Shown here piece by piece: positions 1 to 64,000 of a DNA stretch of 64,000 nt; position 1 is the first letter of the stretch; each line of letters begins with the position of its first letter. Source of the DNA: Sorangium cellulosum (GTDB lineage Bacteria > Myxococcota_A > Polyangia > Polyangiales > Polyangiaceae); NCBI RefSeq assembly GCF_002950945.1, contig NZ_CP012673.1, positions 9,004,501-9,068,500 of the forward strand. Direction: 5' to 3'. Both the position numbers and the translations under genes were made by a program. The notes under the pieces are model-generated. The model was given only the letters and a program-made list of their open reading frames with translations, did not search any database and had not been told where the DNA came from.

Positions 1-1
1 G

Positions 2-820
2 CAGGAGTGCAGCCGACCGCTGATCGGGCAGGCGCGGAACGGGCTGGCCTTCAACTCGACCTCGCCCTCCTTCTGGCAGATCGCTCTCTTCATCCCGCCA
101 GAGCTCAACCGGCCTGGGCTCATCGATCTCAGAGACTATCGCATCACGTCGTACACAGCCGTCTGGGCTACCTCGCTCGGCGGCGGGACCAGCACCGGCC
201 CCGGGACGTTGGCCACCTCCGGAGGGGTGGAGGAGAAGACGCTCGAGATCGTGAGCAGCGATGCGAGCTCCGTTTCGGTGAAGCTCCATTGGGGGACCCC
301 GCCGTGGCGGATCAAGTTCAATGGCCAGCCGTACGAGCCCGATCTGGACCTCGGCGGCGACTACACGGCTACCTATTGCGGCGACCCGCCGCCGCCGAGC
401 CTGCCCTCACCGGGGCGCGCGGTTCCTGGCGCCGCGCTGGCCGCGCCTCCGGGCGGGCCGACCCCGGATCCCGACGCGCTCCACCTGTTCCTCGGGAGCG
501 CGGCCGAGAGCTGCGCGGATCCCTGGTCGTCCATCGCGTGCACCGGTACCTACCGCGTGACGTTGAGCCTCCCGCCGGCCTACCAGAAGCCCGGGATCTT
601 CGATCTCACGGATCCGGCCATCGCCGCGTCCTTCACCCGCTCGGTGAGCACGGAGTGCGCGGCGGGTGACCTCGTTACCGACGTGTTCGACGGCGGCACG
701 ATCGAGATCTTGAGCATCGACGCGACCGGGGTCTCGTGCAGGGTGTACGGATCCCATACCCAGCTCACCCACGGAGGCTTCGACGCTGACGGGCTCTACG
801 CCGCGTCGAGCTGCCCCTGA
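2..820 (+). CDS. hypothetical repeat protein, C-terminal part
   Basis: The frame is open from the left edge, so the true start lies outside the window; 272 residues are visible, ending in TGA. I do not recognise the family. The visible part appears to contain two related segments of roughly 90 residues. Each has a PP-x(4)-PG-(L/I)-x-DL element followed by a beta-rich stretch ending near E-I-(V/L)-S; the first starts near base 100 and the second near base 570. A Pro-rich linker lies between them. The second segment has Cys residues, which suits an exported protein, but no signal peptide is visible because the N-terminus is missing. No function is proposed. Confidence 0.6.
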   Translation, partial: QECSRPLIGQARNGLAFNSTSPSFWQIALFIPPELNRPGLIDLRDYRITSYTAVWATSLGGGTSTGPGTLATSGGVEEKTLEIVSSDASSVSVKLHWGTPPWRIKFNGQPYEPDLDLGGDYTATYCGDPPPPSLPSPGRAVPGAALAAPPGGPTPDPDALHLFLGSAAESCADPWSSIACTGTYRVTLSLPPAYQKPGIFDLTDPAIAASFTRSVSTECAAGDLVTDVFDGGTIEILSIDATGVSCRVYGSHTQLTHGGFDADGLYAASSCP

Positions 821-1221
821 GCGCCTCCAGCGGGCCACCGCCCGCTTCCGGTTCGGCGAGCGGCGTCCGCCAGCTCGCGCTGTTCGTGATCGAGCACGAG
901 CGGTGCAACGGCGCCCGTTCAACTCGCTCTTCCGCGAGCAGCTCCCGCGGCTCGACATCACCGCCTGACGGCGCGCTCGCCGCGCGACGAACGCGCGCCC
1001 TGACGCACATCGACCCTGATCGGTCGACAGGTGGGACACGGTCACCTCCACGCAGGCCGCGCGCCGGTGAGGGGCGCGCCGCACGTCGAACAGGTCGTCG
1101 CGACGTGCAGCGTCGCCTGGCATGACGCCGCCTGACATGCCATCGACTACGGATGTATATCCTGCGATCGATTGCCTTATCCTCAGGTGGCCGGCGGCGC
1201 GCCGATTGCGATGTCTCTGGA
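821..1221. other. intergenic stretch, no gene recognised
   Basis: About 400 bases between the partial gene and the Kunitz-domain lipoprotein. Short open frames here have no recognisable domain, ribosome binding site or Cys/signal pattern. The promoter of the downstream lipoprotein presumably lies in the last 150 bases, but I cannot place it. Confidence 0.4.
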
Positions 1222-2059
1222 ATGGTTCGGCGCTTGTCCCTCGGTCTCGGCTTGTTCACCTCTCTCCTGCTCGCGGCGGGCTGCGGCGACGCAGGGGACA
1301 ACGGCGGATCGGGCGGCGGGGGCCCGGGCGGCGGCGGCTCGGTCGCGGGCAGCGGCGGGTCGGTCGCGAGCAGCGGCACCGGCGGCGAATTGCCGGACCG
1401 TTGTACCTTGCCGCAGGAGACCGGGCCCTGCGACGCGGCGATCCCGAGCTACTGGCACGACCCCAGCACCGGCGAGTGCGTTCAGTTCACCTATGGTGGT
1501 TGCGATGGCAACGAGAACCGCTTCGAGTCGCTCGCGGCGTGCCAGGAGGCCTGTCAGGGCACCACCCCGGCCATGGATGTGTGCGCGGCGCCGGGCGATT
1601 GTGTCCTCGCGCCGCCGCAGTGCTGCGCGTCCTGCGATCCGGTCGACGCCAGCGCGTTCGTCGCCATCCACCGCGACGCGGTGGCGGATTTCTGGAATGC
1701 CAGCGGTTGCGGGGAAACGGCGTGCACGCCGTGCCAGGAGGTCAGCGAGGCCGAGCGCACCGCCCAGTACTTCGCCGCCGCGTGCGAGGGCGGGCGCTGC
1801 GTCGTCGTCGACGTGCGCGAATCCCCGCTGACGGAATGCACGCAGGACGCGGACTGCGCCCTGCGTGACGGCGTCGGGTGCTGCGAGTCGTGCGACGGGA
1901 GAGGCATCGTCGCCCTCAACCAGAGCGCGGATCTCGGCGCCCTCGTTTGCCCCCAGGAGCTCGTCGCGTGCCCCCCCCTGCGCGCCCGTGTATCCGGAAG
2001 GAATGACGGCGGTGTGCTCGGAGGGCAGGTGTAAGCCGCAGCCCTCCCAAGCGCCCTGA
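1222..2059 (+). CDS. Kunitz/BPTI-domain lipoprotein, apparent frameshift
   Basis: The ATG at 1222 gives a lipoprotein signal (LLLAAGC, lipidated Cys21), then a Gly/Ser linker. A Kunitz domain follows with Cys61, 70, 86, 94, 107 and 111. The spacings 8-15-7-12-3 are exactly those of bovine trypsin inhibitor. The position equal to inhibitor P1, after the second Cys, is Asp rather than Lys/Arg. The rest holds two Cys-rich repeats (DC-x-L-x(4-5)-CC-x-SC). In the second repeat the reading frame leaves homology at a run of eight C (1971-1978). Skipping one C restores CPPCAPVYPEGM...CSEGRCK, which mirrors the end of the first repeat, and terminates at 2059, giving about 278 residues. Without correction the frame stops at 2034. 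Likely an outer-membrane or surface lipoprotein; protease inhibition is inference. Confidence 0.8.
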
Positions 2060-2308
2060 CCGACCAGCACTCCAGGCGTAGGCCGCCCGAGCAGGATCAG
2101 GAAGCGACAGATCGCAGGTCGATCCGTCGCGATTTGTGATCCATTTGCGGACTCATACTGATATAGAGTTCGTCAAGGCAACTCCAGCCAATGACCACCA
2201 AACTCCGACTCGTCGCCCCCGCCGCTGCTTCCCTCGCAGCCGTCGCGCAGAACGGCGCGTGAGCGCGCAGCGCCGGCGTACGGCCCCGGGCAGGTGCACG
2301 AAGGCACG

Positions 2309-3232
2309 ATGACGGCCCCCTGGACCGCCGAGCACCGGATCTCCGACGCGCTCGCGGCGCAGCTCCTCGAGGACACCTTCCCGGTGCTCCGTCCGGTGCG
2401 CCTGGAGCTCCTCGGCGAGGGCTGGGACAATGTCGCTTACCTCGTCAACGGCGAGCTCGTCTTCCGCTTCCCGCGCCGGCAGCTCGCCGTCCCGTTCCTC
2501 GAGAAGGAGCACCGCCTTCTCCCGGCGCTCGCGCCTCGGCTCCCCCTCCCCGTCCCTGTCCCCGAGCTCTTCGGCCAGCCCCGGGAGGGGGCGTATCCCT
2601 GGCCGTTCCTCGGCTACCGCAAGCTCTCCGGAGAGACGGCCTGCCGGGCGAGCCTCGACGATCGCGAGAGGACCGCGCTCGCGGAGCCCCTCGCGCGTTT
2701 CCTTTCGGCGCTCCACACGTTCCCGCCCGACGACGCGCGGCGCCTCGGGCTACCCCCGGACACGATCGGCAAGCTGGATCTCTCGCTCCGCCTCCCCGAG
2801 GTGGTCGAGCGCCTCGCCCGTATCCGTGCGCTCGGCCTGCTGCCGGATGTCCACCCCTGGCTGCAGATCCTCGAGGCGGGCGCCGATCTCCGCGCTTCCG
2901 AGGACCTCCACGTCGTGCACGGCGACCTGTACGTGCGGCATCTCCTGCTCGCCCCGGACCGGTCGCTCGCGGGCGTCATCGACTGGGGTGATCTCCACCT
3001 CGGCGACCCCGCGGTGGACCTCAGCGTCGCGCACAGCTTCCTCCCCCCCGGCGCACAGGAGATCTTCCGTGCTGCTTATGGCGAGATCGACGAGCGCCGC
3101 TGGAAGCTCGCCCAGCTCCGGGCCATCTGTCATTCCGCGGCGCTCGTCGTGTACGGCCACGACATCGGAGACCGGGATCTCCTGCGCGAGGGCCTGCGGC
3201 TCTTCTCCTCTGCAAAGGCCGCCGCGCGCTGA
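2309..3232 (+). CDS. phosphotransferase, APH fold
   Basis: A 307-residue protein of the aminoglycoside phosphotransferase/choline kinase-like superfamily. It shows the N-lobe GEGWDN-x-AY nucleotide loop, a second-lobe catalytic motif HGDLYVRHLL (about residue 204) and the metal-binding IDWGD (about 225). In the usual HxDxxxxN motif the Asn position is His, a change I recall from some uncharacterised members. The ATG at 2309 is chosen because GAAGG sits 5 bases upstream; an in-frame GTG lies 15 bases earlier. The substrate cannot be told from sequence, and resistance should not be assumed since most chromosomal members act on small hydroxyl metabolites. It stands alone, convergent with the VanW gene. 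Confidence 0.8.
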   Translation: MTAPWTAEHRISDALAAQLLEDTFPVLRPVRLELLGEGWDNVAYLVNGELVFRFPRRQLAVPFLEKEHRLLPALAPRLPLPVPVPELFGQPREGAYPWPFLGYRKLSGETACRASLDDRERTALAEPLARFLSALHTFPPDDARRLGLPPDTIGKLDLSLRLPEVVERLARIRALGLLPDVHPWLQILEAGADLRASEDLHVVHGDLYVRHLLLAPDRSLAGVIDWGDLHLGDPAVDLSVAHSFLPPGAQEIFRAAYGEIDERRWKLAQLRAICHSAALVVYGHDIGDRDLLREGLRLFSSAKAAAR

Positions 3233-3321
3233 CGCCTCCGACCACGAACACCCCATCGCCAGGTGCGGCACACGTCGCGCGGCGAGCTCCCTCCCTCGGG
3301 GCCGCTCCGCTCACCAATCGC

Positions 3322-4749
3322 TCACATCGAGAACCCGTCCCCCTGCCCCTCCGGCGGCGGCTCTTCCCCCTCCAGCCGCTCCTCCACCGCCTTCGCGTGC
3401 TCCGGGAGCTCCGGCATCGTCGAAGGATCATAGTCCGGCGCCACCCAGAACACCTCCGGCGCGGGCTTGTACTCGCTCGTGTAGCTCCGCTCGCCGACGC
3501 GGCCGTCCTTGTAGCGGAGCGTCACGAACGACCTCACGTCGTACCCGCACGAGCCCTTCTGGTGGCGGCGCACCTTGCCCTCCGACAGCTCCGACTTCAC
3601 GTAGATCCGCCGGATGAAATCGTCGGTGTGCTCGGCGTCGACCTGGTGCGCGACGTCCGCCACCGGGTCGCCGCCCAGGATCTCCACCCGGATCACCGTG
3701 GGCGACGGCAGGTACGCGTGGAGCATGATCGGGAAAGGGAGCGTGTTCCGGATCTTCAGGTCCGACTCCGGATAGGTCACCATCGCGTCGAGGCCCATCG
3801 GGATGTAGGCGCTCGGGCGGGAGTGGCTCTGCCGGTCCAGCGTGTCGAGCGCGCCGAAGAGCGCCGCGGCGAAGAGCGTGCTCGAGACCTGGCACGTCCC
3901 CCCGCCGTAGCCGGGGACGGTCTCGTCTCCGAGGATCTCCGGCGCGATCGTGAACCCGTTCTTGCGCGTCCGCGGGCCGACGCGGGTGTTGAACGAGAAC
4001 GTCTCGCCCGGCGCCAGGATGGTGCCGTCGATCCTCGCCGCCGCGTTCGCGATGTTCGCCGCGCGCCCGGCCTCCTTGCCGTGCCGCTTGAACTTCGTCT
4101 CGTAGGCCGCGACGACCTTGCTGACGTCCACGCTCACGAGGTCCGCGACGACCACCGCCGCCGAGAGGTGCCGGACCTCGAGCGCGATCGTCTCCTCCTC
4201 GCCGTGCTCCCCGGCCCGCAGCGCCTCGATCGAGGCCTCGACGTCGAGCTCCCGGCCGGGCTGCTCCGGGATCTTGCGCCGGTTCGCCAGGTCGAGCCGC
4301 GCGTCGACCGGCGCCCGGTACACCTGGCCGGCGAGCCGCTCGAGCAGCGCGCGGGCCTTCTCCTCGTCGACCGACCAGACGAGCGGCACGTCGATCTCGC
4401 CGCGCCGCGCCCGCCGGGCCTCCCGGATCCGGTGCGACCACGGGCCCTCGTGCCCCACGACCGACGCGGCCGCGAGCGTCGCCGCCACGTCGACCTCGAC
4501 GCCCGCCTCCCCGAGCGTCGCGGTGAACTCCACGTCGTCGTGGCGCAGCCGCACCAGCCGCCCGCGGAGCACGTCGCGCCGCGCCGCGAGCCAGGCCGCA
4601 GGCGACGCCCCCTCCGGGACCACACGCTCGCCGATCGACAGGCCGTGGACGACCGGCGAGGCCGGCAGCTGGTCGCGCACCACCACGGCGGCGCCCACGC
4701 CGGCCGATGCACCGAGCGCCAAGACCAGGACAAGGGCCCTCGTATCCAC
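3322..4749 (-). CDS. VanW family protein
   Basis: 475 residues starting at GTG, with an N-terminal hydrophobic segment (residues 5-25) that should anchor or export the protein. The middle contains a region of the peptidoglycan-binding-4 type, around residues 35-200. The C-terminal half is a VanW domain with the conserved stretches N-x-A-x-R-IDG-x-ILAPGETFSFN, GYGGGTCQVSSTLF and PYPESDLKIRN-like TYPESDLKIRN. VanW proteins accompany some vancomycin resistance operons, but most family members occur alone in bacteria without such operons. Their role is unknown, and a cell-wall function is inferred. The acidic C-terminal tail (about 30 residues) is variable. No vanHAX neighbours are present, so I do not call resistance. 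Confidence 0.85.
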   Translation of the reverse strand: MDTRALVLVLALGASAGVGAAVVVRDQLPASPVVHGLSIGERVVPEGASPAAWLAARRDVLRGRLVRLRHDDVEFTATLGEAGVEVDVAATLAAASVVGHEGPWSHRIREARRARRGEIDVPLVWSVDEEKARALLERLAGQVYRAPVDARLDLANRRKIPEQPGRELDVEASIEALRAGEHGEEETIALEVRHLSAAVVVADLVSVDVSKVVAAYETKFKRHGKEAGRAANIANAAARIDGTILAPGETFSFNTRVGPRTRKNGFTIAPEILGDETVPGYGGGTCQVSSTLFAAALFGALDTLDRQSHSRPSAYIPMGLDAMVTYPESDLKIRNTLPFPIMLHAYLPSPTVIRVEILGGDPVADVAHQVDAEHTDDFIRRIYVKSELSEGKVRRHQKGSCGYDVRSFVTLRYKDGRVGERSYTSEYKPAPEVFWVAPDYDPSTMPELPEHAKAVEERLEGEEPPPEGQGDGFSM

Positions 4750-4841
4750 GGCAGCTCGCCACGGTAGCCGGAACCCGGACGAGCTGGAAGATCACGAGCG
4801 CCCGATCTGCTGGAAACGCCTCGAACAACGGGACCGGCCTC

Positions 4842-4904
4842 AGCCGCCGACGCTCGACCGCCGCCGACGTTCAGCCGCCGCCGACGTTCAGCCGCCGCCG
4901 ACGA
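4842..4904. repeat. 17-bp tandem repeat at the thiS 3' end
   Basis: Units of the form gttcagccgccgccgac repeat two to three times with a 17-bp period, running from the downstream spacer into the last codons of thiS. The unit read on the minus strand encodes the terminal Gly-Gly-Gly and the stop, so the gene end has been copied downstream by slippage or duplication. Confidence 0.6.
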
Positions 4905-5088
4905 AGTGCACGATCTCGATCACGTCGCCCTCGGCGAGCTTCGCGGCGGTGTGCTCGGCGCGCGGCACCACCTCGCCGTTGCGCTCCACCGCGACCGGCC
5001 CCTCGGTCAGCCCGAGCAGCTCCACGAGCACCCGCACCGTGACCGCCGCCGGAACCTCGCGCGCCTCCCCGTTCACCGTGATGTTCAT
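4888..5088 (-). CDS. thiS: ThiS-like sulfur carrier protein
   Basis: A 66-residue ubiquitin-fold sulfur carrier. It starts [12 protein letters not shown], has the core V-x-V-LVELLGL and [13 protein letters not shown] typical of ThiS, and ends VHFVGGG. The C-terminal Gly-Gly is adenylated and thiocarboxylated in this family. In thiamine synthesis ThiS supplies sulfur for the thiazole ring with ThiG and ThiF. Neither partner gene is nearby. The start overlaps the stop of the carbonic-anhydrase gene (ATGA at 5085-5088), so the two are translationally coupled in one operon with miaB. A MoaD-like role or another sulfur transfer role remains possible. Confidence 0.85.
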
Positions 5089-5672
5089 CGCTTCTTCACC
5101 TCTCCCGTCACGGCGGCGCTCGCCGGGACCCCGCCGGCCGCTTGCGCGGCCGCGGCGAGCGCTTCCCGGAAGCGCCTCGCGTTCTCCACGTAGCTGGCAG
5201 CGCCCATCCTGCCGAGCTCGGCCTGGTCCGGCCGCACCTCCCCCATCACCTGGGCCGGGTTGCCGCGCACCAGCGACCTCGGCGGGATCACCTTCCCCGG
5301 CGGCACCACCGCGCCCGCGGCGATCACCGAGCCCTCCCCGATCGCGACGTTGTCGAGCACGATGCTCCCCATCCCGATCAGGCACCCGTCCCCGACCGTG
5401 CAGCCGTGCAGGATCGCGCCGTGCCCGATCGTCACGTCCGCGCCGATGATCGTCTCGGAGACGCCGCCCGTCAGGTGCAGGCACGCGAGATCCTGCACGT
5501 TGGTCCGCGGCCCGACGCGGATCGCGCCGATGTCCCCGCGCAGCACCGCCCCGAACCACACGTTCGCCTCGTCGCCGAGCACCACGTCGCCGATCACCGT
5601 CGCGCTCGGCGCGAGGAACACGTCGCGCCCGAGGCGCGGCGACATGCCGCCGAAGTCCAGGACGAGCGCCAC
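5085..5672 (-). CDS. gamma-class carbonic anhydrase family protein
   Basis: 195 residues starting at GTG. This is a left-handed beta-helix protein with repeated hexapeptides (V-I-G-D-V-V-L-G-D and similar). The three zinc ligands expected for the gamma class are seen as His66 (LACLHL), His84 and His89 ([10 protein letters not shown]). It belongs to the YrdA/CaiE/PaaY group, trimers that bind metal but often show weak CO2 hydration. The C-terminal helix (residues 160-195) is normal for the family. It lies 1 base after miaB and overlaps thiS by 4 bases. Why these three are coupled is unknown; true carbonic anhydrase activity is inference. Confidence 0.88.
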
Positions 5673-5673
5673 G

Positions 5674-7176
5674 TCAGCCCCCCTCGGCGGCGATCACGGG
5701 CAGCACCCGCCGGGCCGGCCGCGCGGCCTCCGCGCCGGCCGCGTCGCCTGCGCCGACCCGCTGCCTCGGCCGGGCCGCGGCGCGCGCCGCCTCGGTGAGC
5801 TCCGCCTGGAGCGAGTGCTTGTTCGCCCGCGCGATCGCGACCTCCACGACCTCGCCGAGCAGATCGAGCTCCCCCGCGCCCTCGATGTGCACGATCTCGT
5901 GCCGCCCCGTCCGCCCGGACCAGAGCGTGCCGCCGGCGCCGCGCTGCTTGTCGCGGCCCTCGACGAGGACCTCCTGCGTCGTCCCCACGAGGCCCTCGAG
6001 GTGGGCGGCGAGCAGCGCCTCGCTCGCCTCGAACAGGCGCGCGAGCCGCTCGCCCTTCACGTCCTCGGACACGTCGTCCGGGAGCTTCAGCGCGGGCGTG
6101 TGCGGGCGGCGCGAGTACTTGAAGCCGAACAACCCCTTATAGCCCACCTCGCGCACGAGCGAGAGCGTCGCCGCGAAGTCGTCCTCCGTCTCGCCGGGGA
6201 AGCCGACGATGATGTCGGTCGAGAGCGTCAGCCCCGGGACGGCCTCGACGAGGGCCCGCGTCCGCGCGACGTACTCGGCCCGCGTGTAGCGGCGGATCAT
6301 CCGCCGGAGGATGCGGTCGCTGCCCGACTGCACCGGCAGGTGCACGTGGCGCGGCAGCACCGCGAGCTCGGCGTGGGCGCGGATCAGCGAGGGCGTGAGG
6401 TGCCGCGGGTGCGGGCTCGTGTAGCGCAGCCGCGCGAGGCCGGGCACACGCTCCGCGATCCGGCGCAGGAGCGCCGCGAACTCGCTCTCGTCCGGGTCGT
6501 CCGCGCTCGCCCCCGGCGCCCGCGGCAGCGCGCCGAGCGGGTCGCGGTAGCTGTTCACCGTCTGCCCGAGCAGCGTGATCTCGCGGACCCCGGCGGCCAC
6601 GAGCGCCGCGATCTCGGCCACGATCTCGTCGCTCGGCCGGTACCGCTCCGGCCCGCGGGTGTACGGGACGATGCAGAACGAGCAGCGCTCGTCGCAGCCC
6701 TTCATGATCGTGACGAACGCCGCGGGCGCGCCCCCCTGCGCGCCCGCGCCGGGCGTCGGCGACGCCATCAGGAACCGGGGCGCGTCGACGTCGAACACCG
6801 TGCGCGCGACCGGCAGCCCGCCGAGGGCGAGGTCGCCGAGCAGGCCGGGCAGCTCCGGGATGTTGTCCGGCCCCACCACCACGTCGATCGCCCGCATCTG
6901 CTTGAGGAGGCGCTCCCCCTCCTGCTGGGCCACACACCCGGCCACGACGAGCACCCGGTCGCCGCGCTCGCGCTTCCAGCGGGCGAGCCGCCCCACCTCG
7001 CTCCGCAGCTTCTGCTCGGCCTTCTCGCGCACGCTGCACGTGTTCAGCACGAGCACGTCGGCCTCATCCGGGCCGCCGGCCTCGGTGTAGCCGGCGCGGC
7101 GGAGCACGTCGTGCATCCGCTCGGAATCGTGCACGTTCATCTGGCAGCCGAACGTCGTGATCGCGTACCGGGGCAT
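5674..7176 (-). CDS. miaB: tRNA-2-methylthio-N6-dimethylallyladenosine synthase MiaB
   Basis: A 500-residue radical SAM methylthiotransferase. It adds a methylthio group to C2 of i6A37 in tRNAs reading codons that start with U. The start at 7176 gives MPRYAITTFGCQMN, the classic MiaB opening. The N-terminal auxiliary cluster cysteines are Cys11, Cys47 (LNTCSVREKAE) and Cys81 (VAGCVAQQEG). The radical SAM cluster is Cys161, Cys165 and Cys168 (GCDERCSFCIVPYTRG). A TRAM RNA-binding domain lies near residues 370-450, followed by an Ala/Arg-rich tail longer than usual. It is the first gene of the operon with the carbonic anhydrase and thiS. Confidence 0.95.
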   Translation of the reverse strand: MPRYAITTFGCQMNVHDSERMHDVLRRAGYTEAGGPDEADVLVLNTCSVREKAEQKLRSEVGRLARWKRERGDRVLVVAGCVAQQEGERLLKQMRAIDVVVGPDNIPELPGLLGDLALGGLPVARTVFDVDAPRFLMASPTPGAGAQGGAPAAFVTIMKGCDERCSFCIVPYTRGPERYRPSDEIVAEIAALVAAGVREITLLGQTVNSYRDPLGALPRAPGASADDPDESEFAALLRRIAERVPGLARLRYTSPHPRHLTPSLIRAHAELAVLPRHVHLPVQSGSDRILRRMIRRYTRAEYVARTRALVEAVPGLTLSTDIIVGFPGETEDDFAATLSLVREVGYKGLFGFKYSRRPHTPALKLPDDVSEDVKGERLARLFEASEALLAAHLEGLVGTTQEVLVEGRDKQRGAGGTLWSGRTGRHEIVHIEGAGELDLLGEVVEVAIARANKHSLQAELTEAARAAARPRQRVGAGDAAGAEAARPARRVLPVIAAEGG

Positions 7177-7384
7177 GGAAGCGATGACCCTGTAACAGAA
7201 GGGGCCCGAGGCCGCCACCACACGCGTGGGGAGGCACGAACAGCCAGGACGGCGAGCCGGGGCAAGGCGCCGCGTCCCCTGCCCGCGCCGCGCCGCGCCA
7301 TGCAGCGCGGCACACCGGACGCCACGGAAACACCGCAGACGCCGCACGGTAACATGGTAAAAAATCCGCCGAGGAGGAGGCCCA

Positions 7385-9220
7385 ATGGCGAACCTGGAGA
7401 ACCTGGTAGAACTGCTGGATCGCTCGATTCAACAACACGGCTCACGGCCGCTGTTCGGCACCAAGACGGATGGCCGCTGGGATTGGATCACCTACGCGGA
7501 GTTCGGCCAGCGCGTCGCGAGGTTCCGCGGCGGCCTGGCGTCGCTGGGCGTCCAGCGGGGCGATCGGGTGGCCTTCATCTCGAACAACCGCGTCGAGTGG
7601 GCGGTCGCGGCGTACGCCTGCTTCACGCTGGGTGTCTCCGTCGTGCCGATGTACGAGGCCCAGCTCGCGAGCGAGTGGGAGTTCATCATCAACGATTGCG
7701 AGGCGGTCGCCGCGGTCGTCGCCACGCCGCAGATCCTCGCGAAGTGCGAGGAGCTCTCCGCGCGGGCGCCGTCCCTGAAGCACCTCATCAGCCTGTCCGA
7801 GCCGGAGGGCGACGGCGACGGGGCCTCCGGCGCGAAGACCACCTCGTACCGGGCGCTGCTCGAGGCGGGCGAGGAGAGCCCGGCCCCGGCCATCCAGCCC
7901 TCGCCGAAGGACACGGCGTGCCTCATCTACACGTCGGGCACGACCGGCAACCCCAAGGGGGTGATCCTCTCGCACGGCAACATCACCTCCAACCTCTGCG
8001 CCGTGCTCTCGAGCATCCCGTTCGGCGGCGGGCACCGCAGCCTGTCGTTCCTCCCGTGGGCCCACTCGTTCGGCCACACCTGCGAGCTCCACGTGATGAT
8101 CGCGGTCGGCGCCGAGGTGGCGCTCTGCGAGTCGGTCGACAGGATCGTCCTGAACCTCGCCGAGGTGAAGCCGACCGTGCTGATGAGCGTCCCCAGGATC
8201 TTCAACCGGATCTACGAGGGCGTGAACAAGCAGATCGCGGAGAAGCCCGCGATCGTCCGGAGCCTGTTCCGCGCCGGGCTGCGCGCCGCGGCGAAGCAGC
8301 AGCGGGGCGAGGCGCTCGGGCTGGTCGAGCGGCTCACGCTGGCCGCGGCGGACCGGGTCGTCTTCTCGAAGGTCCGCGCCAAGTTCGGCGGCAACCTGAA
8401 ATACGCGATCAGCGGCGGGGCGGCCCTGTCGCGCGAGGTGGCCGAGTTCGTCGACGCGCTCGGCGTCACGGTATACGAGGGCTACGGCCTGACCGAGACC
8501 TCGCCGATCATCGCGGTGAACACCCCGGCAGCCCGCCGCCTCGGCAGCGTGGGCAAGCCGATCCCGGGGGTGAAGGTCGTCATCGACACGTCCCGGTCGC
8601 ACGACCCGGCGCAGGGCGAGATCGTCGTCTACGGGCCGAACGTGATGGTGGGCTATCACAAGCGCGACGAGGAGAACAAGGCCGTCTTCACGGAGGACGG
8701 CGGCTTCCGCACAGGCGATCTCGGCTACCTCGACGGCGACGGGTATCTCTTCATCACGGGCCGCATCAAGGAGCAATACAAGCTCGAGAACGGCAAGTAC
8801 GTCGCGCCCGCGCCGCTCGAGGAGAAGCTCAAGCTGTCTCCGCTGATCAACAACGCGATGGTCCACGGCGACAACCGCCCCTTCAACGTGGCGCTGATCG
8901 TCCCCGACATGGCCTCGCTCACCGCGTGGGCCCAGGGCAAGGGCCTCTCGTTCGACGCGCCCGGCGCGATGCTGAAGGACCCGCGGGTGGTCGCGCACGT
9001 CCAGGAGGAGGTCGACAGAATCTGTTCTGAATTCAAGGGGTTCGAGAAGATCAAGAAGATCGCCCTCGCCGCCGAGGACTTCACGGCGGAGAGCGGGATG
9101 CTCACGCCGACCCTGAAGCTGAAGCGCCGCGTCGTGCTGGAGAAGTACGGTCCCGAGCTCGAGGCGCTCTATGGAGGCGCGGCGAAGGAGGCGCCGCGCC
9201 AGGCCGCGCGGGTCGCCTGA
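7385..9220 (+). CDS. long-chain acyl-CoA synthetase (AMP-forming)
   Basis: 611 residues with a strong GAGGAGG ribosome binding site 5 bases before the ATG. It activates fatty acids to acyl-CoA through an acyl-adenylate. The AMP-binding P-loop motif YTSGTTGNPKG lies at 182-192, the YEGYGLTE motif near 370 and the adenylate-binding TGDLGYLDGDGYLFITGR around 445-463. Length and order match the bacterial FadD15/long-chain ligase group rather than short-chain acetyl-CoA synthetases. It diverges from miaB over a 208-base spacer that must hold both promoters. Chain-length preference cannot be read from the sequence. Confidence 0.92.
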   Translation: MANLENLVELLDRSIQQHGSRPLFGTKTDGRWDWITYAEFGQRVARFRGGLASLGVQRGDRVAFISNNRVEWAVAAYACFTLGVSVVPMYEAQLASEWEFIINDCEAVAAVVATPQILAKCEELSARAPSLKHLISLSEPEGDGDGASGAKTTSYRALLEAGEESPAPAIQPSPKDTACLIYTSGTTGNPKGVILSHGNITSNLCAVLSSIPFGGGHRSLSFLPWAHSFGHTCELHVMIAVGAEVALCESVDRIVLNLAEVKPTVLMSVPRIFNRIYEGVNKQIAEKPAIVRSLFRAGLRAAAKQQRGEALGLVERLTLAAADRVVFSKVRAKFGGNLKYAISGGAALSREVAEFVDALGVTVYEGYGLTETSPIIAVNTPAARRLGSVGKPIPGVKVVIDTSRSHDPAQGEIVVYGPNVMVGYHKRDEENKAVFTEDGGFRTGDLGYLDGDGYLFITGRIKEQYKLENGKYVAPAPLEEKLKLSPLINNAMVHGDNRPFNVALIVPDMASLTAWAQGKGLSFDAPGAMLKDPRVVAHVQEEVDRICSEFKGFEKIKKIALAAEDFTAESGMLTPTLKLKRRVVLEKYGPELEALYGGAAKEAPRQAARVA

Positions 9221-10303
<1,083 letters not shown>

Positions 10304-10614
10304 CGGCGCCCGCAGGTGATGACGTCGCCCGCAGGCGGCGCCCCGCAGCCGAGATCGGCGCGCAGACGTACACCGAACACCTGAATCGACACTCATCCTC
10401 TTCCTGACAGGCTCTCTCTTCGAGCGCCCTCCCGGGTGCTTTCAAATTCAGGGCCACACGAGCCACGCGCGCCGATGAGCCTGCCAGTTCCGTGAGGCCA
10501 GGCGCAATCCGATGGGATCTCGTCGGTTTGGGCTCGCCGGCCGCTTGCGCCTGGGGGGGTCGGTCTCTAACGTAAACGCAGACAACGGGAAGAGTTGATC
10601 ACCTGTGGAGGCTT
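10304..10614. other. intergenic stretch with structured element
   Basis: A 311-base gap between pip and the host-attachment-family gene. Apart from the inverted repeat at 10498-10554, described separately, no coding region or repeat is evident. The lower-GC bases 10560-10614 just before the next start are the likely leader of that gene, with TGGAGG 5 bases upstream of the ATG. Confidence 0.5.
10498..10554 (+). promoter_or_regulatory. inverted repeat, candidate structured leader or terminator
   Basis: The arms CCAGGCGCAA (10498-10507) and TTGCGCCTGG (10545-10554) are a perfect 10-bp match across a 37-base loop. A second nested pair CCGA/TCGG lies inside. It sits 60 bases before the start at 10615, so it may be a 5' leader element of that gene or a terminator for pip. 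It has no U-tract and matches no riboswitch class I know. Confidence 0.4.
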
Positions 10615-11115
10615 ATGGCGAACAAGGCAGCACGGAAGACATGGATCCTGGTCGCTGACGCAAGCCGGGCTCACCTCTATCGCGAAGAGTCTGCGGGCAG
10701 CAGCTTTGCCCTCATCGACTCCTTCAGCCACGAGGAGAGCCGGGCGCGCGTGCGGGATCTGATGGCCGACGCGCACGGCCGGAAGCCGAACGGCACCCCG
10801 GGCGGGAACGGCAACATCAGCGGCGGCGGAGGCGGGCCCTACCTCGGCCGTCCGGGCGCCGCGCCGGACACCGATCCCAAGGAGGTCGAGAAGCAGAAGT
10901 TCGCCCAGGAGCTCGCGGAGACCCTCGAGAAGGGGCTGAACGAACACGCGTACGAGTCGCTGGTCATCATCGCTCCGCCGCACTTCCTCGGGCTGCTCCG
11001 CGGGACCGTGAGCAAGCAGGTCAGCAACCACATCGAGACCACGGTGGACAAGGACCTGAGCGGGCTGGACGCCCCCCGGCTCACCGAGCGCCTGCGCGAG
11101 CTGCGCGCCGGATAA
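10615..11115 (+). CDS. host attachment family protein
   Basis: 166 residues. The opening KTWILVADASRAHLYREE and the segment KFAQELAETLEKGL followed by YESLVIIAPPHFLGLLRG are hallmarks of the Host_attach family, named after an Agrobacterium plant-attachment protein. The family is related in fold to the archaeo-eukaryotic release factor eRF1 domain and its molecular role is unclear. The middle (residues 58-85) is a Gly-rich linker, longer than in many members. The start is fixed by TGGAGG just upstream. It is monocistronic, convergent with the FadL-like gene 6 bases away. Confidence 0.85.
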   Translation: MANKAARKTWILVADASRAHLYREESAGSSFALIDSFSHEESRARVRDLMADAHGRKPNGTPGGNGNISGGGGGPYLGRPGAAPDTDPKEVEKQKFAQELAETLEKGLNEHAYESLVIIAPPHFLGLLRGTVSKQVSNHIETTVDKDLSGLDAPRLTERLRELRAG

Positions 11116-11121
11116 CCGGCC

Positions 11122-12639
11122 TCACTGCCCGCGTGCCGGAGCGCCGGTCGCGTCCTTCGCGGCCGGCGCTTCCGCCTGCGCGGCCTCGAACGTGTAGGCG
11201 AGCCCGAGCCCCAGCACGTTCGCGCGGGTGCTGTACGCGCCGCCGTTGATGGTGTTCGGGTTCCGCGGCGGGTTCGCCTGCACCGGGCTCACCTGCGCGA
11301 GCCGGGCGTCCCTCGGGTCGACGAGGACGTCGGAGACGAAGACGTGCGCGTAGGTCACGTCGAAGCGCCACGGGCCGAGGTGCACGCCGACGCCGGCCGC
11401 CGCGGTCACCTTCGCCGCGTCGAGCGTGATCACCGACAGGTACGCGGGCGGGACGGCGCTCTGCTCGACGCTGAGCCCGGCGCGCAGGTCCCACGCCCGG
11501 TCGAGCAGCTGGATCGTGTACTCGCCGCCGAGCCTCGCCGAGAACGAGCTCTCGAATTTGCGGGGTAGAGCCACCGGCGGGACCCGGTACTCCTCGGGGA
11601 ACCCGGCGACGTTCCGGAGCACCACGCCGTCCGGCTCGACGAGGATCTCGTCGTGCATCCCCCAGCCCTCGACGCCGAGCCCGAGCTCCACGCGCAGGTC
11701 GTCCGTGGGCCGCACCTCCACGCCGGCGCGGAGGATCCAGGGCAGCTCGAACGACACGTCGGCGTCCTCGCCCTCCTGGGAGGCGCGCTCGAAGACGGGC
11801 GCCGCGGGGAGCCGCGTCCGCATCGTGGCCGGGGCGCGCACCCAGACCGGCAGCTGGAAGGACGCGCCGATGCGCCACCGCGGGCTCGGGATCAGGAGCG
11901 CGCCGAGCTGGCCCGTCGGCGCGACGATGGGCCCCACGTCGAGCTCGGAGTGCATGTCCCACTCCGGATCTTCGGGCGCGCAGAACATCCGCTCGGGGAC
12001 ACAGCCGGAGAGCGCCACCCTGCTGTTCAACGTGCCGACGAGCGCCCCGAGCCCGGCGCCGAGGCGGACCGAGCGCGACGGCGCGTAGGCCGCGCCGGCG
12101 CCGAGGAACGCGAGCGCCGAGCCCTCGATCGTGAACAGCGCGTACCGCTGCGGCGCGGGCATGCCCCTCACCTGCTCCGGGTAACTCGCGAGCGCCGCGT
12201 ACGGCGCCCACACCCCGCCCCAGACGACCCACCGCTCGTCCACCTGGAACGACGCCGCGAGCGTGGGGATCGGCAGCACCGGCGCGCTGCCGGTCACCGG
12301 GTCCATCGTCTGGACGAAGCTCGTGCCCGTCGGCTCGCCGGTGTTCGGGTCGACCTGCCGCAGCAACGCCTGGCGCGTGTACTCGCTGCGCCACTCGAAG
12401 AGCCCGACGTCGAACAGGATCTGGGTGCCGGCCTCGTAGACGCCCGCCGGGTTGTAGGCGATGGCCCCGAGGTCGTCGCCGCCGGCGATGAACGCCCCGC
12501 CGCGGGCCAGCGGGCGAACGCCGCGATCGGTGACGTACACCCCGGCCCCGCGCGCCTCGCCCGGGGACGCCGCGATCGCCGCCGCGGTGGAGGCCGCGAG
12601 CAGCGCGGCGCGGATCGTGGGCTTCTGCACGTGGATCAC
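11122..12639 (-). CDS. FadL-like outer membrane protein
   Basis: 505 residues with an N-terminal signal (residues 8-32, ending EARGAG). The mature start GVYVTDRGVRPLARGGAFIAGGDDLGAIAYNPAG is the N-terminal plug/hatch signature of the OMPP1/FadL/TodX family. The C-terminus is amphipathic strands ending in a helix-breaking AP-rich tail. FadL proteins let hydrophobic molecules pass the outer membrane by lateral diffusion; the substrate here is unknown. The GTG start overlaps the stop of the upstream lipoprotein gene (12636-12639), so the two are coupled. Odd features are the extra 16-20 residues after the last recognisable strand and the GTG start. Confidence 0.8.
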   Translation of the reverse strand: MIHVQKPTIRAALLAASTAAAIAASPGEARGAGVYVTDRGVRPLARGGAFIAGGDDLGAIAYNPAGVYEAGTQILFDVGLFEWRSEYTRQALLRQVDPNTGEPTGTSFVQTMDPVTGSAPVLPIPTLAASFQVDERWVVWGGVWAPYAALASYPEQVRGMPAPQRYALFTIEGSALAFLGAGAAYAPSRSVRLGAGLGALVGTLNSRVALSGCVPERMFCAPEDPEWDMHSELDVGPIVAPTGQLGALLIPSPRWRIGASFQLPVWVRAPATMRTRLPAAPVFERASQEGEDADVSFELPWILRAGVEVRPTDDLRVELGLGVEGWGMHDEILVEPDGVVLRNVAGFPEEYRVPPVALPRKFESSFSARLGGEYTIQLLDRAWDLRAGLSVEQSAVPPAYLSVITLDAAKVTAAAGVGVHLGPWRFDVTYAHVFVSDVLVDPRDARLAQVSPVQANPPRNPNTINGGAYSTRANVLGLGLAYTFEAAQAEAPAAKDATGAPARGQ

Positions 12640-15600
12640 TCGTGGGGCCGCTTCGCGAGGATGGCGTAGATCTGCTCGAGGCCGCGCGTCTCATCAAGCA
12701 GGAAGCCCCTCGTCGAGTGCAGCACCTGGCGGTAGTCCTCGGCCGAGAGCGGCTCGGCGCTCGCCGCGTCGACGCGGTTCACGTCGGCGATCGCCTCCAG
12801 GAAGACCTGGATCGGCGCGCGGCCGTCCGCCATCGGGGCCACGAGCCCGGGGAGCACGTGGTCCATCGCGTGATACCTGTCGAACCGGTCCTCGCCGAGC
12901 GCCTTGAGCACGTTGAGCCCGGTGTCGGCCGCGCCCGGCCCGTCCGGATCCCCCGCCGGGCTGAGCGCCACGGCCCCGGCCTTGAGGATCGGCGCGAGCG
13001 TCGCGTCGTCGGCGAGCACCTGGACGCCGTCGATCACCGTCGCGAGCAGCGCCTGGAACGCCTCGCCCTCGGCGTCCGCGTCGAGCAGGTAGGTGATGAA
13101 TTTCTCGATCTCCCGCCGCGCCGGCTCGTGCGCCCGGACCGACTCCGCCACGTCGACGAAGCCGGCGAAGAGCGGGTGGCTCACCAGGTCGGCCACCTTG
13201 GCGCCGAGCTCCTTGCGCGCCCACGGGCACCTCCCGGTCGACTCGCGGTCGGGGCAGTGCGCGTTCAGCTGCTCGCGGAGGACGCGCAGGACCGCGGCGC
13301 CGATCGTGGGGATCGCGCGGTTCTTGAACCGGGTCTGCGCCCCTTCGCCCTCGACGGCGAGGAAGGCGTCGACGAGCTCGCCCGTCGCGCGGTCCCACTG
13401 GCCCTTTCGCGCCGCGGCGTCGGGCGCGGCGCTCTGCGCGAAGCGGGCGTCGATGCGGTTCAGGGCGTCCGCGAGCAGGGTGAACACGGTGAGCTGGTCC
13501 TGGGTCCGGCCGTCGGCCCACGTGGCCGACTTCTTCCCCCATCGATCGACCAGGCCCACGCTGGTCGCGTAACGGGTGCTGAAGAAGATGCGCGCGAGCT
13601 TCTCGATCACCTGCGCCTTGGTCCACGCCACCTGACCGGCCCCGGGCCCGCGCTGCACCGGGATCTTCGCCGACGTATCGGCCAGCATCTGCGAGAACGC
13701 GACCGTGGACTCCATGACATCGTCGGCCTGGAGCGCGTCGGCGAGCAGCGGCTCATAGGTGTTGCCCCCGGCCTCCGAGCAATAGGCCGGGTTGGTCTGT
13801 GGCGTCCCGCTCTTGCTGCACTCCGGGCCGTGCTCCTTGCCCGGCCAGTGCCGGTAAAACGTGCTGAGCAGATCGATGAGCAGCTCCTCCCCGGTGTCGT
13901 CCGGGGCGACGTCGGCGAACGGCTCGACGAGGGGGCCCAGGTACACGCCCAGCCCGAGCCGCTCGATCAGGAAGGTCGTGCCCGGGTGGCGCACCCGGAT
14001 GAGGCCCTCCGGGGAGGTGCACACGTTGACGCCGTTCCCGTTCTTCGGGCAGAGGTTCGTGCCGGCGGGCTCGAGCGAGCCGGAGATGAAGTCGTTCGTC
14101 CGCTCGTTCGTGAGCTCCCGCAGCGGATCGAGGTCGAGCAGGTCGCCGGAGAACCGCTCCGAGTCTGCCCCGAAATAGATGAGCCGGCTGAGCGCGGAGG
14201 GCGTCGGGTGGCTCGTCAGGCCCGTGATGCCGCTGGAGTCCTCGAGCACGCCGTCCGTCACGAGCAGCCCGATGGCCGTGGGCTTCACGTCGAGCTCGGC
14301 GCGCTTGTCGTGCCCCTCGGGGAGCAGGGAGTCGAGGTAGAAGGCGGCCAGGTTGTCGATCTGGAACAGCTCGCACTCGTCGTACGTGAGCAAGGGAATC
14401 GTGACGCCGAACGCGTTCAGCTCGGCGTCCGGCTTGTTGCACTGCCGGACGCCGGCGGTGTCGTGGATCAGATGCATCAGCCGCTCCATGGCCGAGCGGT
14501 TGTCGCCGATCTTGGGCTTCTTCTGATCCACCGGCGTCCGCGGATCCGCGGTCGACGGCGCCCCGACGGTGAGGTTGATCGCCGGGCCGTTCAGGTCCTC
14601 CGGGTTGTACGCGAGCTGGTCGCGGGTCGTGGCGATCGTCGCGATCGCGTCGCCGAGGTGCCGCGAGCCGCCGCGCGGCGTGAGCAGCGCCTCGGCGTCG
14701 AACGCCTCGAGCAGGCGCGTCACGAGGCCCGGCTGGTCGACGACCCGGCCGAGCACCGCCGCGAGCTCGTCCCAGAGCGGCGCCTCGTCGGCGATCTGCG
14801 CGCGCGCCTCCTTGCCCTCCGCCGCTAGCCGGTCGTGCTCGCGGGCGATGTCGCGGATGCGCAGCGTCGCGCCCATCATGCGGGCGAGGTCCGCCTCGTG
14901 GTTCTCGAGCAGGTCGATCAACGTGGAGAGCAGGACGTCCGACTCCCGGTCGGCGAGCACCTGGCCGAGCGCGTGCGCGAGGTCCGCGAGCGGCGAGTCC
15001 TCGCCCCGGAAGCGGCGGTACGGCAGGCAGCCCGCACACGTCGCGCCCGGCGGCTCCACGGCGCCCCGCGCGAAGTCATACGTCGCCTCCTCGCGGTCGC
15101 CGTAGAGCAGGTAGGCGCCGGCGAGCGTGTACATGAGCCCTTCGTGCTCGGTCTTCCAGGGCTCCGGGTCCCCTTCGCCCACGTAGCGGGTCGCGTCGAC
15201 GAGCGGCACCACCGAGCGCAGCGCCGCGGCGGCGAGCGTGCGGGAGGTGTCGATGTACTCGTAAACATCCGGCGAAAGCGGCGCGAACGGGTCCACGCCC
15301 TCGGCGAGCGCGGTGACGCCCGGGATGGCGAACGGCGGATCGACCTCGACCGGGGCGCCGGACGTGCCCACGAAGCGGCCGAACGTGTCGACGTCGGCGA
15401 GGCTGTCGCCGTCCTCGTCGGCGAACGGCGCGGGGACGCCGCCGGCGACGATCGCGAAGCCGCGCCGGTCGCGGCGGACGACGAGGCGCGGCGGGCTGCT
15501 GTCGCTCGCGGCGAACCGCGGGTCCTCGGCGAGCGCCACCGCGCCCGCGAGCTCGATCAGGGTGCGCGGCCGGCTCGGCTGCGCGGTGGCCTGCGCGACG

Positions 15601-16430
15601 ACGAGCGGCGCCTCGCGGGACGCCTCCGGATCCAGCGCGCGCAGCTCGCCCTTGCCGGCGGCGAGCAGCGCCTGGAACGCCGGCGCGCCCGCCCCGCCGG
15701 GGCCGAGGACCTCGAGCGACGCCCGCGTCATCGCGCGCAGGTCGGGGTACTCGAGGGCCGCGCGCGCCGCGCCGAGCGCGACGTTGGCCGGCCGGTAGCC
15801 CCGCCGCTCGCCGATCTGCGCGAGCTTCCCGGTCACCTCCTCGCTGCCTCCCAGCGCCTCCGTGAGCCGCCCGAGCGCCCGCGTCGACGCCGGCACGACC
15901 GCCGGCCCCTCCGGATCGAACGGGTTCGTCTCGTAGAGCGGCGCCAGCGCGTGCGACAGGTCCAGGAAGGCGTCGTGCAGCCGGATCGTGCCGCCCCCCT
16001 CGCCCGCGGCGACGTTCTCGATCTCGATGTCCGGCACCGCGGCGTTCACCGCGCGGACGAGGTCGCTCCGCCAGCGCGCCATCGCCTCGATCTTCGCGAC
16101 GCCGAGCCGGCGCGCCTGCTCCGCCCGCTCCCCGGCGACGGGCGGCAGCAGCGAGACGTCGACCTTGTCGTCGTAGCGGAAGCCGCCCTCGCCCTCGTAG
16201 TAATGGCAGACGCGCTGGTACGAGGCGCCGAGGTGGTCCTCGTACAGGCTCGACGCGCCCACGCGGTCGCAGAGCACGCCGAAGACGTCGTCGCCCAGCG
16301 TCGCCTTGGGAGGCGCCTGCCGCGCCGTATCGAGCGGCTCGTGACACGAGCCCGCAACGGCGCCGGCTGCGGCGAGCGCGGCCAGCCGAAACACTCCCGC
16401 GGCCGAGAAACGCAACGTACGCCGGCGCAT
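12636..16430 (-). CDS. large lipoprotein of unknown function (1264 aa)
   Basis: 1264 residues with a strong GGGAGG site before the ATG. The signal peptide ends in a lipobox (AVAGSC, Cys29), so it should be a lipoprotein. I recognise no domain. The body is mainly helical with repeated LxxLL-like segments, Asp/Glu-rich loops and about a dozen conserved-looking Cys, including CAGC near residue 460. The C-terminal 150 residues are also helical. The last four bases overlap the start of the FadL-like gene. Tight coupling to a hydrophobe channel suggests a partner role in envelope lipid or solute handling; that is inference only. Confidence 0.75.
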   Translation of the reverse strand: MRRRTLRFSAAGVFRLAALAAAGAVAGSCHEPLDTARQAPPKATLGDDVFGVLCDRVGASSLYEDHLGASYQRVCHYYEGEGGFRYDDKVDVSLLPPVAGERAEQARRLGVAKIEAMARWRSDLVRAVNAAVPDIEIENVAAGEGGGTIRLHDAFLDLSHALAPLYETNPFDPEGPAVVPASTRALGRLTEALGGSEEVTGKLAQIGERRGYRPANVALGAARAALEYPDLRAMTRASLEVLGPGGAGAPAFQALLAAGKGELRALDPEASREAPLVVAQATAQPSRPRTLIELAGAVALAEDPRFAASDSSPPRLVVRRDRRGFAIVAGGVPAPFADEDGDSLADVDTFGRFVGTSGAPVEVDPPFAIPGVTALAEGVDPFAPLSPDVYEYIDTSRTLAAAALRSVVPLVDATRYVGEGDPEPWKTEHEGLMYTLAGAYLLYGDREEATYDFARGAVEPPGATCAGCLPYRRFRGEDSPLADLAHALGQVLADRESDVLLSTLIDLLENHEADLARMMGATLRIRDIAREHDRLAAEGKEARAQIADEAPLWDELAAVLGRVVDQPGLVTRLLEAFDAEALLTPRGGSRHLGDAIATIATTRDQLAYNPEDLNGPAINLTVGAPSTADPRTPVDQKKPKIGDNRSAMERLMHLIHDTAGVRQCNKPDAELNAFGVTIPLLTYDECELFQIDNLAAFYLDSLLPEGHDKRAELDVKPTAIGLLVTDGVLEDSSGITGLTSHPTPSALSRLIYFGADSERFSGDLLDLDPLRELTNERTNDFISGSLEPAGTNLCPKNGNGVNVCTSPEGLIRVRHPGTTFLIERLGLGVYLGPLVEPFADVAPDDTGEELLIDLLSTFYRHWPGKEHGPECSKSGTPQTNPAYCSEAGGNTYEPLLADALQADDVMESTVAFSQMLADTSAKIPVQRGPGAGQVAWTKAQVIEKLARIFFSTRYATSVGLVDRWGKKSATWADGRTQDQLTVFTLLADALNRIDARFAQSAAPDAAARKGQWDRATGELVDAFLAVEGEGAQTRFKNRAIPTIGAAVLRVLREQLNAHCPDRESTGRCPWARKELGAKVADLVSHPLFAGFVDVAESVRAHEPARREIEKFITYLLDADAEGEAFQALLATVIDGVQVLADDATLAPILKAGAVALSPAGDPDGPGAADTGLNVLKALGEDRFDRYHAMDHVLPGLVAPMADGRAPIQVFLEAIADVNRVDAASAEPLSAEDYRQVLHSTRGFLLDETRGLEQIYAILAKRPHE

Positions 16431-16615
16431 GACAACCTCCCGAAGGCACCTTCAGGGTAGACGATTCCACTCCGGGTGCGTAGCGGCTTCGTGTCGGCCC
16501 ACGCGGCGGCGAGCGGGCTCGGCGATGACGCGGCGCGTGTGCGCCGCGTGTGCGCCGCCGCGCCGGCGCCGCGATGAGCGCGGCGGCGGGCCCGGGGGTG
16601 ATAGGCTGCGGGGCG

Positions 16616-18040
16616 ATGGCGAACGCCCAACAAGCCCCGCTCACCGCTGTCGTACTCGCCGCTGGACAAGGAACCCGGATGAAGAGCACCCGCCCGAAGG
16701 TGCTCCACGAGCTCTGCGGCCGGCCGATGATCCACTACGTCGTCGACGCAGCGCTGGCCGCTGGCGCCTCGGACGTCGTGGTCGTCGTCGGCCACGGCCG
16801 CGACGAGGTCTCCGCTTACCTGGACAGGGCCTTCAACGCCCAGGGGAAACGCGTCCGCACCGCGCTCCAGCCCGAGCAGCGCGGCACGGGCGACGCGGTG
16901 CGCTGCGCCATGCCGCACCTCCAGCCGAACGCCGAGGCGGTCCTGATCCTGTGCGGCGACACGCCGCTGCTCGACCCGGAGCAGCTCACGTCGCTCCGCG
17001 GGGCGCTCGACGGCGCGAGCGACGCGCCGCTCGCGCTGCTTACCGCGGTGGTCGCGGATCCGACGGGCTACGGGCGGATCCTGCGCGACGGCGCGGGCCG
17101 CGTGGTCGGCATCCGCGAGCAGAAGGACGCGAGCGCCGAGGAGCGCGCGATCACCGAGGTGAACCCCGGCGTGTACCTCGCGCGCGGCGTGTTCCTCGAG
17201 CGCGCGCTCGCCGCGCTGACGACCGACAACGCGCAGGGGGAGCTCTACCTGACCGACGTCGTCGCCCAGGCGGCGAAGGCGGGCGGCGCCGCGGCGGTCG
17301 TGGCCCGGGACGTCGGCTCGCTCGTCGGCATCAACGACCGCGCGCAGCTCGCCGCGGCGGAGGAGGTGCTCTACGGCCGCATCGCCGACCGGCTGCGCAA
17401 GGGCGGCGTCACGATCCGCACGAGCGCCCGGATCGACGCGGGCGTGGTCGTCGAGCCGGACGTGGTGATCGAGCACGCGGTCGTGCTGCGGGGCCAGACG
17501 CGGATCGGCGCGGGCGCGCGCGTGGACGTGGGCTCGGTCCTCACGGACGTGGTCGTCGAGGCGGGCGCCTCGGTGAAGCCGTACTCCGTCGCCTCGCAGT
17601 CGACGATCGGCGCGGGCGCGCAGATCGGGCCGTTCTCGCACCTCCGCCCGGAGAGCCAGATCGAGGCGGACGCGCACATCGGCAACTTCGTCGAGACCAA
17701 GAAGACCGTGGTCCGCAAGGGCGCGAAGGCGAACCACCTCGCCTACCTCGGCGACGGCGACATCGGCGAGGGCGCGAACGTCGGCGCCGGGACGATCTTC
17801 TGCAACTACGACGGCTTCAAGAAGCACCGGACCGAGATCGGCCCCGGCGCCTTCATCGGCAGCGACTCGCAGATCGTCGCCCCGGTGAAGGTCGGCGCGG
17901 GCGCGTACGTGGCCACGGGCACGACCGTGACCCGCGACGTGCCGGCGGACGCGCTGGCGATCGGCCGGGTGAAGCAGGAGAACAAGGAAGGGTACGCCGC
18001 GAAGCTCAAGGCGCGGCTGAAGGACGCCGCGAAGAAGTAG
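16616..18040 (+). CDS. glmU: bifunctional UDP-GlcNAc synthesis enzyme GlmU
   Basis: 474 residues. The N-terminal domain is an N-acetylglucosamine-1-phosphate uridyltransferase: LAAGQGTRMKS with Lys in RPKVLHELCG, then QRGTGDAV and CGDTPLL. The C-terminal half is a left-handed beta-helix of hexapeptides carrying the glucosamine-1-phosphate acetyltransferase site (ANHLAYLGD, VGAGTIFCNYDG). It makes UDP-N-acetylglucosamine for peptidoglycan and lipopolysaccharide. The start at 16616 gives the family N-terminus; the longer reading from 16550 adds an unconvincing Ala-rich segment. It is divergent from the large lipoprotein gene and monocistronic. Confidence 0.95.
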   Translation: MANAQQAPLTAVVLAAGQGTRMKSTRPKVLHELCGRPMIHYVVDAALAAGASDVVVVVGHGRDEVSAYLDRAFNAQGKRVRTALQPEQRGTGDAVRCAMPHLQPNAEAVLILCGDTPLLDPEQLTSLRGALDGASDAPLALLTAVVADPTGYGRILRDGAGRVVGIREQKDASAEERAITEVNPGVYLARGVFLERALAALTTDNAQGELYLTDVVAQAAKAGGAAAVVARDVGSLVGINDRAQLAAAEEVLYGRIADRLRKGGVTIRTSARIDAGVVVEPDVVIEHAVVLRGQTRIGAGARVDVGSVLTDVVVEAGASVKPYSVASQSTIGAGAQIGPFSHLRPESQIEADAHIGNFVETKKTVVRKGAKANHLAYLGDGDIGEGANVGAGTIFCNYDGFKKHRTEIGPGAFIGSDSQIVAPVKVGAGAYVATGTTVTRDVPADALAIGRVKQENKEGYAAKLKARLKDAAKK

Positions 18041-18061
18041 CGATCGAGCAGGCAGGCGCGG

Positions 18062-18084
18062 CGGCGGGGCGCGAGCCCCTGCCG
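18062..18084 (+). terminator. candidate terminator after glmU
   Basis: Stem GGGGC/GCCCC closing a GCGA loop (18066-18079), extended by CGGC/GCCG with one bulged T, begins 22 bases after the glmU stop. There is no T-tract, so it would be at best a weak or factor-dependent terminator. It lies between convergent glmU and ribA. Confidence 0.4.
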
Positions 18085-18148
18085 CCGGGCCGGAGCCCTG
18101 CGGCCGGGCCGGTGGGTGTCCTGGGATGGGCCCGCCGCGGCCCGGGGG

Positions 18149-18859
18149 CTACTCGGCGTCGCTGGGCGCGGCGCGCTCGCCGCTCGCGCTGTCGCGCAAG
18201 GAGCCGCTCGTGCTGTCGCGCAAGGACGGGATGGCGTGGCCCATCCGGAGGCGCTTCGCCTCGAGGTAGGGCGCGGAGAAGGGGTTGGCCTGGATGACGG
18301 CCGGAGCGCGCGACGCGATCGTCACGCCGAGCGCGCGGAGCGCCTCCACCTTGTCCGGGTTGTTCGTGAGGAGCCGGATCGACGCGATGCCGAGGTGCTC
18401 GATCATCGCGGCCGCGGGCTCGTAGCCGCGCGCGTCGTCGGGCAGCCCGAGGATGCGGTTCGCGTCGACCGTGTCGTGGCCGAACGCCTGGAGCTGGTAC
18501 GCGCGGATCTTGTTGGCGAGCCCGATCCCGCGCCCCTCCTGCCGGAGGTACAGCACGACGCCGAGCCCGCGGCGCCCGATCTCGGCCTGCGCCGACTCGA
18601 GCTGCTCGCGGCAATCGCACTTCAGCGATCCGAACACCTCGCTCGTCAGGCACTCCGAGTGGACACGCAGCGTGACGTCCGACTTGCCGCGCACGTCGCC
18701 CATGACCAGGGCCACGTGATCGGGCGAGAGACCTTGCTCGGAGCTCGTCGTCCCGCCGAAGTGGAAGACCAGCATCTGGAAGAGGCCGAACCGGGTCGGT
18801 ACGGGCGCCTGGGCGCGTATGTCGAGCTGAGGCCGGATCGCCGTCGTCGGGACGTACAT
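18149..18859 (-). CDS. ribA: GTP cyclohydrolase II
   Basis: 236 residues from the ATG at 18859, which has GGAG 6 bases upstream; a TTG 39 bases earlier is in frame but less likely. It opens the imidazole ring of GTP in the first step of riboflavin synthesis. The zinc cysteines are Cys70, Cys81 and Cys83 (HSECLTSEVFGSLKCDC). The nucleotide region YLRQEGRGIGLANKI and the catalytic Tyr segment AYQLQAFGHDTVDAN follow. It is a stand-alone RibA without the RibB domain. The last 25 residues contain a duplicated S-L-R-D-S-(T/A)-S-G motif, a low-complexity tail not seen in most family members. Confidence 0.93.
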   Translation of the reverse strand: MYVPTTAIRPQLDIRAQAPVPTRFGLFQMLVFHFGGTTSSEQGLSPDHVALVMGDVRGKSDVTLRVHSECLTSEVFGSLKCDCREQLESAQAEIGRRGLGVVLYLRQEGRGIGLANKIRAYQLQAFGHDTVDANRILGLPDDARGYEPAAAMIEHLGIASIRLLTNNPDKVEALRALGVTIASRAPAVIQANPFSAPYLEAKRLRMGHAIPSLRDSTSGSLRDSASGERAAPSDAE

Positions 18860-18924
18860 CTCGCTCTCCTGGTGGAGGTATTTCGGGTCTCTTGTCAAGC
18901 GGTTGGCGACATGTCGACCCGGGT

Positions 18925-18963
18925 CGCCACGCAGCGTCTGTCCAGTAACCTGGTCTCGTGGCG
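18925..18963 (-). promoter_or_regulatory. nested hairpins upstream of ribA
   Basis: On the ribA strand CGCCACG and CGTGGCG pair perfectly (7 bp) around an inner CCAG-GTTA-CTGG hairpin. This lies 66-104 bases before the ribA start. I do not see the conserved FMN riboswitch core, so this is not a canonical RFN element. It may be an unrelated leader structure. Confidence 0.35.
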
Positions 18964-19080
18964 CCAGTCAGGTAGCGTAAGCACGGAACAGGGACAAGGT
19001 AACCTCTCCAAGTTGTTGCTCCAGGGACAGACGAGGGAATGCCTCCCGGCGGCGGCGCTCCGGTGGGGTGCTCCGGGGTC

Positions 19081-19590
19081 CTAACGGAGGTCCCGCGCGA
19101 GCTGCGCGGCGAGCAAGCGAGCGACCTCGGCGAGGTCGAAGGGCCAGGCGTAACGGAGGGCGACGGCCGGGTGCTCGGCGCGCAAGCGCGCGATCGCCTC
19201 GGGGATCTCCACCTCGGAGTGCACGCCGCCGGGCGTGAGCATCGAGGGGACGACCGCGATCTCGGTCGCGCCCCGCTGCACCGCGGTCGCGACGGCCTCG
19301 GACAACGTCGGGGCGCAGAACTCGTTGTAGGCGACGAGCAGCTCGGCGCCGCCGAGGAGGGGCGCGAGCTCGGCGGCGAGGCGCTCGATGCCGGCGCGGT
19401 AGGGGTCGTTCTCCGGCGTGCGCGGCCAGGCGCGGATCTTCGCCTCGAGGTCGCGCTCCTCGGGGCTCGGCGCCGCGCCCGCGCCGGACGCGGCGCGACG
19501 GCCCTCCAGCGACTTGAGCCGCGTCACGAGCTCGCGCGGGCAATCCGCCGCCGGCGCCCCGTGCCCCACCAGGATGACTGCACGTCTCAT
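19081..19590 (-). CDS. CbiX/SirB-family chelatase
   Basis: 169 residues. MRRAVILVGHGAP carries the first metal-binding His in the chelatase fold, and PSMLTPGGVHSEVEIPEAI contains the second conserved His. Family members insert Co2+ or Fe2+ into sirohydrochlorin for cobalamin or siroheme, or are uncharacterised homologues. The region after the first strand is longer and more charged than in CbiX-short proteins (residues 30-65). No other tetrapyrrole gene is in the window, so cobalt and iron cannot be told apart. It lies 97 bases upstream of the acyl-CoA dehydrogenase stop and may share its transcript. Confidence 0.8.
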   Translation of the reverse strand: MRRAVILVGHGAPAADCPRELVTRLKSLEGRRAASGAGAAPSPEERDLEAKIRAWPRTPENDPYRAGIERLAAELAPLLGGAELLVAYNEFCAPTLSEAVATAVQRGATEIAVVPSMLTPGGVHSEVEIPEAIARLRAEHPAVALRYAWPFDLAEVARLLAAQLARDLR

Positions 19591-19687
19591 TCGGTCGCTC
19601 CTTTGCCCGCCACACGTCGCCCGTCGCCCGTCGCCTCGCCGCCGGGGCGCCCTGCGCCGCGCGCGGACCGCGTCGGCCGCGCGCTCG

Positions 19688-21490
<1,803 letters not shown>

Positions 21491-21717
21491 GGTGTCTCTC
21501 GCCGGAGTTGGCGCAGGCTAGGCGCCGATGGAGCGGGATGTCGAGCGGGTTGTCTCGACCGTGGATCCAGCGAGCGCGGGAGGACACGCGCCGGCGGGGC
21601 CCCGCCGGCACCCGGACCTGAAAGCCGCCAGCGCCCAGCTGGAGCCCGTCGGTGTTCCGGGCCGCCCGGAAGCGCGTCGACGCCGCCGGCGGAGACGAGG
21701 CGGTCGGCGTGTCGCGA

Positions 21718-22107
21718 TTACCAGAGGACGTTGATGTCCGCGCACTCTGCAATCAGGTGGTCCGAGGTCACCACGGAGATGCTGTACACCTGCGCGGTGG
21801 CGATGATGATCCGATCGCACGGATCCGCATGCGATACCGCAACATCGGGCGCCAACGCTGCGATCTCCGAAGTAACCGGCAGCTCCCGGATCGCGTATGT
21901 CTGAAGTGCATCGCGGAGCCAGTCGCGCGCAGCCAGCGGGAGCGCGAGCTTCCCCTTCCTGTGCTTGATCGCGATCTCGAACGCCGAGATCGCCGAAACG
22001 CAGAGTTCGGTCCCGGCATCCGCGAGCACGGTACGAGCGCTCGTCGAGAGTCGCGCGGGATCGCCAACCAGCCAGAGCAACGCGCAGGTATCGAGGAGTA
22101 CGCGCAC
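21718..22107 (-). CDS. VapC-family PIN-domain toxin
   Basis: A 129-residue PIN-domain ribonuclease. Acidic metal ligands are seen at Asp6 (LLDTCALLW), Glu44 (SAFEIAIKH), Asp95/Asp98 (HADPCDRIIIATA) and Asp116 (VTSDHLI). Such toxins cleave tRNA or rRNA when released from their antitoxin. It begins 6 bases after the upstream antitoxin gene. The whole pair is less GC-rich than the neighbours, consistent with mobility. The start is fixed by the family opening MRVLLDTCALLW. Confidence 0.92.
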   Translation of the reverse strand: MRVLLDTCALLWLVGDPARLSTSARTVLADAGTELCVSAISAFEIAIKHRKGKLALPLAARDWLRDALQTYAIRELPVTSEIAALAPDVAVSHADPCDRIIIATAQVYSISVVTSDHLIAECADINVLW

Positions 22108-22113
22108 GATTCG

Positions 22114-22347
22114 TCAGCGCTCGGGCCAGTCTTCGGGGTCGAGCGGGAGCGACGGATCCTCGTGGAAGACGATCTTTCCTAGCACGGGATGAGGCTCCAG
22201 CGTCCTCGTCGTTACGCCGGGACGCTCGCTCGGACCCCGTGTGGCGAGCACGATGACTTCTGCGGGGCCGGGTGGAAAATCCTCGGGGAGACGGATGGCG
22301 ATCTCGTGATCGGCCGGGATGATGATGTTCAGCTTGTGCGCGTGCAT
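22114..22347 (-). CDS. antitoxin of the PIN-domain toxin
   Basis: 77 residues immediately upstream of the PIN toxin, the usual order for antitoxins. The N-terminal half (LNIIIPADHEIAIRLPEDFP) resembles the small DNA-binding part of DUF2281/VapB-type antitoxins. The C-terminal tail ends D-P-S-L-P-LDPEDWPE, a typical acidic toxin-binding segment in this group. It should neutralise the toxin and repress the operon. Identification rests mainly on gene order and this tail. Confidence 0.8.
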   Translation of the reverse strand: MHAHKLNIIIPADHEIAIRLPEDFPPGPAEVIVLATRGPSERPGVTTRTLEPHPVLGKIVFHEDPSLPLDPEDWPER

Positions 22348-22451
22348 GGTGACGTCCAGACCATACCACCTCGGCCCTGCGGCCGCACCGAGGCCGATGG
22401 CGGGCGAGCCCCGTCCGCTTCATCGCCGTGTTGGGCCGTGTCCCCGAGCCG

Positions 22452-23369
22452 TCAGGAGAGCACTTCAGCGGCGGTCTTCGCTCCAAGGACGTTATCGACC
22501 CAGCGGTCGAGGGTCGCGATGTCCGAGCATGCCTGGATGCGCGCGCTCTCGTGGTCGGTGAGCGCGATCCCTGCACGAGCGAGCAGCCGCAGCAGCGTCT
22601 CCCTCTTGCCCTCGATCTTGCCCTCGCGCATCCCCTCGATCTTGCCCTCGCGCATCCCCTCGAGCTTGCCGCGATCGATGAGCTTTTGCACAAACGAGGG
22701 GAGAGTCGCCTCGCCTTCGATCTGCCGTTCCATGACCAACGCCTCCAGAGCCCGCCGCATGGGCTCGCGCAACCCGTTCCAGATGATCTGAAAGTAGACC
22801 GCCGCGTGCTCTTGGTCGAGCCGGCCGAGGGCGACGAGCACCGCCTGGACCACGGCGAGCCCGTTCGGCCCGTTGCCGTGCGCCACCGCCGAGAGCACGG
22901 CGAGCTCTGTCTCCTGCACCGCCTCGGCCGGGTCGGTGATCTCGGGCACGACGGCCGGACCGAGCACCAGCGGCTTGAGGTTGCCGAAGCCGAGGCCGAC
23001 GTCGATGTTCTCCGCCGCCCAGGCGGCCACGTCGGCGCCCGGAGCGACCACGAGGACGACCGTGCCGCAGCGCTTCCTCGCGCGCACGACCGTGACGTAC
23101 ACCGGCCAGGAGAACTTCTTGTCCGGGTCCTCCTCGCGCTGGACCTCGACGATGATCGCGAGCACGAGCGTGCCGTTCGCGTCGCGGAGCTCGAGCACCA
23201 GGTCGGCGCGGAACTCCACCGGGATGAGCTGGTCGAGCGAGGACTCGACCACCGCGACCGAGGCATGCCGCGGCACATCGACGTGGAAGAGGGTCACGAG
23301 GAAGTGAGGCGCGAGCTCCGGGGTCTGGCGGAACATCTCGACGAAGGCGTTGTGCTCGAGCGTCGGCAT
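22452..23369 (-). CDS. Rpn-type PD-(D/E)XK family protein
   Basis: 305 residues from the ATG at 23369; a longer reading adds an implausible Arg-rich start. The core D56-x(18)-E75-V-Q77 (FRADLVLEL ... AIIVEVQRE) with a following PVYVTVVRARK segment is the PD-(D/E)XK nuclease pattern of the Rpn/transposase_31-like group. The group is linked to recombination and phage defence. The C-terminus has two and a half copies of an 8-residue unit (EGMREGKI) forming a charged helix, a common feature of this family. It neighbours toxin-antitoxin genes. Nuclease activity is inference. Confidence 0.7.
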   Translation of the reverse strand: MPTLEHNAFVEMFRQTPELAPHFLVTLFHVDVPRHASVAVVESSLDQLIPVEFRADLVLELRDANGTLVLAIIVEVQREEDPDKKFSWPVYVTVVRARKRCGTVVLVVAPGADVAAWAAENIDVGLGFGNLKPLVLGPAVVPEITDPAEAVQETELAVLSAVAHGNGPNGLAVVQAVLVALGRLDQEHAAVYFQIIWNGLREPMRRALEALVMERQIEGEATLPSFVQKLIDRGKLEGMREGKIEGMREGKIEGKRETLLRLLARAGIALTDHESARIQACSDIATLDRWVDNVLGAKTAAEVLS

Positions 23370-23581
23370 GGCGCCGGGCCCCTGGCACACCCCATACCGG
23401 CGCGAAACGACGGGAGAACGAGAGGAAAGATCCCTGTCAGGGGTGGCGGCGCCATGGCGGAGGGGGCGGCCGCAAGCCCACGGCACATCGGCCGAGCGGC
23501 CTGCCGGTCTGCCGCGGCGCGAAGTGCCGCCGGCAGCAGCGGCTTGTTAGACCGAGAATGCCGTTCTACGCAGCTCGGTGC

Positions 23582-23801
23582 TCACAGCCGACCTTTCCAC
23601 GCGTCCGGATGGCGGTGCAGATGGAGCACCGCTATCACGAGCACCAAGGGTTCTTCGAGGAGGAAGAAGACTCCATTAAGGAAAGATTCGAACCAGTGCC
23701 CGACGAATGCCAGGCTCGATCTCAGCAAACTGGAGAGGATTCTCTATGGCACGGCGGATCGTGACATCCACTTCAGACTCGAATCGGAATCCGAGATCGA
23801 C
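23582..23801 (-). pseudogene. ParE/RelE-like toxin remnant with one-base frameshift
   Basis: Read on the minus strand from 23801, the frame gives VDLGFRFESEV then IRRAIENPLQFAEIEPG and IRRALVRIFP, a ParE-type toxin signature, but stops at 23676. Removing one A of the AA pair at 23676-23677 changes FP-stop into FPYGVFFLLEE and continues VLVIAVLHLHRHPDAW to a stop at 23582. That is exactly how ParE toxins end. The N-terminal part is not recognisable, and no antitoxin gene remains because the RND gene end lies upstream. It is therefore a truncated, frameshifted remnant. Confidence 0.75.
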
Positions 23802-23967
23802 CGACTTGAAGAGGGCGGTGCCGCTGGACAGCCCGGGCAGAGCCGCTACCGCTACAGCGTTGCGGGCTTCCACCGCTTCGCCACGCGCTCGAGACGACGC
23901 TCCGCAGCTCGCCGCCATCGTCGCGGGTGCCCGCGCCCCCTGCTGGCCGCGAATTCAACGAGCGGCC

Positions 23968-26900
23968 CTAGCGCTCGGGCACGGCCGGGTGCGCCGGGCC
24001 GGCGGGCGCGTTTCGCCCTGCGCGCCGCGCCCGGAACCGCGCGACGGCCGCCTGGGCGTCGTCCGCGAGCACGTAGAACGCCGGTACGACGAGCAGGCTG
24101 AGCGCCGTCGAGACGAGCAGCCCGCCGATCACCGCGGCCGCCATCGGCGCCCGGATCTCGGCGCCCGGGCCGAGCGCCAGCGCCGACGGCACCGCGGCCA
24201 TCAGCGTCGCGATCGAGGTCATCAGGATGGGCCGCAGCCGCACCGGGCCGGCGCGCAGCATCGCCGCGCGCGCGCTCATGCCCTCCCCTGCCCGCTCGGC
24301 GCGCCCGCCTTCGCGGTACATCCCGGCGTCGCTCGCGCCCTCGCCCTCGCCGGCCGCCCTGTCGTGGTCGTGCGTCGCGCGCCCGCCGTCGCTGCGCATC
24401 TCCTCGTGGGTCGTGCGCCCGCCCTCGCGCCTCACCTCGATCGCGTGATCCACGAGGATGATCGAGTTCTTCTTCACGATCCCCATGAGCAGCAGGATCC
24501 CGATCATGCTGAAGATGTTCAGCGTGTGCCCCGTCAGGAACAGCGCGAACGCGGCGCCCGCGATCGACAGCGGCAGGATCGTCAGCACCGTGACCGGGTG
24601 CAGGAACGAGTTGAACTGGGACGCCAGCACCATGTAGGCGACCAGGATCCCGAGCACGAGCGCGAAGATGAGGCCGCCCATCGACTCGCGGAACGTCACG
24701 CTCGCGCCGCCCAGCACCAGGCGGTAGCCGGGCGGCAGGTCCCGGCCGAGCTCCTCGACGCGCGCCACCGCCTCGCCCTGGGAGCGCCCCGGCGCGACGT
24801 TGCCGAAGATCGAGATCGCGCGCTCGCGATCGCGGCGCGTGATCGCCTGGAGCGCGGGGCGCTCCTCGTAGGAGACCACCGACGTCAGCGGGACCAGCGC
24901 GCCCGACGCGCTCCTCACCTGGATGCGCGCGAGGTCCTCGGGCCGGCTCCGCTGCTCGGCGAGCAGGCGCGCGCGCACGTCGATGCGGCGACCGTTGTCG
25001 TTGTACTTGGCGATGCGCCCGCCGCCGATCAGCGTGTTCAGCGTCGTCGCGATCGCCTCGACGCTCACGCCGAGATCCGCCGCGCGCGCCCGGTCCGGGA
25101 CGATGCGGAGCTCGGGCATGCCGAGCTGGTAGTCCGTGTCGAGATCCACGACGACGCCGCTCTGCGCGAGCTCGGCCCGGATGCGCTCGCTGTGCTCCGT
25201 GAGCTCCTCCCAGTCGGGGCCGCGGACCGAGAACTCGACCGGGAACCCGCGCTGGGCCGTGAAGCCCGACTGCGAGAGGTCCTGGACCACGGCGCGCAGG
25301 CCGGGGTAGCCGTTCAGCTCCTTGCGGAGCACGCCCTGGAGATCGGCCTGGGACAACGACCGCTCGCCCGATGGCTTCATGGTGACGAACAGAATGCCCG
25401 TGTTCACGGCGCCCCCGCCGAAGCCGCCGACCACGGAGAAGACCCGCGACACCGCCGGGCTCTCGCCCACGAACTTCTCGGCGCGCTGGAAGAGGCGGTC
25501 CGTCTCCTCGATGTCCGAGCCGATCGCCGTCTGCAGCCGGACGAGCAGCCGGCCCTGGTCCTGCGACGGGACGAACTCCGTCGGGAGCCGCTGCAGCGTG
25601 ACGATCGCGCCGGCGAAGAGCAGCGCGCCGAGCAGGACCACCGCGACCGGGAACCGGAGCGCCCGGGCGAGCATCCAGCCGTAACCGCGGGCGAGCGCCT
25701 CGAAGCCGCGGTCGACGAACCGCCCGACGCGGCTCCGGCCCTCGCGGGAGACGTCGAGGATCTGCGCGCAGCGGGCGGGCGCGAGGGTGATCGCCTCCAG
25801 GTACGAGAGGAGCACGGCGATGCAGAGGGTCACGCCGAACTGGAGGAAGAACCGGCCGACCACCCCTTCCATGAAGATGATCGGGATGAAGATCGCGACG
25901 ACGGCGAGCGTCGCGGCGAGCGCCGCGAAGGTGATCTCGGCCGTGCCCTCGCGGGCGGCGCGGACGCGGTCCTTCCCTCCCTCGGCGTGCCGGTGGATGT
26001 TCTCGAGCACCATGATCGCGTCGTCGACGACGATGCCCACGGCGAGCGAGAGCCCGAGCAGCGTGAAGGTGTTCAGCGTGAAGCCGAGGAAGTAGATCGC
26101 GGCCACCGTGCCGAGCAGCGACATCGGGATCGCCAGGACGACGTTGATCGTGCTCGAGAGCGAGCCGAGGAACATCCAGCAGACGAGGGCCGTGAGCGCG
26201 ACGGCCATGCCGAGCTCGAGCTCGATCTCGTGGACCGACTCCTCGATGAACTTGGTGGAGTCGAAGTTGACCCCGACCTCCATCCCCTCGGGCAGCGTCT
26301 TCTGGACCTCGGCGAGCGCGGCCCGGACCCCCTGCGCGACCTCGACCGCGTTCGAGCCGCGCTGCTTCCGCACGCCGAGGCCCTGCGCGGGCTCGCCGTT
26401 CACCCGGGCGAGCCGGCGGACGTCCTCGAAGCCGTCCTCGACGAGCGCGACGTCCTCCAGGTACACCGTGGCGCGCGTCAACGACCGGGGGCCCGCCGGC
26501 TGGACGCCCGCGCCCGCCGGGGGCGCCGCGGCGGGGCCGGCATCGCCCTCGCGGACGACGATCTTCTTGAAGGTCGCGAGGTCGAGCGCCTCCCCCATGA
26601 CCCGCACGTTGACCTCGCGCCCCTCGGTCTCGAGGCGGCCGGCGGGGAGCTCGATGTGCTGGCGGCGCAGGGCCTCGGTGACCTCGGCGACGGTGAGCCC
26701 CTGGGCCGCGAGGCGATCGGCGTCGAGCCAGATGCGGACGTTGCGCTCGAGGTAGCCGCCCAGGGTCAGCTCGCCGACGCCCGGCACGGTCTGGAGCTTC
26801 TCCTTCAGCCGGTAGCGCGCGATGTCGGCGACGAGCTGGGGGGAGAAGGGGCCGGAGAGCCCGACCCACATGATCGGCTGGTCCTCCGGGTTGCTCTTGG

Positions 26901-27285
26901 AGACGACGGGCGGGTCGAGGTCGAGCGGCAGCTGCCGCTGCGCCTGGGAGATCTTCGTCTGCACGTCCTGGAGGGCGACGTCGACGTCGCGCGACAGGTC
27001 GAGCTCGATGGTGACCGAGGCGCTGCCCTGGCGCGCCGTCGACGTGATCGACCGGATCCCCTCGACCTGGACGGCCGCCTCCTCGAGCGGCTCGACCACG
27101 TCGTGCTCCATGATCTCGGGGGCGGCGCCCTCCAGGGAGGCGGAGATGGTGATGGTGGGGAAGTCGACGTCGGGGAACTGGCTGATGCCGATGCGCGACA
27201 CGGCCACGAGGCCGAAGACGATGGTCGCCGCCATCAACATCCAGGCGAAGACCGGCTTCCTGAGGCACGCTTCGGTGAGGCTCAT
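23968..27285 (-). CDS. RND efflux pump inner-membrane permease
   Basis: 1105 residues of the AcrB/HAE1-type resistance-nodulation-division superfamily. The N-terminus (RKPVFAWMLMAATIVFGL) is the first membrane helix. The periplasmic porter loops are present, and the proton-relay pair is seen in GIVVDDAIMVLENI in the fourth helix. The second repeat ends with RLRPILMTSIATLMAAVPSAL. Unusually, about 48 extra residues (955-1002), rich in Gly, Arg, His and Glu, interrupt the cytoplasmic loop just before that motif. The start codon overlaps the adaptor gene stop (27282-27285), so both are made together. A separate outer-membrane partner gene is not in the window. Confidence 0.93.
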   Translation of the reverse strand: MSLTEACLRKPVFAWMLMAATIVFGLVAVSRIGISQFPDVDFPTITISASLEGAAPEIMEHDVVEPLEEAAVQVEGIRSITSTARQGSASVTIELDLSRDVDVALQDVQTKISQAQRQLPLDLDPPVVSKSNPEDQPIMWVGLSGPFSPQLVADIARYRLKEKLQTVPGVGELTLGGYLERNVRIWLDADRLAAQGLTVAEVTEALRRQHIELPAGRLETEGREVNVRVMGEALDLATFKKIVVREGDAGPAAAPPAGAGVQPAGPRSLTRATVYLEDVALVEDGFEDVRRLARVNGEPAQGLGVRKQRGSNAVEVAQGVRAALAEVQKTLPEGMEVGVNFDSTKFIEESVHEIELELGMAVALTALVCWMFLGSLSSTINVVLAIPMSLLGTVAAIYFLGFTLNTFTLLGLSLAVGIVVDDAIMVLENIHRHAEGGKDRVRAAREGTAEITFAALAATLAVVAIFIPIIFMEGVVGRFFLQFGVTLCIAVLLSYLEAITLAPARCAQILDVSREGRSRVGRFVDRGFEALARGYGWMLARALRFPVAVVLLGALLFAGAIVTLQRLPTEFVPSQDQGRLLVRLQTAIGSDIEETDRLFQRAEKFVGESPAVSRVFSVVGGFGGGAVNTGILFVTMKPSGERSLSQADLQGVLRKELNGYPGLRAVVQDLSQSGFTAQRGFPVEFSVRGPDWEELTEHSERIRAELAQSGVVVDLDTDYQLGMPELRIVPDRARAADLGVSVEAIATTLNTLIGGGRIAKYNDNGRRIDVRARLLAEQRSRPEDLARIQVRSASGALVPLTSVVSYEERPALQAITRRDRERAISIFGNVAPGRSQGEAVARVEELGRDLPPGYRLVLGGASVTFRESMGGLIFALVLGILVAYMVLASQFNSFLHPVTVLTILPLSIAGAAFALFLTGHTLNIFSMIGILLLMGIVKKNSIILVDHAIEVRREGGRTTHEEMRSDGGRATHDHDRAAGEGEGASDAGMYREGGRAERAGEGMSARAAMLRAGPVRLRPILMTSIATLMAAVPSALALGPGAEIRAPMAAAVIGGLLVSTALSLLVVPAFYVLADDAQAAVARFRARRAGRNAPAGPAHPAVPER

Positions 27286-28619
27286 TGCGCGCTCCGCGTG
27301 GAACTGGCAGGGGAAGTCGCCGGCGCGGAGCCGGCGGGCGAGGCGGGCGCTGCCGCGCCGGGAGCGGCGGGCGCCCCCGCGCCGGGGGGAGCAGGCGCCC
27401 CCGCGCCGGGCGCCGCGGCGCCGGGGGGCGAGCCGGGCGGCGCCGGGCCGCCCTCGGCGCCGGCCTTGCCGCCGTGGCCCGCGGCCTGGTCTCCGGGCAT
27501 GCTGCCCGGCGGCCCGACGCGGACCTGCGCGCCCTCACGCAGCGCCTCCGCGCCGCGCACCACGAGGCGCTCCCCGGCGGAGAGGCCCGACTTGACCTCG
27601 ACGCGCCCGTCCGGCGTGCGCAGCCCCAGCGAGAGCACACGCTCGCGCGCGGTGGTGCCGTCGACCACGTACGCGAGGAACCCGCGCTCGCTCGGCCGCA
27701 CGGCGGTCAGCGGGATGACCGGCGCGTCGCCGCTCGCGCCCACGGGGACGGTGACCTCGGCGAAGGTGCCCGGGCGGAGCAGGTCCTTGCCCTCGCCCTG
27801 CACCTCGCCGGTCACCGCGACCATGCGGGTCGCGGGATCGGCGGCGTCGGCGACGTGCGTCAGCTTCGCGGTGAAGGTCCGCGCGTCCCCCTTGATCTGG
27901 AAGCGGGCCTCCATGCCCGGCTGGACGCGCGGGGCCTCGGCGGCGGGGATCTGGAAGCGGAGCAGGAGCGGGTCGCGGCGGAGGAGCGTGGCGAGCACCA
28001 TGCCGACGGCCACGTGCTGGCCGGTCTGCACGGTGCGCGTCTGGATCTTCCCCTGGATCGGGGCGCGCACGTAGGCGTCGCGGAGGTTGAGGAGCGCCTG
28101 GTCGACGGCGACCTTCGCCTCGGAGACCTGGGCCGCCGTCGTCGCCGCCTTCGAGCGCCACGACGCGATGTCCTCCTTGCTGAACACGCCCTCGGCGCCC
28201 TCGGCCTCGCGCCGCTCGAGGCCGGCGGCGGCCTCGGCCTGCGTGGCGGTCATGCGGTCGAGCGTCGCGCGCGCGGCGCGGACCGCGAGGTTGTACCGCG
28301 CCGGGTCGATCTCGACGAGCACCTGCCCCTGCTTGACCTCGTCGCCCTCCATGAACCGCACCGCCTCGACGACGCCGGCGACGCGGGCGGTGAGCTGCAC
28401 CTGCTCGAACGCCTCGACCGAGCCGACGGCGGGCACGGCGTACTCGACCCGCTCGGCCGCGACGGGCACGACCTCGACCGGGAAGCTCATCGCCTGCTTC
28501 CCTGGGCGGCGCCCCTGCTCGGGCGAGGCCTCCTCGCCCTTCTTGCAGGCCGGAGATCCGAGGAGTGCAAGCCCCGCCACAAAGGTGAGCGCGGCGACAC
28601 GAAGCGAGTGGAGCGCCAT
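27282..28619 (-). CDS. RND efflux periplasmic adaptor lipoprotein
   Basis: 445 residues. The lipobox LLGSPAC anchors the mature protein through Cys25. Membrane-fusion-protein parts follow: barrel-sandwich half (SVEAFEQVQLTARVAGVVEAV), a helical hairpin around 100-165, and the second half (DAYVRAPIQGKIQTR). The C-terminal 70 residues are a Pro/Ala/Gly linker absent in most adaptors. It bridges the inner-membrane permease to an outer-membrane channel. It is the first gene of the two-gene operon with the RND permease and overlaps it by 4 bases. Confidence 0.92.
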   Translation of the reverse strand: MALHSLRVAALTFVAGLALLGSPACKKGEEASPEQGRRPGKQAMSFPVEVVPVAAERVEYAVPAVGSVEAFEQVQLTARVAGVVEAVRFMEGDEVKQGQVLVEIDPARYNLAVRAARATLDRMTATQAEAAAGLERREAEGAEGVFSKEDIASWRSKAATTAAQVSEAKVAVDQALLNLRDAYVRAPIQGKIQTRTVQTGQHVAVGMVLATLLRRDPLLLRFQIPAAEAPRVQPGMEARFQIKGDARTFTAKLTHVADAADPATRMVAVTGEVQGEGKDLLRPGTFAEVTVPVGASGDAPVIPLTAVRPSERGFLAYVVDGTTARERVLSLGLRTPDGRVEVKSGLSAGERLVVRGAEALREGAQVRVGPPGSMPGDQAAGHGGKAGAEGGPAPPGSPPGAAAPGAGAPAPPGAGAPAAPGAAAPASPAGSAPATSPASSTRSAQ

Positions 28620-29033
28620 CGGGGGGAGGAGTAGCGCACTTCGCGACCCCGCGCGCGAGGTTAGAGCGGGGGCCGGGGGCCCGTCGCGCCGGGTCCCTGC
28701 CGCGCAGCGGCGGTGTGCCGCGCTTCAGACGGGAGATGCAGCACGCTTCGGAGGTGCGCCGCGCTTCAGCCGAGGAGCGGGCTCTCTCCGACGCTCGTGG
28801 GCGCGACCTGGGGCTTTACCGCCTCGCGCGCGGCCTTGGCGCGCCGCGCGGCGACGCGACGGCGACGCTCGTAGCTGCTCGTCACCTCGCGCAACACCTC
28901 CGGATTCCGCGACACGTCGACGACACGAACATGCGCGGCTTTCCGATGCGGCCCCTCTCGCCGCAGGCGTCCCGCTCTCCTGCGCCGCCCCAGCAACGGT
29001 CTGCTGCGGGCGGTCCTTCGCTGAGGGCGACCA
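28620..29033. other. intergenic stretch with doubtful small frame
   Basis: A 414-base gap. On the minus strand a basic frame runs to a stop at 28766 (HVRVVDVSRNPEVLREV, then many Arg/Ala). It has no clear start or ribosome binding site; the nearest plausible GTG would give about 50 residues. I treat it as unproven. The plus strand has only Arg/Ser-rich shadow frames. Confidence 0.35.
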
Positions 29034-29471
29034 TCAAGGGCTCTGCGGCTTCGTGGTGCTCGGGGGTTGAGCCGCACGCTTCGCGCTCCCGCCCCGCGGC
29101 GCCGGGCGCGCGCTCCCGGCGGACGCCGCCGCGGGGCCGGAGCTCGCCGCCGGCGGAGGCGCCGCCGCCGGCGGCCAGCGCGTGCACCGGTAGTCGCCGA
29201 GGAGGATGTGCTCGCGCCTGCATCGGATCGAGACGTCCTCGCCCTGCACCAAGAAGCGGAAGCTCCGGCCGAGCACGCTGCGCTCGAAGAGCGTCAGGTG
29301 CTCGTCGCATGGCGTCTTCATGCCTTCGCACGCCTGGGCCCGCGCCGTCGCGTCCACCTCCGGCTCGTCCGCCATGAAGTTGCGGATCAACGCCACGCTC
29401 AGGCCGACGCTCGCGGTCCAGAGAAGAAGCGAGAACAGCTGCTCCAGCACACGCGCCATGGCGACAAACAT
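29034..29471 (-). CDS. hypothetical membrane-anchored protein
   Basis: 145 residues. The start ATG at 29471 has AAGGGGG 4 bases upstream. One membrane segment (about residues 8-28: LEQLFSLLLWTASVGLSVAL) is followed by a Cys-containing domain of about 65 residues (CEGMKTPC, SIRCRREHILLGDYRC) and a Pro/Ala/Ser-rich tail. With four Cys in the exported part it probably sits in the inner membrane facing the periplasm. I do not recognise a family and propose no function. It is transcribed alone. Confidence 0.6.
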   Translation of the reverse strand: MFVAMARVLEQLFSLLLWTASVGLSVALIRNFMADEPEVDATARAQACEGMKTPCDEHLTLFERSVLGRSFRFLVQGEDVSIRCRREHILLGDYRCTRWPPAAAPPPAASSGPAAASAGSARPAPRGGSAKRAAQPPSTTKPQSP

Positions 29472-29836
29472 AAGCCCCCTTCGCCATGGATCAAATCGAT
29501 TTCAACCGCCTTCTGTCGACGAAGCCGCGCCCGACGACTCCGCCGCTGAACGTTCACGAATCATCACGATTTTTTTCAGCACGATTTTTGGCGGCTTCCG
29601 GTAATGGACACGCCTCGACGCTTCGCGTCGCACCCCTTAGACGGCGGCGGTCGATCTTTTTTCAACGGATCCGACGTGCTGCTCGGAAGACGTGGTCGAC
29701 GCGGGTCGAACGCCGAGCGGCTGAGGCGATTCCTTGATAGGTTTGACGGGCTGTCCGCAAGGACGTGGACGGCCCCTGACCCACGTCGAGCTCAGCGCAC
29801 CGGGCCTCCACGGGACCCGGGCGGTCCCGAGCCGTC
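29472..29836. other. intergenic stretch, poly-T rich
   Basis: 365 bases with two T-runs (29568-29575 and 29582-29586) embedded in a near-repeat tcacgatttt / gcacgatttt, and a third run at 29657-29662. A short plus-strand frame from 29486 (MDQIDFNRLLSTKPRP) looks protein-like at its start but quickly becomes Arg/Ser-rich and lacks a ribosome binding site. The part from 29797 to 29836 belongs to the decayed duplicate described below. Confidence 0.4.
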
Positions 29837-30196
29837 TCACGGCGTGGCGTCACACTCGCTGATGGGCCGACACGCCCGCTCGCAGATGTCCCCGTTCTCC
29901 TCCTTCGCGCCGGGCCTGCAGCAGGTCTTCTCCTCGGGGTCAGGGCACAGGCAGCGCCCGTCGATGCACTCCGTCCTGGTCCTCTCGGGATCACATTCCG
30001 TCGTTGAATCGCACGGAGGCGGCGCCTCCACATCGACGTAGGGGTCACCGCGGCAGCCCGCCCAGAGGACCCCCGCCAAGGCGACCGCGCAGGAGACACA
30101 CAGATGCCGATTCCAGATGCGCACCATAGTACCAAACTCCTCGTTCAAAAGGATCTCGTAGATTCGAAGCAGGTATCGAACGTCAAGCGCAGATCA
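29797..30196. repeat. duplicate copy A of Cys-rich lipoprotein 5' region
   Basis: This 400-base stretch matches 31922-32327 along its length, including the upstream leader (the ctcctcgttca region and the gaagcaggt...tcgaac region) and the first 95 codons. Differences are mostly substitutions with a few one-base gaps near 29825-29840. It is a direct repeat about 2.1 kb from its partner. Confidence 0.8.
29837..30127 (-). pseudogene. decayed copy of Cys-rich lipoprotein
   Basis: 96 codons (MVRIWNRHLCVSC ... ERACRPISECDATP then stop) closely match the first 95 residues of the lipoprotein encoded at 31187-32260. Homology continues past the stop: the DNA after 29837 still aligns with the intact gene (GAGACGGCTCGGGAC against GAGACGCCTCGCGAC, and GAGGCCCGGTGCG against GACGCCCGGTGCG). 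Single-base gaps put it out of frame. So the stop is a frameshift product, not a natural end. The lipobox (LWAGC) is intact, so a short Cys-rich lipoprotein could still be made. Confidence 0.75.
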
Positions 30197-30310
30197 CGCT
30201 GCTCATCGAGCCGCTCTGGATGCCGGGCTCGATGGTCCCGCCACAGCCGCGGTAACCCCCAAAGACGTGGCATGGTCGGCGGGAAGACAGCCCTCCCTGG
30301 CGAGCTCTCG

Positions 30311-31174
30311 CTAATTGCAGGGAGGGCAGTCCCCGCCGCAGTCGGCGTCCTCCTCTTCCCCATTCCGCCGACCGTCGCTGCACGTGCGTGGCTGACACTT
30401 GCCACCGAAGCAAACTGCGCTCTTGCAGGTCTCGTCACCCCGGCACTTGTAGCCGTCGGCACAGGGGTAGCAGCCGTAGCCGCAATCCACGTCGGTCTCG
30501 TTGCCATTCTGGACTCGATCGAGACACCTGTCCACGGAGCATACCCCGTCAGGCCCGCACACGCCCGTGATGCAGTCGTACTTGTCGTTGCATGCCTGCG
30601 TTATCCTGCACGGATCGCAGTGCCCGCCGCAGTCGGCGTCAGTTTCCCCGATGTCGCCGTCGAGCACGCCGTTCTTGCACTTGAGAGGGATGCAGTTGCC
30701 GTCAGTGGAGCAGTAGAGCGTAGCGTCCGCGCAGTCTGCGTCGTACAGGCATTCAACCTCTTTTCCATAGCCGTTGCAGAATCCAGAACCAGAAGGCGCA
30801 GGAGAAGGGGGCACATCCCTGTTAAACGGCCCTGTGGGTTCGCAGACGTCGTCCGTGCACGGATTACCATCGTCCCACACATCATCCGGGTCGCGCTCGA
30901 TGACACGTCGGCCGTCATGACACAGGACGCTCTCACAATCGCCTCGGTACTGGCTCCTCGATACCTCGAACAGTTCAAGCTCGCAGGCGCCATCGATGCA
31001 GGCCATCTGACTGCAACGCGGGTCCACGTCATAAGGCAGCGCGCAGTCCGCTGCGGCTCTGCACTCCGGCGGCGGTTCGTAGGGAGGCGGCGGCGGGCTG
31101 TCCGAGCAAGCGACCCATAGCGACACGATCATGAGCGCGCCGAGGGCGGTAAAACGACTTCTCCTTGTGTTCAT
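30311..31174 (-). CDS. Cys-rich lipoprotein with DVDCGG-type repeats
   Basis: 287 residues; GAGG precedes the ATG. The signal ends LWVAC (lipidated Cys). The body contains Cys-rich modules of the form C-x-DG-x-x-NG-x-E-x-DxDCG-x(2-3)-C-x-x-C, seen at CKNGVLDGDIGETDADCGG, CLDRVQNGNETDVDCGYG and CSDGRRNGEEEDADCGG. The protein ends right after the last module (CPPCN). Such repeats are frequent in secreted myxobacterial proteins; the role is unknown, perhaps surface adhesion or metal binding. It follows the next paralogue by 12 bases and is co-transcribed with it. Confidence 0.75.
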   Translation of the reverse strand: MNTRRSRFTALGALMIVSLWVACSDSPPPPPYEPPPECRAAADCALPYDVDPRCSQMACIDGACELELFEVSRSQYRGDCESVLCHDGRRVIERDPDDVWDDGNPCTDDVCEPTGPFNRDVPPSPAPSGSGFCNGYGKEVECLYDADCADATLYCSTDGNCIPLKCKNGVLDGDIGETDADCGGHCDPCRITQACNDKYDCITGVCGPDGVCSVDRCLDRVQNGNETDVDCGYGCYPCADGYKCRGDETCKSAVCFGGKCQPRTCSDGRRNGEEEDADCGGDCPPCN

Positions 31175-31186
31175 AAGATCCTCATG

Positions 31187-32260
31187 TCAGATGTCTACAT
31201 AGTCGATGTAAAGCGGGCACGCGACGCAGGGTCCACCGCAGTCGATGCCAGCCTCATCGCCGTTCATGAATCCATCGCCACAGATCGCCGCGCGGCACAC
31301 GCCGTCCACGCACACGCCGCTCTTGCAGGATTCGTGCGAGTTGCACCTCTTGCCGGGATCGCAGGCAGGACAAGATGGCGCGCCGCAGTCCACGTCGGTC
31401 TCGACGCCGTTGCGAACACGGTCGCTGCATGTGGGGAGTGCACACTTCCTCTCCTCTGTGCAGACCTGATCCTGGCAGTCTTCCAGGGTCAGGCATGCCT
31501 GCCCCGCGGTGCACGGATCGCAGGCGCCTCCGCAGTCGGTCGCTGTTTCCCCGAAAGGAGCGTCAAAATCCCCGTCCACGCACCACTGTGGAACACACCA
31601 TCCATGCTGCGAGCAAGCCACGGAAGACGGATTGCCGCAATCGTCATCCGTCAGGCACTCGACCAGATTACGCTCGCCGTCGCAGCGCCCAGCGCTCTCC
31701 TCGGCCCTTCCCGCTTCTCTCGGGTGGTGCACGCCGACCCCGCTCGCGCACGTGTCGACCGTACACTCGTTGCCGTCATTGAACACGTCGCTGTCATCAG
31801 GTTCTTCAACAACCCGCCCCGCCTCGTCGCACCGCAGGGTCACGCAATCGCCAGGCCGCTGGTTCTGAAGTTGCTCCGGCAAGGCAAGCCTGCAGACGCC
31901 GGCAATACACACGGCCTCGCCGCACCGGGCGTCCACCGGTCCGGCGCAGTCGCGAGGCGTCTCGCAGAGCGCGGCGTCGCACTCGGCAATGGGCCGACAC
32001 GCCCGCTCACAATCGTCGCCTAACTCCTCCTTCGCGCCGGGCTTGCAACAGATTTTCTCCTCCTCGGGGTTCGGACACTGGCAGCGGCCGTCGATGCACT
32101 CCGTCCCGGTCCTCTCGGGATCACATTCCGTCGTTGACTCGCACGGAGGCGGCTCTTCCACATCGACGTAGGGGTCACCGCTGCAGGCCGCCCAGAGGAC
32201 GCCAGCCAGGGGCGCCGCGCAGGAGACACGCAAATGCCGCTTCCACATGCGCACCATCAT
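31187..32260 (-). CDS. Cys-rich lipoprotein with DVDCGG-type repeats
   Basis: 357 residues; GAGGAG lies upstream of paired ATGs. Lipobox AGVLWAAC. An N-terminal part unique to this gene and its decayed copy (CESTTECDPERTGTECIDG, CCKPGAKEE) is followed by the same modules as in the downstream paralogue: CVDGDFDAPFGETATDCGG, CSDRVRNGVETDVDCG and CGDGFMNGDEAGIDCGG. This is the intact full-length version of the family and first gene of the pair. A possible -10 hexamer TATAAG lies about 30 bases before the start. Function unknown. Confidence 0.78.
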   Translation of the reverse strand: MMVRMWKRHLRVSCAAPLAGVLWAACSGDPYVDVEEPPPCESTTECDPERTGTECIDGRCQCPNPEEEKICCKPGAKEELGDDCERACRPIAECDAALCETPRDCAGPVDARCGEAVCIAGVCRLALPEQLQNQRPGDCVTLRCDEAGRVVEEPDDSDVFNDGNECTVDTCASGVGVHHPREAGRAEESAGRCDGERNLVECLTDDDCGNPSSVACSQHGWCVPQWCVDGDFDAPFGETATDCGGACDPCTAGQACLTLEDCQDQVCTEERKCALPTCSDRVRNGVETDVDCGAPSCPACDPGKRCNSHESCKSGVCVDGVCRAAICGDGFMNGDEAGIDCGGPCVACPLYIDYVDI

Positions 32261-32327
32261 ACCAGGCTCCTCGTTCAGAAGGTTCTTATAGACTCGAAGC
32301 AGGTGTCGAACATCGAGCGCAGATCAG
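31922..32327. repeat. duplicate copy B of Cys-rich lipoprotein 5' region
   Basis: Partner of 29797-30196. It covers the leader and first part of the intact gene at 31187-32260. Because the upstream region was copied too, both copies probably had the same promoter. Confidence 0.8.
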
Positions 32328-32426
32328 ATTACGACCACAGCTATCGAATTCTCTGTCAAAATGGACTGCCGCACAAAAGCAGGCGGTCGTTACCACGCCG
32401 GGAGCACGCCTCTCCGGAGGGCGGAG

Positions 32427-33467
32427 CTACCACGAGAAGGAGAGCGCCACGCCGGGGGCGGTCCCGACGGCGGCCCCCACGCGGACCTTGGCCTCCGGCG
32501 CGAGCAGGAATCCCGCGGCGACGGCGCCGCCGGCCGCCAGGCCGGCCCCGACGAAGGCGCCCACCGACAGGGCCGTGAAGGCCTTTGCGCGCCGGTCGGC
32601 CTCCGCATGGGCGTCGCAGGCGGGGAGGCCCGGACGGCAACGGAAGACCTCCCAGCGTACCCGGGCGATGGCCGCGTCCCGGTCTCCGGCCGCGTCGTTG
32701 GCCTCCACGACCGAGACGCCCCCGAGGACACCGAGGGCCGCCGACGTGGCCGCGAGCCCGCCCACGGCCCACCACCGGAGCGCAGGGCCGCGCGCGGGAC
32801 GAGGCGGCGCCGCGCCGGGCACGCCGGCCGTCTTGCTCGCCGGGGAGCGCGCGGGCGCATCGGCGCCGGCGCGCCGGACCATCAGCCATACCGTCCGCTC
32901 GCCGCCCGCGTCGACCACCACCGGCTCCTCGACCCGCGTCCCGGCGAGCTGTGCGCCCACGCGATGCCGGCCGGGCGCGACGAACACGGGGAGCTTGAGC
33001 GGCGAGACGCCGACCTGCCGCCCGTCCACGAGCACCGCGGCGCCCGGATCGCTCACGCGCACGTCGAGCGCGCCCACGTGCCGCCGCGCCTCCGCGAAGT
33101 TGGCCCGCGCCAGCTCGTAGCTCTCCTTGAAGCCCGGCGGGACCCAGATCTTGGGCGCGTCGGGCGTCCCGACCATGTCGAAGTAGATCGAGAGAAACTC
33201 CGCCGCCATGGGGAAGTCGCCCAGCCTGAAGGACAACATCCCCACACGGAACGCGTCGGAGGCGCTCTTCGTCAGCCGCCACAAGGTCAGGTGGATATCG
33301 CGCGCGTCCGCGATCCGACCTTGATCCAGCAGCCGCTTCGCCCGGTCCAGCATCTCCCGCTCCGGCGCCGTCGACGGAGGGCGCCGCGGGAGGGGCTCTG
33401 CCCCCGCGAGCGCCGGGCACGCCAGCAAGAAGAGCGCAGCGGCCAAGCTGGTTTGTATGCGTCGCAT
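32427..33467 (-). CDS. PEGA-domain protein with TPR-like N-terminus
   Basis: 346 residues from the ATG at 33467, with GGAGA upstream. The signal peptide (SLAAALFLLACPALAGAEP) is cleaved by signal peptidase I. Residues about 30-110 are a helical TPR-like region (MLDRAKRLLDQGRIADARDIHLTLW). A PEGA domain follows (VRVSDPGAAVLVDGRQVG, APGRHRVGAQ), near 125-195, a beta-sandwich common in myxobacterial surface and kinase proteins. Two hydrophobic stretches lie near the C-terminus (LAATSAALGVLGGVSVVE and ALSVGAFVGAGLAAGGAVAA). It is probably an envelope protein. It lies 166 bases from the Cys-rich operon. Confidence 0.75.
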   Translation of the reverse strand: MRRIQTSLAAALFLLACPALAGAEPLPRRPPSTAPEREMLDRAKRLLDQGRIADARDIHLTLWRLTKSASDAFRVGMLSFRLGDFPMAAEFLSIYFDMVGTPDAPKIWVPPGFKESYELARANFAEARRHVGALDVRVSDPGAAVLVDGRQVGVSPLKLPVFVAPGRHRVGAQLAGTRVEEPVVVDAGGERTVWLMVRRAGADAPARSPASKTAGVPGAAPPRPARGPALRWWAVGGLAATSAALGVLGGVSVVEANDAAGDRDAAIARVRWEVFRCRPGLPACDAHAEADRRAKAFTALSVGAFVGAGLAAGGAVAAGFLLAPEAKVRVGAAVGTAPGVALSFSW

Positions 33468-33876
33468 GATCCTGTCTCCCGGGCATCCACAGCGCTCCAT
33501 GACACCCCGTGCAGCGTGCGAGGCGCTCGCAGGCGCGGCGCTCCTCGGACCCAGGCTCGAGCCCGTGGTACAAGGGATCACGCCGACGATCTCACGCCCT
33601 CGGCCGGCCTATCTTACTAGAGATCGCCGTACGACGGCTGCATCAAGAACGCTGAGCGGGGATACAGAGATCACGTTCAACACGCATTACGTCGAGCGCC
33701 ATAAAGTTCTCACGACCACGATGCACCACCCCGACACGGGAGCTCACCCCGCAGGGTGCGCCGCCGAGCACGCTTTCGGCCGACGCAACCGCTCACCCGC
33801 CCTGCGGACAAGGCGGGGCTCGAGCCCATCCGGACAGGGGCCGCCCTGCCCGCGCTCAACAGGCGCGCCGCACGCC

Positions 33877-34030
33877 GTCCGAGAGCGCGGGTGCGCCGTC
33901 CGGGTAGACCGCAGGGGGTGTCCGGGTAGCTTGCGGAGTGTCCGGGTGAGCGCGGCCCCTGTCCGGGCGAGGCTCCACACGTCCGGGTGACCGTGGCCCC
34001 TGTCCGGGCGACACACGCCGGGCGTCCGGC
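33877..34030. repeat. degenerate tandem array, about 21-bp period
   Basis: The heptamer GTCCGGG (or one-base variants) begins at 33877, 33898, 33920, 33940, 33961, 33981, 34002 and 34024, spacings of 20-22 bases. Between them lie variable GTGACCGTGGCCCCT-like bases. The regular two-turn helical spacing suggests an array of binding sites or a recently expanded satellite. Confidence 0.7.
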
Positions 34031-34063
34031 TAGAACACCGATCACGTTGAGGAACGAGAGATG

Positions 34064-34133
34064 AACCGCCAAGGCGCCAAGGGCGCCAAGATATTTTCTT
34101 CTCCTTCTTGGCGTCCTTGGCGCCTTGGCGGTT
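34064..34133. repeat. 27-bp inverted repeat with internal CCAAGGCG repeats
   Basis: The arms 34064-34090 and 34107-34133 pair at 26 of 27 positions around a 16-base T-rich loop. Each arm itself repeats CGCCAAGG. Resembles dispersed intergenic hairpins I recall from many bacterial genomes; a related element lies at 40763-40822. Confidence 0.75.
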
Positions 34134-34176
34134 CGAAAATCTGCTCGTTTCAGACGGGTTCAACCCGTTTGTCGCT

Positions 34177-34992
34177 CTAGGGCTTCAGCATCATCTGCAC
34201 CTTGTGCAGCTGAAAGCCGGTGATCGATCCCTGCGGGATGCCCGGATCCAGCGTCCCCTCGCGACCTCGACTCAGGTACAGGGAGACCTGGCATCCCCCG
34301 GCGGGAAGATCCGCCGGGAGCACCTCGCTCGGGACGACGAACGATCCTTCGTCGCCCACGTACCCCCAGGCGTCGTCCCAGGATACGTCGTCTCTGCAGA
34401 CGCTGGGCTCGTTGATGTCGACGGGCTGGAGGGACCACCTCATCTCATCGCCCTTGCCCACCGGCTCCCACGACAGGACCAGGTCCTCGCCGGAGCTCAC
34501 GCTGAGCTCGCTGTCCTGCTCCGGGGACGAGAGCGCCGGGCCCTCGGGCATCACGATCGCGGATCCATGGAACTCGTTGAACCAGACGTGGACCTCCTGG
34601 CCGGGCTCGGCCTGCAGGAACGGAGTCCGGCACCGGGACGCCAGCAGGTCGTCCTCGGGATAGCTGTCTTTCCACAGGTAGCAGCGGAGCGGCGCCTGCT
34701 CCGAGCCGCTCTCCACGATGAACGTGTCGGGGAGATACTCCCCACCCTCGTTCTGCCTGATCCCGAACGCGCTGGTGTTCTCGATATCCCGGAGGTGGGC
34801 TTCCGCCTCGGCGCGGTACTCGACGCCATCGCGGAGGAACGGGGCGCTGTACCCGTACACGCTCATCCGGACGAACTCGCCCCCTCCGAGCGGCCTGTAC
34901 TCGTCCGGCCCCCCACATGCCGTGCCCGCCAGGACTGCGACGAGCATTGCCGCTAACCTCCCGATATTCTCAATCACGGTAACCTTTCTCAC
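34177..34992 (-). CDS. hypothetical lipoprotein
   Basis: 271 residues. The signal peptide ends VLAGTAC (lipobox, Cys27), followed by a beta-rich body with no recognised domain. Cys pairs (LRCYLW, ASRC, SVCRDD, AGGCQVSLYLSRG) suggest disulfide bonds in the envelope. It stands alone after the inverted repeat. The upstream region (35000-35180) is AT-rich with a 13-bp palindrome, so it may be regulated. Function unknown. Confidence 0.65.
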   Translation of the reverse strand: MRKVTVIENIGRLAAMLVAVLAGTACGGPDEYRPLGGGEFVRMSVYGYSAPFLRDGVEYRAEAEAHLRDIENTSAFGIRQNEGGEYLPDTFIVESGSEQAPLRCYLWKDSYPEDDLLASRCRTPFLQAEPGQEVHVWFNEFHGSAIVMPEGPALSSPEQDSELSVSSGEDLVLSWEPVGKGDEMRWSLQPVDINEPSVCRDDVSWDDAWGYVGDEGSFVVPSEVLPADLPAGGCQVSLYLSRGREGTLDPGIPQGSITGFQLHKVQMMLKP

Positions 34993-35508
34993 ACACCGGC
35001 GTCAGGTGAACAGAGATGCCTTGCTGTGAGGGCCACGGCCGAGGAGCTCGCTCGCCGTTTCCACCTGCGCAGCACGGTAGCCGGCATCTTCGCTGCCCGG
35101 GCGCGGAGATTTCCGAGGCCGGATGCAAAGAACACAAGCGACATCGTTTACGGTAAACCGAAGTAAATTACCTATAAAAATTCGACACTGGCGAAGGCAA
35201 ATTCAGATGCACGATTGGAATGAACCACAGGGAGCAGGTCGTGTTGTGGTTTCGGGTGACGTACCGGCGGACGAGCATCGGGCTTGGCGCTGATCGACGT
35301 CCCGCGGGTACGAGCTTCTGAGTTCCGGCCCGGCGGCCTCCGGAGGCGCGCCGCAGGGCCCGCGCCGCGGGCGCGCCGTCGCCGGCGCAGCCGGATGAGG
35401 CCGCCGGGCGCGTCGCCCTCGCCGCCGCGGCGCGGGGCCGTTACGATGGGAGGGCGCCCTGCCGTCCGTCGCTCGACCGCGCCGGGCAGCGCGCCCAGGA
35501 GCTCCCGG
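34993..35508. other. divergent intergenic region, AT-rich core
   Basis: 516 bases between the lipoprotein (minus) and HAD phosphatase (plus). Bases 35145-35215 are clearly AT-rich for this genome and likely hold the lipoprotein promoter. The rest upstream of 35509 is GC-rich with no credible gene; a longer N-terminus for the phosphatase would be Arg/Pro-rich and is rejected. Confidence 0.5.
35146..35158. promoter_or_regulatory. GTTTAC-G-GTAAAC palindrome, candidate operator
   Basis: A perfect 13-bp inverted repeat in the AT-rich zone, about 155 bases upstream of the lipoprotein start at 34992. A second, looser inverted pair (GGTAA 35153-35157 with TTACC about 11 bases on) overlaps it. It could be a regulator binding site. 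Confidence 0.35.
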
Positions 35509-36198
35509 ATGAGACACCACGGCACCGTCCTCCTCTTCGACATCGACGGCACCCTGCTCTCCACCGGCGGCGCGGGCCGGCGGGCCATGGAGCGCGCGTT
35601 CGAGCGGTTCGCCGGCCGGCGCGACGCGTGCGAGGCGTTCTCGTTCGCCGGCATGACCGATCGGGCGATCATCCGGGCCGGGTTCGAGGCGCTCGGGCGC
35701 GAGGTCACGGAGGCCGCGATCGACGCGCTCCTCGCGATCTACGTCGAGCTGCTCGCGGAGGAGATGTCGGGGACCGGCGAGGCCCGGGTCCACCGCGGCG
35801 TCCTCGAGGCGCTCGACGCCGCCGCGCGGCGATCCGGGTGCGCCATCGGCCTCGGGACGGGGAACGTCCGCGTGGGGGCGCAGGCGAAGCTCACGCGCGT
35901 CGGCATCTACGACCGGTTCGCGTTCGGCGGCTTCGGCTGCGATCACGAGCGCCGGGACGAGCTCCTGCGCATCGGCGCGGCGCGCGGGGCGGCGACGCTG
36001 GGGGCGCTCCCCGAGGCGTGCCGCGTCGTCGTCATCGGCGACACGCCGAAGGACATCGCGGCCGCCCAGGCGATCGGCGCCGAGTCGATCGCGGTGGCGA
36101 CCGGCACGTACGACACCGCGGCGCTCGCCGCGTGCGGCCCGACCCACTGCTTCAGCGATCTCGGGGCGAAGGGCGTGCTCGAGGCGCTGCTCGGGTAG
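35509..36198 (+). CDS. HAD-superfamily phosphatase
   Basis: 229 residues from the ATG at 35509, which has AGGAG 7 bases upstream. Motif I is D11-I-D13-GTLL, motif II is in LGTGN, motif III/IV is in VVIGDTPKD, and a helical cap lies between about 20 and 85. It is similar in layout to phosphoglycolate phosphatases and beta-phosphoglucomutase-like enzymes of HAD subfamily IA. The substrate cannot be assigned. It is monocistronic and convergent with holA over 52 bases. Confidence 0.85.
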   Translation: MRHHGTVLLFDIDGTLLSTGGAGRRAMERAFERFAGRRDACEAFSFAGMTDRAIIRAGFEALGREVTEAAIDALLAIYVELLAEEMSGTGEARVHRGVLEALDAAARRSGCAIGLGTGNVRVGAQAKLTRVGIYDRFAFGGFGCDHERRDELLRIGAARGAATLGALPEACRVVVIGDTPKDIAAAQAIGAESIAVATGTYDTAALAACGPTHCFSDLGAKGVLEALLG

Positions 36199-36250
36199 GC
36201 GGGCCGCCGGCGCGCGCGGCCACGTCCCGCCCGGCGCGAGCGCGTCCCGC

Positions 36251-37324
36251 TCAGCGCGAGCACATCTCGATGAGCATCGTCTCGAGCACCGCCTGCGCCG
36301 GGCGGCGGCTGCTCTTCAGGGCGAGGTCGGTCTCGGCGAGCGTGCGCATCCAGCCGCCGAGCGCGCCCTTCGGCAGCGCGCGGAGCGTCTGCGCGTACTC
36401 GCTGGCCTTGAACGGGGCCACGCCGGCGCGCTGGGCCGCCTCGGCCTGGCTCGCGCCCGCGGCGAGCGCCGACTCGAACTTCACGAGCTGGCGGACCGAC
36501 CACGAGACGGCGCCGAGCAGGCGCAGCCCGCCGTCGCGCGGGTCGTAGGCGTCGGCGAGCGCCGCGAGCGCGCGGTCGAGGCGCCTCCGGCCGAGCGCGT
36601 CGATGAGCTCCCAGACGGTGCTCTGCCGGACGCGGATGACGACCTGCGCGATCGCGTCCTCGGTGATCGGCTGCTTCGGCCCGACGTACAGCGAGAGCCG
36701 CTCGATCGCGTCGACCACGTAGCCGAGCTCGGGCCCGGCGAGCTCGGCGAGCTGGTCGGCCACGTCGGCCGAGATCGGGTTGCCCTTCTCGCGGGCGACG
36801 GTGGTGATGAAGCCGGGCAGGGCGCGGCGGTTCAGGGGCTCGCACGCCACGAGGAAGTCGCCCTTCTTGGCGGCGGTGACGATCCGGCGCTGGCCGTGGA
36901 GCTTCGTCGCGACGAGCACGAGCACCGCGCTCGGCGAGGGCGCCTTGGTGTACTCCGCGAGCGCGTCGAGCGGGCTCGCCTGCTTCGACGCGCCCCGCTT
37001 GCCGCCGGCGCCGCCGCGCTCGTCGTCCCCGCCGTCGCCGTCGTCGCCCTCGTCCTTCTTCTCCCAGCGGTCGACGCTGCGGACGAGCACGAAGCGGCGC
37101 GGGGCCATCATCGGGAGCATGCGGGCGGCGCCGAGCACGGACTCGACCGGCGCGTCGCCCGCGGTGAACTTGTCCTCGTTGAAGCCGGCGATGCCCCCCT
37201 TCGCCGCCGCCTCCCGGATCGCGGCCACCACGCGGTCGACGAACCAGCGTTCCTCCCCCAGCACGAGGTAGACCGGGCGAAGGTTGCCTGAGGTCGCTTC
37301 CTTCATCGCTTGGTCGGGCGTCAC
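36251..37324 (-). CDS. holA: DNA polymerase III delta subunit
   Basis: 357 residues. It opens MKEATSGNLRPVYLVLGEERWFVDR, the typical delta N-terminus. Conserved parts follow: LVRSVDRWEKK, then GPELGYVVDAIERLSLYVG and VWELIDALGRR, and the C-terminal collar domain (KASEYAQTLRALP). It is part of the clamp loader that opens the sliding clamp during replication. Residues about 90-120 form an unusual Asp/Gly-rich acidic insert in the first domain. Alone between a phosphatase and a TonB-like protein; no operon partners. Confidence 0.9.
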   Translation of the reverse strand: MTPDQAMKEATSGNLRPVYLVLGEERWFVDRVVAAIREAAAKGGIAGFNEDKFTAGDAPVESVLGAARMLPMMAPRRFVLVRSVDRWEKKDEGDDGDGGDDERGGAGGKRGASKQASPLDALAEYTKAPSPSAVLVLVATKLHGQRRIVTAAKKGDFLVACEPLNRRALPGFITTVAREKGNPISADVADQLAELAGPELGYVVDAIERLSLYVGPKQPITEDAIAQVVIRVRQSTVWELIDALGRRRLDRALAALADAYDPRDGGLRLLGAVSWSVRQLVKFESALAAGASQAEAAQRAGVAPFKASEYAQTLRALPKGALGGWMRTLAETDLALKSSRRPAQAVLETMLIEMCSR

Positions 37325-37486
37325 CGCTCCGACATCGGGCGTTCAGGCGGGTGCGTCAAGGCCGACGCGACGCCCGGCAGCGCGGCGGCCCGGAATGAGC
37401 GGTATTCATCCGGCAAGAAGCCGATGGCATAACGTCCTTCCGGCCTTCGATTCGAGTTCTGCTCGTTTCAGGTCCTTTGCCTCTCG

Positions 37487-37993
37487 TCACGGCAGCGAGA
37501 ACGGGACGTCGACGCGCACGCGCGCGCCCGGCGGCGGGATCGAGAGCGGCGGGAGCGCGGTGCCCAGGCAGGCCGTGACCTCGGGACGTGCGGTCTCGCG
37601 ATCCTCGATCACACCGCGCGCGACCTGCCGGCCCTGCGCGTCGAAGGTGATGTTGAAGACGTACTTCACGACCGGCCGCTCCGGCTGCGCCGCGATCGCC
37701 GGCGTGTAGCAGCGCTGCATCAGCGCCGCGCGGTGCGCCTCGAGCGCCTCGGCCGCGCGCCGGGCGACCTCGTCCCGCGGCGTCGCGCTGCGCGCCGGCG
37801 TCGCGCTCGGCGCCGGCGTCGCGCCCGGCGCCGGCGCGTCGGCTCCGGGCGCGCGCTCGTCGCGGCGCGCCGCCGGATCGTGCGCCTCCGGATCTCGCGC
37901 CGACGGGCCGTGGCGGAGGCCGAGGTAGACCGCGGCGGCGATCATCGCGCTGCCGAGGAGGATCGCGGTGGAGGTCGAGAGCTGCCTGCCCAT
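37487..37993 (-). CDS. TonB-like/AgmX-type membrane protein
   Basis: 168 residues from the ATG at 37993. One membrane segment (ILLGSAMIAAAVYLGL), a low-complexity Asp/Ala/Pro linker with repeats of P-A-(P/R)-S-A-T, and a C-terminal domain (RCYTPAI, VFNITFDAQGR, CLGTALPPLSIPP, RVDVPFSL) like the AgmX/PglI and TonB C-terminal folds. It probably spans the periplasm from the inner membrane. In myxobacteria such proteins act in gliding or energy transduction, but the match is general. It diverges from the permease over 150 bases. Confidence 0.65.
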   Translation of the reverse strand: MGRQLSTSTAILLGSAMIAAAVYLGLRHGPSARDPEAHDPAARRDERAPGADAPAPGATPAPSATPARSATPRDEVARRAAEALEAHRAALMQRCYTPAIAAQPERPVVKYVFNITFDAQGRQVARGVIEDRETARPEVTACLGTALPPLSIPPPGARVRVDVPFSLP

Positions 37994-38145
37994 GCCTTGT
38001 GTTCCCGCGGAACCCAGGATGAACGCCGCGCCGGCGCCGGTCCACGGCCGCCGTTGTTTACCCGGAAACCGCGCCGGCGGCGAGACGGCGCGGGACCCCC
38101 TCGGCCCGTTGACAGGCACACCTGCGGCCACTCAGATGCGCCGCC

Positions 38146-39441
38146 GTGTGGTCCGTCCTCCTGGTCTTCGCCGCGACGTACATCCTCATCGCGGCGCGCC
38201 GCCTGTCGATCCTCCCCATCGGGCGCCCGGCCGGCGCGCTCGCGGGCGCGTGCGGCATGGTCCTCCTGAGCGTGGTCGACCCCGGCGCCGGCCTGACCCC
38301 GGAGGCGGCGTTCGCCGCGATCGAGCCGAACACCATCGGCCTGCTGCTCGGCATGATGCTGCTCTCGGCGTCGCTCGACATGGCCGGGGTGTTCGAGCAC
38401 GCCGCCGCGTGGGTCGCGCGGCGGCGCCTGTCGCCGGTCCGCCTGCTCTACCTCGTCACGCTGGGCTCCGGGCTGGCCTCGGCGGTGCTGCTGAACGACT
38501 CGGTCTGCGTGATGCTGGCGCCGCTCGTCGACCGGACCGCCCGGCGCGCGGGGCTCGATCGCGTCCCGTACCTGCTCGCGCTCGCCATGGGCGCCAACGC
38601 CGGCAGCGCGCTCACGCTCGCGGGCAACCCGCAGAACATGCTCGTCGGCCACCTCTCGGGCATCTCCTACCGCACTTACCTGCTGGAGGCAGGCCCGGCC
38701 GCCCTGATCGGGCTCGCCGTGACCGCGGTGATGCTGCACCTCCTGCTCCGGCGCCGCATCGCGGCGCGGACGCCGTCGCTCGATCTCGCCCCCGAGCCCG
38801 AACGCGACGCCGCGCCGGCGCGCGACCCGGCGCAAGGCGCCGCGGCCCCGCCCGGGAGCGCGCGGCCGAACGCCGCGGTGCCGCTCGCCTGCATCGCGGT
38901 CGTGTCGCTGCTCTTCGTGCTCGGCGCGAACCTGGCCTGGACGGCGATCGGCGGCGCCACCGCGGCGATCCTCCTGCACCGGCGCGACGCGAACGGCCTG
39001 TTCGAGCGGGTGTCGTGGACCGTGCTCGTGTTCTTCGGCGCCCTCTTCATCGTCGTGGCCGGCCTCCAGAAGACCGGCATGCCCGAGCAGGCGCTGCGCG
39101 CCGTCAGCCCCTACCTGCCGGCCGGGCCGGCGACGGGCGTCCTCGGGCTCAGCATCGCGATGCTCGTCGGCTGCCAGATCGTCTCCAACGTCCCGTTCAT
39201 CCTGCTCGCGGAGTCGTACATCCGGAGCCAGCCCGATCCACACCTCGCCTGGATCGCGACGGCCCTGGTCTCCACGCTCGCGGGCAACTTCACGCTGCTC
39301 GGCTCGGTGGCGAACATCATCGTCGTGGAGACGGTCGGCGCCGAGCGGGAGATCGGCTTTCGCTCGTACGCGAAGGTGGGGGTCCCGGTGACGCTCGCCT
39401 CGACCGCCGCCGCGCTCCTCTGGCTCCTGCTCGTGCGCTGA
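38146..39441 (+). CDS. ArsB/NhaD/SLC13-type ion permease
   Basis: A 431-residue inner-membrane protein with about 11 hydrophobic segments, starting at GTG. Its two inverted halves carry the family signatures NDSVCVMLAPLVD and LTLAGNPQNMLVG in the first half, and SNVPFILLAE with NFTLLGSVANIIVVE in the second. The family moves arsenite, citrate, sulfate, silicate or sodium/protons; the substrate here cannot be named. A hydrophilic loop of about 35 residues (EPERDAAPARDPAQG) joins the halves. It stands alone. Confidence 0.82.
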   Translation: MWSVLLVFAATYILIAARRLSILPIGRPAGALAGACGMVLLSVVDPGAGLTPEAAFAAIEPNTIGLLLGMMLLSASLDMAGVFEHAAAWVARRRLSPVRLLYLVTLGSGLASAVLLNDSVCVMLAPLVDRTARRAGLDRVPYLLALAMGANAGSALTLAGNPQNMLVGHLSGISYRTYLLEAGPAALIGLAVTAVMLHLLLRRRIAARTPSLDLAPEPERDAAPARDPAQGAAAPPGSARPNAAVPLACIAVVSLLFVLGANLAWTAIGGATAAILLHRRDANGLFERVSWTVLVFFGALFIVVAGLQKTGMPEQALRAVSPYLPAGPATGVLGLSIAMLVGCQIVSNVPFILLAESYIRSQPDPHLAWIATALVSTLAGNFTLLGSVANIIVVETVGAEREIGFRSYAKVGVPVTLASTAAALLWLLLVR

Positions 39442-39975
39442 CCGGCGCGCTGACCCGGGCCGCCCCCGCGCGCCGGACGCACCGTGTCGATCAGAGCTGC
39501 GCCTGCCGTCGCGCGCGGAGGCGCTGATGCCGCGATGCGGCGCGGTCGGGCTGCCGCCGCTGCGGCGGCCTGCGCCGTCCGTCGAGCCACGCGTGGACCA
39601 CCGTGATCCCCACGGCGGCACAGAAAGCAGGGCTCACGGCGAGCATCACGAGAGGTCGCAGGGTCCGATGAACGGCGCGCATGTTCATGTGACCCAGGAT
39701 ACGCCTACCAGCGCGGGTGGAGTAGCGCGCTGCGTCGAGATCGCGTCGATTCGGAGGGACGAGAAGGCCCACACGCGACGCCACTGAAGAACGGGAGACG
39801 GAAAAATCTTGTCTTGCTGGATCACAGTGTCTACACCTGCCGTGACCGATCTCGATCCTCTGCGCGCGGCCCGCAGCGCTGCGCGGGAGCGAGGCTCTCG
39901 GAGGCGCGCCTGAGCGGCCGCTCTCCGCGCCGAGGCGAACGAACCGCGGTCACCCATCTCCCGGAGAGGCCCTGA
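39442..39975. other. intergenic region, one doubtful small gene
   Basis: 534 bases between the permease and the SDR. Apart from the small minus-strand frame at 39491-39688, nothing is recognised. The SDR start has GGAGAGG 7 bases upstream. Confidence 0.45.
39491..39688 (-). CDS. possible small membrane peptide
   Basis: 65 codons: MNMRAVHRTL, then a hydrophobic stretch (PLVMLAVSPAFCAAVGITVV) and a very basic Arg/Gln tail. It could be a one-helix membrane peptide, but the ribosome binding site is weak (GGGT) and a second ATG lies two codons in. In so GC-rich a genome it may also be chance. Confidence 0.3.
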   Translation of the reverse strand: MNMRAVHRTLRPLVMLAVSPAFCAAVGITVVHAWLDGRRRPPQRRQPDRAASRHQRLRARRQAQL

Positions 39976-40737
39976 ATGGCGCACGATCTATCGAAACGAG
40001 TTGCCCTTGTCACCGGCGCTTCCCGCGGCCTCGGCGCGGCCATCGCGCGCAAGCTCGCGGGGTCCGGCGCGCGGGTGGCGGTCAATTACTTCGGCGGGCG
40101 CGAGGGGGCGGCGCGTGTGGTCGAGGACATCCGCCGGAGCGGCGGCGAGGCCGAGGCGTTCCAGGCCGACGTGCGCGACGAGCGGGACGTCGCCCGCCTC
40201 GTGGACGAGGTGCGGGCGCGCTTCGGCCCCGTCGAGGTGCTCGTGCTCAACGCGACGGGCCCGCAGCCCTACGTGAAGCTCGAGGAGCTGACCTGGCGTC
40301 ACTGCCTCGACCAGCTCGAGTTCTTCGTGAAGAGCCCGGTCCTCCTCTCGCAGGCGGTGGTGCCCGAGATGAAGGAGCGCCGCGCGGGGCGGATCATCAA
40401 CATCGGCTCCGAGGTGTTCGAGCAGGGCGTCCCCGAGTTCTCGAACTACGTCTCGGCGAAGGGCGCGCAGCTCGGCCTCACGCGCTCCTGGGCGCAGGAG
40501 CTCGGCCCGTGGGGGATCACGGTCAACCTGGTCGCGCCCGGCTGGATCCCTGTCGAGCGCCACGCCAGCGAGGGCCTCACCGACGCCCACAAGCAGTCCT
40601 ACGCGTCGGGGAACGCGCTCCGGCGCATGGGCACGCCGGACGAGATCGGCGACGCCGTCGTGTTCCTCGCGTCCGACGCCGCCGGGTTCATCACGGGCCA
40701 GAAGCTGTCCGTGAACGGCGGCAGGACGCTGGCCTGA
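39976..40737 (+). CDS. short-chain dehydrogenase/reductase
   Basis: A 253-residue classical SDR. TGASRGLG (13-20) binds NAD(P), NAT in LVLNATG near 91-95 replaces the usual NNAG, and the catalytic Ser145, Tyr158 and Lys162 (NYVSAKGAQ) are all present. The C-terminus SVNGGRTLA is typical of FabG-like 3-oxoacyl reductases. The Thr in place of Ala in the NNAG motif is common. It ends 174 bases before the giant kinase (convergent). The substrate is unknown; a FabG-type role is only one option. Confidence 0.88.
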   Translation: MAHDLSKRVALVTGASRGLGAAIARKLAGSGARVAVNYFGGREGAARVVEDIRRSGGEAEAFQADVRDERDVARLVDEVRARFGPVEVLVLNATGPQPYVKLEELTWRHCLDQLEFFVKSPVLLSQAVVPEMKERRAGRIINIGSEVFEQGVPEFSNYVSAKGAQLGLTRSWAQELGPWGITVNLVAPGWIPVERHASEGLTDAHKQSYASGNALRRMGTPDEIGDAVVFLASDAAGFITGQKLSVNGGRTLA

Positions 40738-40762
40738 CCGGCCCGGGAGGACCGCCGTCGGA

Positions 40763-40822
40763 GCCACAGGGGACGCCGAGGACACAGACGAGAGAAGGCT
40801 CTGCGTCCTCTGTGCCCGCTTC
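40763..40822. repeat. intergenic inverted repeat with ACAGAGGAC-type arms
   Basis: The left arm (near 40764-40788, cacaggggacgccgaggac) and the right arm (near 40799-40822, tctgcgtcctctgtg) pair imperfectly: 11 of 12 in the inner half, fewer further out. It lies between the convergent SDR and giant kinase. Its built-in short direct repeats recall the 34064-34133 hairpin. Confidence 0.45.
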
Positions 40823-40911
40823 GCACACCGAGGGCTCGGCGCGTGGAAAGACCACGATGCCGTCGCGACGCTGGGCGACTCGTACGGCCCGCTCACCGAC
40901 GCGCCAGCAGC

Positions 40912-43900
40912 TCAGCTGCCGTCGTCAGCCCCGGGGCGGGGGGTTTCGTGTTGGTTGTCCACCGCCGGGGGGCGCAACGGGAGCTCCACGACGAACGTCG
41001 CTCCGCCGTTCGGCTTGCTCTCCACCCGGACGGTGCCGCCGTGCGAGGAGACGATCCAGCGTACCAGATAGAGGCCGAGGCCGAGACCGCCGAAATTCCG
41101 CGCCGACACCGCGCGCTCGAAGCGATCGAAGATCCTGGCCTGATCCCCCTCTGCTATCCCGATCCCGTGATCTCGGACGATCACGAGCGCCGAGTTCGCC
41201 TGCCTGCGCACGCCCACGTGAATGGGCCGATGCATGCCGTACTTCATCGCGTTCGACAGGAGGTTGAACAGGACCTGCTCCAGGCGGGACCTATCCCAGT
41301 GTCCCACCACTGGCTCGTCCATCTCGAGCTCTGTCCGGCAGCCAGCCGCCGCGAGCTGCGGGGCCATCCGCTCGACGATCTCGCGGGCCAGGGAGGAGAG
41401 ATCGACTGGCTCGCATGCGAGTGTCAGCCGTCCGGCGTGCAACCGCGAGACATCCAGCAGCTCGTCCACCAGATGCCCGAGCCGCGCGATCTGCCGATTG
41501 ACGACCTGGAACATGGTCTCGATCCGTGCCGGGGTGAGGTTCGCGGACCGGTCGCGGCGCAAGTGCCGCTCGACCATCTGAATCTGCATTTGCAGCGACG
41601 TGAGCGGGGTCTTGAGCTCATGGGAGGCGATCATGAGGAATTCGTCCCGCCGCCCGATCGCCTCCTGGGCGATCGCGTACAGCCGGGCGTTGTCGAGCGC
41701 GAGCGCTGCACGGCGGCCCAGCTCCTCGGCCAGCGCCAGGTCGGCGGGCCCATAACGACGCTGCTGCGCGGTCGCCAGCAGGAACATGACCCCGAGGCAC
41801 CGATCGCGCGCGCGGAGTGGAACGCGGAGGTAGGCGTGGACGCTGAGCTGCTGCAGGAGGGGCATGGCGCGGGCGTCCCCGATCTCGGGCCCGGTCGGCG
41901 TCGCCACCGCGGGGGAGGCCAGCGCCTCACGCAGCGCCTCGAGCTCTTCGCGGGGCGCTCCTGAGGCGGCGGTGCCGAAGACCGCGTCGCCGTCGGGGAG
42001 GACGCTGACGACGCACCGGTCGGAGAGCTCGGGCACCGCGAGATCGGCGACGCTCTCGAGCGTGGCGTCGTAGCCCAGCGCCATCAGCTTGCGGCTCGCA
42101 TCGGCCAGGAAGCGCTGGGCCCGCTCGACCTGCTTGCGCTCGGTGATGTCGGTGGATATGCCGCAGAGCGCGCGCGGCGCGGCGCCCTCGCCGAGAGGAA
42201 ACTTGACCGACAGGAAGGTGCGCGTCCCATCGGCGAGCGGCAGCACCTCCTCCCATTCCATCGGCGTCCCCGCCTCGAGCACCTTCCGGTCGTGGTCACG
42301 AAGGGTCTCCGCGATCTGACCGGGGAAGATCTCCGCGTCGGTCCTTCCGAGGAGCCGCTCGCTCGGGAGGCGCAACAGGTCGCACACGTGCCGATTGGCG
42401 AGCAGGAAGCGACCTTCGCGGTCCTTGAGGTAGATGGCCGCCGCCGAGTTGTCGACGATGGCCTGGAGGATCTCTTGACTGTCCTTGAGCGCCTGCTCCG
42501 CCCGCCGCCGTTCGGTGTTCTCCTCCTCGAGATCGGAATAGAGCATGGCATTCTCCAGCGAGATTGCCGTCTGCGAGGCGAGCAGCTCGAGCACGTTGAG
42601 CCGCGCGGGGGTGAACACCCCGGTGACCAGGTTGTTCTCCAGGTAGAGGATGCCGAGCAGTCGGGTCTGGCGCGCGATGGGGAGGCATAACAAAGATCTC
42701 GGCCGCCTGCGCGTGAAGTGCTCGTCCTCCAGGAACGGGTGCGGGGCGGCGGCGTCGTCGAGCAGCAAGCGCTCGCGGCTCCGGCGGACATAGTTGAGGA
42801 TCGACTGCGGGAGCGTCGCCGTCGACTCTTCGCAGAGGTCGAGCAAGCGCACCGTCCCTCCCCTCGCCTCGATCGCGGCCGCGGTCGACAGACGTTCGCC
42901 CCGGACGAGGACCACATACCCACGATCGGCGCCCGCGTGCTCGACCACGATGCGCAGCAACGTCTCGAGCAGGCGCGGCAGCTTCAGCTCCCCGGAGATG
43001 CTCTGCGAGGCCTTGACCACCGACAACACGTCGAACTGCTCGGCCCGCAGCGCGAAGGTGACGGTGGGGGCGATCGGCTTGCGCTCCACGAGGTGGGGGT
43101 AGCGCTGGTCGAGCTGCTCCACCTTGGCATGGGCGCCCCAGCGGAAGTAGCCGGCGCGGGCCTTCTGCAGGAAGGCGTCGGCGGAGATGGCGAGGCCGCG
43201 CGCGCGGTGAAACCCCGCAGCGAGCTCGCAGGCGAGGGCCTCGTGCTGGACGAAGCCGTGCTCCCGCGCCGATGAGATGGCCTGCTCGTAGAGACGGCTC
43301 GCCTCGGATTCGCGCCCCAGGAGCCGGGCGATCTCGGCGCGCACCAGGGCGTGTTTGTGGAGGAAGTTCTCGGGACAGTTGTCCGCCCACACGCCGAGCT
43401 GCCTCTCGCCCGCCAGAAGACCGTCGGGGAGCTCCCGCGACGGCGACGGCGACGCATCGCAGACGGCGGCGAGCGCGAGCGCGCGATAGAAGACGAACTC
43501 GACGAGCAATGGGCCCATTCCGAACCTCCAGGCTTGCTCGCTGCTCGCGATGGTCGTCGCCGCGACCGCCTCCCTGGGGGAGCCGAGCACGAGCAGCGCC
43601 TGTGCTTTGAATATATAGTAGAAGCAGTGAGCCCCCTCCAGGTCATTCGGATCCAGCCGCTCCTCGAAGGCCTGCTGATCCAGCACCGATCCATCCAGCA
43701 TCGAGAAGTGGACTGGTCTCCCTCGCAGCGTCTGGATCAGGCAATAGGCGCCGAGGAGGATGTCATGAGAGAACCCGTGACGCGCCCTGCGCACGAAGCG
43801 AAGCCGATCTTCGACCTCACGAAGGACCTCCTCCAGAGGCTCACCGCAGGCGAGCGGAAACAACGGAGCGAACTGGCAATTACTGCATGCCAGATGCAGG

Positions 43901-46900
43901 TCGCCTGACTCGATCGCGGCATTGTACCCGATGAGCGAATAGAAAGGAGCCTCTCGGTAGTGCCGCCGCCAGAAGGCAAGGTGGTTTCCGAATATGGTGA
44001 ACACGAAGGATTTCGTGACGAGGAGGCTGCTCCCGTCCGCCAGGCGGCAGGCGAGCTCGCCGAGGCGGTAAGCCTCCTTGTATTTCCAGTACCTACGGGC
44101 GACCTCCACGGCGAAGCCGCTGTACGCGTGGGCCGAGCTCTCGGCGTTGCCGTGACGCAGGCTGAGCTCGATCCTGCGCACGGCGACGAGATACATCAGA
44201 TTCGGGTCTACAAAATAGGCGGCGAGGGCCACGCCTCGCAAGACGCCCATCGCGACCTTGATCTCCGGGTGCGTCATGGGGGGCAGATGGATCAGCTCCT
44301 CGATGGCCCGGTCCCCCAGCATTTGCCACACGCGCTCGGTCTCTTCTTCGACCTGGGCGTCGGTGGGGTGGATCGGCAATTCGATCCCGAACGCGCGGAG
44401 GCACCGAAGCCCGAGCTCCAGCGCGCGGGCGCTTTGCCTGCAGGTCACATGGAAGCCGACCGCGAGCTCGACAACCGCGGCCCTCTCGAGCTCGGTCCGC
44501 GCTCGAGACAAGAGCTCTTCGAAGAGCGGCTCAGCGTCTTCGAAGCTGCCGGTGACGTACGCAGCGTACGCTCGCTCGAAGGTCAGGTTGTAGGTCAGCT
44601 CGTACTGCGACTCCCAGCGGTCCGGCGCGAGCAACGCCGCGCCCGCGGCGAAGAGAGCCGCCGCGCCGTGGAACGCCGCCGCAGCCTTGGCCTTCCTGCC
44701 GGCGCGGAGGTTCAACGCGGCGATCTCGTTCCTCTCCGCCTGGGAGCGGACGAGCGCCGCGCCGCGGTTGAGGTGACCTATGACGTCGAAGATCATCTCC
44801 TCACGCTCTTCGGCGCGCTGCCGCTTCAGGAGCAGCCAGCCAATCCCAAGGTGCACCTCGGCGAGCCGTTCCGCCGGAATCAACGCGTAGGCGGCTTGCT
44901 GCACCCGGTCGTGGAGGAACCGATAGGTCCCGCCCTGGCTAACGATCAGCCCCTCCTGAACGGCCTCTTCGAGCGCCTCGCGGAGCTCTGCCGCCGGACG
45001 TTTTGCCACCACCGCGAGGGTGTCGAGGTCCAGGCGGCTGCCCAGACACGCGGCGAGCTTGACGGCGTCCAGCGCCGGGACCGAGAGCCGCTTCAGCTTC
45101 CCCGTCATCAGCTCGACGACGTTATCGGTGAAGCCCTTGTCGCGGATCGCGGCGATGTCCCACCGCCACGCGCCGGCCTCCGCATCGAGGACGATGAGCC
45201 GCTCTTGATGCAGCGCGCTCAAGAACTGGAGCACGAAGAAAGGGTTGCCACCGGTCTTCTCGTAGACCAGGTGCGCGAGGGGCTCGACCTGATCCGCGCT
45301 CGCGCGGACCGCCTCGGCCACGAGCGCTCCAACGTCAGCCGCCGAGATCGGCGCGAGGGCGATGTTGGCGACGACCGCGCCCTGCTTCCTCGCGTCGGCC
45401 AGCGTGCGCTGCAGCGGGTGCGCGGGGCCGACCTCGTTGTCGCGATAGGCGCCGAGCAGGAGCAGGTACGAAGCCTCGGTATACGTCACGAGCTGCTCCA
45501 CGAGCTTCAAGCTGGCCGTGTCGGCCCATTGCAGATCGTCGAGGAAGAGCACCACCGGGTGCTCTTTCTCCGCAGTCGCCGCGACGAAGCGCTGGACCGC
45601 CGCGTGTAGCCGGGTCTGGGCCTCGGTGGCCGGGAGCTCGGGCATGGGCTCTTGCGGGCCCACGAGCTGCTCGATCTCGGGCAGCACGTCGGCGAACAGC
45701 CGGCCGTTCGACCCAAGGGCCTCCCGCAGACGCTGCCGGAAGCGCTCGACTCGGTCCTCGCTCGCAGCCAGGATCTCCTGCAAGAGGCCCCGGAACGCCT
45801 GGAGAAAAGGGAGGTAAGGTACGCCTCTATTGTATTGATCGCATTTGCCGGAGAGGAAAAAGCCCCGCTCCCGCACCACCGTGCTGTGCAGCTCGGCCAC
45901 GAGCGACGACTTGCCGATGCCCGAGTAACCCGACACGAGCACGAGCTCCGGCCGGCCCTGCGCTACCACCCGCTCGAAAGCGGCGCGCAGCGCCTCGACT
46001 TCGCGCTCGCGTCCATAGAGCCGCTGTGGGACCTGGAAGCGATCGGAGAGGTCACGCTGCCCGAGCGCAAAGGCTTCGATGTTGCCGCTCGCCCGCCACC
46101 GGGCGAAGCACGCGTCCAGGTCGTACCGCAGGCCGAGCGCGCTCTGATAACGCTCCTCGGGGGCCTTGGCCAGCAGCTTGAGCACGACCGCGGACAAGAG
46201 CGGCGGAACGGAGCGTACTATCGCGTGGGGCGGGACCGGCGTTTGAGCGATATGGCAGTGCACCCACTCCAGGGGATCGCGCGCGTCGAAGGGCAGGCGG
46301 CCCGTCAGCATCTGGTAGAACGTGACCCCGAGGGAGTACAGGTCGGTCCGCTCGTCGATCCAACGGTTCATCCGGCCCGTCTGCTCCGGCGCCATATAGG
46401 CCAGCGTCCCCTCGATGAGACCAGCGTGGGTGAGGTCTTGGGACTCGCGAGGTGCCCGGGAGGCGATCCCGAGGTCGGTGATCTTGACCTCGTCGGTGTC
46501 AGCGTTGTAGAGCAAGTTTTCAGGCTTGATGTCCTTGTGGAGGATGTGATGTCGATGCAGCTCAGCGAGCGCTGCAGCAATGCGGAGGGCGAGGGGGAAG
46601 AAGCGATCGAGCGGCATCGGCTCGCCGAGGGGATGATCGAGGGAGCGGCCCCCGAAGTCCTCCAGGATCAGCGCCGGCTGGCCGTGGAACGCGTCGATCG
46701 CGTAGGGCTTGACGACGGCCGAAGCGTCGATCGCGCCGGCGATCTCGTACTCGTGGTACAGCCGCCCGAGAGCGCGGGGATCGGTGTGGTCGCGCCGTAT
46801 AACCTTGAGCACGACCGTCCGGTCGTCTTCTTTGCGACGTGCCCGGAAGACGAGGGTATCTGTACCTTCATGGAGAATCTCGAGCACGACATAACGCGAA

Positions 46901-46911
46901 TCGCTGGTCAT
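40912..46911 (-). CDS. giant hybrid Ser/Thr kinase - ATPase - histidine kinase
   Basis: 1999 residues. Domains in order: Ser/Thr kinase (1-280; Lys36, HKD 125-127 in place of HRD, Asn132, DLG 146-148 in place of DFG); AAA_16-type ATPase (300-600; Walker A GYSGIGKS 328-335, Walker B VVLFLDDLQW 453-462); TPR-like helices (about 620-1280); GAF (about 1308-1455); PAS (1477-1597); GAF (1610-1740); HisKA with phospho-acceptor His1764 (SHELKTPLTSL); HATPase (NLLSNAMKYG, DHGIGI, GGLGLGLYLV). This is the HstK architecture known from cyanobacteria and myxobacteria. It senses signals through GAF/PAS parts and may relay to an unlinked response regulator, as no receiver domain or regulator gene is adjacent. 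Confidence 0.93.
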   Translation of the reverse strand: MTSDSRYVVLEILHEGTDTLVFRARRKEDDRTVVLKVIRRDHTDPRALGRLYHEYEIAGAIDASAVVKPYAIDAFHGQPALILEDFGGRSLDHPLGEPMPLDRFFPLALRIAAALAELHRHHILHKDIKPENLLYNADTDEVKITDLGIASRAPRESQDLTHAGLIEGTLAYMAPEQTGRMNRWIDERTDLYSLGVTFYQMLTGRLPFDARDPLEWVHCHIAQTPVPPHAIVRSVPPLLSAVVLKLLAKAPEERYQSALGLRYDLDACFARWRASGNIEAFALGQRDLSDRFQVPQRLYGREREVEALRAAFERVVAQGRPELVLVSGYSGIGKSSLVAELHSTVVRERGFFLSGKCDQYNRGVPYLPFLQAFRGLLQEILAASEDRVERFRQRLREALGSNGRLFADVLPEIEQLVGPQEPMPELPATEAQTRLHAAVQRFVAATAEKEHPVVLFLDDLQWADTASLKLVEQLVTYTEASYLLLLGAYRDNEVGPAHPLQRTLADARKQGAVVANIALAPISAADVGALVAEAVRASADQVEPLAHLVYEKTGGNPFFVLQFLSALHQERLIVLDAEAGAWRWDIAAIRDKGFTDNVVELMTGKLKRLSVPALDAVKLAACLGSRLDLDTLAVVAKRPAAELREALEEAVQEGLIVSQGGTYRFLHDRVQQAAYALIPAERLAEVHLGIGWLLLKRQRAEEREEMIFDVIGHLNRGAALVRSQAERNEIAALNLRAGRKAKAAAAFHGAAALFAAGAALLAPDRWESQYELTYNLTFERAYAAYVTGSFEDAEPLFEELLSRARTELERAAVVELAVGFHVTCRQSARALELGLRCLRAFGIELPIHPTDAQVEEETERVWQMLGDRAIEELIHLPPMTHPEIKVAMGVLRGVALAAYFVDPNLMYLVAVRRIELSLRHGNAESSAHAYSGFAVEVARRYWKYKEAYRLGELACRLADGSSLLVTKSFVFTIFGNHLAFWRRHYREAPFYSLIGYNAAIESGDLHLACSNCQFAPLFPLACGEPLEEVLREVEDRLRFVRRARHGFSHDILLGAYCLIQTLRGRPVHFSMLDGSVLDQQAFEERLDPNDLEGAHCFYYIFKAQALLVLGSPREAVAATTIASSEQAWRFGMGPLLVEFVFYRALALAAVCDASPSPSRELPDGLLAGERQLGVWADNCPENFLHKHALVRAEIARLLGRESEASRLYEQAISSAREHGFVQHEALACELAAGFHRARGLAISADAFLQKARAGYFRWGAHAKVEQLDQRYPHLVERKPIAPTVTFALRAEQFDVLSVVKASQSISGELKLPRLLETLLRIVVEHAGADRGYVVLVRGERLSTAAAIEARGGTVRLLDLCEESTATLPQSILNYVRRSRERLLLDDAAAPHPFLEDEHFTRRRPRSLLCLPIARQTRLLGILYLENNLVTGVFTPARLNVLELLASQTAISLENAMLYSDLEEENTERRRAEQALKDSQEILQAIVDNSAAAIYLKDREGRFLLANRHVCDLLRLPSERLLGRTDAEIFPGQIAETLRDHDRKVLEAGTPMEWEEVLPLADGTRTFLSVKFPLGEGAAPRALCGISTDITERKQVERAQRFLADASRKLMALGYDATLESVADLAVPELSDRCVVSVLPDGDAVFGTAASGAPREELEALREALASPAVATPTGPEIGDARAMPLLQQLSVHAYLRVPLRARDRCLGVMFLLATAQQRRYGPADLALAEELGRRAALALDNARLYAIAQEAIGRRDEFLMIASHELKTPLTSLQMQIQMVERHLRRDRSANLTPARIETMFQVVNRQIARLGHLVDELLDVSRLHAGRLTLACEPVDLSSLAREIVERMAPQLAAAGCRTELEMDEPVVGHWDRSRLEQVLFNLLSNAMKYGMHRPIHVGVRRQANSALVIVRDHGIGIAEGDQARIFDRFERAVSARNFGGLGLGLYLVRWIVSSHGGTVRVESKPNGGATFVVELPLRPPAVDNQHETPRPGADDGS

Positions 46912-47243
46912 GTGAGAGCCTTTGGAGACGATCTAGCTGATTCAACGTGGCGCTCCTCAGATCTATAGGACTATCGGGGACGTTTGCACATCGCGCAGAG
47001 GTGCCGCAGGCGGGCCGCCGTCGACGCGCTCTCCCGCAAGCGCCAGGGCGTGCTCTCGCTGCTCGCTCCCGCAGGCGGGTCGTTCGAGGAGCTCACCCTG
47101 CCCGGCCGCGTCTCGGCCGGCCCCGCTCCGGGCGGGCACCCAGGACAATTCTCTTCCTGGCGTCCCCAGCGCCTTGGCCGCTCACTCGCTCCTCGCGCGA
47201 GCCCCGCGCTGGAGGTGTTCATCGCGGAGGCCGCGGAGCATCG
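46912..47243. other. intergenic stretch, no gene recognised
   Basis: 332 bases between the giant kinase start and the CPBP gene stop. Frames on both strands are open for 80-100 codons, but all are Arg/Ser-rich with no domain or ribosome binding site. The promoter for the kinase must lie in 46912-47000, which is somewhat AT-richer. Confidence 0.45.
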
Positions 47244-48086
47244 CTATAGCCGCCCCTGGTGCCACAGGGAGAGCAGATCCATCGACATCGCGACGGCGAC
47301 GTGGATCGCGCACCCGCCCCAGATGGAGTCGCTCTTCAGGCTCACCGTGCCGAGGACGAACCCGGCGATCACCGAGCCGAGGGCCTCCGGCAGGGGCTTG
47401 CCGAAATGGATCATCGCGTAAGGCACCATCATGGCGAAGATCGAGGCATAACCGAGCACGCGGCGGAGCCCGTGGAGGAAGAAGCCGCGGTAGAAGAACT
47501 CGAGCGCGACGAACTGCGCGGCGTAGAGGGCCTCCCACGACCAGAACCACGGCCAGAGGGGCTCGCCGGGCGCGAGCTTGTAATACGGGTACTTCGCCTG
47601 GAACGCCGGCGCGAGGGACGCGGCGTAGAGGACGGGCGCGAGGACGGCGAAGAAGAAGGCGTAGACGGGCAGGTGCCGGGCCGTGCCGCGGACGCGGAGG
47701 CCGAAGCTCCGGAGCGGCTCCCGCAGCACGAGGCGCGCGACGAGCAGCGTCGGGACGAGATACCCGAGGAGGCGGCCGGCCGCCCAGACGATCCGCTGGT
47801 GGAAGCGGCGGTCCGGCGAGGTGTTCAGCGCGCCGTGGAGCCACGCCGCGGCGTCGTCGAGGCCCACGGCGCGCAGGCCCTGGACCATCCAGCGCGTGTC
47901 GTTCTCGTTGCCGGCGAAGCGGACGAAAGTGAGCACGCCGATCACCGTGAGGAACACGCTCACCATCCGGCGCGTGACCTCCCCCGCGGGCGTGGTGGTC
48001 CGGTACAGCATGGCCTCGGCGTCGATCCGGTCGCGTAGATCGATGACGTACTCCTGCCAGATCCCACGAAAAAAGCGTCCGATCAC
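47244..48086 (-). CDS. CPBP-family membrane protein (degenerate motifs)
   Basis: 280 residues with about seven hydrophobic segments. The CPBP (Rce1-like, ABI) region gives VALEFFYRGFFLHGL and PYAMIHFGKPLPE. In the EExxxR motif the first Glu is Leu (L-EFFYR), and the last motif reads GCAIHVAVAMS, without the usual Asn after HxxxN. Functional family members are intramembrane glutamic proteases that need the first Glu. So this may be an inactive member with a scaffold role, or it uses a different residue. It stands alone. The start at 48086 has no alternative of note. Confidence 0.8.
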   Translation of the reverse strand: MIGRFFRGIWQEYVIDLRDRIDAEAMLYRTTTPAGEVTRRMVSVFLTVIGVLTFVRFAGNENDTRWMVQGLRAVGLDDAAAWLHGALNTSPDRRFHQRIVWAAGRLLGYLVPTLLVARLVLREPLRSFGLRVRGTARHLPVYAFFFAVLAPVLYAASLAPAFQAKYPYYKLAPGEPLWPWFWSWEALYAAQFVALEFFYRGFFLHGLRRVLGYASIFAMMVPYAMIHFGKPLPEALGSVIAGFVLGTVSLKSDSIWGGCAIHVAVAMSMDLLSLWHQGRL

Positions 48087-48181
48087 GCGCAGTGCTTACC
48101 AGAACCCGCGCGCCCGGCACAGCCCGAAAGGCCGCGCCCCGGCGCGCGGCGCAGGCCCGGCGCGCCCCGCTCCGCGGAGCG

Positions 48182-49456
48182 TCAGGAATCGTCGTCGCTG
48201 TCGTCGTCCTCGCCCTCGTCGAGGTCGGCGGAGGTCGTGCCCAGGATCGTGAGGAGACCGATGACTGCCTGCGCGTCGCCCATCATCTCGGCCACGATCT
48301 CGGCCGCAGGCTTGATGTTCCGGACCGCGAGGACACTCTCCGAGCCAGCGGGCATATCCATCTCCTCCAGGTCGGCCACCGTGTCCGGCGTGGGGATGGT
48401 CGCGCTGAACTTGGGCATCGTGTAAGGCACGTCGAGGACCCCGGGGAACATCACGGTCGTGCCGATGGTGGCCGGCGGAGGCGGCGGGCTCGGGATCCTC
48501 GACTCCCTCCCGGCCCACTGCCTGACGACGCGGTTGCGAAGGACACGCTGGCGCGCGTTCGGCCACTCCGGGCCGAAGAACGTCTGCAGCGCCGTGGCGT
48601 CCCTCCCCGCCGCGACGAGGCGCGCCTTGTAGTCGGGATGGGCATACGCCTCCGTGGAGGCGACGAACCGCGTGCCGGCGACGACCCCATCGGCGCCGTA
48701 CCCCAGCGCCCGGACGACGCTGGCCCCGTCGGCGATGCCGCCCGCCGCGAGGAGCAGCGCCGGCCTGACGCGCTTCTTGATGTCCTTGACGAGCGCCCTG
48801 GTGTCGACCGTGGCCCTGGCGTGGCCGCCGGCTTGAACCCCCTGCGCGATGATCCCGTCCACGCCGAGGGCCACCGCCTGGCTCGCGGCCGCCACCGAGC
48901 CCACCTGGACCCAGACCTTCGCGCCCGCCGCGTGGAGCGCGTCGACCCACGCGGCGTCCGGGGGATTCCAGTGGAACACCACGAGCCGCACGCCCTCGGC
49001 GACACAGACGTCGATATGCTCCTGCGTGGTGAACGGCCCGGAGGTCGCGTTCTCGACGATGAAGTCCACGCCGAAGAGGTTCGAGGTGAGCGCCTTGATC
49101 GCCTGGATCCTCGCCTGCACCACCGAGGCCGGCTCGACCGCCGCGCCCAGGAGGCCGATGCCGCCGGCGTTCGATACCGCCGCGACGAGCGGAGGCAGGC
49201 TGACGAACGCCATGCCGGCGCTGACGAGCGGGTACTGGACGCCGTAATCCGCCGTGAGCTTGGTCGTGAGCGAGAGAGAGAGGGCGCTCGACTCGCCCAG
49301 CAGCGTCTCATCGCCCTCGCCAGGCTCGCGCGCCCCCTCGCCCGGCGCGCAGCCGGCTCCGAGCGCAAGGGCGAGACCACCCCGCCCGAGGACGTCCAGA
49401 AACGTACGCCGATCGAGCCCCCGCACCACGTCCTTCGTCTTCTTCGTCGTGCTCAT
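48182..49456 (-). CDS. exported nitronate monooxygenase-like protein
   Basis: 424 residues. The N-terminus has a twin-arginine motif (LDRRTFLDVLGRGG) and a hydrophobic stretch ending GAGC (Cys36), so it is probably a Tat substrate, maybe lipidated although the lipobox is not canonical. The rest is a TIM-barrel flavoenzyme of the nitronate monooxygenase/2-nitropropane dioxygenase family: YPLVSAGMAFVSLPPLVAAV, AGGIGLLGA, FHWNPPDAAW, AQGVQAGGHAR, LLAAGGIADGASV and GADGVVAGTRFVAS. Normal members are cytosolic; export is unusual. The C-terminal 20 residues are nearly all Asp/Glu/Ser. It is divergent from the putative diiron protein, sharing a 160-base promoter region. Confidence 0.85.
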   Translation of the reverse strand: MSTTKKTKDVVRGLDRRTFLDVLGRGGLALALGAGCAPGEGAREPGEGDETLLGESSALSLSLTTKLTADYGVQYPLVSAGMAFVSLPPLVAAVSNAGGIGLLGAAVEPASVVQARIQAIKALTSNLFGVDFIVENATSGPFTTQEHIDVCVAEGVRLVVFHWNPPDAAWVDALHAAGAKVWVQVGSVAAASQAVALGVDGIIAQGVQAGGHARATVDTRALVKDIKKRVRPALLLAAGGIADGASVVRALGYGADGVVAGTRFVASTEAYAHPDYKARLVAAGRDATALQTFFGPEWPNARQRVLRNRVVRQWAGRESRIPSPPPPPATIGTTVMFPGVLDVPYTMPKFSATIPTPDTVADLEEMDMPAGSESVLAVRNIKPAAEIVAEMMGDAQAVIGLLTILGTTSADLDEGEDDDSDDDS

Positions 49457-49616
49457 GTTGTACTCCCGCGCGACCTATCGGTCGGCCATCAACTGGCAAC
49501 AGATTTCACCCTCGACCGTCCGTCGATGAACCGGACGCACACCCTGGCGGCACGTATTTTGCTGAATTTCCTGATGATCGCCGGCCACCCCATTACCTCT
49601 TGGAGATGACCAGGCC

Positions 49617-50411
49617 ATGAAAATCGTCCAGCAACACATCGCGCGACATCAGACGCGCTTTCACGACCATCCATTCTTTGCCCGCCTCGACAAGGACCCG
49701 CCCCTCGATCAGCTCGCGCCGTTCCCGTTTTGCTTTACGTTCTTCGCGCTCGCGTTCCAGGACATCTTGCGCACCTGCGACGAGCGCGTGACACATCCGG
49801 ACTTCAAGCGCATGGTGCACCGCCACCGTCTGGAGGATGCCGGACACGACCGATGGTTCCTCGCCGATCTGGCGACGCTCGGCATTGAGCCGCCCACGGG
49901 GACGCAGATGTTCGCCCCGGCCCACGACGCCGCTCGCCGCGCAGGGTTCGCCCTGATGTCCGAGGCGCTCGGCGCCCGCCACGACGCGTGTGTGCTCACG
50001 CTGCTCCTCGCGATCGAGTCGACTGGACACGTGTTCTTCGAGCGTATCGCGCGGTACATCGCGCGCATCGGCGAGACGCGCCGCCTGCGCTACTTCTCCC
50101 AGTCGCACCTCGACGTCGAGATGGCGCACGACGTGTTCGAGAAGGACACCGACGCTCAGATCGAATCCCTGGCCCTGGCTCCGGAGGTGCGGGAAGAGGC
50201 GCTGCAGCTCGTCGACCGCTGCTACCGCGAGCTCACCGCCATGTACGACGGCATCGAGGCGCAGATCGCCGCCCATGCGTCGGGCGCGGCGTCGGTGCGA
50301 TCCAGGCCTCGCCCGGGCATCGGAGCGGGGCTCCACGCGTCGGCCGCGCCTTCCCTGCGACCGTTCGCGCGGCGCGCTCCTGCCCGGGATGGCGCGCGCC
50401 GGACGCGGTGA
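49617..50411 (+). CDS. heme-oxygenase-like fold protein, putative diiron
   Basis: 264 residues, all-helical by pattern, with regularly placed acidic and His residues: Glu73/His77 (HRLEDAGHDRWF), Glu134/His138 (IESTGHVFFE) and His164, Glu168, His171 (SHLDVEMAHD). The spacing recalls heme-oxygenase-like diiron oxidases and the TenA/PqqC group. Family membership is inferred from these ligands and length, not from full similarity. The last 50 residues are Arg/Ala/Pro-rich and probably disordered. It is divergent from the exported nitronate monooxygenase-like gene, so a shared pathway on nitrogen-containing substrates is possible but unproven. Confidence 0.6.
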   Translation: MKIVQQHIARHQTRFHDHPFFARLDKDPPLDQLAPFPFCFTFFALAFQDILRTCDERVTHPDFKRMVHRHRLEDAGHDRWFLADLATLGIEPPTGTQMFAPAHDAARRAGFALMSEALGARHDACVLTLLLAIESTGHVFFERIARYIARIGETRRLRYFSQSHLDVEMAHDVFEKDTDAQIESLALAPEVREEALQLVDRCYRELTAMYDGIEAQIAAHASGAASVRSRPRPGIGAGLHASAAPSLRPFARRAPARDGARRTR

Positions 50412-50750
50412 CGTCGAGACGTCTGGCGACAACCGCCAGACGTTCTGGCCACGGACAACAGACGCCCAAAGATGTCTCGAAATGCCTCAGTCCCCCGCCG
50501 CCTGACTGGGGCGAAATGGCCCGCTCCGGAGACCACGGGACGTCCGGCCACGGACCGCCAGGCGTCCGGCCACGGACATCCGGCAGCGCTCGACGGAGAG
50601 GAGGCCGAGGGCGCGGATGGGGCGGTCCTGCTCACCCGGAGCACACCTGCGCGACCTGAGCTCATGTGACGGTGACGTGCCGGCGACCGCCGGCGGAAGA
50701 CGCGACGCCGCGGGCCGGCGCCGGGAAGCGCGCAGCCCGCGGCCCGCGTG
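50412..50750. other. intergenic region with CGTCCGGCCACGGAC repeats
   Basis: 339 bases. Related units occur near 50421-50465 (acgtctggcgacaaccgcca, then acgttctggccacggacaac) and 50540-50585 (CGTCCGGCCACGGAC twice, 22 bases apart). No gene is recognised; the plus-strand frame is Arg/Ser-rich. The repeat core resembles the 33877-34030 array. Confidence 0.5.
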
Positions 50751-51701
50751 TCACTGCGGCGAGGTGGGGTTGACGATGATCTCGACGCGCCGGTTGTTCG
50801 CGCGGCCTTCCGGGCTCTTGTTGTCCGCCACGGGGCGGTCCGGGCCGTGGCCGACGGTCGCGATCTTGTCCGCGGGCAGCCCCACGCTGATGAGGTGCAT
50901 CTTCACCGAGTCCGCCCGCGCGAGCGAGAGCTTGCGGTTCGCGTCGGCGGAGCCGGTCGAGTCGGTGTGCCCCTCGATCCGCAGGGGCGGCGACCCCTGG
51001 TCCTTCAGCGTGGTCGCGATCTGGTTGAGCTTCTCCTTCGCGATCGGCAGGAGCTCGGACTTGCCCGAGGCGAAGAGCACCGCGCCGGAGAGCGTGATGA
51101 CCACGCCGCGCTTCTCCTCCTTGACCGCCGCGATCTCCTTCAGGCTCGCGAGCGCCGCGTTCGCGACGCGCTCGGCCTCGCGCCGCGCGTCCTCGGCCTC
51201 CTTGCGGGCCTTCTCGGCCTCGGTGCGCGCGCTCTCGGCCGTGAGCCGCGCGCTCTCGGCCTGGGCGCGCGCCTGGCGCTCCCGCTCGATCTGCTGCTGC
51301 CCGGTCTGCAGCGCGTCCTTCGCGCTCGCGAGCTGCTGCTGCGAGAGCTCCTTGAAGTTGTCCTCGGCCGCCGCCTTGTCGCGCTGCGCCTGCTCGATGG
51401 CCGCGGCCGCCTCGGCCTCGCGCGCCTTGCGCTCGGCGACGTAGGCGAGATCCCGCGTCTGCTGGGCCTCGGGGTCCTCGATGAACGCCCCCTCGGCGCG
51501 GGAGAGCGCCTGCCGCGCGTTGTCGAGCTGGGCGGGCGCGAGGGTCGACGCGGGGCCCTGGCTCGCGCGCGAGTAGCTCGACCGCGCGTCGACGAGCTCC
51601 TTCGGGGGGAGCGCCGCGCTGCACCCGGACGCGGCCAGGAGCGCGGCGGCGAGCCCGAACGACCGGCCTGGGAACGACAGCATCATCAATCTGGAAGGCA
51701 T
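50751..51701 (-). CDS. OmpA-family lipoprotein
   Basis: 316 residues from the ATG at 51701, which follows GAGGTGAGGG. The lipobox (LLAASGC) gives lipidated Cys27. A long coiled-coil, Ala/Glu/Arg-rich (about 60-190, AESARLTAESARTEAEKARK), leads to a C-terminal OmpA domain (LFASGKSELLPIAKEKLNQIA, EGHTDSTGSADANRKLSLARA, VGHGPDRPVADN, RRVEIIV). It probably tethers the outer membrane to peptidoglycan. The next gene, a DUF4398 lipoprotein, lies 17 bases upstream in the same operon, and the pair is a frequent combination. No binding partner is seen here. Confidence 0.87.
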   Translation of the reverse strand: MPSRLMMLSFPGRSFGLAAALLAASGCSAALPPKELVDARSSYSRASQGPASTLAPAQLDNARQALSRAEGAFIEDPEAQQTRDLAYVAERKAREAEAAAAIEQAQRDKAAAEDNFKELSQQQLASAKDALQTGQQQIERERQARAQAESARLTAESARTEAEKARKEAEDARREAERVANAALASLKEIAAVKEEKRGVVITLSGAVLFASGKSELLPIAKEKLNQIATTLKDQGSPPLRIEGHTDSTGSADANRKLSLARADSVKMHLISVGLPADKIATVGHGPDRPVADNKSPEGRANNRRVEIIVNPTSPQ

Positions 51702-51718
51702 CACCCTCACCTCTCGCT

Positions 51719-52138
51719 TCACGGGGCCCCCGCCTGCTTCAGCTTCTCGACCTGCTTCAGCGCCTCCTGCGCCTCGGCCTGCGTGGCGCGCTGCTTGGCG
51801 ATCGCCAGCGCGAGCTCGGCGTCGGCCTGGGCGCGCAGGAGCAAGCGATGGGCGGCCTCGTTCTCCTCGTTCTGCATCAGCGCCTTCGCCTGATCGATCT
51901 GCTCGCGGGCGAGCTTCAGGTGGAGGGTGGCCTGGGGGTCGGACCGGGCGCCCACCTCGTCCGCCGCGCGGAACGCGGCCTCGGAGGAGGTGAGCTGCTG
52001 GTTCGGCGGGGGCACGGTGCCGCCGCATCCCGTGACGGCGAGAGCGAGCGATCCCGCGAGCACGGCGGCCGGGCTCGCGAGACGACGTCTGGCTGGCTTT
52101 TGGTTCGTGCTTCGGTTCACCCGACGTATGTACAACAC
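51719..52138 (-). CDS. DUF4398-domain lipoprotein
   Basis: 139 residues from a GTG; another GTG 18 bases on is equally possible. The signal ends VTGC (lipobox), and the helical part (SEAAFRAADEVGARSDPQATLHLKLAREQIDQAKAL) matches DUF4398, which is usually encoded next to OmpA-like lipoproteins. It lies first in the operon, 17 bases before the OmpA-family gene. The C-terminal third is an Ala/Gln/Glu coiled coil. It may help the OmpA protein assemble in the envelope. Confidence 0.82.
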   Translation of the reverse strand: MLYIRRVNRSTNQKPARRRLASPAAVLAGSLALAVTGCGGTVPPPNQQLTSSEAAFRAADEVGARSDPQATLHLKLAREQIDQAKALMQNEENEAAHRLLLRAQADAELALAIAKQRATQAEAQEALKQVEKLKQAGAP

Positions 52139-52173
52139 GCCGCGGCGGACAAGAAATCAGGAAAGCCCTGGCT

Positions 52174-54129
52174 TTACGGGTATTCTCTTTCTGTAAATCG
52201 CGGGCGCGCAGCCTCGCGCCGCGACGCCTCGCGCGGCGGCGCCGCGAAATCGCCGCCGGGGCCCGGAGAATCGAGCCGCATCGAGGTCGCGCGGACGATG
52301 CGGATCCGCGCGTCGCGCGCGTCGGGCTTGTTCACGGCGCGCGCGAACTCGGGCGCCGCGGGGGAGGCCACCTCGACGACCGACGCGGTGCTGCCGATCC
52401 GGATGGCGCCGATCTCCCGGCTCGACACGCCGCCGCGGCGGCACACGAGCGCGAGCAGGCGCCGGGGGTCGGCGCCGTGGCGCTCCCCCCAGTTCACCTG
52501 GAAGGGCACGAAGGGGAGGCGCGGGGCGTGCTCCGTGTCGCCGCGGCGCATCCCGGGGCGGGCGTGCTCCGTGTCGCCGCGGCGCGTCCCGGGGCGGGCG
52601 TGCTCCGTGTCGCCGCGGCGCATCCCGGGGCGGGCGTGCTCCGAATCACCACGCCGCATCGGGGGGCGAGCGCGCGACGGATCGGCGCGGGGCGGCGCGA
52701 CGACGGTGACCGGCTGCGGCGCGCAGGGGCCGGTGTGTTTCGCGCGGGCGAGCAAGGCCGCGACGAGCTCCGTGGCGTCCATGTCCGCGAGCAAGCGCGC
52801 GGCGAGCTGCTTGAGCCGCGCCTCGGGCGCGCCCTCGCCGGCGCGCTCGGCGCCTTCGCCGGCGCTCTCGGCGCCCTCGACGGCGCCGCTCGCGGCACGC
52901 TGGGCGCCCCGGCACGCGGCGAGCTCGGCGGCGAGCCGGTCGTCCGCGGCGCGCAGCACGTCGGCCGGCGACGGGACGGGCCGGAACACCGCGTCCACCC
53001 CCGCGCGCCGGAGCAGCCGCAGGGCGTGCTCGCGCGCGAACGGCGCGACGAGCAGCACGCTCGTCCCCTTGCGGCCCGCCCGCCCGGTGCGGCCGCTCCG
53101 GTGCGTGAAGATCTCCGGGTCGCCCGGAGGATCGGCGTGGATGACACGACCGACCTCGGGCACGTCGATGCCGCGCGCCGCGACGTCGGTGGCGACGAGG
53201 GTGGTGATCACACCGGAGCGGAACGCGTCGAGCGTGCGCGTCCGCTCCCGCTGCTCGAGGTCGCCGCTCAGGGCCCCCGCGGGCAGGCCGAGGGCCGTCA
53301 GCCTGTCCGCGAGCTCGGCGGCGCCCTCGCGGGTGCGCACGAAGACGAGCGTGCGCTCGCCCGGCGCGAGCAGCAGGAGATTCACGATCGCCGCCTCGCG
53401 CTCCGCGGGCAGCACGAGGTGCGCGACGTGCGCGATGTCGCCGTTGGCGGCGCCGGGACGGGTGCCCTCGATGCTCACGGCGCCCTGCTGGAAGCGGTCG
53501 GCGAGCGCGCGGACCTCGCGCGAGAAGGTGGCCGAGACGAGGTGCGTCCGGCGATCCGCGGGCATCCGGCCGACGATCGCCTCGAGCTCCTCGCGGAAGC
53601 CGAGATCGAGCATCTGATCCGCCTCGTCGAGGACGAGGGCGGCGACGCCGCGCGGGTCGATCGTCCCGCGCTCCAGGTGATCGAGCAGGCGGCCGGGCGT
53701 CCCGGCGATCACGAGCGGCTCGCGGCGCAGCGCGCGCGCCTCGACGCCGAAGCTGGTGCCGCCGGTGACACACGCGACGCGCGCGCCGAGCGGCGCGAGC
53801 AGCCAGCCGAGCTCGCTGGCGATCTGCGCGGCGAGCTCACGCGTCGGGGCGATGAGCACCGCGGCGGGCGCCGCCGTGGCCCGCGGCGCGCCGTCAGGCG
53901 CCGGCGCGGCCGCGCGCTCGGCGAGGGCGCGCTCCAGGGAGGGCGCGAGCGCGAGGCCGACGGCCACGGTCTTCCCCGAGCCGGTCTGCGACGAGATGCG
54001 CAGGTCGCGGCCGGCGAGGTCGGGGCCGAGGACGGCCTGTTGAACGGGCGTGAGGGAGGTGAAGCCGCGGCGGGCAAGCGCGCCCGCGAGCGGCGCGGGC
54101 AAGGCGTCGAACGTCTGGTCTGGATTCAT
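52174..54129 (-). CDS. DEAD-box RNA helicase
   Basis: 651 residues from the ATG at 54129. Helicase motifs in order: Q-motif (FTSLTPVQQ), I (SQTGSGKT), Ia (PTRELAAQ), II (LDEADQM), III (SATFS), then DVAARGIDVPEV and VI (HRSGRTGRAGRKG). The C-terminus after about 575 fits a DbpA-type RNA-binding domain (GERHGADPRRLLALVCRRGG). It unwinds or remodels RNA, perhaps in ribosome assembly. Between the two lies a long low-complexity linker with 12-residue repeats (about residues 487-533). It is monocistronic, divergent from nothing; the 5' side faces the hairpin repeats. Confidence 0.93.
   Translation of the reverse strand: MNPDQTFDALPAPLAGALARRGFTSLTPVQQAVLGPDLAGRDLRISSQTGSGKTVAVGLALAPSLERALAERAAAPAPDGAPRATAAPAAVLIAPTRELAAQIASELGWLLAPLGARVACVTGGTSFGVEARALRREPLVIAGTPGRLLDHLERGTIDPRGVAALVLDEADQMLDLGFREELEAIVGRMPADRRTHLVSATFSREVRALADRFQQGAVSIEGTRPGAANGDIAHVAHLVLPAEREAAIVNLLLLAPGERTLVFVRTREGAAELADRLTALGLPAGALSGDLEQRERTRTLDAFRSGVITTLVATDVAARGIDVPEVGRVIHADPPGDPEIFTHRSGRTGRAGRKGTSVLLVAPFAREHALRLLRRAGVDAVFRPVPSPADVLRAADDRLAAELAACRGAQRAASGAVEGAESAGEGAERAGEGAPEARLKQLAARLLADMDATELVAALLARAKHTGPCAPQPVTVVAPPRADPSRARPPMRRGDSEHARPGMRRGDTEHARPGTRRGDTEHARPGMRRGDTEHAPRLPFVPFQVNWGERHGADPRRLLALVCRRGGVSSREIGAIRIGSTASVVEVASPAAPEFARAVNKPDARDARIRIVRATSMRLDSPGPGGDFAAPPREASRREAARPRFTEREYP
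52528..52671. repeat. 36-bp in-frame repeats in the helicase linker
   Basis: Four copies of a 36-bp unit encode (M/T)RRGD(S/T)EHARPG on the minus strand. The copies at DNA level are almost identical, which points to recent expansion and possible length variation between strains. Confidence 0.8.
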
Positions 54130-54197
54130 GAAAGCCGCGCAACCTAGCAGACCCCGCGCGGTTGTCGCGCAAGATTCCGCTGGCCGCGCGGCCACTC

Positions 54198-54284
54198 GGC
54201 TCATGGAGGGCCGCGAGCGGCCCTCTGGCTCATGGAGGGCCGCGAGCGGCCCTCTGGCTCATGGAGGGCCGCGAGCGGCCCTCT
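54198..54284. repeat. three perfect 29-bp hairpin repeats
   Basis: Units 54198-54226, 54227-54255 and 54256-54284 are identical. Each holds the palindrome GAGGGCCGC-GA-GCGGCCCTC, an 8-9 bp stem. They lie between the helicase start and the GH9 stop codon, so three identical hairpins would end the cellulase transcript. A T-tract is missing. Confidence 0.85.
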
Positions 54285-54301
54285 GGCTCAACCGCCCGGG
54301 A

Positions 54302-56287
54302 TCACTGGGACGCCTGGCCGCCCTTCTCGTCGAGCCAGGCCACCGCCCACGCAAACGGGCTGTTCCAGTTGATGGTGATCTCGTTGAGCGACCACGCCTC
54401 GATGTGATCGATATAGCACTTCTGCGGCGCGCACTCCGGATCGACCGGCGGCGGGTCTGCCTCGGCCTCGTTGCTGGCGATCGGATCCTGCCGGGCGGTG
54501 TTCGGCCCGCCGGAGACGCACCCCGGCGGAGCGGCCGGGTACTCCGTGCTGAGCTGGGCGGCCCAGAAGCGATGGTGCGGATTCCGGAGCGGGTTCTCGC
54601 CGTAGCCGGAGACGTAGGACTTGTCCATCGCGTTGCGGCCGAGGAGGTAATCCGCGCCCGACGCCACGCCGTTGAAGTACTTCGCGTCCTCGGTGAAGTC
54701 GTGGGCGAGCGCCAGCACGATCATGTTGTTGAGCACGAACGAGTTGGAGCCCCAGGGGTATCCGTTCTCGTCCGCCCGGAAGGGCACCCGGTACCCCTCG
54801 GCGCCGATCACCTCGAGGTACTTGTCCGCGATGGCGATCAGCTTGGCCTTGGCCGCCTCGCTCTCCGCTGCCGTCGCCTCGGTCCCGGCCACGGCCAGCG
54901 AGATGGCGCCCAGCCCGTCGGTCTGGCCCCACGTCATCGCGCTGAACGAGCCGCTCTCGCCGAGGAGCGCCTCGGTGTAGTCCGAGGCCGCGAGCTCCTC
55001 CTTGTAGACGCTCTCACCGGTGGTGATGAAGAGCTCGGCGGCCGCCCAGTAGAACTCGTCGCTCGCGTCGCTGTCGCCGTAGGCGCCGCCGCCCACGACC
55101 TCACCCTCGTTCGGGAAGACCGCCGGGTTCGCCTTGGCCGCGGCCCACGCCCGCTCCGCGGCCGTGAGGCAACGCGCGGAGAAAGCGGCGTCGATGTCGC
55201 GCCAGATGCGCGCGGCCTGGGCCGCGGTCGCGGCCAGGTTGAGCGTCGCCGGCGTGCTGACCGGGCGCAGCACGCGCGGCTGCGGGTCGTCGGCCGGCGC
55301 CAGCGGCAGGCCGGTCCACTTCTCGTCATGCACCTTGTGGTGCACCATGCCCGCCTTGGCGCGGCCTTCGGGCACCTGCATCTTGAGCATGAACTCGAGC
55401 TCCCAGCGCGCCTCGTCGAGCAGATCGGAGACCCCGTTGCCGTTCTCGGGGATCTTCATCTTGCCGTCGTCGAACGCCGCGGTGCTCCCGAACTTGGCGA
55501 AGCGCTCGTACTGGTTCATCAGGGTCCAGACGGAGATACCGCCGTTCACCACGTACTTGCCGTGGTCGCCGGCGTCGTACCACCCGCCCGTGACGTCGAG
55601 CCCCGTGTAGTCGCACCCGATGTCCGCCGCGCAGGGCGCCTCCAGCGCCGGATCCGCGTGCCCCGCGGCGCGCGCGTACTCCTGGCCGACGTACTCCGCC
55701 AGGATCTCGATGCCCGAGCGGTTGTGGTAGAAATACGAGAGCGCGTCGTACTTCATGGTCGAGTAGATGCCCGGGCCCACGTCGAACGCGTGGCTCGTCA
55801 CCTGCCCGACCCGCAGCCTGTAGCCCTGGCCGACCGTGGCGAAGGCGCTGAAGTCGATGACGTGCACGTGCTCGCCGGAGCTCGCGTCGTCGCCCACGAC
55901 CTGCGTCGCGCCGCTCAGGAGGACCGCGTCGTCCGCGCCGATGAGCTCCCACGCGTGCGGCTTGTCCGCGGCGGCCACGACCGTGGCGATCTTCGCCGCG
56001 GCCGGCAGATAACCGACCTGATTGACGCGGATCAGCTCGCTGCCCGACGGCGCGACCGTCTCGACCGGCGTGCCGCCGCCCCCGCCCTCGCCGACGTCGC
56101 CGCCGCCACCACCGTCGCCCGCTCCAGCGCCGCTGGCTCCAGCGCCGCTGCCGCCGCTGCCGCCGCCGCCGGTCCCGTCATCGCCGCAGCCGACCGCGCC
56201 GAGGCCGCCCACGAGCGCAAGGAGGAGCGAGCCCCCCAAAGACAACCACGAACGCTTCCAGCAAGCCGATCTTGAAGCACTACGCAT
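54302..56287 (-). CDS. GH9 cellulase (lipid-anchored)
   Basis: 661 residues. The signal ends VGGLGAVGC (lipobox), then a Gly/Ser-rich linker of about 45 residues. An N-terminal Ig-like CelD_N domain follows (IRVNQVGYLPAAAKIATVV), then the (alpha/alpha)6 catalytic domain: GGWYDAGDHGKYVVNGG near 235 holds the catalytic Asp residues, HHRFW near 590 and the proton-donor Glu in SLNEITINWN near 635. It cleaves internal beta-1,4-glucan bonds. The lipid anchor suggests cell-bound cellulose attack, fitting the genome type. The promoter region (56288-56400) is unusually AT-rich. Ribosome binding GGAG lies 10 bases upstream, slightly long. Confidence 0.93.
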   Translation of the reverse strand: MRSASRSACWKRSWLSLGGSLLLALVGGLGAVGCGDDGTGGGGSGGSGAGASGAGAGDGGGGGDVGEGGGGGTPVETVAPSGSELIRVNQVGYLPAAAKIATVVAAADKPHAWELIGADDAVLLSGATQVVGDDASSGEHVHVIDFSAFATVGQGYRLRVGQVTSHAFDVGPGIYSTMKYDALSYFYHNRSGIEILAEYVGQEYARAAGHADPALEAPCAADIGCDYTGLDVTGGWYDAGDHGKYVVNGGISVWTLMNQYERFAKFGSTAAFDDGKMKIPENGNGVSDLLDEARWELEFMLKMQVPEGRAKAGMVHHKVHDEKWTGLPLAPADDPQPRVLRPVSTPATLNLAATAAQAARIWRDIDAAFSARCLTAAERAWAAAKANPAVFPNEGEVVGGGAYGDSDASDEFYWAAAELFITTGESVYKEELAASDYTEALLGESGSFSAMTWGQTDGLGAISLAVAGTEATAAESEAAKAKLIAIADKYLEVIGAEGYRVPFRADENGYPWGSNSFVLNNMIVLALAHDFTEDAKYFNGVASGADYLLGRNAMDKSYVSGYGENPLRNPHHRFWAAQLSTEYPAAPPGCVSGGPNTARQDPIASNEAEADPPPVDPECAPQKCYIDHIEAWSLNEITINWNSPFAWAVAWLDEKGGQASQ

Positions 56288-56668
56288 TTAGTAAAGTCTC
56301 CATACAAACTAAGGTTGACCGTCGCACAGCAATGACGCTGCAGACAGCGCTTTTCAGCGCCGCTACATTCATTGGGAACAAGGGAGATGTCAAGAGCAGA
56401 GCTGCATCCACGTCGCAGGCAATCCCATGACTCCGTGAACTCGAGATCACGCGACGCGGCGCGGTGAGGCACATCGCGTCATGTTTGACCACGGCGGAAT
56501 TTTACAAATCCACCGCCAGGGTAACGGCTCGCACCGCGGCGCCGCACATCCCGTCACATCCCGGTTTCCTGGCTGTTTCTGCGTGTTCTCGCGCCCGCCG
56601 CCCCTCCGGGCGGGCCGCCGCGCGTCCACAGGACACGCGGCCTGTCGTTGCCTCCCGGCGTATCCGGC
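56288..56668. other. cellulase upstream region, AT-rich
   Basis: 381 bases between the GH9 start and the menB stop. Bases 56288-56420 are lower in GC than the rest and must contain the cellulase promoter. A hairpin GCGCT-TTTC-AGCGC lies near 56347-56360, a possible regulator site. No gene recognised in 56420-56668. Confidence 0.5.
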
Positions 56669-57568
<900 letters not shown>

Positions 57569-57730
57569 GGTCCACTCCTTTTCGCGCGGACCCTACCCGC
57601 CTCGCCGTGGGCTGGCAACCAGGCAACCCGCGCGTTGCCCGCGCGTTGGAAGGCGGCGCGACCGCGGACGCGCCGCCCTCGACTGGTGTATAGAGGACGG
57701 GGACGCGTGTTCATGCCCACGGAGAATCGC

Positions 57731-58783
57731 ATGGTGCTCGGCAAGGGTTCGATCGCGGCAGCCTGCTGCGCGGCCGTCGCGCTGCTCGCCGCCGCGCCGG
57801 CCTGCTCGACGAAGGTGCGGAGGTTCGGTGACGCCGGCGCCGGAGGCGGCGGCGGGGACGGCGCGACGGCGAGCGCCGGGGGAGGCGGGGGCGGCGAAGG
57901 CGGCGGCGGGCGCACGTGCGAGCCCGGCAGCCAGGACGCCTGTTACAGCGGGCCGCCGGAGACGCTCAACCGCGGAGTCTGCCGGAGCGGCTTGAGCACC
58001 TGCGACGGCGACGGGGCCGGCCACGGCCCGTGCGCGGGCGAGGTGCTGCCCGCGGCCGACCGCTGCGACACCGCCGACGACGAGGACTGCGACGGCGTGG
58101 TCAACAAGGCGTGCCGCTACGCGAGGTGCGGCGACGTCCCCCCCGGCTCGCCGAGCGGCGTCTACCTGCTCGATCTGGACGGGAGCGGCCCGGCGCCGGA
58201 GTTCCCCGTCCACTGCGATCTGGAGACGGACGGCGGGGGGTGGGCGCTCGTCTACAACAGCGTCGGCTCCGAGGAGGGGACGACGCTCGCGTTCTGGGAT
58301 ATCCCGTACGAGGCGCGGCTCGGGGTCAAGGGCGAGCCGGGGCTCGGCCAGAACTTCTACCGGGGATCCCTCTACTTCGTCGGCCGAGAGTACCGCGACG
58401 AGATCGAGGATATGGATGGAACCGTGAAGGACGTGGTGCGCGCCACCGCGGAAGGCATCGACTCGGCCACCATGAAGCTCCTGCGCCCGTCGCAGACCTC
58501 CGGAGACGCCGAGATCTTCTTTTCGCAGTTCTTCTCGGGGTGGTCATCACAGGACTTCGACGGCGATCCTTACGAGGAGAACTGCGCGCTGAGGTACCAG
58601 AACGTCACGCAGCACTACGCGCAGTGCTGGGCCTACAACCTCGGCGCGGACGGGGACGAGCCGCTCGACGACGGCGGCTGGGGTCCCCATCTCGTGGCGC
58701 AGTTCGCGGATCGACTCGGCCTCGCCGGCGACGGCTCCCGCCACACCCGCGTGAAGAGAATCTCCCGCTGGACGCGGTGGTGA
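57731..58783 (+). CDS. fibrinogen-like-domain lipoprotein
   Basis: 350 residues. The ATG at 57731 has GGAGA 5 bases upstream; an in-frame ATG at 57713 is less likely. The lipobox (LAAAPAC, Cys25) is followed by a Gly/Ser linker, then a MopE-like Cys/Asp part (CDTADDEDCDGVVNKAC). The third part (SGVYLLDLDG, FPVHCDLETDGGGWALVYN) is the start of a fibrinogen C-terminal-like domain, with WSSQDFDGDPYEENCALRYQ later and a C-terminal basic end. Such lipoproteins with fibrinogen-like parts occur in myxobacteria; binding to sugars or proteins is inference. Followed by the Cys-rich lipoprotein gene. Confidence 0.75.
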   Translation: MVLGKGSIAAACCAAVALLAAAPACSTKVRRFGDAGAGGGGGDGATASAGGGGGGEGGGGRTCEPGSQDACYSGPPETLNRGVCRSGLSTCDGDGAGHGPCAGEVLPAADRCDTADDEDCDGVVNKACRYARCGDVPPGSPSGVYLLDLDGSGPAPEFPVHCDLETDGGGWALVYNSVGSEEGTTLAFWDIPYEARLGVKGEPGLGQNFYRGSLYFVGREYRDEIEDMDGTVKDVVRATAEGIDSATMKLLRPSQTSGDAEIFFSQFFSGWSSQDFDGDPYEENCALRYQNVTQHYAQCWAYNLGADGDEPLDDGGWGPHLVAQFADRLGLAGDGSRHTRVKRISRWTRW

Positions 58784-58787
58784 GGCC

Positions 58788-58846
58788 CGCGAGCGCGTGC
58801 CCCCGCGAGCGCGTGCCCCGCGAGCGCGTGCCCCCGCGAGCGCGTG
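58788..58846. repeat. short GC-rich tandem repeat
   Basis: CGCGAGCGCGTG starts at 58788, 58804, 58819 and 58835, spacing 15-16 bases, in the gap between the fibrinogen-like and Cys-rich lipoprotein genes. It is self-complementary in part (CGCGAGCGCG), so it may form a hairpin series. Confidence 0.65.
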
Positions 58847-58929
58847 ACGTGACAGAGAGGCGCCGGAGGCGAGGAATCTTCGCGGATTCCGTGACACCTC
58901 CGGCGCGGGTGCGCTATGCTGCCGCGGCC

Positions 58930-59505
58930 ATGCGCTTTTATGCAATGACACTGCTCGTGCTCCTCTCGGGCCTCGGCCTGGCGAGCTGCTGGAACAGCGG
59001 CGCCTGCGTGGACGGGGATGCGTGCGAGTGCTCCCACGGGGACGACTGCTACCTCGGCTGCGATGGTGACTTCTGCGACCAGCGCTGTTTCCAGATGGAG
59101 CACAGCTGCGGCGCCGTCTGCGACAACGGGTGTTCCTTCGAGTGCTTCGACGTGAGGGAGTGCTCGTCCTCCTGCGGTGACGAGTGCCAGCTCGACTGCC
59201 ACAACACCACGTCGTGCGGCGCCTTCTGCGGCCGCGACTGCAGGTACGACTGCCATGACACGGACCGGTGCGGCGTCGTGGTCGGGTCGGGCAGCACCGT
59301 GAACTGCCGCAACACCGCGACCTGCGTCATCGAGTGCCAGGGCTCGTGCGACGTGCTCTGCGCGGCCGTGAGCGAGTGCACCGTCGCGTGCGACGGGCCG
59401 TGCCAGGTGTCCTGCGAGTCCGTGGCCGGGTGCAACGTCACCTGCTCCGACGGCAGCCAGGCGGAGACATGCTCGGACACCCGGCGCGCGTGCGGTGGAT
59501 GCTGA
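58930..59505 (+). CDS. extremely Cys-rich lipoprotein
   Basis: 191 residues, 35 of them Cys. The signal ends LGLASC (lipobox, Cys20). From residue 26 on, the Cys occur in a pattern C-x(3)-C-x(3)-C-x(5)-C and variants (CSFECFDVRECSSSCGDEC) with Asp/Gly/Asn between, suggesting a rigid rod or sheet of many disulfides, or metal clusters. I do not recognise a family. The next gene, encoding an outer-membrane barrel, starts 14 bases after the stop, so they form an operon. Function unknown; a surface layer is possible. Confidence 0.75.
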   Translation: MRFYAMTLLVLLSGLGLASCWNSGACVDGDACECSHGDDCYLGCDGDFCDQRCFQMEHSCGAVCDNGCSFECFDVRECSSSCGDECQLDCHNTTSCGAFCGRDCRYDCHDTDRCGVVVGSGSTVNCRNTATCVIECQGSCDVLCAAVSECTVACDGPCQVSCESVAGCNVTCSDGSQAETCSDTRRACGGC

Positions 59506-59519
59506 GGAGACCGAGACCA

Positions 59520-60167
59520 ATGCAGAGAGCGACGACATCGCAGCTTCTCACGCCGCGCCGGCTGGCCGCGGCCCTCTCGTTCGCGGCGCTCACGATCGGA
59601 TGGGTCGAGAGCGGCGCCGCGCAGATGACGATCCGCCGCCCGGGCGATCGCCCCGACTACAAGGTCGAGCTGGAGCCGCACCTGCTCGTCGCGCCGTTCG
59701 AGCCGGTGGGCCCCGGCGTCGGCTCGGGCGTCGGCGCCGGGTTCCGCGCCACCATCGATATCGTCCCGGAGGGGTTCATCTCGCGCATCAACGACTCGGT
59801 CGGGCTCGGCTTCGGGCTCGACGCCCTCCACTACGGAGGCAACGGAGACTTCCGCGGCGAATGTACGCGCTTCGAGCGCGGCCCCGCGGGCACGCAGGTC
59901 TGCACGGAGGTCGACGCGTACGGGGACGCCACCGACTACGTGTTCGGCGAGGTCGTGATGCAGTGGAACTTCTGGCTCCACCGGCGCTGGTCCGTCTTCG
60001 GCGAGCCGGGGCTCTCCTTCTACCTCGGTGATCTGGGCCACCGCGGGAATTTCGGGGCCTCACCGGTGGTGTTCGTCGGCGGACGGTTCCACTTCACGGA
60101 GAACGTCACGCTGACGATGCGGCTCGGTTATCCCGCGTTCTCGCTGGGCGTATCGTTCCTTCTGTGA
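59520..60167 (+). CDS. outer membrane beta-barrel protein
   Basis: 215 residues. The signal peptide (AALSFAALTIGWVESGAAQ) precedes a short Arg/Pro segment and alternating hydrophobic strands (VELEPHLLVAPFEP, VFGEVVMQWNFWLHRRWSVFGEPG, NVTLTMRLGYPAFSLGVSFLL). The final strand ends in Leu-Leu rather than the usual Phe, which is acceptable for barrel assembly. It looks like a small barrel of 8 strands or so. It follows the Cys-rich lipoprotein by 14 bases; the two may sit together at the surface. No transport role is proposed. Confidence 0.72.
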   Translation: MQRATTSQLLTPRRLAAALSFAALTIGWVESGAAQMTIRRPGDRPDYKVELEPHLLVAPFEPVGPGVGSGVGAGFRATIDIVPEGFISRINDSVGLGFGLDALHYGGNGDFRGECTRFERGPAGTQVCTEVDAYGDATDYVFGEVVMQWNFWLHRRWSVFGEPGLSFYLGDLGHRGNFGASPVVFVGGRFHFTENVTLTMRLGYPAFSLGVSFLL

Positions 60168-60259
60168 GGGACGGCGCGCCGCCTCCCGGGGGCGCGCGCC
60201 GCCGTGCGGGGCGCCGCTCCTGTTTCCCGGGGCGCCGGCCGACCTGATATCCTGCGCGC

Positions 60260-62266
60260 ATGCGGGAGACGCCTCGTTCCGAAGAGCTGCCGGGCTCGGC
60301 CGCCACCGACGATCCCAGGGCAAAGGGGCCCGGAGCGCCGGACGAGCCTTCCATGGCGGAGCTCTCGAGCTCGGCGCTCGTGGAGGAGATCTCGTCGATC
60401 GAGGCCCTGGGCGCGCGCGGGAGCTCGCTCTCCGGGGGCGCGAGCGGAGACGTGATGATCGGAAGCCTGCTCTCCGGGCGCTACCGGGTCCACGAGCTCA
60501 TCGGCGAGGGCGGGATGGGCGCCGTCTACCGCGGCGAGCAGGTGCACCTCCGCAAGCAGGTCGCGATCAAGCTGCTCCGGCCGGTCGCGCGGAGGATGCC
60601 GGAGCTCGTGGCGCGGTTCGAGCGCGAGGCCGTGGCGGGGGCGCACATCCGGCACCCGAACGTCGTCGCGGTCATCGACTTCGGGCAGCTGGACGACGCG
60701 TCGTTCTTCCTCATCCTCGAGTACGTCGAGGGCACGCCGCTGCGGGACGTGATCACGTCGGGGAGGCTCCCGCCCGGGCGGGCGCTGCGGATCGCGCGGC
60801 AGATCGCGTCGGCGCTCGCGGCGACGCACGAGAAGGGCATCGTGCACCGCGACGTGAAGCCGCACAACGTGCTGATTGACGCGCACGATCAGGTCAAGCT
60901 GATCGACTTCGGGCTCGCGAAGGTCAATGTGGATCTCCTGGCGAGCACCGCCCGCAGGACCAAGGGACCGAGCCCGGCGCTCACCAGCGCGGGCGAGGTC
61001 TTCGGGACGCTCGCGTACCTCGCGCCGGAGGCGCTGCGCGGGATGGACGCGGTGGACGCGCGCGCGGATCTGTACGCGCTCGGGCTCGTGCTCTACGAGA
61101 TGCTCACCGGGCAGCACCCGTTCGACGTGAAGAACGTGGTGGCGCGGCTCAAGGAGCAAGGGCCCGGGGGGCCGCCGGCGCTGGGCGTGCGGGCGCCGGA
61201 TCTCCGGGTGCCCGCGGAGGTCGAGCAGGTGGTGGCGCGGCTGATCCAGCACGATCCGGCGCTCAGGTACGCGACGGCGGTGGAGGCGATCGCGGCGATC
61301 GAGGCGGGGATCGCGGCGGTGGAGCGGGCGGAGGGGGGGCAGGGCGCGCAGGCGGCGCAGGGCGCGCAGGCCGCACACGCGGCGCAGGCCGCACACGCGG
61401 CGCAGGGCGCGCAGGCCGCACACGCGGCGCAGGGCGCGCAGGCAGCGCCCAGAGGCAAGCCGTCGCCCGGCTGGAAAGGACCGCGGGCGACGCTGCTCGC
61501 ACACGCGCACCGGCCAGCGGCGTCGTCGGCCCGCTGGGTGCTCCTCGCCACGGCGATCGCGGCGCTCGCGATCGGCGGCACGGCAGTATGGCTCGCCGTC
61601 CGACGCCCCGCGACGACGGCGGCAGCACCGGCAACCGCACCGGCAGCGCCCACGCCCGCACCGCCCGAGCCGCCTCCGGCCGACTCGGCAAACGCACCGC
61701 CCGAGGAAGACGAGCGCGGCGCCAGAGGGGTGCGCGCACAGCTGAGCCGCGCCGTGGCAACCAGGAACTGGGTGCTCGGGGCACGATCGATGGTGGCGCT
61801 CGCACAGGTCGACCCCGAGATGCTCCTGAGCAGGGGCCTGCGCGAAGAGGTCCTCTCCATCGTGGCCGGCATCGGGTTCGAGGAAGACCACGAGGCGGCT
61901 GACGAGGTGTTCGAGCTGCTCACGAACGGGCTCGGTACCGGAGGGCTGGACGTGCTGCTGGACGTGGTGCGCGCGCGGGGAGGCACGAAGGCGGCACGGC
62001 GCGCGAGCGAGATCCTCGCGCAGCCCGAGGTGATGGCGCGCGCGACGCCGGCGCTACGCGTGACGTTCGCGTTCCGCAGGGCGACGTGCAGCGGGAAGAG
62101 GGCGCTCTTCGGGCGCGCTGCGGCCGAGGGAGATGAACGCACGCTGTTCGAGCTGCAGGTTCTGCATGGGGCGAGGTGCAGGAGGAGAGCGGATCCGTGC
62201 TGCTTTCGTGAGGATAAGGCGATCGCGGAGGCGATTCAGCAGCTGAAGGCGAGGCTTGGGACGTAG
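60260..62266 (+). CDS. PknB-type Ser/Thr protein kinase
   Basis: 668 residues. The kinase domain carries the glycine loop GEGGMGAVY (82-90), Lys104, HRDVKPHN (196-203) and DFGLA (216-220), then GTLAYLAPEAL. After the kinase part comes an Ala/Gln/His low-complexity linker made of 5-residue units (GAQAA, HAAQA) around 360-395. A membrane helix (near 426-447) and a C-terminal extracytoplasmic part with five Cys (CSGKRALF, CRRRADPCC) follow. It is likely a membrane sensor kinase in the general bacterial Hanks class. It follows the barrel gene by 92 bases. Confidence 0.9.
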   Translation: MRETPRSEELPGSAATDDPRAKGPGAPDEPSMAELSSSALVEEISSIEALGARGSSLSGGASGDVMIGSLLSGRYRVHELIGEGGMGAVYRGEQVHLRKQVAIKLLRPVARRMPELVARFEREAVAGAHIRHPNVVAVIDFGQLDDASFFLILEYVEGTPLRDVITSGRLPPGRALRIARQIASALAATHEKGIVHRDVKPHNVLIDAHDQVKLIDFGLAKVNVDLLASTARRTKGPSPALTSAGEVFGTLAYLAPEALRGMDAVDARADLYALGLVLYEMLTGQHPFDVKNVVARLKEQGPGGPPALGVRAPDLRVPAEVEQVVARLIQHDPALRYATAVEAIAAIEAGIAAVERAEGGQGAQAAQGAQAAHAAQAAHAAQGAQAAHAAQGAQAAPRGKPSPGWKGPRATLLAHAHRPAASSARWVLLATAIAALAIGGTAVWLAVRRPATTAAAPATAPAAPTPAPPEPPPADSANAPPEEDERGARGVRAQLSRAVATRNWVLGARSMVALAQVDPEMLLSRGLREEVLSIVAGIGFEEDHEAADEVFELLTNGLGTGGLDVLLDVVRARGGTKAARRASEILAQPEVMARATPALRVTFAFRRATCSGKRALFGRAAAEGDERTLFELQVLHGARCRRRADPCCFREDKAIAEAIQQLKARLGT

Positions 62267-62319
62267 GGAAGGGCGCGGCGCGGCGAGGGGTGGACGGGGG
62301 GACGTGAGGGGTGAGGGGG

Positions 62320-62403
62320 GACGCGCACGCGCACGCGCACGCGCACGAGCACGAGCACGAGGAGGAGAGACGGGGGACGGGAGACGGGAGACGGGAGACG
62401 GGC
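62320..62403. repeat. microsatellite-like tracts
   Basis: Two tracts: cacgcg units at about 62320-62360, grading into cacgag, and gggagac units of 7 bp at about 62378-62403. They lie between the kinase stop and the lipoprotein stop (convergent). Such tracts vary by slippage. Confidence 0.6.
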
Positions 62404-62406
62404 CTG

Positions 62407-63348
62407 TCAGAGCAGGCCGCAACTGCCGTAGAGCGGAAGGATATCCCTGTCGTGTAGTTCGGTCCGGATCGTCTCCGAGTACGTCGGGGCGACGAGCGAG
62501 TACGTCGGGGCGACGAGCGGGCCGAGCAGCGGGCCCAGGACCGCGGCGAGCGCGAAAGAGCCGCACGTCTGGTCTCCGTTCGCATCCTCCGTGCAGGCCA
62601 GGTCGCACAGCCCGACGAAGGAGACCCCGCACAGCAGCGGCGTGTGGCCGCAGAGGCGCTCCAGCACGAGCAGGTTGAGGTCGAGAGGGCAGCTCAGCGA
62701 CAGGCCCGAGAGAACCCCCGCGAGCTCGGGATCGATGCAGGCATAAGCGACGATCGGTCTGTCCAGGAAGGCATTGCCGAACATGGTGGCATCCCGGACG
62801 TTGAAACCGGCGAACGGCTCCTCCTCCCTGGGGCATTCGAGAGACGAATGGTGACCCTCCAGCAAGATCTCGACGTGTTCGTTCGCGCCGTTCAGGTGCT
62901 GAAAGAGGCACGCCGAGACCCAGCGCTGCTCCGATGTGGTGAGGCCGCGCTCGGCCCACTCCGGCGCGAGGCCGAAGGAGCCGTACAAGGTGCGGCCGCC
63001 AGGGAGGGACACGGTCGCCCCCTCGGAGAGAGCGCAGCGGACGGTGTAGTCAAGGACGCTCCTCCCGCCGGCAGTGTCGAGCAGCGGCGTCGGGACCAAC
63101 GCGCCACCTTCGTCGAGGATCGCGTCGAGGCCGAGCTCCCGGAGGGATGCTCGGTTGACGGGATCCCAGAAGTCGCTGGGCGACATACCGTTCGCGCCGA
63201 TGGGCGCGATCGTGCGCCGCAGCGGGGCCTCCGCCGCGTCGCCTGCGAGCTCGTCAACGTCGGCCGGCGCTTCGTCCGCGCCGACGCACCCTACCGTGAA
63301 CACACCTCCAACCAGTAGACCAGCCATGACGTACCGGATCGTCGACAT
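62407..63348 (-). CDS. hypothetical lipoprotein with VAPTYS duplication
   Basis: 313 residues from the ATG at 63348, since GGAG lies 6 bases upstream; the ATG four codons before lacks one. The lipobox gives lipidated Cys21 (GGVFTVGC). The rest shows Cys pairs (RCALSEG, SACLFQHLNG, LECPREEE, CLDLNLLV-like CPLDLNLLVLERLCG, CGVSFVGLCDLAC), so disulfides are probable. Near the C-terminus VAPTYS is present twice in a row (21-bp DNA duplication at 62471-62515). No family recognised. A 14-bp palindrome lies about 120 bases upstream. Confidence 0.68.
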   Translation of the reverse strand: MSTIRYVMAGLLVGGVFTVGCVGADEAPADVDELAGDAAEAPLRRTIAPIGANGMSPSDFWDPVNRASLRELGLDAILDEGGALVPTPLLDTAGGRSVLDYTVRCALSEGATVSLPGGRTLYGSFGLAPEWAERGLTTSEQRWVSACLFQHLNGANEHVEILLEGHHSSLECPREEEPFAGFNVRDATMFGNAFLDRPIVAYACIDPELAGVLSGLSLSCPLDLNLLVLERLCGHTPLLCGVSFVGLCDLACTEDANGDQTCGSFALAAVLGPLLGPLVAPTYSLVAPTYSETIRTELHDRDILPLYGSCGLL

Positions 63349-63467
63349 TCGAATCTCCATTGAATGAGAGCGGGACCGAGCGCGAAGCTCGGAGAAATGG
63401 CGACATTAACCTACATCACACATTTCCATTTTTCACACAAGCACGCAACCGCGAAATAAGGTACATT

Positions 63468-63481
63468 CCTTGTGCACAAGG
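63468..63481. promoter_or_regulatory. CCTTGTGCACAAGG palindrome, candidate operator
   Basis: A perfect 14-bp inverted repeat in an AT-rich intergenic stretch, 120 bases upstream of the lipoprotein start. The same half-site, CCTTG / CAAGG, appears again at 63518-63533 with a 6-base gap, centred 51 bases away. Two such sites are typical of operators, though the second may be a terminator of the gene at 63546. Confidence 0.5.
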
Positions 63482-63545
63482 CACTAAGGCAGGCCCTGAT
63501 CGCAACTGCTGAGCAGGCCTTGTCAAATCAAGGACCGAGGGTTCG

Positions 63546-64000
63546 TTAAACAGCCGGACCCTGCAGTGCGTGCGTCAGCGCGCTCTCGAGCTCATCAAAG
63601 CGAGGCAGCCACAAGGGGCACTCCTCGCGACGATCTCGCGCGCCCGCGAGCGCGTCCCGGGCCTCGTCGATGCGTCCTCGACGAAGCGCCAGCCGAGCAC
63701 GCCAGTAGAGGAGCCGCATCGTGATCTCTATCGGGAGATGACGCTCGGCGAGCGCGATCGCCTCATCCCACGTCGGGGGCGGAGGGGTGGCCGGCCGGAC
63801 TCCCATCTCGGTCAGGACCAGCCGAAGCAGGGCGTAATCCGCCATGTCGCCCGGCCAGAGGGCGCAGGACTGCTCGATCCACGAGACGATGCGGTTCGCC
63901 TCTTCGAACTCGTCGAGCTCGAGGTGGATCGCGGCGAGCAGGATCGCCGTCTCCGGCATCGGGCGCTCCGACGACTGCTCTTCCAGCCACCGGGCCCGCC
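63546..64000 (-). CDS. TPR-like protein, C-terminal part
   Basis: The frame is open to the right edge, so the N-terminus lies outside; 150 residues are visible. Helical pairs (AILLAAIHLELDEFEEANRIV, split; and RARLALRRGRIDEARDALAGAR) fit tetratricopeptide-like repeats. This could be the tail of a regulator or a kinase with a TPR domain. The stop (TAA) is followed on the minus strand by a CCTTG-CAAGG hairpin 12 bases on, a possible terminator. Confidence 0.6.
   Translation of the reverse strand, partial: RARWLEEQSSERPMPETAILLAAIHLELDEFEEANRIVSWIEQSCALWPGDMADYALLRLVLTEMGVRPATPPPPTWDEAIALAERHLPIEITMRLLYWRARLALRRGRIDEARDALAGARDRREECPLWLPRFDELESALTHALQGPAV

Follow-up and report, generated by a model that had tools for sequence, protein, structure and literature searches.

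The heme-oxygenase-like diiron (HDO) proteins include N-oxygenases, namely SznF, RohS and HrmI, and a 2026 review lists two members, AetD and SktA, that rearrange the tryptophan side chain (PMC13108848). AetD (PDB 8TWW and 8JI2) is the nitrile synthase that acts in aetokthonotoxin biosynthesis, and it also accepts unmodified L-tryptophan (PMC10654658). SktA converts 5-bromotryptophan to 5-bromoskatole (skatole plus cyanide), and the two enzymes differ at positions 139, 142 and 214 (PMC13108848). Iron enzymes of the AetD type, which turn tryptophan into a nitrile, are rare, and the genomic context of the family considered here hints at unexplored tryptophan chemistry.

The window analysed here is a 64,000-nucleotide stretch of Sorangium cellulosum DNA (G000:C1:9004501-9068500, from a genome of 14.56 Mb) that carries a divergent gene pair, one gene encoding an AetD-type HDO protein and the other a flavoprotein of the nitronate monooxygenase (NMO) family (Table 1). 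Both open reading frames of the first-pass annotation are confirmed, as is the gap it described between them, with exactly 160 bp separating the start codons. Third-position GC is 0.92 in the NMO gene and 0.86 in the HDO gene, and orthologs in a second genome of the genus (G165) share 72% and 65% identity, respectively. Comparison with these orthologs gives a dN of 0.186 and a dS of 0.476 for NMO (dN/dS about 0.39) and a dN of 0.221 and a dS of 0.586 for HDO (dN/dS about 0.38). Together, the codon composition, the orthologs and the dN/dS ratios near 0.4 establish both as real genes under purifying selection. No sigma-70-like promoter was found in the 160 bp between them, and no conserved promoter or operator was seen there, the region being without visible conservation in G165. 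Elsewhere in the window, positions 40912-46911 encode a 1999-residue Ser/Thr kinase-AAA-GAF-PAS-histidine kinase that is absent from the matching stretches of G164, G165, G166 and G167.

Table 1. Features of the NMO-HDO locus, in window coordinates.
Feature	Position	Strand	Basis
FMN TIM-barrel protein of the NMO family (PF03060), 424 aa, carrying a twin-arginine signal at its N-terminus	48182..49456	-	PF03060, structure comparison, G165 ortholog (72%)
NMO/FabK-like domain, residues 66-314; AGGH His212 aligned with the matching His in FabK/NMO structures	48515..49261	-	Pfam, structure comparison
Twin-arginine signal, residues 1-36: DRRTFLD motif with R16-R17, hydrophobic stretch, Cys36 in lipobox-like GAGC	49349..49456	-	sequence; RR and Cys kept in G165
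Intergenic region, 160 bp, between divergent start codons	49457..49616		no consensus promoter; G165 conservation not visible
AetD-type HDO protein, 264 aa; domain residues 1-225, low-complexity tail after	49617..50411	+	sequence, AetD similarity, tree
Core helix 1 ligands D74, H77 (AetD D76, H79)	49836..49847	+	alignment to AetD
Core helix 2 ligand E134 (AetD E140)	50016..50018	+	alignment to AetD
Y159 (counterpart of AetD Tyr167, which binds the substrate carboxylate); core helix 3 ligands H164, E168, H171 (AetD H172, E176, H179)	50091..50129	+	alignment to AetD
NMO-HDO unit, approximate extent; missing from same site in G164 and G167	48135..50750		locus comparison
CPBP/Rce1-like membrane protease, syntenic flank outside the unit	47244..48086	-	synteny
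OmpA-family/DUF4398 gene, syntenic flank outside the unit	50751..51680	-	synteny

Judged by its sequence, the 264-residue protein is a member of the HDO family and belongs with AetD. Its Pfam match is weak (PF14518, Haem_oxygenas_2, 6.8e-7), and AetD is its only significant relative of solved structure (full length, phmmer 2e-15). A profile built from 15 family members matches AetD at 7e-63, as against insignificant values for BesC (0.14) and PolF (0.63). Homology predicts a seven-helix heme-oxygenase-like fold; a single-sequence AlphaFold model is all helical, with a pLDDT of only 42, and is unusable. The six iron ligands of AetD, a 3His/3carboxylate set taken from PMC11611611 and PMC10654658, all have counterparts in the alignment (Table 1). 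These six positions are nearly invariant across the family, as are F43 and F47 (AetD F44 and F48) and the tyrosine at Y159. The AetD similarity and the six conserved ligands thus support the first-pass identification of a heme-oxygenase-like diiron protein, and five of the seven His/Glu ligands that it proposed (H77, E134, H164, E168 and H171) stand. The other two do not: the AetD alignment makes the overlooked D74, rather than Glu73, the first carboxylate, and His138 falls at a non-ligand position occupied by Leu in AetD.

The substrate pocket is less conserved. Relative to AetD, the window protein carries L206 for S214, T136 for A142, I133 for M139 and D78 for W80, and of positions 139, 142 and 214 it agrees with SktA at 142 only. 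The indole-pocket positions 139, 142, 146, 214 and 221 vary within the family, and three of them (139, 142 and 221) differ even between the window protein and its G165 ortholog, so that the product, nitrile or skatole, cannot be assigned from these residues.

The 424-residue flavoprotein matches PF03060 at 2e-40 (139.6 bits against a cut-off of 28). Its best NCBIfam match is the FabK equivalog, at 156 bits far below the 453-bit cut-off, and no particular activity can therefore be claimed for it, including the nitronate oxidation proposed in the first reading of the locus; its nearest relatives are FabK/NMO-like barrels. The Tat-type signal noted in that same reading is borne out by a twin-arginine motif and hydrophobic stretch conserved in G165 (LDRRTFLD...LALGAGC in the window and LDRRTFLD...LAIGPGC in G165), so that the RR motif and the Cys are kept. 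The motif was judged by eye, since our regular-expression scan, which excludes motifs followed by acidic residues, missed it. The protein would thus be exported from the cytoplasm, and Cys36 suggests a possible Tat lipoprotein, with a lipobox-like GAGC in the window and a poor lipobox, GPGC, in G165. The NMO family as such occurs in 74 of 184 genomes of the order (1e-20). The 72% ortholog is found in G165 only, where it again adjoins the HDO ortholog; the next homologs (G146-148, 37-39% identity) have neither a Tat signal nor an adjoining HDO, and the fetched loci show no NMO-family gene near an HDO elsewhere, bar a weak match 1.1 kb away in L095.

Within the genus, NMO and HDO lie side by side, bordered by the same pair of flanking genes, in two of five genomes (G000 and G165), and both are missing from that site in the other three (G164, G166 and G167). 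In G164 and G167 the CPBP protease and OmpA genes are direct neighbours, separated by about 60-130 bp; G166 lacks the CPBP gene as well. The pair is thus genetically linked, being jointly present or absent at one site in all five genomes, and its two genes co-occur in two genomes only. Over five flanking genes, neither pairwise identities nor split counts place G000 with G165 (17 sites unite G164 with G165, 17 unite G000 with G166 and four unite G000 with G165), and gain or loss of the unit has therefore probably happened repeatedly. A single deletion can remove adjacent genes, so part of this pattern could stem simply from adjacency; the pattern supports joint function and does not prove it.

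We further note that relatives of the HDO protein often occur in a tryptophan context. Of 184 genomes in the order, 29 have a match at 1e-5, and the wider class adds two more. HMM mapping of the neighbourhoods fetched across order and class places a tryptophan dimethylallyltransferase (DMATS) at 16 HDO loci. Four of these are fusions in which DMATS and HDO share one open frame (L037:2208-4040, L041:3254-5287, L036:12128-15505 and L102:7558-9597), and the L036 frame holds a flavin (FAD) oxidase too. By Pfam, DMATS exceeds its cut-off in all three of L036, L037 and L041; the HDO domain does so in L041 and falls short in the other two. The L102 fusion and the stronger HDO scores come from custom HMMs made for this analysis. 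The L045 locus includes a DMATS frame in which a second, weak HDO-like match was seen. At the sole halogenase-linked locus (L039:9742-13406), a tryptophan halogenase lies two genes on from the HDO (PF04820, 4.8e-161). In the tree, the window protein and its ortholog fall inside a 14-row clade (support 100/100) in which eight rows are DMATS-linked and one adjoins a tryptophan halogenase. Tat-type FAD oxidases adjoin the HDO at ten loci (eight flagged by motif scan, L042 and L043 by eye), and an exported flavoenzyme is thus a recurring HDO partner.

The DMATS loci and the halogenase locus indicate that the substrate class of the family is probably tryptophan; for the window's own copy this is an extrapolation. 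DMATS was detected in neither G000 nor G165, in a search that recovered it in all three DMATS-bearing control genomes, and neither DMATS nor a halogenase was found near the window, the halogenase-family matches elsewhere in G000 being weak; the substrate of this copy may accordingly have changed. The literature searched yielded nothing joining dimethylallyltryptophan with heme-oxygenase-like enzymes, and the DMATS-HDO fusions were not found there.

Other HDO arrangements were also seen. Two flavin monooxygenase-like genes directly follow an AetD-type HDO at L047:9443-13503, and these might be AetF-like single-component halogenases. All six genomes of the genus encode a second AetD-like HDO (L050, L049, L091, L093, L094 and L104), which is closer to AetD (about 35%) than the window protein is and lies near a ParA-like gene in G000 and G166. 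Tandem double HDO domains occupy single open frames at L051:7227-10958 and L103:7754-9370, and a family of 160-190-residue proteins without a Pfam match (L042:10140-10649 and relatives) recurs beside HDO and DMATS genes. The only homolog from the plasmid search is an AetD-type HDO that stands alone on Streptomyces clavuligerus plasmid pCLA1 (L106:8001-8699), where no gene is listed. A Variovorax match from the related-locus search of genome contigs lies under a long opposite-strand frame and is probably spurious.

The DMATS-linked loci may also bear on the indiacens, indoles that, judging from a 4-iodoindole synthesis, have a prenyl-derived C4 group and no C3 side chain (PMC4660955), and that are produced by Sandaracinus (PMC9306752). 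G181 carries DMATS, a Tat FAD oxidase, HDO and an MFS transporter. Loci L089:5607-12035 and L090:9857-16208 hold the same four together with a small protein. We infer both the Sandaracinus assignment and the link to the compounds, and regard these as candidate indiacen clusters; the literature searched names no biosynthetic genes for indiacens. A broader proposal, which we put forward as speculative and rather doubtful, is that the myxobacterial AetD-type family, including the prenyltransferase-HDO(-flavin oxidase) fusions, acts on prenylated tryptophan and strips its side chain to give prenyl-indoles such as indiacens, the window cassette being a derived, prenyltransferase-free form with the exported NMO-family protein in the flavin-oxidase role. 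A myxobacterial branch both linked with tryptophan prenyltransferases and joined to them in fusions would bring in a new class of substrate and assay-ready fusion enzymes, and would offer a candidate route to indiacens.

For the window itself, our best reading, to which we give a probability of roughly 0.45, is a cytoplasmic tryptophan cleavage of the AetD/SktA type by the HDO, coupled to an exported flavin oxidase whose substrate is the resulting product or something related to it. The HDO would bind two Fe(II) through its six ligands, and L-tryptophan or a close derivative would coordinate Fe1 via its amino-acid head while Y159 contacts the carboxylate. Rearrangement or cleavage of the side chain by O2 would follow, yielding either an indole nitrile, as with AetD, or skatole plus cyanide, as with SktA. 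The divergently encoded FMN TIM barrel would be exported through the Tat route and, outside the cytoplasm, would most likely oxidise what the HDO makes or a related molecule, the role that we also suggest for Tat-exported FAD oxidases adjoining many HDO relatives. The two genes would form one cassette, inherited or lost jointly. What the analysis shows is the family as judged by sequence, the conserved ligands, the presence and absence of the pair and the gene context of the relatives; export, substrate, product, the second step and the coupling of the two proteins are inferred.

Three other explanations have to be weighed. It is quite possible, although we put it below even odds, that the HDO is an AetD-type tryptophan enzyme and the NMO-like protein an unrelated neighbour sharing its insertion site. 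The occurrence of the pair in just two genomes, the abundance of the NMO family in the order and its near absence beside HDO genes elsewhere, the nearest homologs without signal or HDO neighbour, and the unconserved intergenic region are all consistent with this; purifying selection on both genes argues against it, as does their lying side by side in two genomes that the flanks do not group while three others have neither. That the HDO has moved from tryptophan to a different amino acid, in genomes with no prenyltransferase partner, is in our view unlikely. The absence of DMATS hits in G000 and G165 and the differences from AetD at indole-pocket positions 80, 146, 214 and 221 would fit such a shift, but Y159, which would hold the amino-acid head, and the aromatic F43 and F47 are retained, and AetD itself needs no modified tryptophan (PMC10654658).

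The two-enzyme route on a nitro or amino compound suggested by the first-pass annotation, in which N-oxygenation of an amine by the HDO would yield a nitro compound, with the exported NMO then oxidising the nitronate, is unsupported and very improbable. Some HDOs are indeed N-oxygenases (PMC13108848) and PF03060 is named after nitronate monooxygenase; the HDO sequence, however, groups with AetD only, with its ligands and Tyr167 kept, and its relatives lie in a context of tryptophan prenylation and halogenation. Moreover, the extra Glu ligand that SznF and RohS carry on auxiliary helix 2 is absent, its place being taken by Phe47 (AetD F48), so that the protein is not of the four-carboxylate (3His/4carboxylate) N-oxygenase type.

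The window pair is a minimal two-gene case open to testing. The HDO resembles AetD in overall sequence (27.6% by tblastn), in the six iron ligands and in the residues equivalent to Y167, F44 and F48; it differs in the changed indole pocket, in having no aet-type genes nearby and in its pairing with an apparently exported flavoprotein. The AetD ligand set is also predicted for SktA (PMC13108848), with which the window protein shares Thr at position 142, whereas T139 and F214 of SktA, compared here by description, correspond to I133 and L206. The flavoprotein shares PF03060 and the AGGH histidine with the NMO/FabK TIM barrels (PA1024, 2GJL; FabK, 2Z6I; and 3BO9), from which it is set apart by its twin-arginine signal, its acidic C-terminal tail and its low score against the FabK model. 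The DMATS-linked HDOs of L036-L038, L041-L043, L087 and L088 share the clade and ligands of the window protein; these come with DMATS and mostly an FAD oxidase as well, whereas the window has neither and carries an NMO-family protein instead.
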